Shown: positions 1 to 10,131 of the stretch, one piece after another
How positions within the stretch are numbered: the stretch's first letter is position 1
Layout of the letters: each line of letters starts with the position of its first letter
Assembly (NCBI GenBank): GCA_017443685.1
Contig: JAFSYD010000038.1
Coordinates: forward strand, 1 to 10,131
Direction of reading: 5' to 3'
Length of the DNA stretch: 10,131 nucleotides
Origin: Lachnospiraceae bacterium
GTDB taxonomy: Bacteria; Bacillota; Clostridia; Lachnospirales; Lachnospiraceae
The notes under the pieces: generated by a model
The model's database searches: none
Seen by the model: only the letters and a program-made list of their open reading frames with translations
What the model was told of the DNA's origin: nothing
Position numbers and translations under genes: made by a program

Positions 1-1
1 C

Positions 2-625
2 GAGAATGCGGCGAATGATGACGAGCAGAACACCTTCGCAAAGGTTACGCTGTCCGGCAAGGACTTCTCCAAGTCGGTAGAGCTGACCTATGCAATGGCT
101 ACCATGAGCATTGACGCTTTGGAGCAGTTCCTGATCTCCGAGATCAGCCGCAACCTCGGCGAGGCTATTGCGGACGATATGGTCTCCACGATCGAGAGCG
201 GCATCAATGGCGACAACAAGTTCAACGCAGCTACTTCCGGTACGCTTGTATTCGGCGACATCACGAAGGCTTTCGGCAAACTGAAGAGAACCGGCGCGGT
301 TAGGGTTTACCTTACCCGTTCCACGCTTTATAACTATGTTGTAGGCATGACGAACAGCGCAGGGCAGCTGATCTATCAGCCGAACGCTAACGCAGGTGCA
401 AACGGCACCCTTCTGGGCGCAGAGGTTAAGATCGAGGAGTCCGTCGCTGACGGCAAGCTCCTGATCGGTGATCCGAAGCGGGTAGTAAACAACGTCTTCA
501 CTGACATTCTTGTTGAGACCGACAAGGATATCAAGAAGCATAAGTACATCTACTCCGGCTATGAGCGCAGCGAATGTGCCCTGATGGATGACCGTTCCTT
601 CACGGAGATCACGGTAAATTTTTAA
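2..625 (+). CDS. Phage major capsid protein, HK97 fold (C-terminal part, 5' truncated)
   Basis: The frame is open from the first bases to a TAA at 623-625, giving 207 residues of a protein whose start lies upstream of the window. It builds the icosahedral shell. What is seen: a long helix rich in acidic and hydrophobic residues (EQFLISEISRNLGEAIADDM), which fits the spine helix of the HK97 P-domain, and later a GTLLGAEVKIEES...LLIGDPKRVV stretch typical of the A-domain in Firmicutes phage capsid proteins. The position directly before the connector and head-closure genes supports the call. The last sense codons, GTA AAT TTT before TAA, contain the slippery heptamer A AAT TTT, so a fraction of ribosomes probably continue in the -1 frame into the next reading frame. 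Identification rests on recognition of motifs and context. It is quite secure for the family, although the N-terminal delta domain and scaffold are not visible. Confidence 0.88.
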   Translation, partial: ENAANDDEQNTFAKVTLSGKDFSKSVELTYAMATMSIDALEQFLISEISRNLGEAIADDMVSTIESGINGDNKFNAATSGTLVFGDITKAFGKLKRTGAVRVYLTRSTLYNYVVGMTNSAGQLIYQPNANAGANGTLLGAEVKIEESVADGKLLIGDPKRVVNNVFTDILVETDKDIKKHKYIYSGYERSECALMDDRSFTEITVNF

Positions 626-672
626 GCGGCCCCACATTAGCGTCCCCTGCTGCTTCTAAGCAGTATTGGGGC
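616..672 (+). promoter_or_regulatory. Predicted -1 frameshift signal at the end of the capsid gene
   Basis: The heptamer A AAT TTT at 616-622 fits the X XXY YYZ rule in the capsid frame and is followed at once by the TAA stop. Six bases later, GCCCCA (629-634) can pair with TGGGGC (667-672). Inside that, CTGCT (650-654) pairs with AGCAG (659-663) around a TCTA loop. An alternative outer pairing uses CCCC 644-647 with GGGG 668-671. A GGAG at 604-607, eight bases before the heptamer, could act as the upstream Shine-Dalgarno-like stimulator known from bacterial dnaX. The pairings are read by eye; folding energy and frameshift efficiency are unknown. Confidence 0.68.
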
Positions 673-1023
673 AAGCGCACCGATGCGTTACAGACGGGTG
701 TAACGGTTAGTGATGGGGCGATTACGGGTACTTTGAAGTATGTCGAGAACTATGTCGAGAGCGGTCCGCTCGCAGGAAGCGGTAATTATCTCGCGCTTAA
801 GTTCACGTCTACCGACTGGGATGCTTACACATCTGTAAAGGTCGGGCTGGATCCGTCGGCTTCCGGTATGGAGCTTGTCGAGATTCTTACCGATCCCGAT
901 AAGGATGGCGTGTTCAAGATCTCCGATAAGGATACGCAGAATTTTGTTGTTGAGGTTTCCGACGGAACCACGACGAGCAGATTCTCGTATGACCTTAGCG
1001 GCCTGATCTGCGAGACGGAGTAG
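616..1023 (+). CDS. C-terminal extension of the capsid protein, reached by -1 frameshift (Ig-like/decoration-type domain)
   Basis: This is the -1 frame relative to the capsid gene. It is open through the capsid stop and ends at TAG 1021-1023. After slippage at 616-622 it adds 133 residues starting LSGPTLASPAASKQYWGKR. The first part is a Pro/Ala/Ser linker. The rest (WGK...LQTGVTV...GAITGTLKYV...NYLALKF...DPDKDGVFKISDKDTQNFVVEVSD...YDLSGL) looks all-beta and resembles short domains I know next to capsid genes in Firmicutes phages. No ATG or GTG lies in frame before residue 38. The first usable codon is TTG 733, which sits inside the GTLKYV segment and has no good ribosome binding site. The domain therefore probably exists only fused to a minority of capsid subunits, displayed on the head surface. 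The exact fold (Ig-like) is inferred. Confidence 0.72.
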   Translation, partial: KFLSGPTLASPAASKQYWGKRTDALQTGVTVSDGAITGTLKYVENYVESGPLAGSGNYLALKFTSTDWDAYTSVKVGLDPSASGMELVEILTDPDKDGVFKISDKDTQNFVVEVSDGTTTSRFSYDLSGLICETE

Positions 1024-1033
1024 GAGGCTTGCC

Positions 1034-1339
1034 ATGGCTGAGATTTCAAGCGAATTGATCGCCTCGGCCAGAGGTTGGCTGAGGATAACGACAGAGTCAC
1101 GGGATGAAGAGATCGAGCAGGTACTTGGTGCCTGCTTGATTGATTTATCGAATGGCGGTGTCGTGGTTATCGATCCGGCTGATCCCGCGATCCAGCAGGC
1201 GATGAAGCTCTTCCTTAAGAGCCAATTCGGCTATGACAACAACGCGGAGCGGTTCGGTAAGGCTTACGAATATCTTAAATACTCGCTGGCATTGTCCGGC
1301 GATTACAACACGGAGGCGGATGATGGAGAGACTGACTGA
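1034..1339 (+). CDS. Head-tail connector protein, gp6-like (adaptor)
   Basis: A 101-residue protein. Its N-terminal half (SSELIASARGWLRITTESRDEEIEQVLGA) matches the style of the phage gp6-like/DNA-packaging connector family, in which a short helical protein begins with a WLRI-type segment followed by DEEI. The later part (AIQQAMKLFLKSQFGYDNNAERFGKAYEYLKYSL) is also helical, as in HK97 gp6 and SPP1 gp15. These proteins form a ring below the portal that extends the DNA channel and receives the head-closure protein. The start is fixed by AGGAGG at 1022-1027, six bases before ATG; this ribosome binding site overlaps the stop of the capsid extension frame. The family is assigned from length, motif style and order; the sequence is too short for certainty. 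Confidence 0.75.
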   Translation: MAEISSELIASARGWLRITTESRDEEIEQVLGACLIDLSNGGVVVIDPADPAIQQAMKLFLKSQFGYDNNAERFGKAYEYLKYSLALSGDYNTEADDGETD

Positions 1340-1637
1340 CCTTGATCTGATCAAAACTCAATACGAGACTGATGCGATCGGGCAGCAGGTGGAGACGGGC
1401 GAAGCGACCAGGACGCTTGTCTGTACTCTCTTTTCTATTTCGCGGCAGGAATGGACGGCAGCCGCACAGACGGGACTCAATCCCGAGTGTATGGCTTTCC
1501 TGCATGACTCGGCGGACTATGAGGGCGAGTCTATCGCGGAAATCGGCGGGGTACGGTACGGCATATACCGCACCTATATGACCGATGACGGCGGGATTGA
1601 ACTCTATCTTCGAAGGAATGCGGGGGTAAACACATGA
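1323..1637 (+). CDS. Head closure / head-tail adaptor protein (phage_H_T_join-like)
   Basis: A 104-residue protein starting MERLTDLDLIKTQYETDAIGQQ. The remainder (RTLVCTLFSISRQEWTAAAQTGLNPECMAFLHDSADYEGESIAEIGGVRYGIYRTYMTDDGGIELYLRR) is a small beta-rich domain of the SPP1 gp16 / HK97 head-tail joining type: Q/T-G-rich segment, then a V-x-x-x-DYxGE turn, then G-x-x-YxIYRTY and a final ELYL strand. In such phages the protein plugs the connector and provides the surface where the pre-made tail docks. GGAGG at 1312-1316 lies six bases before ATG 1323, so I chose this start; ATG 1320 is possible but closer to the site, and the longer frame back to 1233 only overlaps the previous gene. It overlaps the connector gene by 17 bases and the next gene by ATGA, which implies coupled translation. 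Confidence 0.74.
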   Translation: MERLTDLDLIKTQYETDAIGQQVETGEATRTLVCTLFSISRQEWTAAAQTGLNPECMAFLHDSADYEGESIAEIGGVRYGIYRTYMTDDGGIELYLRRNAGVNT

Positions 1638-2044
1638 GCGGCACAATCGTCCGTATAGATGAACTTGGCGACGCTATCCGCAAGGAGATCGAATCGATGA
1701 ACAAGGATGTTATCGAACAGGTCAACAAAGCGGCGGACAAGGCATCCAAACAGGGAGCAAGGGATTTAAAGGCGACTTCGCCGGTAAGAAGTGACGGTTA
1801 TAAGCGGAAATATCCGCCGGGTTCCTATGCGAAGAGCTGGGGAGTGGTTAAAGAGGGTAATGTTCTGGGAGTGACACAGTACACGATCAGGAACGCAAAG
1901 CATTACCAGCTGACACACCTTTTGGAGTTCGGGCATATCGACGCAAGAACCGGCAGGCGGACAAGAGCCTATCCGCATATCGCGGCGGTCAACCGCTCCG
2001 CAACGGAGCAGTTCATTCGGGAAGTGGAGGGAATGAAGCTATGA
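1634..2044 (+). CDS. HK97 gp10-like neck/tail completion protein
   Basis: A 136-residue basic protein. The N-terminal third is a predicted amphipathic helix (IDELGDAIRKEIESMNKDVIEQVNKAADKAS). The second half carries the hallmark of the HK97 gp10 family: a PVRSDGYKRKYPPGSYAKSW segment, then HLLEFGH, then a GRRTRAYPHI segment, ending in a helix (ATEQFIREVEG). The family sits between head closure and tail terminator genes in most Firmicutes siphoviruses and takes part in joining or completing the tail; its precise role is not settled. It starts at ATG 1634 in an ATGA overlap with the head-closure gene, with a G-rich stretch (1622-1626) as a weak ribosome binding site, and ends in ATGA overlap with the next gene. 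Confidence 0.84.
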   Translation: MSGTIVRIDELGDAIRKEIESMNKDVIEQVNKAADKASKQGARDLKATSPVRSDGYKRKYPPGSYAKSWGVVKEGNVLGVTQYTIRNAKHYQLTHLLEFGHIDARTGRRTRAYPHIAAVNRSATEQFIREVEGMKL

Positions 2045-2373
2045 GTTATGAGAAAATAGTGGCTATTCTCGAAGCCTTAAAGGAATCCTTGGATATCCCT
2101 TATACCTACTATCAGTTTTCGGATCCCGAAGAAATCGCTGGACAAAATAGGTACATTGCTTATTTTGAATCCGATAAGATTCGGTTCCTGGCTGATGATA
2201 AGGTGTATCGGTATGAACCGCAATTTGCAGTAGAGCTCTATACGAAGACTAAGGACTTGGAAGCGGAACAGGCGCTTATTGCCCTCTTCGATTCTTCCGA
2301 TGTCGTATGGAGCGGCGGCGAGACGGTTTATCTCGATGATGAAAAAATGTATCAAACAGTATTCTATTGCTAA
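2041..2373 (+). CDS. Probable tail terminator / minor tail protein
   Basis: A 110-residue protein (MSYEKIVAILEALKESLDIPYTYYQF...). An N-terminal helix is followed by alternating beta strands with the pattern Y-x-x-F...P-Q-F-A-V-E-L-Y-T-K-x-K-D-L-E-A-E, then a helix (EQALIALFDS) and a final strand ending MYQTVFYC. This layout and the PQFAVELYTKTKD centre are those of the SPP1 gp17-like/prophage tail terminator group that sits just before the major tail gene, stopping tube growth and forming the upper tail ring that docks to the neck. ATG 2041 overlaps the previous stop (ATGA); GGAGG at 2026-2030 is ten bases upstream. The function is inferred from fold pattern, length and position. Confidence 0.68.
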   Translation: MSYEKIVAILEALKESLDIPYTYYQFSDPEEIAGQNRYIAYFESDKIRFLADDKVYRYEPQFAVELYTKTKDLEAEQALIALFDSSDVVWSGGETVYLDDEKMYQTVFYC

Positions 2374-2385
2374 GGAGGTAGCAGG

Positions 2386-3117
2386 ATGAATAAGATTACT
2401 TACGGTCTTTCGAATGTTGCCGTATGGCCGATTCTTTCGACCAGCGACGCGGGCGTTCCGTCCTACGGCACAAAGATTGCGATCCCGGGTGCAACGGAGA
2501 TGTCCCTCGATGCGGAAGGTTCGTCTGATCCGTTCTATGCGGACGATCAGGTGTATTACCAGGGCGTATCCAATAACGGCTACACCGGAAGCATTACCTT
2601 CGCCGATATCCCGAAAGCATTCAACCAGAATGTTATGGGCGAAACGGTAGACGCGAACGGTGCGGTCATTGAGAACGCAAACGCTCAGCCGAAGGAGTTC
2701 GCTATTGCTTTTGAGTTCAAAGGCGATGTAAGCAAGCGGCGCCATGTGTTCTATCGCTGCAAGGCAACCCGTCCGTCGGTGGCTTCTTCCACGAAGGAAG
2801 ACTCCATTTCGCCGAATACGCAGGAACTTTCGTTCTCCGCCCTTCCGCGTCTGGATGACGGCACGGTTAAGGCACGCTGCGAAGAGACCGATACGGCTTA
2901 TGCGAGCTGGTATGGAAACAGCGCACCGTATGCGTCTACTCCGTACACTCCGACCTATAAGTACACGGCAGTTTCTCCGGCTGGTACCGAGAACCCGTCC
3001 ACGGAAGGCTGGTATGAGCGCTCTGGTACGGGTCCGGACTATGTATATACATTGTCCGACGATACCGAGGTGGACAACGGAACGACCTACTACATCCGCA
3101 CGGTTGTAGAATCGTAG
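2386..3117 (+). CDS. Major tail (tube) protein, phi13/TP901-1-like, with C-terminal add-on domain
   Basis: A 243-residue protein. Residues 1-185 carry the phi13-type tube core: MNKITYGLSNVAVWPIL, then an EMSLDAEGSSDPFYADD segment, then NNGYTGSITFADIPKAF, then EFAIAFEFKGD...RHVFYRCKATRP and a closing SALPRLDDGTVKAR. It polymerises as stacked rings round the tape measure. Residues from about 186 to 243 form an extra domain with NPSTEGWYER near 203-212 and GTTYYIRTV near the end, resembling short add-on domains seen at the ends of Firmicutes phage structural proteins. Being encoded in frame, it would decorate every tube subunit. A near-perfect ribosome binding site, AAGGAGG at 2372-2378, seven bases before ATG, fits high expression, and a terminator follows the gene. 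Confidence 0.87.
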   Translation: MNKITYGLSNVAVWPILSTSDAGVPSYGTKIAIPGATEMSLDAEGSSDPFYADDQVYYQGVSNNGYTGSITFADIPKAFNQNVMGETVDANGAVIENANAQPKEFAIAFEFKGDVSKRRHVFYRCKATRPSVASSTKEDSISPNTQELSFSALPRLDDGTVKARCEETDTAYASWYGNSAPYASTPYTPTYKYTAVSPAGTENPSTEGWYERSGTGPDYVYTLSDDTEVDNGTTYYIRTVVES

Positions 3118-3138
3118 GTTAAACATTCAGTAATATTT

Positions 3139-3171
3139 GCCCGTCGTGTGTAAAAGCATGACGGGCTTTTT
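3139..3171 (+). terminator. Rho-independent terminator after the major tail gene
   Basis: GCCCGTCGTG (3139-3148) pairs with CATGACGGGC (3157-3166), giving a 10-bp stem with one G-T pair around an 8-base A-rich loop, followed directly by five T (3167-3171). It lies in the only sizeable gap between genes here (3118-3192). As the downstream genes lack a visible promoter of their own, it most likely acts as a partial stop that lowers transcription of the chaperone, tape measure and tail-tip genes relative to capsid and tube genes. Confidence 0.85.
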
Positions 3172-3192
3172 GTGCTATAAGGAGGCGGAAAT

Positions 3193-3606
3193 ATGGTTAA
3201 AACAATGCAGATCGGGGACAGAGAGGTTACTTTTTCGACCGCTTTTGCGTGGGCGTTTATCTACAAGAGCCAATTCGGGGAGGATCCTGTTAAGACGCTT
3301 ATGCCGACGGTAAAGGGAGTTTTTTCTAATCCTGCTATTGAAAGTATCGAAGATGAAGAAGAAAAAGAACGGGAACAGGTCTTTGCGCTTATGGATGCGC
3401 TCGGGATCACGGGCATAGCACAAATCGCCTGGTCTATGGCGAAGCTGGCGGACAACACTATTCCGGCACCGCTGCCGTGGATCGAGTCCTTCGGCGATGA
3501 CTTCCCCGTTATGGATATGGTTGAGGAACTGATTACGGAAGCAATCGTTTCGTGTTTTGCAACAAAAAAATCCGGGGCTCCGATTCCGGCGGAGCCGACG
3601 AAGTAG
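3193..3606 (+). CDS. Tail assembly chaperone, short form (gpG-like)
   Basis: A 137-residue protein (MVKTMQIGDREVTFSTAFAWAFIYKSQFGEDPVKTL...) between the major tail and tape measure genes, where siphoviruses encode the lambda gpG-type chaperone. After a short beta start it is mostly helical: residues near 55-70 are very acidic (IEDEEEKEREQ), followed by ALMDALGITGIAQIAWSMAKLADN and a second helix (VMDMVEELITEAIVSCFATKK). The family binds the tape measure protein and recruits tube subunits; it is absent from the finished tail. The start is fixed by GGAGG at 3181-3185, seven bases before ATG. Near the end, codons ACA AAA AAA (3562-3570) form a run of seven A that permits a -1 shift into the next frame, making the long form. 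Assigned by position, helical content and the frameshift. Confidence 0.84.
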   Translation: MVKTMQIGDREVTFSTAFAWAFIYKSQFGEDPVKTLMPTVKGVFSNPAIESIEDEEEKEREQVFALMDALGITGIAQIAWSMAKLADNTIPAPLPWIESFGDDFPVMDMVEELITEAIVSCFATKKSGAPIPAEPTK

Positions 3607-3818
3607 ACGAAGACGATGAAATAAATATTGAGCGCATTCTTGCCGCCGGTCTCGACCGGGGACTGCACCGGCAGGATGCGGATACAATGACCATCGGGAT
3701 GTGGATCGATTTTGTTATTGAATGGAATAACGTACACACCCGGAAGGAAGAAAAGGATAAGAACGGGAAGCCGGTGAAGCGACGGAAGGCTACACAGGCA
3801 GACTTCAACAATTTTTAG
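3193..3818 (+). CDS. Tail assembly chaperone, long form by -1 frameshift (gpGT-like)
   Basis: The product of slippage at 3564-3570: 126 residues of the short form, then 82 residues from the -1 frame (from base 3570) to TAG 3816-3818, 208 in all. The T-like part begins IRGSDSGGADEVDEDDEINIERIL, an acidic linker, and continues AAGLDRGLHRQDADTMTIGMWIDFVIEWNNVHTRKEEKD...ADFNNF. The M-T-I-G-x-x-x-D-F-x-x-x-W-N segment is characteristic of the second chaperone frame in many Gram-positive siphoviruses. The T domain is thought to bring major tail subunits to the tape measure complex. A GTG at 3552 lies in the frame, but it has no ribosome binding site and would add residues inside the overlap, so separate translation is unlikely. 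Confidence 0.83.
3564..3596 (+). promoter_or_regulatory. Programmed -1 frameshift signal in tail chaperone genes
   Basis: The heptamer A AAA AAA (3564-3570) is in the correct phase for X XXY YYZ slippage from the short-form frame. Five bases later a perfect 7-bp hairpin begins: GGCTCCG (3576-3582) with CGGAGCC (3590-3596), loop ATTCCGG. Heptamer, spacing and stem together match the standard architecture, and the downstream frame has no other plausible start. CCGG copies at 3572-3575 and 3586-3589 are mutually complementary and might give an alternative fold. Confidence 0.86.
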
Positions 3819-3827
3819 GAGTTAGTT

Positions 3828-6755
3828 ATGGGCGGAACGATCAAGGGCATTACAATTCAGCTCGGCGCGGATACCACTAAATTGTCCAGCGCACTTAATC
3901 AGGCGAATAATGCGATCAAGTCCACACAGAAAGAATTGAAAAGCGTCGAGAGGGCGTTAAAATTCGAACCGGGAAACACTGCTCTGCTTTCCGACAAAAT
4001 GAACCTCCTGAAGGAGAAGACGGAGGCGGCAAAGCAGAAAGTAGATGCGCTGAAGCAGGCTCAGCAGCAGCTTGACGCTTCCGGAGTGGATAAGAACTCA
4101 AAAGAGTATCAGGAATTGCAGAGACAGATTGATCTTGCAGAAGCCGAGGTTAGGCAGCTGGAAGCGCAAACGAAGGAGTTTGGATCCGTCGGCGCACAGC
4201 AGATTGCAGCTGTCGGGGACAAGCTGAAGGACATCGGCGGGAAACTGTCTTCTGTCGGTCAGAGTCTTACGACAAAGGTGACACTTCCGCTTGTGGCGGC
4301 CGGAACTGTCGGCGCGGCGAAGTTTGCCGAAGTCGATAAGACGATGCAGCTCACCAATGCGACAATGAAGAACTCCGAAGAAGAAGCGAAGATGCTCAGC
4401 GACGCAATGAAGGACGCGGCGGCAAACTCTACCTTCGGGATGAATGACGCGGCGAATGCGGCACTTAACTTTGCCCGCGGCGGCTGGGATGCTACGCAGG
4501 CGGCGAACGCCCTGGCACCGGCGATGAACCTTGCAGCGGGCGAGGGCGGCGATCTTGATACGGTCTCCGCCGGTCTTATGGCTACTATGAACGGATTCGG
4601 CGCGGAGGCAGACGAAGCGTCGAAATACGCGGATGTGTTCGCGAACGCCTGCAACAGTTCCGCGCTCGACGTGGACGGGCTTTCCGGCGCGATGAGCGTC
4701 GCGGCTCCGATCTTCGCAGCGGCTGGATACAAGGTAAACGATGCCGCGCTCTACATGGGCGTGATGGCGAATGCCGGTATTGAGGCATCTGTGGCGGCGA
4801 ATAGCTTAAAGACAGGCATGGCTCGTCTGGTTGAGCCGTCGAAAGAAGGTGCGGAGTGGATGGATCGGCTCGGGATTTCGGTGACGAATACCGACGGCAC
4901 CATGAAGGACTCCATCACGATTCAGTCGCAGATGCACGATGCTTTTGCAGGCTTGTCAGAGTCGGAGCAGATCGCGGCGGCATCGGCGATCTTTGGCAAG
5001 AACCAGATGTCTAACTGGCTCGCGCTTATCAATACCGCGCCGGGGGATGTCAGCGAATTATCCGAGGCTCTGTCTCAGGAAGGCACCACCGCCGAGATGG
5101 CAAATGCCATGATGAGCGGTTTCGGTGGATCCATGGAGAAATTGAAATCTTCCGTAGATGTAGCGGCTACTTCCCTCGGCGAAGCCCTCGCTCCGACGAT
5201 CCTTAAAGTGGCGGAGGCGATCCAGAAGGCGGTGGACTGGTTCAACAGTCTTTCCGACGAGCAGAAGCAGACGGTCGCTAAGATCGGGCTCGTTGTGGCG
5301 GCTATCGGTCCGCTTCTTGTAGTTATCGGAAAACTGACCTCTACAGTCGGTACGGTGCTGAAACTCGCACCGAAGATATCAACAGCCGTAAGAGGTATAA
5401 GCACCGCATTTACGGCGGCATCCGGAGGAGCGACCGGCTTCTCCGGCGCACTCGCAGCCCTGACCGGTCCCGTCGGGATCGCCATCGCGGCGATAGCTGG
5501 AGTAGTCGCTATTGTTACGACGCTCTGGAAGACGAACGAAGACTTCCGGAACACGATAAAGAGCATCTGGGGCGAAGTCACGAAGACTTTTGAGGATGCG
5601 AAAGCGAAGATCCTCGGCGCGATCAATTCCCTCGGGTTCGATTTCAAGAGTGTGACGGATGCGATCAAAGCGGCGTGGGTGGGCTTGTGCAATATATTCG
5701 CGCCGATCTTTGAGGGTGCGTTTAAGTCGCTGACTACTGCCCTCCGAGGCTTTATGGATATCATCGCCGGAATCATCCAGGTGGCTTGCGGGATTATCAA
5801 AGGAGACTGGCAGGCGGTATGGCGGGGCATCGTTGATATCGCAAAGGGCATATTTAACACGCTAACGGCACCGATCCAGGGCATTCTTACCGCGATCGGT
5901 AAATTCTTCAACGTGAAGATGTCGGACATTAAGACACTTGTCAGCAACGCGCTCGAAGCTGTGAAGCAGTTCTTTATGTCAAAGCTTGAAGCGGTACGGA
6001 CTACGGTTGACCGGGTGCTGACAGCGATAAAGACATTTTTCACGGAACGGATGAACGCGATCAAAGACTTTGTGAGCAATACGCTCGAAGCGATCCGGAA
6101 CTTCTTCCAGGCGAAGATGGATGCGGCGAAGTCAGTTGTAGATGCGGCACTTACCGCGATTAAGAATTTCTTCTCCGACAAACTGAATGCGGCGAAGGCT
6201 ACCGTCTCATCCGTTATGGAAAGCATCCGGAGCGCATTTTCTACCGCACTCAATGCGCTTAAGAGTGCGGCGGACTCCATCCTCGGAGGGATTAAGAGCA
6301 AATTTACGGAGATTTTTGACGGGATCAAGTCCTATCTGACTCCGATCATTGACTGGTTGAAGGGAATCTTTAATTTTGAATGGAAACTTCCATCGATTAA
6401 GCTTCCACACTTCAAACTTGAAGGCGAGTTCTCCCTTGAAAAAGGTACGGTTCCGCACTTATCCGTTGACTGGTACGACAAGGGCGGTATCTTCCGCAGC
6501 CCGACAATCATCGGCGTAGGCGAGAAGCGGCCAGAGTTTGTCGGAGCCCTGGATGACCTCCGGGCTATCGTCCGGGAGGAATCGGGCGGCGGTGCCCTCA
6601 TGCAGGAGATGGTACGCCTCATGACGATCATGGTTGAACAGGGCGGGCGGCCGATAACCGTCAATCAGGAGATTTATGCGGACAGTACCAGTTACTCCGA
6701 ACAGCAGAGACAGGCGGCGCGTGAGTTTAGGAATATCGCGAGGGCTTTAACATGA
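3828..6755 (+). CDS. Tape measure protein, TP901 family
   Basis: A 975-residue protein, the largest gene here. It spans the tail tube lumen, sets tail length and leads DNA ejection. Residues ~15-125 form a coiled coil rich in K, E, Q (LKSVERALKFEPGNTALLSDK motif, then long heptad-like stretches). Residues ~130-460 hold the TP901-type core (KLSSVGQSLTTKVTLPLVAAG; NFARGGWDATQAANALAPAMNLAAGE; NGFGAEADEASKYADVFANACN; GIEASVAANSLKTGMARL). Hydrophobic segments at ~486-503 and ~546-566 may insert into the host membrane. Residues 687-840 are seven 22-residue tandem repeats. The C-terminus has DKGGIF..PTIIGVGEKRPEFVG, the typical end motif, and a Q/R-rich tail. AGGAG (3817-3821) lies six bases before ATG 3828. 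No lytic domain was noticed. The stop overlaps the next start (ATGA). Confidence 0.93.
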   Translation: MGGTIKGITIQLGADTTKLSSALNQANNAIKSTQKELKSVERALKFEPGNTALLSDKMNLLKEKTEAAKQKVDALKQAQQQLDASGVDKNSKEYQELQRQIDLAEAEVRQLEAQTKEFGSVGAQQIAAVGDKLKDIGGKLSSVGQSLTTKVTLPLVAAGTVGAAKFAEVDKTMQLTNATMKNSEEEAKMLSDAMKDAAANSTFGMNDAANAALNFARGGWDATQAANALAPAMNLAAGEGGDLDTVSAGLMATMNGFGAEADEASKYADVFANACNSSALDVDGLSGAMSVAAPIFAAAGYKVNDAALYMGVMANAGIEASVAANSLKTGMARLVEPSKEGAEWMDRLGISVTNTDGTMKDSITIQSQMHDAFAGLSESEQIAAASAIFGKNQMSNWLALINTAPGDVSELSEALSQEGTTAEMANAMMSGFGGSMEKLKSSVDVAATSLGEALAPTILKVAEAIQKAVDWFNSLSDEQKQTVAKIGLVVAAIGPLLVVIGKLTSTVGTVLKLAPKISTAVRGISTAFTAASGGATGFSGALAALTGPVGIAIAAIAGVVAIVTTLWKTNEDFRNTIKSIWGEVTKTFEDAKAKILGAINSLGFDFKSVTDAIKAAWVGLCNIFAPIFEGAFKSLTTALRGFMDIIAGIIQVACGIIKGDWQAVWRGIVDIAKGIFNTLTAPIQGILTAIGKFFNVKMSDIKTLVSNALEAVKQFFMSKLEAVRTTVDRVLTAIKTFFTERMNAIKDFVSNTLEAIRNFFQAKMDAAKSVVDAALTAIKNFFSDKLNAAKATVSSVMESIRSAFSTALNALKSAADSILGGIKSKFTEIFDGIKSYLTPIIDWLKGIFNFEWKLPSIKLPHFKLEGEFSLEKGTVPHLSVDWYDKGGIFRSPTIIGVGEKRPEFVGALDDLRAIVREESGGGALMQEMVRLMTIMVEQGGRPITVNQEIYADSTSYSEQQRQAAREFRNIARALT
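5886..6347 (+). repeat. Seven tandem 66-bp (22-residue) repeats in the tape measure gene
   Basis: Consecutive in-frame units start at 5886, 5952, 6018, 6084, 6150, 6216 and 6282 (residues 687-840). The protein pattern is roughly L-T/E-A-I-K-x-F-F-x-x-K-M/L-x-A-x-K-x-x-V, e.g. LTAIKTFFTERMNAIK and LTAIKNFFSDKLNAAK. Each unit divides into two 11-residue halves with hydrophobics in similar places, suggesting a long hendecad helix. Units 6 and 7 are more diverged. A 22-residue unit just before (WRGIVDIAKGIFNTLTAPIQ...) and a partial one after (IDWLKGIF) are weak matches. The repeat is clear in protein and worn in DNA, so it is old rather than a fresh expansion. Confidence 0.88.
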
Positions 6756-7642
6756 AACAGTACGAATCTTTAACCTATGTGAACAGCAGGAACGAGAGCA
6801 TTACCTTCGGGGTAGGCTCTCAGTTCCATGTGAATGTGATAAAGGACGCATCCGGCCACTCTAACCTGTCAGATACGATCTACTCGACAAGTTCCATGGG
6901 ACAGCACGGCGATACGTTTCAGGGCGTGAGGATTGAGCCGAGGGAGATCACCTTAAACGGCAAGATTAAAGAGAATGACCGCTCGGTTCAGCTGAACCTT
7001 CGGCGGCGGCTGCTTAAGATCCTCAATCCGGAACTGGAAGGGACGCTCCATTACCAGTATGGCACTTTTCGGCGGAAGATCGGGGCGAAGGTGGACGGAT
7101 CGCCTACTTTTTCGCATCCTGATCTGACGGAGGTATTCGATATCACATTCAAGTGTCTCAATCCCTTCTGGCTGGAAGAGACGACGCATCGGGAGGATAT
7201 CGCTTCATGGATTGCGGACTGGTACTTCCCTACCGTTATCCTCCGGGATGATCCGAACAGCATGATCTTCGGGCACCGCCAGATGGATGTCATCGTGGAT
7301 GTTTACAATGACGGGCACGTTGCCACCGGCATGACGGTACAGTTTAAGGCTATCGGCGAGGTGGTCAACCCGTACCTGCTGAATGTGAATACCCGTGAGT
7401 TCATCAAGGTAAATTACACGATGATAGCGGGGGATGTCATTACGGTAAACACGGACTACGGCTCGAAGTCGATCACGCTTTTACGGAGCGGCGCGGAGAC
7501 GAATATCTACCGCTATATGGATGTGGACTCGACCTTCCTTCAGCTGGATATCGGGGACAACATTTTCCGCTATGATGCGGACTCGGGGGTTACTTCCTTG
7601 GAGTGCACGATCCTTTATGACCAGAAGTATTTAGGAGTATAG
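6752..7642 (+). CDS. Distal tail protein (Dit-like, siphovirus tail component)
   Basis: A 296-residue protein directly after the tape measure gene, the usual place for Dit. It forms a ring at the tail end on which the baseplate is built. The N-terminal ~140 residues fit the Sipho_tail beta-sandwich: ITFGVGSQFHVN near the start, GVRIEPREITLNGKIKEND, then the helix VQLNLRRRLLKILNPELEGTLHYQYGTFRRKIGAKVDGSPTF with the typical LNP..EG.L.Y pattern, and EVFDITFKCLNPFW, where the PFW ending is highly typical. The remainder (about 145-296) is a second beta-rich half including GEVVNPYLLNVNTREFIKVNYTM and YGSKSITL, in keeping with the galectin-like C-terminal domain. ATG 6752 overlaps the tape measure stop in ATGA, so translation is probably coupled. 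Confidence 0.88.
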   Translation: MKQYESLTYVNSRNESITFGVGSQFHVNVIKDASGHSNLSDTIYSTSSMGQHGDTFQGVRIEPREITLNGKIKENDRSVQLNLRRRLLKILNPELEGTLHYQYGTFRRKIGAKVDGSPTFSHPDLTEVFDITFKCLNPFWLEETTHREDIASWIADWYFPTVILRDDPNSMIFGHRQMDVIVDVYNDGHVATGMTVQFKAIGEVVNPYLLNVNTREFIKVNYTMIAGDVITVNTDYGSKSITLLRSGAETNIYRYMDVDSTFLQLDIGDNIFRYDADSGVTSLECTILYDQKYLGV

Positions 7643-7643
7643 C

Positions 7644-8801
7644 ATGGACGCACGGATTTTTGACAAAACATTGAATCCTCTGGGCGTGGTTGACGAGATG
7701 GCTTCCCTGATCTGGACGATTAAGTATTTCGCGGTAGGGGAAATGAAACTCCTTGCACCGGTTACGGAGAACAACAAGGAGCTGCTTGCCGTCGGCAATA
7801 TCGTCGTAAAGCATGACGAATACACCGATTATGTGGATGCGAATGATAAGGTATGGCGCAGGGCGGCGGAGATTTCTTTCGTCCGGTACACCACGGACTC
7901 ATCCGGACAGGAGCAGATCGAGGCACAGGGTTACCTGCTATCCTCCTGGCTGAATCAGAGAGTGATAACGCCACAGTTAGCCCTTAACGGTACCTGCCAG
8001 TATGTGGTGAATACGCTTATCGCTAAAAATATTGGCTCCTCGGCGGCTACGGCTCGGAAGTTCCCACAGTTTGAGATGCTGGATCAGGAGAACCTCGGCG
8101 GCTCTTCCTTTGATTACTCTAACGAGGCACTCAAAGCCCTCGGGGATGAAGTGCGGGATGTCTGCCAGCAGGGAAAGATAGGCTATGACATTCTCGTGAA
8201 TGAGCGGGATAAGAAATACGGTTTTTATCTTTATGCGGGAAAGAACTTAACATCCAGCAATACGGACGGGAACGCGCCTTGTATCTTCTCCCGTGATTTC
8301 GATAACGTCAACCAGCAGGAATATGAAGACACGACGGAGAACTATAAGAACTACGCTTTCGTAAGGGGCGCGGCGGATTCGCAGAATGTGCAGGAAGTTG
8401 TTGCGGTGGACGGGGAAAGCGCGTCGGGGCTTGCACTCCGGGAAGTGCTTATCGACGCGTCGGATATCTCCCGGACGGCGGAGAACGCTTCCGGACAGTC
8501 GCAGGATATACCGCTTGCGACCTATCGGGCGATGCTGGCAAGCAGGGGCAACACAGAACTGACCGCTATGGTGGAGAACTACACCTTCAACAGTTCCATC
8601 AATATCCGGTCAAACCTCCGATACAAGGAAGACTTCGACCTCGGCGACCGCGTCACCTGTTTAGAGCGACGGTGGAATATTACGATCAATTCCCGTATCA
8701 CGGAGATTACACAGACATTTGAGAGCGGTAAGACGCTGATAGAGGCTACCTTCGGGGAGTCGGCTCCTACGCTTCTCGACAAGATTAAGAAAGTGAGGTA
8801 A
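7644..8801 (+). CDS. Baseplate hub/tail protein, ReqiPepy6 Gp37-like family
   Basis: A 385-residue protein opening MDARIFDKTLNPLGVVDEMASLIWTIKYFAVGEMKLLAP, the signature of the Gp37-like family: an FDKxxxPLGVVDxxxSLIW start, then a G-x-M/F-x-L-x-x-P strand and ELLAVGNIVV. In Gram-positive siphoviruses this gene occupies the slot of the tail-associated protein (gp27-like hub) below Dit and closes the tail tip. Further landmarks are AEISFVRYTTDSSGQEQIEAQGYLLSSWL, a central helical stretch (YSNEALKALGDEVRDVCQQGKIGYDI), and a C-terminal DFDLGDRVTCLERRWNITINSRITEI strand set that recurs in hub proteins. I see no peptidase, lysozyme or collagen-like extension; the protein ends at KIKKVR soon after the hub part. 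AGGAG at 7633-7637 is six bases before ATG. Confidence 0.82.
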   Translation: MDARIFDKTLNPLGVVDEMASLIWTIKYFAVGEMKLLAPVTENNKELLAVGNIVVKHDEYTDYVDANDKVWRRAAEISFVRYTTDSSGQEQIEAQGYLLSSWLNQRVITPQLALNGTCQYVVNTLIAKNIGSSAATARKFPQFEMLDQENLGGSSFDYSNEALKALGDEVRDVCQQGKIGYDILVNERDKKYGFYLYAGKNLTSSNTDGNAPCIFSRDFDNVNQQEYEDTTENYKNYAFVRGAADSQNVQEVVAVDGESASGLALREVLIDASDISRTAENASGQSQDIPLATYRAMLASRGNTELTAMVENYTFNSSINIRSNLRYKEDFDLGDRVTCLERRWNITINSRITEITQTFESGKTLIEATFGESAPTLLDKIKKVR

Positions 8802-8804
8802 GAG

Positions 8805-9881
8805 ATGGCGAATTATTTACCGTTTAACAGCATATTGGACGGAGAAGGCACGCCTGACCGTCCCTGCAAGGCGGAGGACTGGGCTTGGTACTTCTCGACC
8901 TTCATCGGTAACGGTGTCTTTCCGAAGCCGACGGACGGCCTGCAGGTCGTTTCAGACTCGGACATGAATGTTCTGGTTAAGGACGGCTTCGGCTATATCA
9001 ACGGCTATGCATTTAAGAATCCTGCGGACTATCAGGTCACGATTACGACGGCTGACGGCTCCCTTCCCAGAATCGACCGCATCGTCCTCCGGTGGGATCT
9101 GGCTAACCGGCTGATGCAGATTGCACTTTTAACCGGTACTCCGTCGGCATCCCCGTCCGCTCCGCCTCTTGCAAGGACGGCTGACCGCTACGAACTGGCT
9201 CTTGCCGATATCGCAGTGGCTGCCGGTACCACTACCATTACGCAATCCATGATCACGGACAGGCGAAGCAACACAGACCTTTGCGGCATCGTCGAGGGTA
9301 CCGTATCACAGATTGACTGGGCGGCTCTTACTTCGCAGCTCAACGCCTTCATGGATGAGTATTCCGCCGCCATTGTATCGGACTATGCGGGCTACACCGC
9401 ACAAATCGAGGAGTTTGAGACACAGTACGAGAGCGATATACAGGACTGGACGGAAGACCAGCAGGCCGCTTTCCTTGCGTGGGTGGCTACGATTCAGGAT
9501 ATCCTCGATGAGACCGTGGCGGGTCAGTTGGAGTTAGAGATTGAACGGCTGCGGAATCAGGTAGGCATCCCGGACGCTTACGACTCGGATACCGTTTACG
9601 ATGAGGGCGACTACTGCATTGAGGATAATACGCTTCAGCGAGCGAAAAAGCAGACCCTCGGCGGCGGCTTTGACTCTACCTTCTGGGAGCCGACCACGGT
9701 GCTATCCGAGATCCAGAAGCGCATCGACATCGAACGCGAGAAGATTTACACGAAGATTGCGAACAATCAGCTTGCGATTGAGTCGCGTCTTGTAATCAAC
9801 GACAGCGGCGATCATCTGCTGCTGGATGACTTGGGTACCATTTTAGCGGTCAACCAGACCGTAAAATTTAATTTTGCATAG
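8805..9881 (+). CDS. Baseplate/fibre protein with conserved N-terminal anchor and carbohydrate-binding-like module
   Basis: A 358-residue protein. Residues 1-165 (FNSILDGEGTPDRPCKAEDWAWYFSTFIGNGVFPKP; LQVVSDSDMNVLVKDGFGYINGYAF; RIDRIVLRWDLANRLMQIAL; YELALADIAVAAGTTTITQSMITDRR) are an N-terminal domain common in Clostridia phage baseplate proteins, playing the anchoring role seen in BppU-type proteins. Residues ~172-254 are a long acidic, probably coiled, helix that may form a trimer stalk. Residues ~259-297 (YDSDTVYDEGDYCIEDNTL...FDSTFWEP) look like a chitin-binding type 5/12 module: aromatic start, VYxxGDY core, conserved tryptophan W294. A second helix and a short beta end (DHLLLDDLGTILAVNQTVKFNF) follow. 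GAGG at 8795-8798 precedes ATG by six bases. Role inferred: tail-tip scaffold contacting host wall glycans. Confidence 0.72.
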   Translation: MANYLPFNSILDGEGTPDRPCKAEDWAWYFSTFIGNGVFPKPTDGLQVVSDSDMNVLVKDGFGYINGYAFKNPADYQVTITTADGSLPRIDRIVLRWDLANRLMQIALLTGTPSASPSAPPLARTADRYELALADIAVAAGTTTITQSMITDRRSNTDLCGIVEGTVSQIDWAALTSQLNAFMDEYSAAIVSDYAGYTAQIEEFETQYESDIQDWTEDQQAAFLAWVATIQDILDETVAGQLELEIERLRNQVGIPDAYDSDTVYDEGDYCIEDNTLQRAKKQTLGGGFDSTFWEPTTVLSEIQKRIDIEREKIYTKIANNQLAIESRLVINDSGDHLLLDDLGTILAVNQTVKFNFA

Positions 9882-9900
9882 AGGAAAGGAGAATATTTCA

Positions 9901-10131
9901 ATGAGTGATGCAAGATTATCGAACCTCGGGCAGATAGCGAACCCGATCAACAAAGGCATCCAGAATGTCCTTCTGGATGACGGTACGAACGCAAAGAGGG
10001 CTTTGCTTAAGCAGCTTCTCGGCACTGGATCCGGTGCGGCGAACAGCCTGGTATTTCGCGAGGAGATCACGGAGATCACGGATGATATGTATGCGGACAT
10101 TTCATCGGGTAAGTTCGAACTCGTTCACGCA
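9901..10131 (+). CDS. Probable tail-tip/fibre protein (5' part, truncated by window end)
   Basis: Seventy-seven codons from ATG 9901 run off the window. A strong ribosome binding site, AAAGGAG at 9885-9891, lies nine bases upstream. The visible protein starts MSDARLSNLGQIANPINKGI, followed by helix-forming NVLLDDGTNAKRALLKQLL and then EEITEITDDMYADISSGKFELVHA. The DMYADISSGKF segment resembles one I associate with Clostridia phage tail-fibre proteins that follow the baseplate gene, where it opens a beta domain; this is recollection rather than proof. It contains a 9-base direct repeat (GGAGATCAC at 10062-10070 and 10071-10079) encoding EITEIT. Position supports a structural role in adsorption, but the part that would define function is outside the window. 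Confidence 0.5.
   Translation, partial: MSDARLSNLGQIANPINKGIQNVLLDDGTNAKRALLKQLLGTGSGAANSLVFREEITEITDDMYADISSGKFELVHA

Follow-up and report, generated by a model that had tools for sequence, protein, structure and literature searches.

A phage capsid gene with a probable -1 frameshift extension, and a candidate slip-site cassette carried by many virion genes

Lactobacillus phage A2, phage T3 and the Listeria phages A118, A500 and PSA have frameshifted Ig-like coat extensions, and the review describing them, cited here in part, explains frameshifted phage Ig-like domains as having landed out of frame by chance and then been kept by selection (PMC5009743). In T7-like phages a -1 shift in gene 10 produces a minor longer capsid protein, 10B, as proposed for the locus described below (PMC5009743; K1F, PMC13370021). 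The T7 extension, however, is not Ig-like according to the review (PMC5009743), and gene 10B of K1F has been used for low-copy display, including that of Ig-like adhesins (PMC13370021). SPP1 gp17.1*/gp17.1 shares with our locus, as predicted below, a frameshift near the stop codon that extends a major virion protein by an FN3/Ig-like fold and a long form that is the minority (3:1 in SPP1), but differs in that the shift is +1 at CCC UAA, concerns a tail protein and involves no heptamer; SPP1 is viable without the extension (PMC6316719, PMC8718954). A programmed frameshift also lengthens part of the major tail proteins of the 936 lactococcal phages (TpeX), for which a role in host interaction has been proposed, although the added domains are different ones and that description is confined to the tail (PMC6669499). 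Here we describe a capsid gene that, as its sequence and those of its relatives suggest, very probably yields both a short form and a -1 frameshifted long form, with a slip site that seems to belong to a cassette found on many virion genes.

The window we analysed is a whole MAG contig of 10,131 bases. PHROG matches reveal a tailed-phage head and tail block in it, comprising neck, adaptor, tail terminator, major tail protein, tape measure, Dit and further virion genes. An ORF behind the tail genes (8805-9881) matches a family that PHROG names head protein (phrog_1220, E 3.3e-80), a name that is odd for this position. The 3' part of an HK97-type major capsid gene, truncated at its 5' end by the contig edge, occupies positions 2-625 of the forward strand, on which the other features of this locus also lie (PF05065, E 6.8e-14, 52.4 bits against a curated cut-off of 24.2; phrog_10, E 2.5e-16). 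Its final codons are GTA AAT TTT TAA, and the slippery heptamer A AAT TTT (616-622), which is of the X XXY YYZ type in the zero frame, adjoins the stop TAA (623-625). The -1 frame is free of stops from 592 to 1020 and ends with the stop at 1021-1023; translation from 622 gives an extension of 133 residues (622-1023 including the stop), predicted to be an Ig/FN3-like beta-sandwich. The original prediction had placed the heptamer against the capsid stop, with the -1 frame continuing for 133 codons past it. Both the coordinates and the length agree, and the observation is confirmed. With a PF05065 capsid directly upstream, the -1 extension would be a C-terminal addition to a major virion protein. 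The short form ends in the residues ITVNF, and the junction peptide of the putative long form, ITVNFLSGPTLASPAASK, spans ITVNF and LSGPTLASPAASK.

We then surveyed relatives of the extension. A protein search found 339 homologues, of which 120 were listed in detail and 32 examined as sequences, with a few more seen aligned, and 80 of 145 relatives were kept for the locus collection. Genome searches recovered the domain in eight genomes besides that of the window, among 200, 392 and 391 searched, which are small samples of larger groups. Domain copies were sorted by frame and position, the heptamer not being a criterion. After removal of 15 duplicates from 136 rows, 121 copies were left (L062 being counted as "other" through the near-identical L058, and hits whose match starts beyond model position 12 being left out of one row set, in a number that was not recorded). 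Of these, 81 immediately follow another ORF and are in its -1 frame, whereas 26 are in-frame fusions and 14 have other arrangements. Among the loci collected first, L078 is the single copy whose neighbouring upstream ORF is related to it by the +1 frame only. An exact X XXY YYZ heptamer within the last five codons of the upstream ORF is present in 65 of the 81 -1-adjacent copies, but in none of the 26 in-frame and none of the 14 other copies, against a background of 52 in-frame occurrences at 24,326 interior codons of upstream ORFs. Sixty-two heptamers sit at one constant distance from the domain, with the stop 0, 1 or 3 codons later. The heptamer is found in 38 of 49 clusters at 70% identity, and loci fetched after the pattern had been noticed (held-out) have it in 12 of 20 cases, compared with 56 of 64 in the first set, which is still far above background. 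Among the 16 -1-adjacent copies without an exact heptamer, 10 keep TTT or CCC at the position of the last codon, and three (L113, L159 and the second copy in L089) have GGGGGAA in its place; to judge from their sequences, these three may use a separate start or slip on GGG. In L169, a human faecal phage record, the ORF before the domain copy ends in T TTA AAA TAA.

Taken together, the relatives strongly suggest programmed -1 frameshifting. The original prediction expected homologues either in the -1 frame behind a similar heptamer or fused in frame to capsid proteins. Both arrangements occur, the fusions being to capsid and major tail proteins, but the 16 copies without an exact heptamer fall outside this expectation. 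Loss of the heptamer in related phages, which would have argued against the idea, is not the rule; the majority given above keep it. The survey also bears on two trivial origins of the junction. It is extremely improbable that the arrangement stems from an error in sequencing or from the decay of an in-frame fusion; in-frame fusions of the domain do exist (26 of 121 copies), but the frame and heptamer are the same in seven other contigs or loci (L002, L005-L008, L092 and the family at large), and both capsid and extension are under purifying selection. Very improbable, too, is a long form produced by RNA polymerase slipping on AAATTTTT in place of the ribosome. Five consecutive Ts are present at the window's site, but the 65 family heptamers comprise 31 AAACCCT, 22 AAACCCC, one AAACCCA, nine AAATTTT, one AAATTTA and one CCCTTTC, so that 54 are AAACCC types without a comparable run; moreover, a hairpin (see below) and a fixed spacing suit ribosomal slippage.

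The first ATG, GTG or TTG of the -1 frame is TTG 733-735, which gene callers pick as a start codon. A search for a Shine-Dalgarno (SD) core before this TTG found none, whereas, of the 11 further gene starts that were checked in the window, 10 are preceded by a core of at least 4 nt; the extension thus has neither the start codon nor the ribosome binding site that the original prediction had found missing. We compared codons 622-732 between six loci (the window, L002, L005, L007, L008 and L092; 15 pairs). In the -1 frame, dN/dS is 0.02-0.35 in the 12 pairs that have any dN, values that are rough because many dS exceed 1, and dN is 0 in the remaining three pairs. Of the 30 comparisons in the remaining two frames, 29 give a dN above dS. 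Judged by these substitutions, 622-732 evolves as protein in the -1 frame under purifying selection. The junction GTA AAT TTT TAA is unchanged in all six loci and several neighbouring codons differ; the preceding GAG ATC is also invariant. Because it lacks an SD core and follows a stretch under such selection, we judge TTG 733 to be a false start. Initiation there would also cost the domain its residues 1-37 and, with them, almost the whole of strands one to three in the model.

These data make it very improbable that the domain is made as a small protein of its own, with translation beginning at TTG 733 or re-initiating at the capsid stop. Gene callers do annotate it in this way, an in-frame ATG lies near the junction in 9 of 87 copies, an ATG overlaps the stop in L113 and L159, and some relatives are apparently free proteins, of which L086 has an SD and ATG directly behind the capsid gene. 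However, the window has no start codon between the heptamer and TTG 733, the codons that this start would discard are under purifying selection, and a start codon combined with an SD core near the junction is found in only 2 of 87 copies. Own starts, the finding that the original prediction named as speaking against it, are thus not the rule; it is qualified by the 14 of 121 copies in other arrangements, some of them apparently free proteins with an N-terminal part of their own. Two such proteins, in L086 (1250-1792) and L025 (3827-4387), consist of their own N-terminal part and the domain, and the gene immediately before each of them encodes a PHROG 10 capsid. A short leader (such as MTNLEALKNLY...) precedes the domain of an apparently free protein in L086, L025, L158, L155, L160 and L167.

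It had also been foreseen that annotation would call a short false gene at 733, and indeed five database proteins of 96 amino acids (P0006-P0010) correspond to it; the two whose sequences were checked, P0006 and P0010, start with MKYVENY, which is this TTG. The 96-residue entries are probably the tail of the fusion. Since they stand in its place, what is likely a surface feature of gut and rumen phages goes unnoticed.

For the analysis of stimulatory structures, 41 non-redundant heptamer junctions were aligned on the heptamer without gaps. A stem that begins 6 nt past the heptamer is common to 38 of them. For two close variants of this stem, 63 and 69 cells of the alignment keep the pair despite changes on both sides, and the covariation scores of 0.47 and 0.48 are reached by none of 500 shuffles; sliding the partner by 1-3 columns lowers the score to 0.10-0.24. 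Two of five covariation measures are unremarkable: for double-change pairs, 98 and 135 of 500 shuffles are as high, and for further pair types the numbers are 13 and 160 of 500. The RNAalifold consensus contains five pairs, and every one of them shows double changes. Of the 81 -1 copies, 55 form at least 8 of the 10 hairpin pairs at the fixed register; in-frame copies do so in 3 of 26 cases, other copies in 1 of 14 and shuffles in about 1-2%. Folding energies alone are a weak signal (mean z -1.36; 16 of 64 below -2). The alignment thus indicates that the hairpin, which falls inside the domain's own coding sequence, covaries across the family.

The window's own subgroup (L002, L005-L008 and L092) lacks the family hairpin at the usual register, and the heptamer is invariant. 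The subgroup has a GC-rich 5' arm at the family position without a partner at the family position. A possible stimulatory structure spans 629-672 of the window, in which the 5' arm, GCCCCA (629-634), would pair with TGGGGC (667-672) and enclose an inner hairpin (648-665). The outer pairing is found only in the window and L002, and no later partner for the 5' arm was detected in L005-L008 or L092. In a competing fold of the window, 642-646 pairs with 668-672, and the window's fold does not stand out from shuffled sequences (z -1.30, 19 of 200 shuffles folding as well). Another possible stimulator is the SD-like GGAG at 604-607, which lies 8 nt 5' of the heptamer. GGAG, GAGG or AGGA precedes the heptamer at 16 of 65 junctions, the window included, versus 9.3% of 1660 control stretches. 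Because SD-like cores are enriched upstream of the heptamers, the window's subgroup may use another stimulator.

Residues 23-133 of the extension match positions 1-107 of the 107 in PHROG 31690 (E 3.9e-12), a family annotated as of unknown function. The AlphaFold2 model of the 133-residue domain has a mean pLDDT of 94.6 and consists mostly of strand. It is confidently modelled as a beta-sandwich, here tentatively described as Ig/FN3-like, in line with the well-formed beta-rich domain originally proposed. A Pfam search with the window's extension at E values up to 1 returned no family and hence no match to a Pfam Ig-like profile, and neither profile nor structure searches with the domain found a sugar-binding family or a strong structural match. 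Three further genomes, G526, G463 and G625, have long open frames (L112, L114 and L121, respectively; 857 to 2730 codons) that include relatives of the domain and look like bacterial surface proteins, the start of L112 being signal-peptide-like.

To which genes is the domain attached? Upstream proteins were profiled for chosen representatives of the 81 -1-adjacent copies. These match the head PHROGs 10, 544, 422, 617, 2729 and 3270, the last of which bears the name head maturation protease, and the major tail family 2645. For hosts of in-frame fusions the matches are to PHROG 10 capsids and to the tail families 885, 117 and 88. The same heptamers are found behind representatives of families 10, 422, 544, 2645, 3270 and others. 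Within single genomes, AAACCCT occurs at the junctions of both a PHROG 3270 protein and the tail tube (G776) and at the tail tube junction (G407). Among the profiled representatives, no PHROG match was obtained for the upstream protein in L083, L053 and the second copy of L089. In L029, L053 and L083 the upstream partner, linked via AAACCC with the domain in the -1 frame, is a protein of roughly 100 amino acids with no PHROG match and no Pfam match above the cut-off. Because the profiled hosts belong to several families of head and tail-tube proteins, it seems that the slip site and hairpin move as a unit with the domain. On a tree of the domain, the 80 -1 copies, whose upstream proteins form 15 BLAST clusters, require 30 cluster changes (minimum 14; shuffle mean 54), and switching between -1 and in-frame attachment requires 16 (shuffle mean 19.4). 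These counts suggest that host gene and mode switched repeatedly, a reading to be taken with caution on a poorly resolved tree.

One lineage seems to be wired backwards. In L062 (2552-2600), L064 and L058, which are pairwise more than 99.8% identical, the domain is in frame, yet the heptamer and a predicted hairpin persist, and a ribosome shifting to -1 would meet a stop one codon further on. The short form would thus be the frameshift product, as if selection keeps the possession of both lengths.

The capsid gene of the window would accordingly be read as follows. Ribosomes that reach its end would stand on AAT TTT, immediately before the stop; some of them would slip back by one base and read 133 more codons. 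Most capsid subunits would end in ITVNF, and a minority would bear the C-terminal Ig/FN3-like beta-sandwich. From the heptamer, the open frame, the fixed register, the hairpin covarying in the family and the purifying selection on the -1 frame, all of them seen in the sequences, we infer actual slipping and its efficiency, display outside the head and perhaps a weak role in adhesion. Across the family the proposed order is heptamer, short spacer, hairpin in the first codons of the domain and the domain itself, a cassette that would be attached to many head and tail-tube genes. We tentatively go a step further, to a possibility we rate as slightly short of even: that the domain forms a recoding cassette complete in itself, in which the initial codons specify both the start of the beta-sandwich and the slip-promoting hairpin, with the heptamer at a fixed distance ahead. 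If so, a copy arriving after a virion gene in its -1 frame would be displayed at low copy number, and the host gene would not have to be retuned.

The simplest function would be such low-copy surface display, and adhesion to cell walls or mucus is plausible by analogy with the extensions cited above and with the Ig-like adhesins shown on K1F. Frameshifting might instead be real and the extension serve capsid assembly or stability and not outside binding, an option with which the searches, yielding no sugar-binding family and no strong structural match, are compatible. We regard it as unlikely: the domain is found on several capsid families, on tail tubes and on apparently free proteins, and because it occurs on such varied proteins a portable surface module fits better than an assembly role.

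The frameshift of the tail assembly chaperone genes G and GT is exemplified by phage lambda. It shares the -1 shift with the capsid locus, but its product is an assembly factor and not a virion decoration (PMC6316719, in the part cited). The window likely contains a second -1 frameshift that, by its position, concerns such a chaperone pair (3193-3818): A AAA AAA (3564-3570) in ORF 3193-3606 leads into ORF 3552-3818, and a GC-rich hairpin of 7 bp (3576-3596) lies 5 nt past it. The PHROGs matched by the pair, 709 and 3033, are given no function.

In the open-access literature searched, including passages of PMC5009743, PMC10885494, PMC13370021, PMC8008677, PMC6669499, PMC6316719 and PMC8718954, we found no mention of this domain family or of a portable frameshift cassette; on this ground a domain with built-in slip site and hairpin looks new. 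The capsid finding alone is a further case of the established frameshifted Ig-like virion extensions. As in A2, T3, A118, A500 and PSA, one gene would provide two coat lengths, the longer with a C-terminal Ig-like extension, by a shift that is -1 in most of those phages (PMC5009743, in part). Unlike in those systems, as far as the cited part of the review describes them, the window's domain is without a Pfam match, and slip site and hairpin keep a fixed place across hosts. The signal is fixed in place relative to the domain and recurs beside several virion families, and its heptamer was found in none of the 26 in-frame fusions; it therefore becomes testable whether ribosomal frameshifting spreads as a module.
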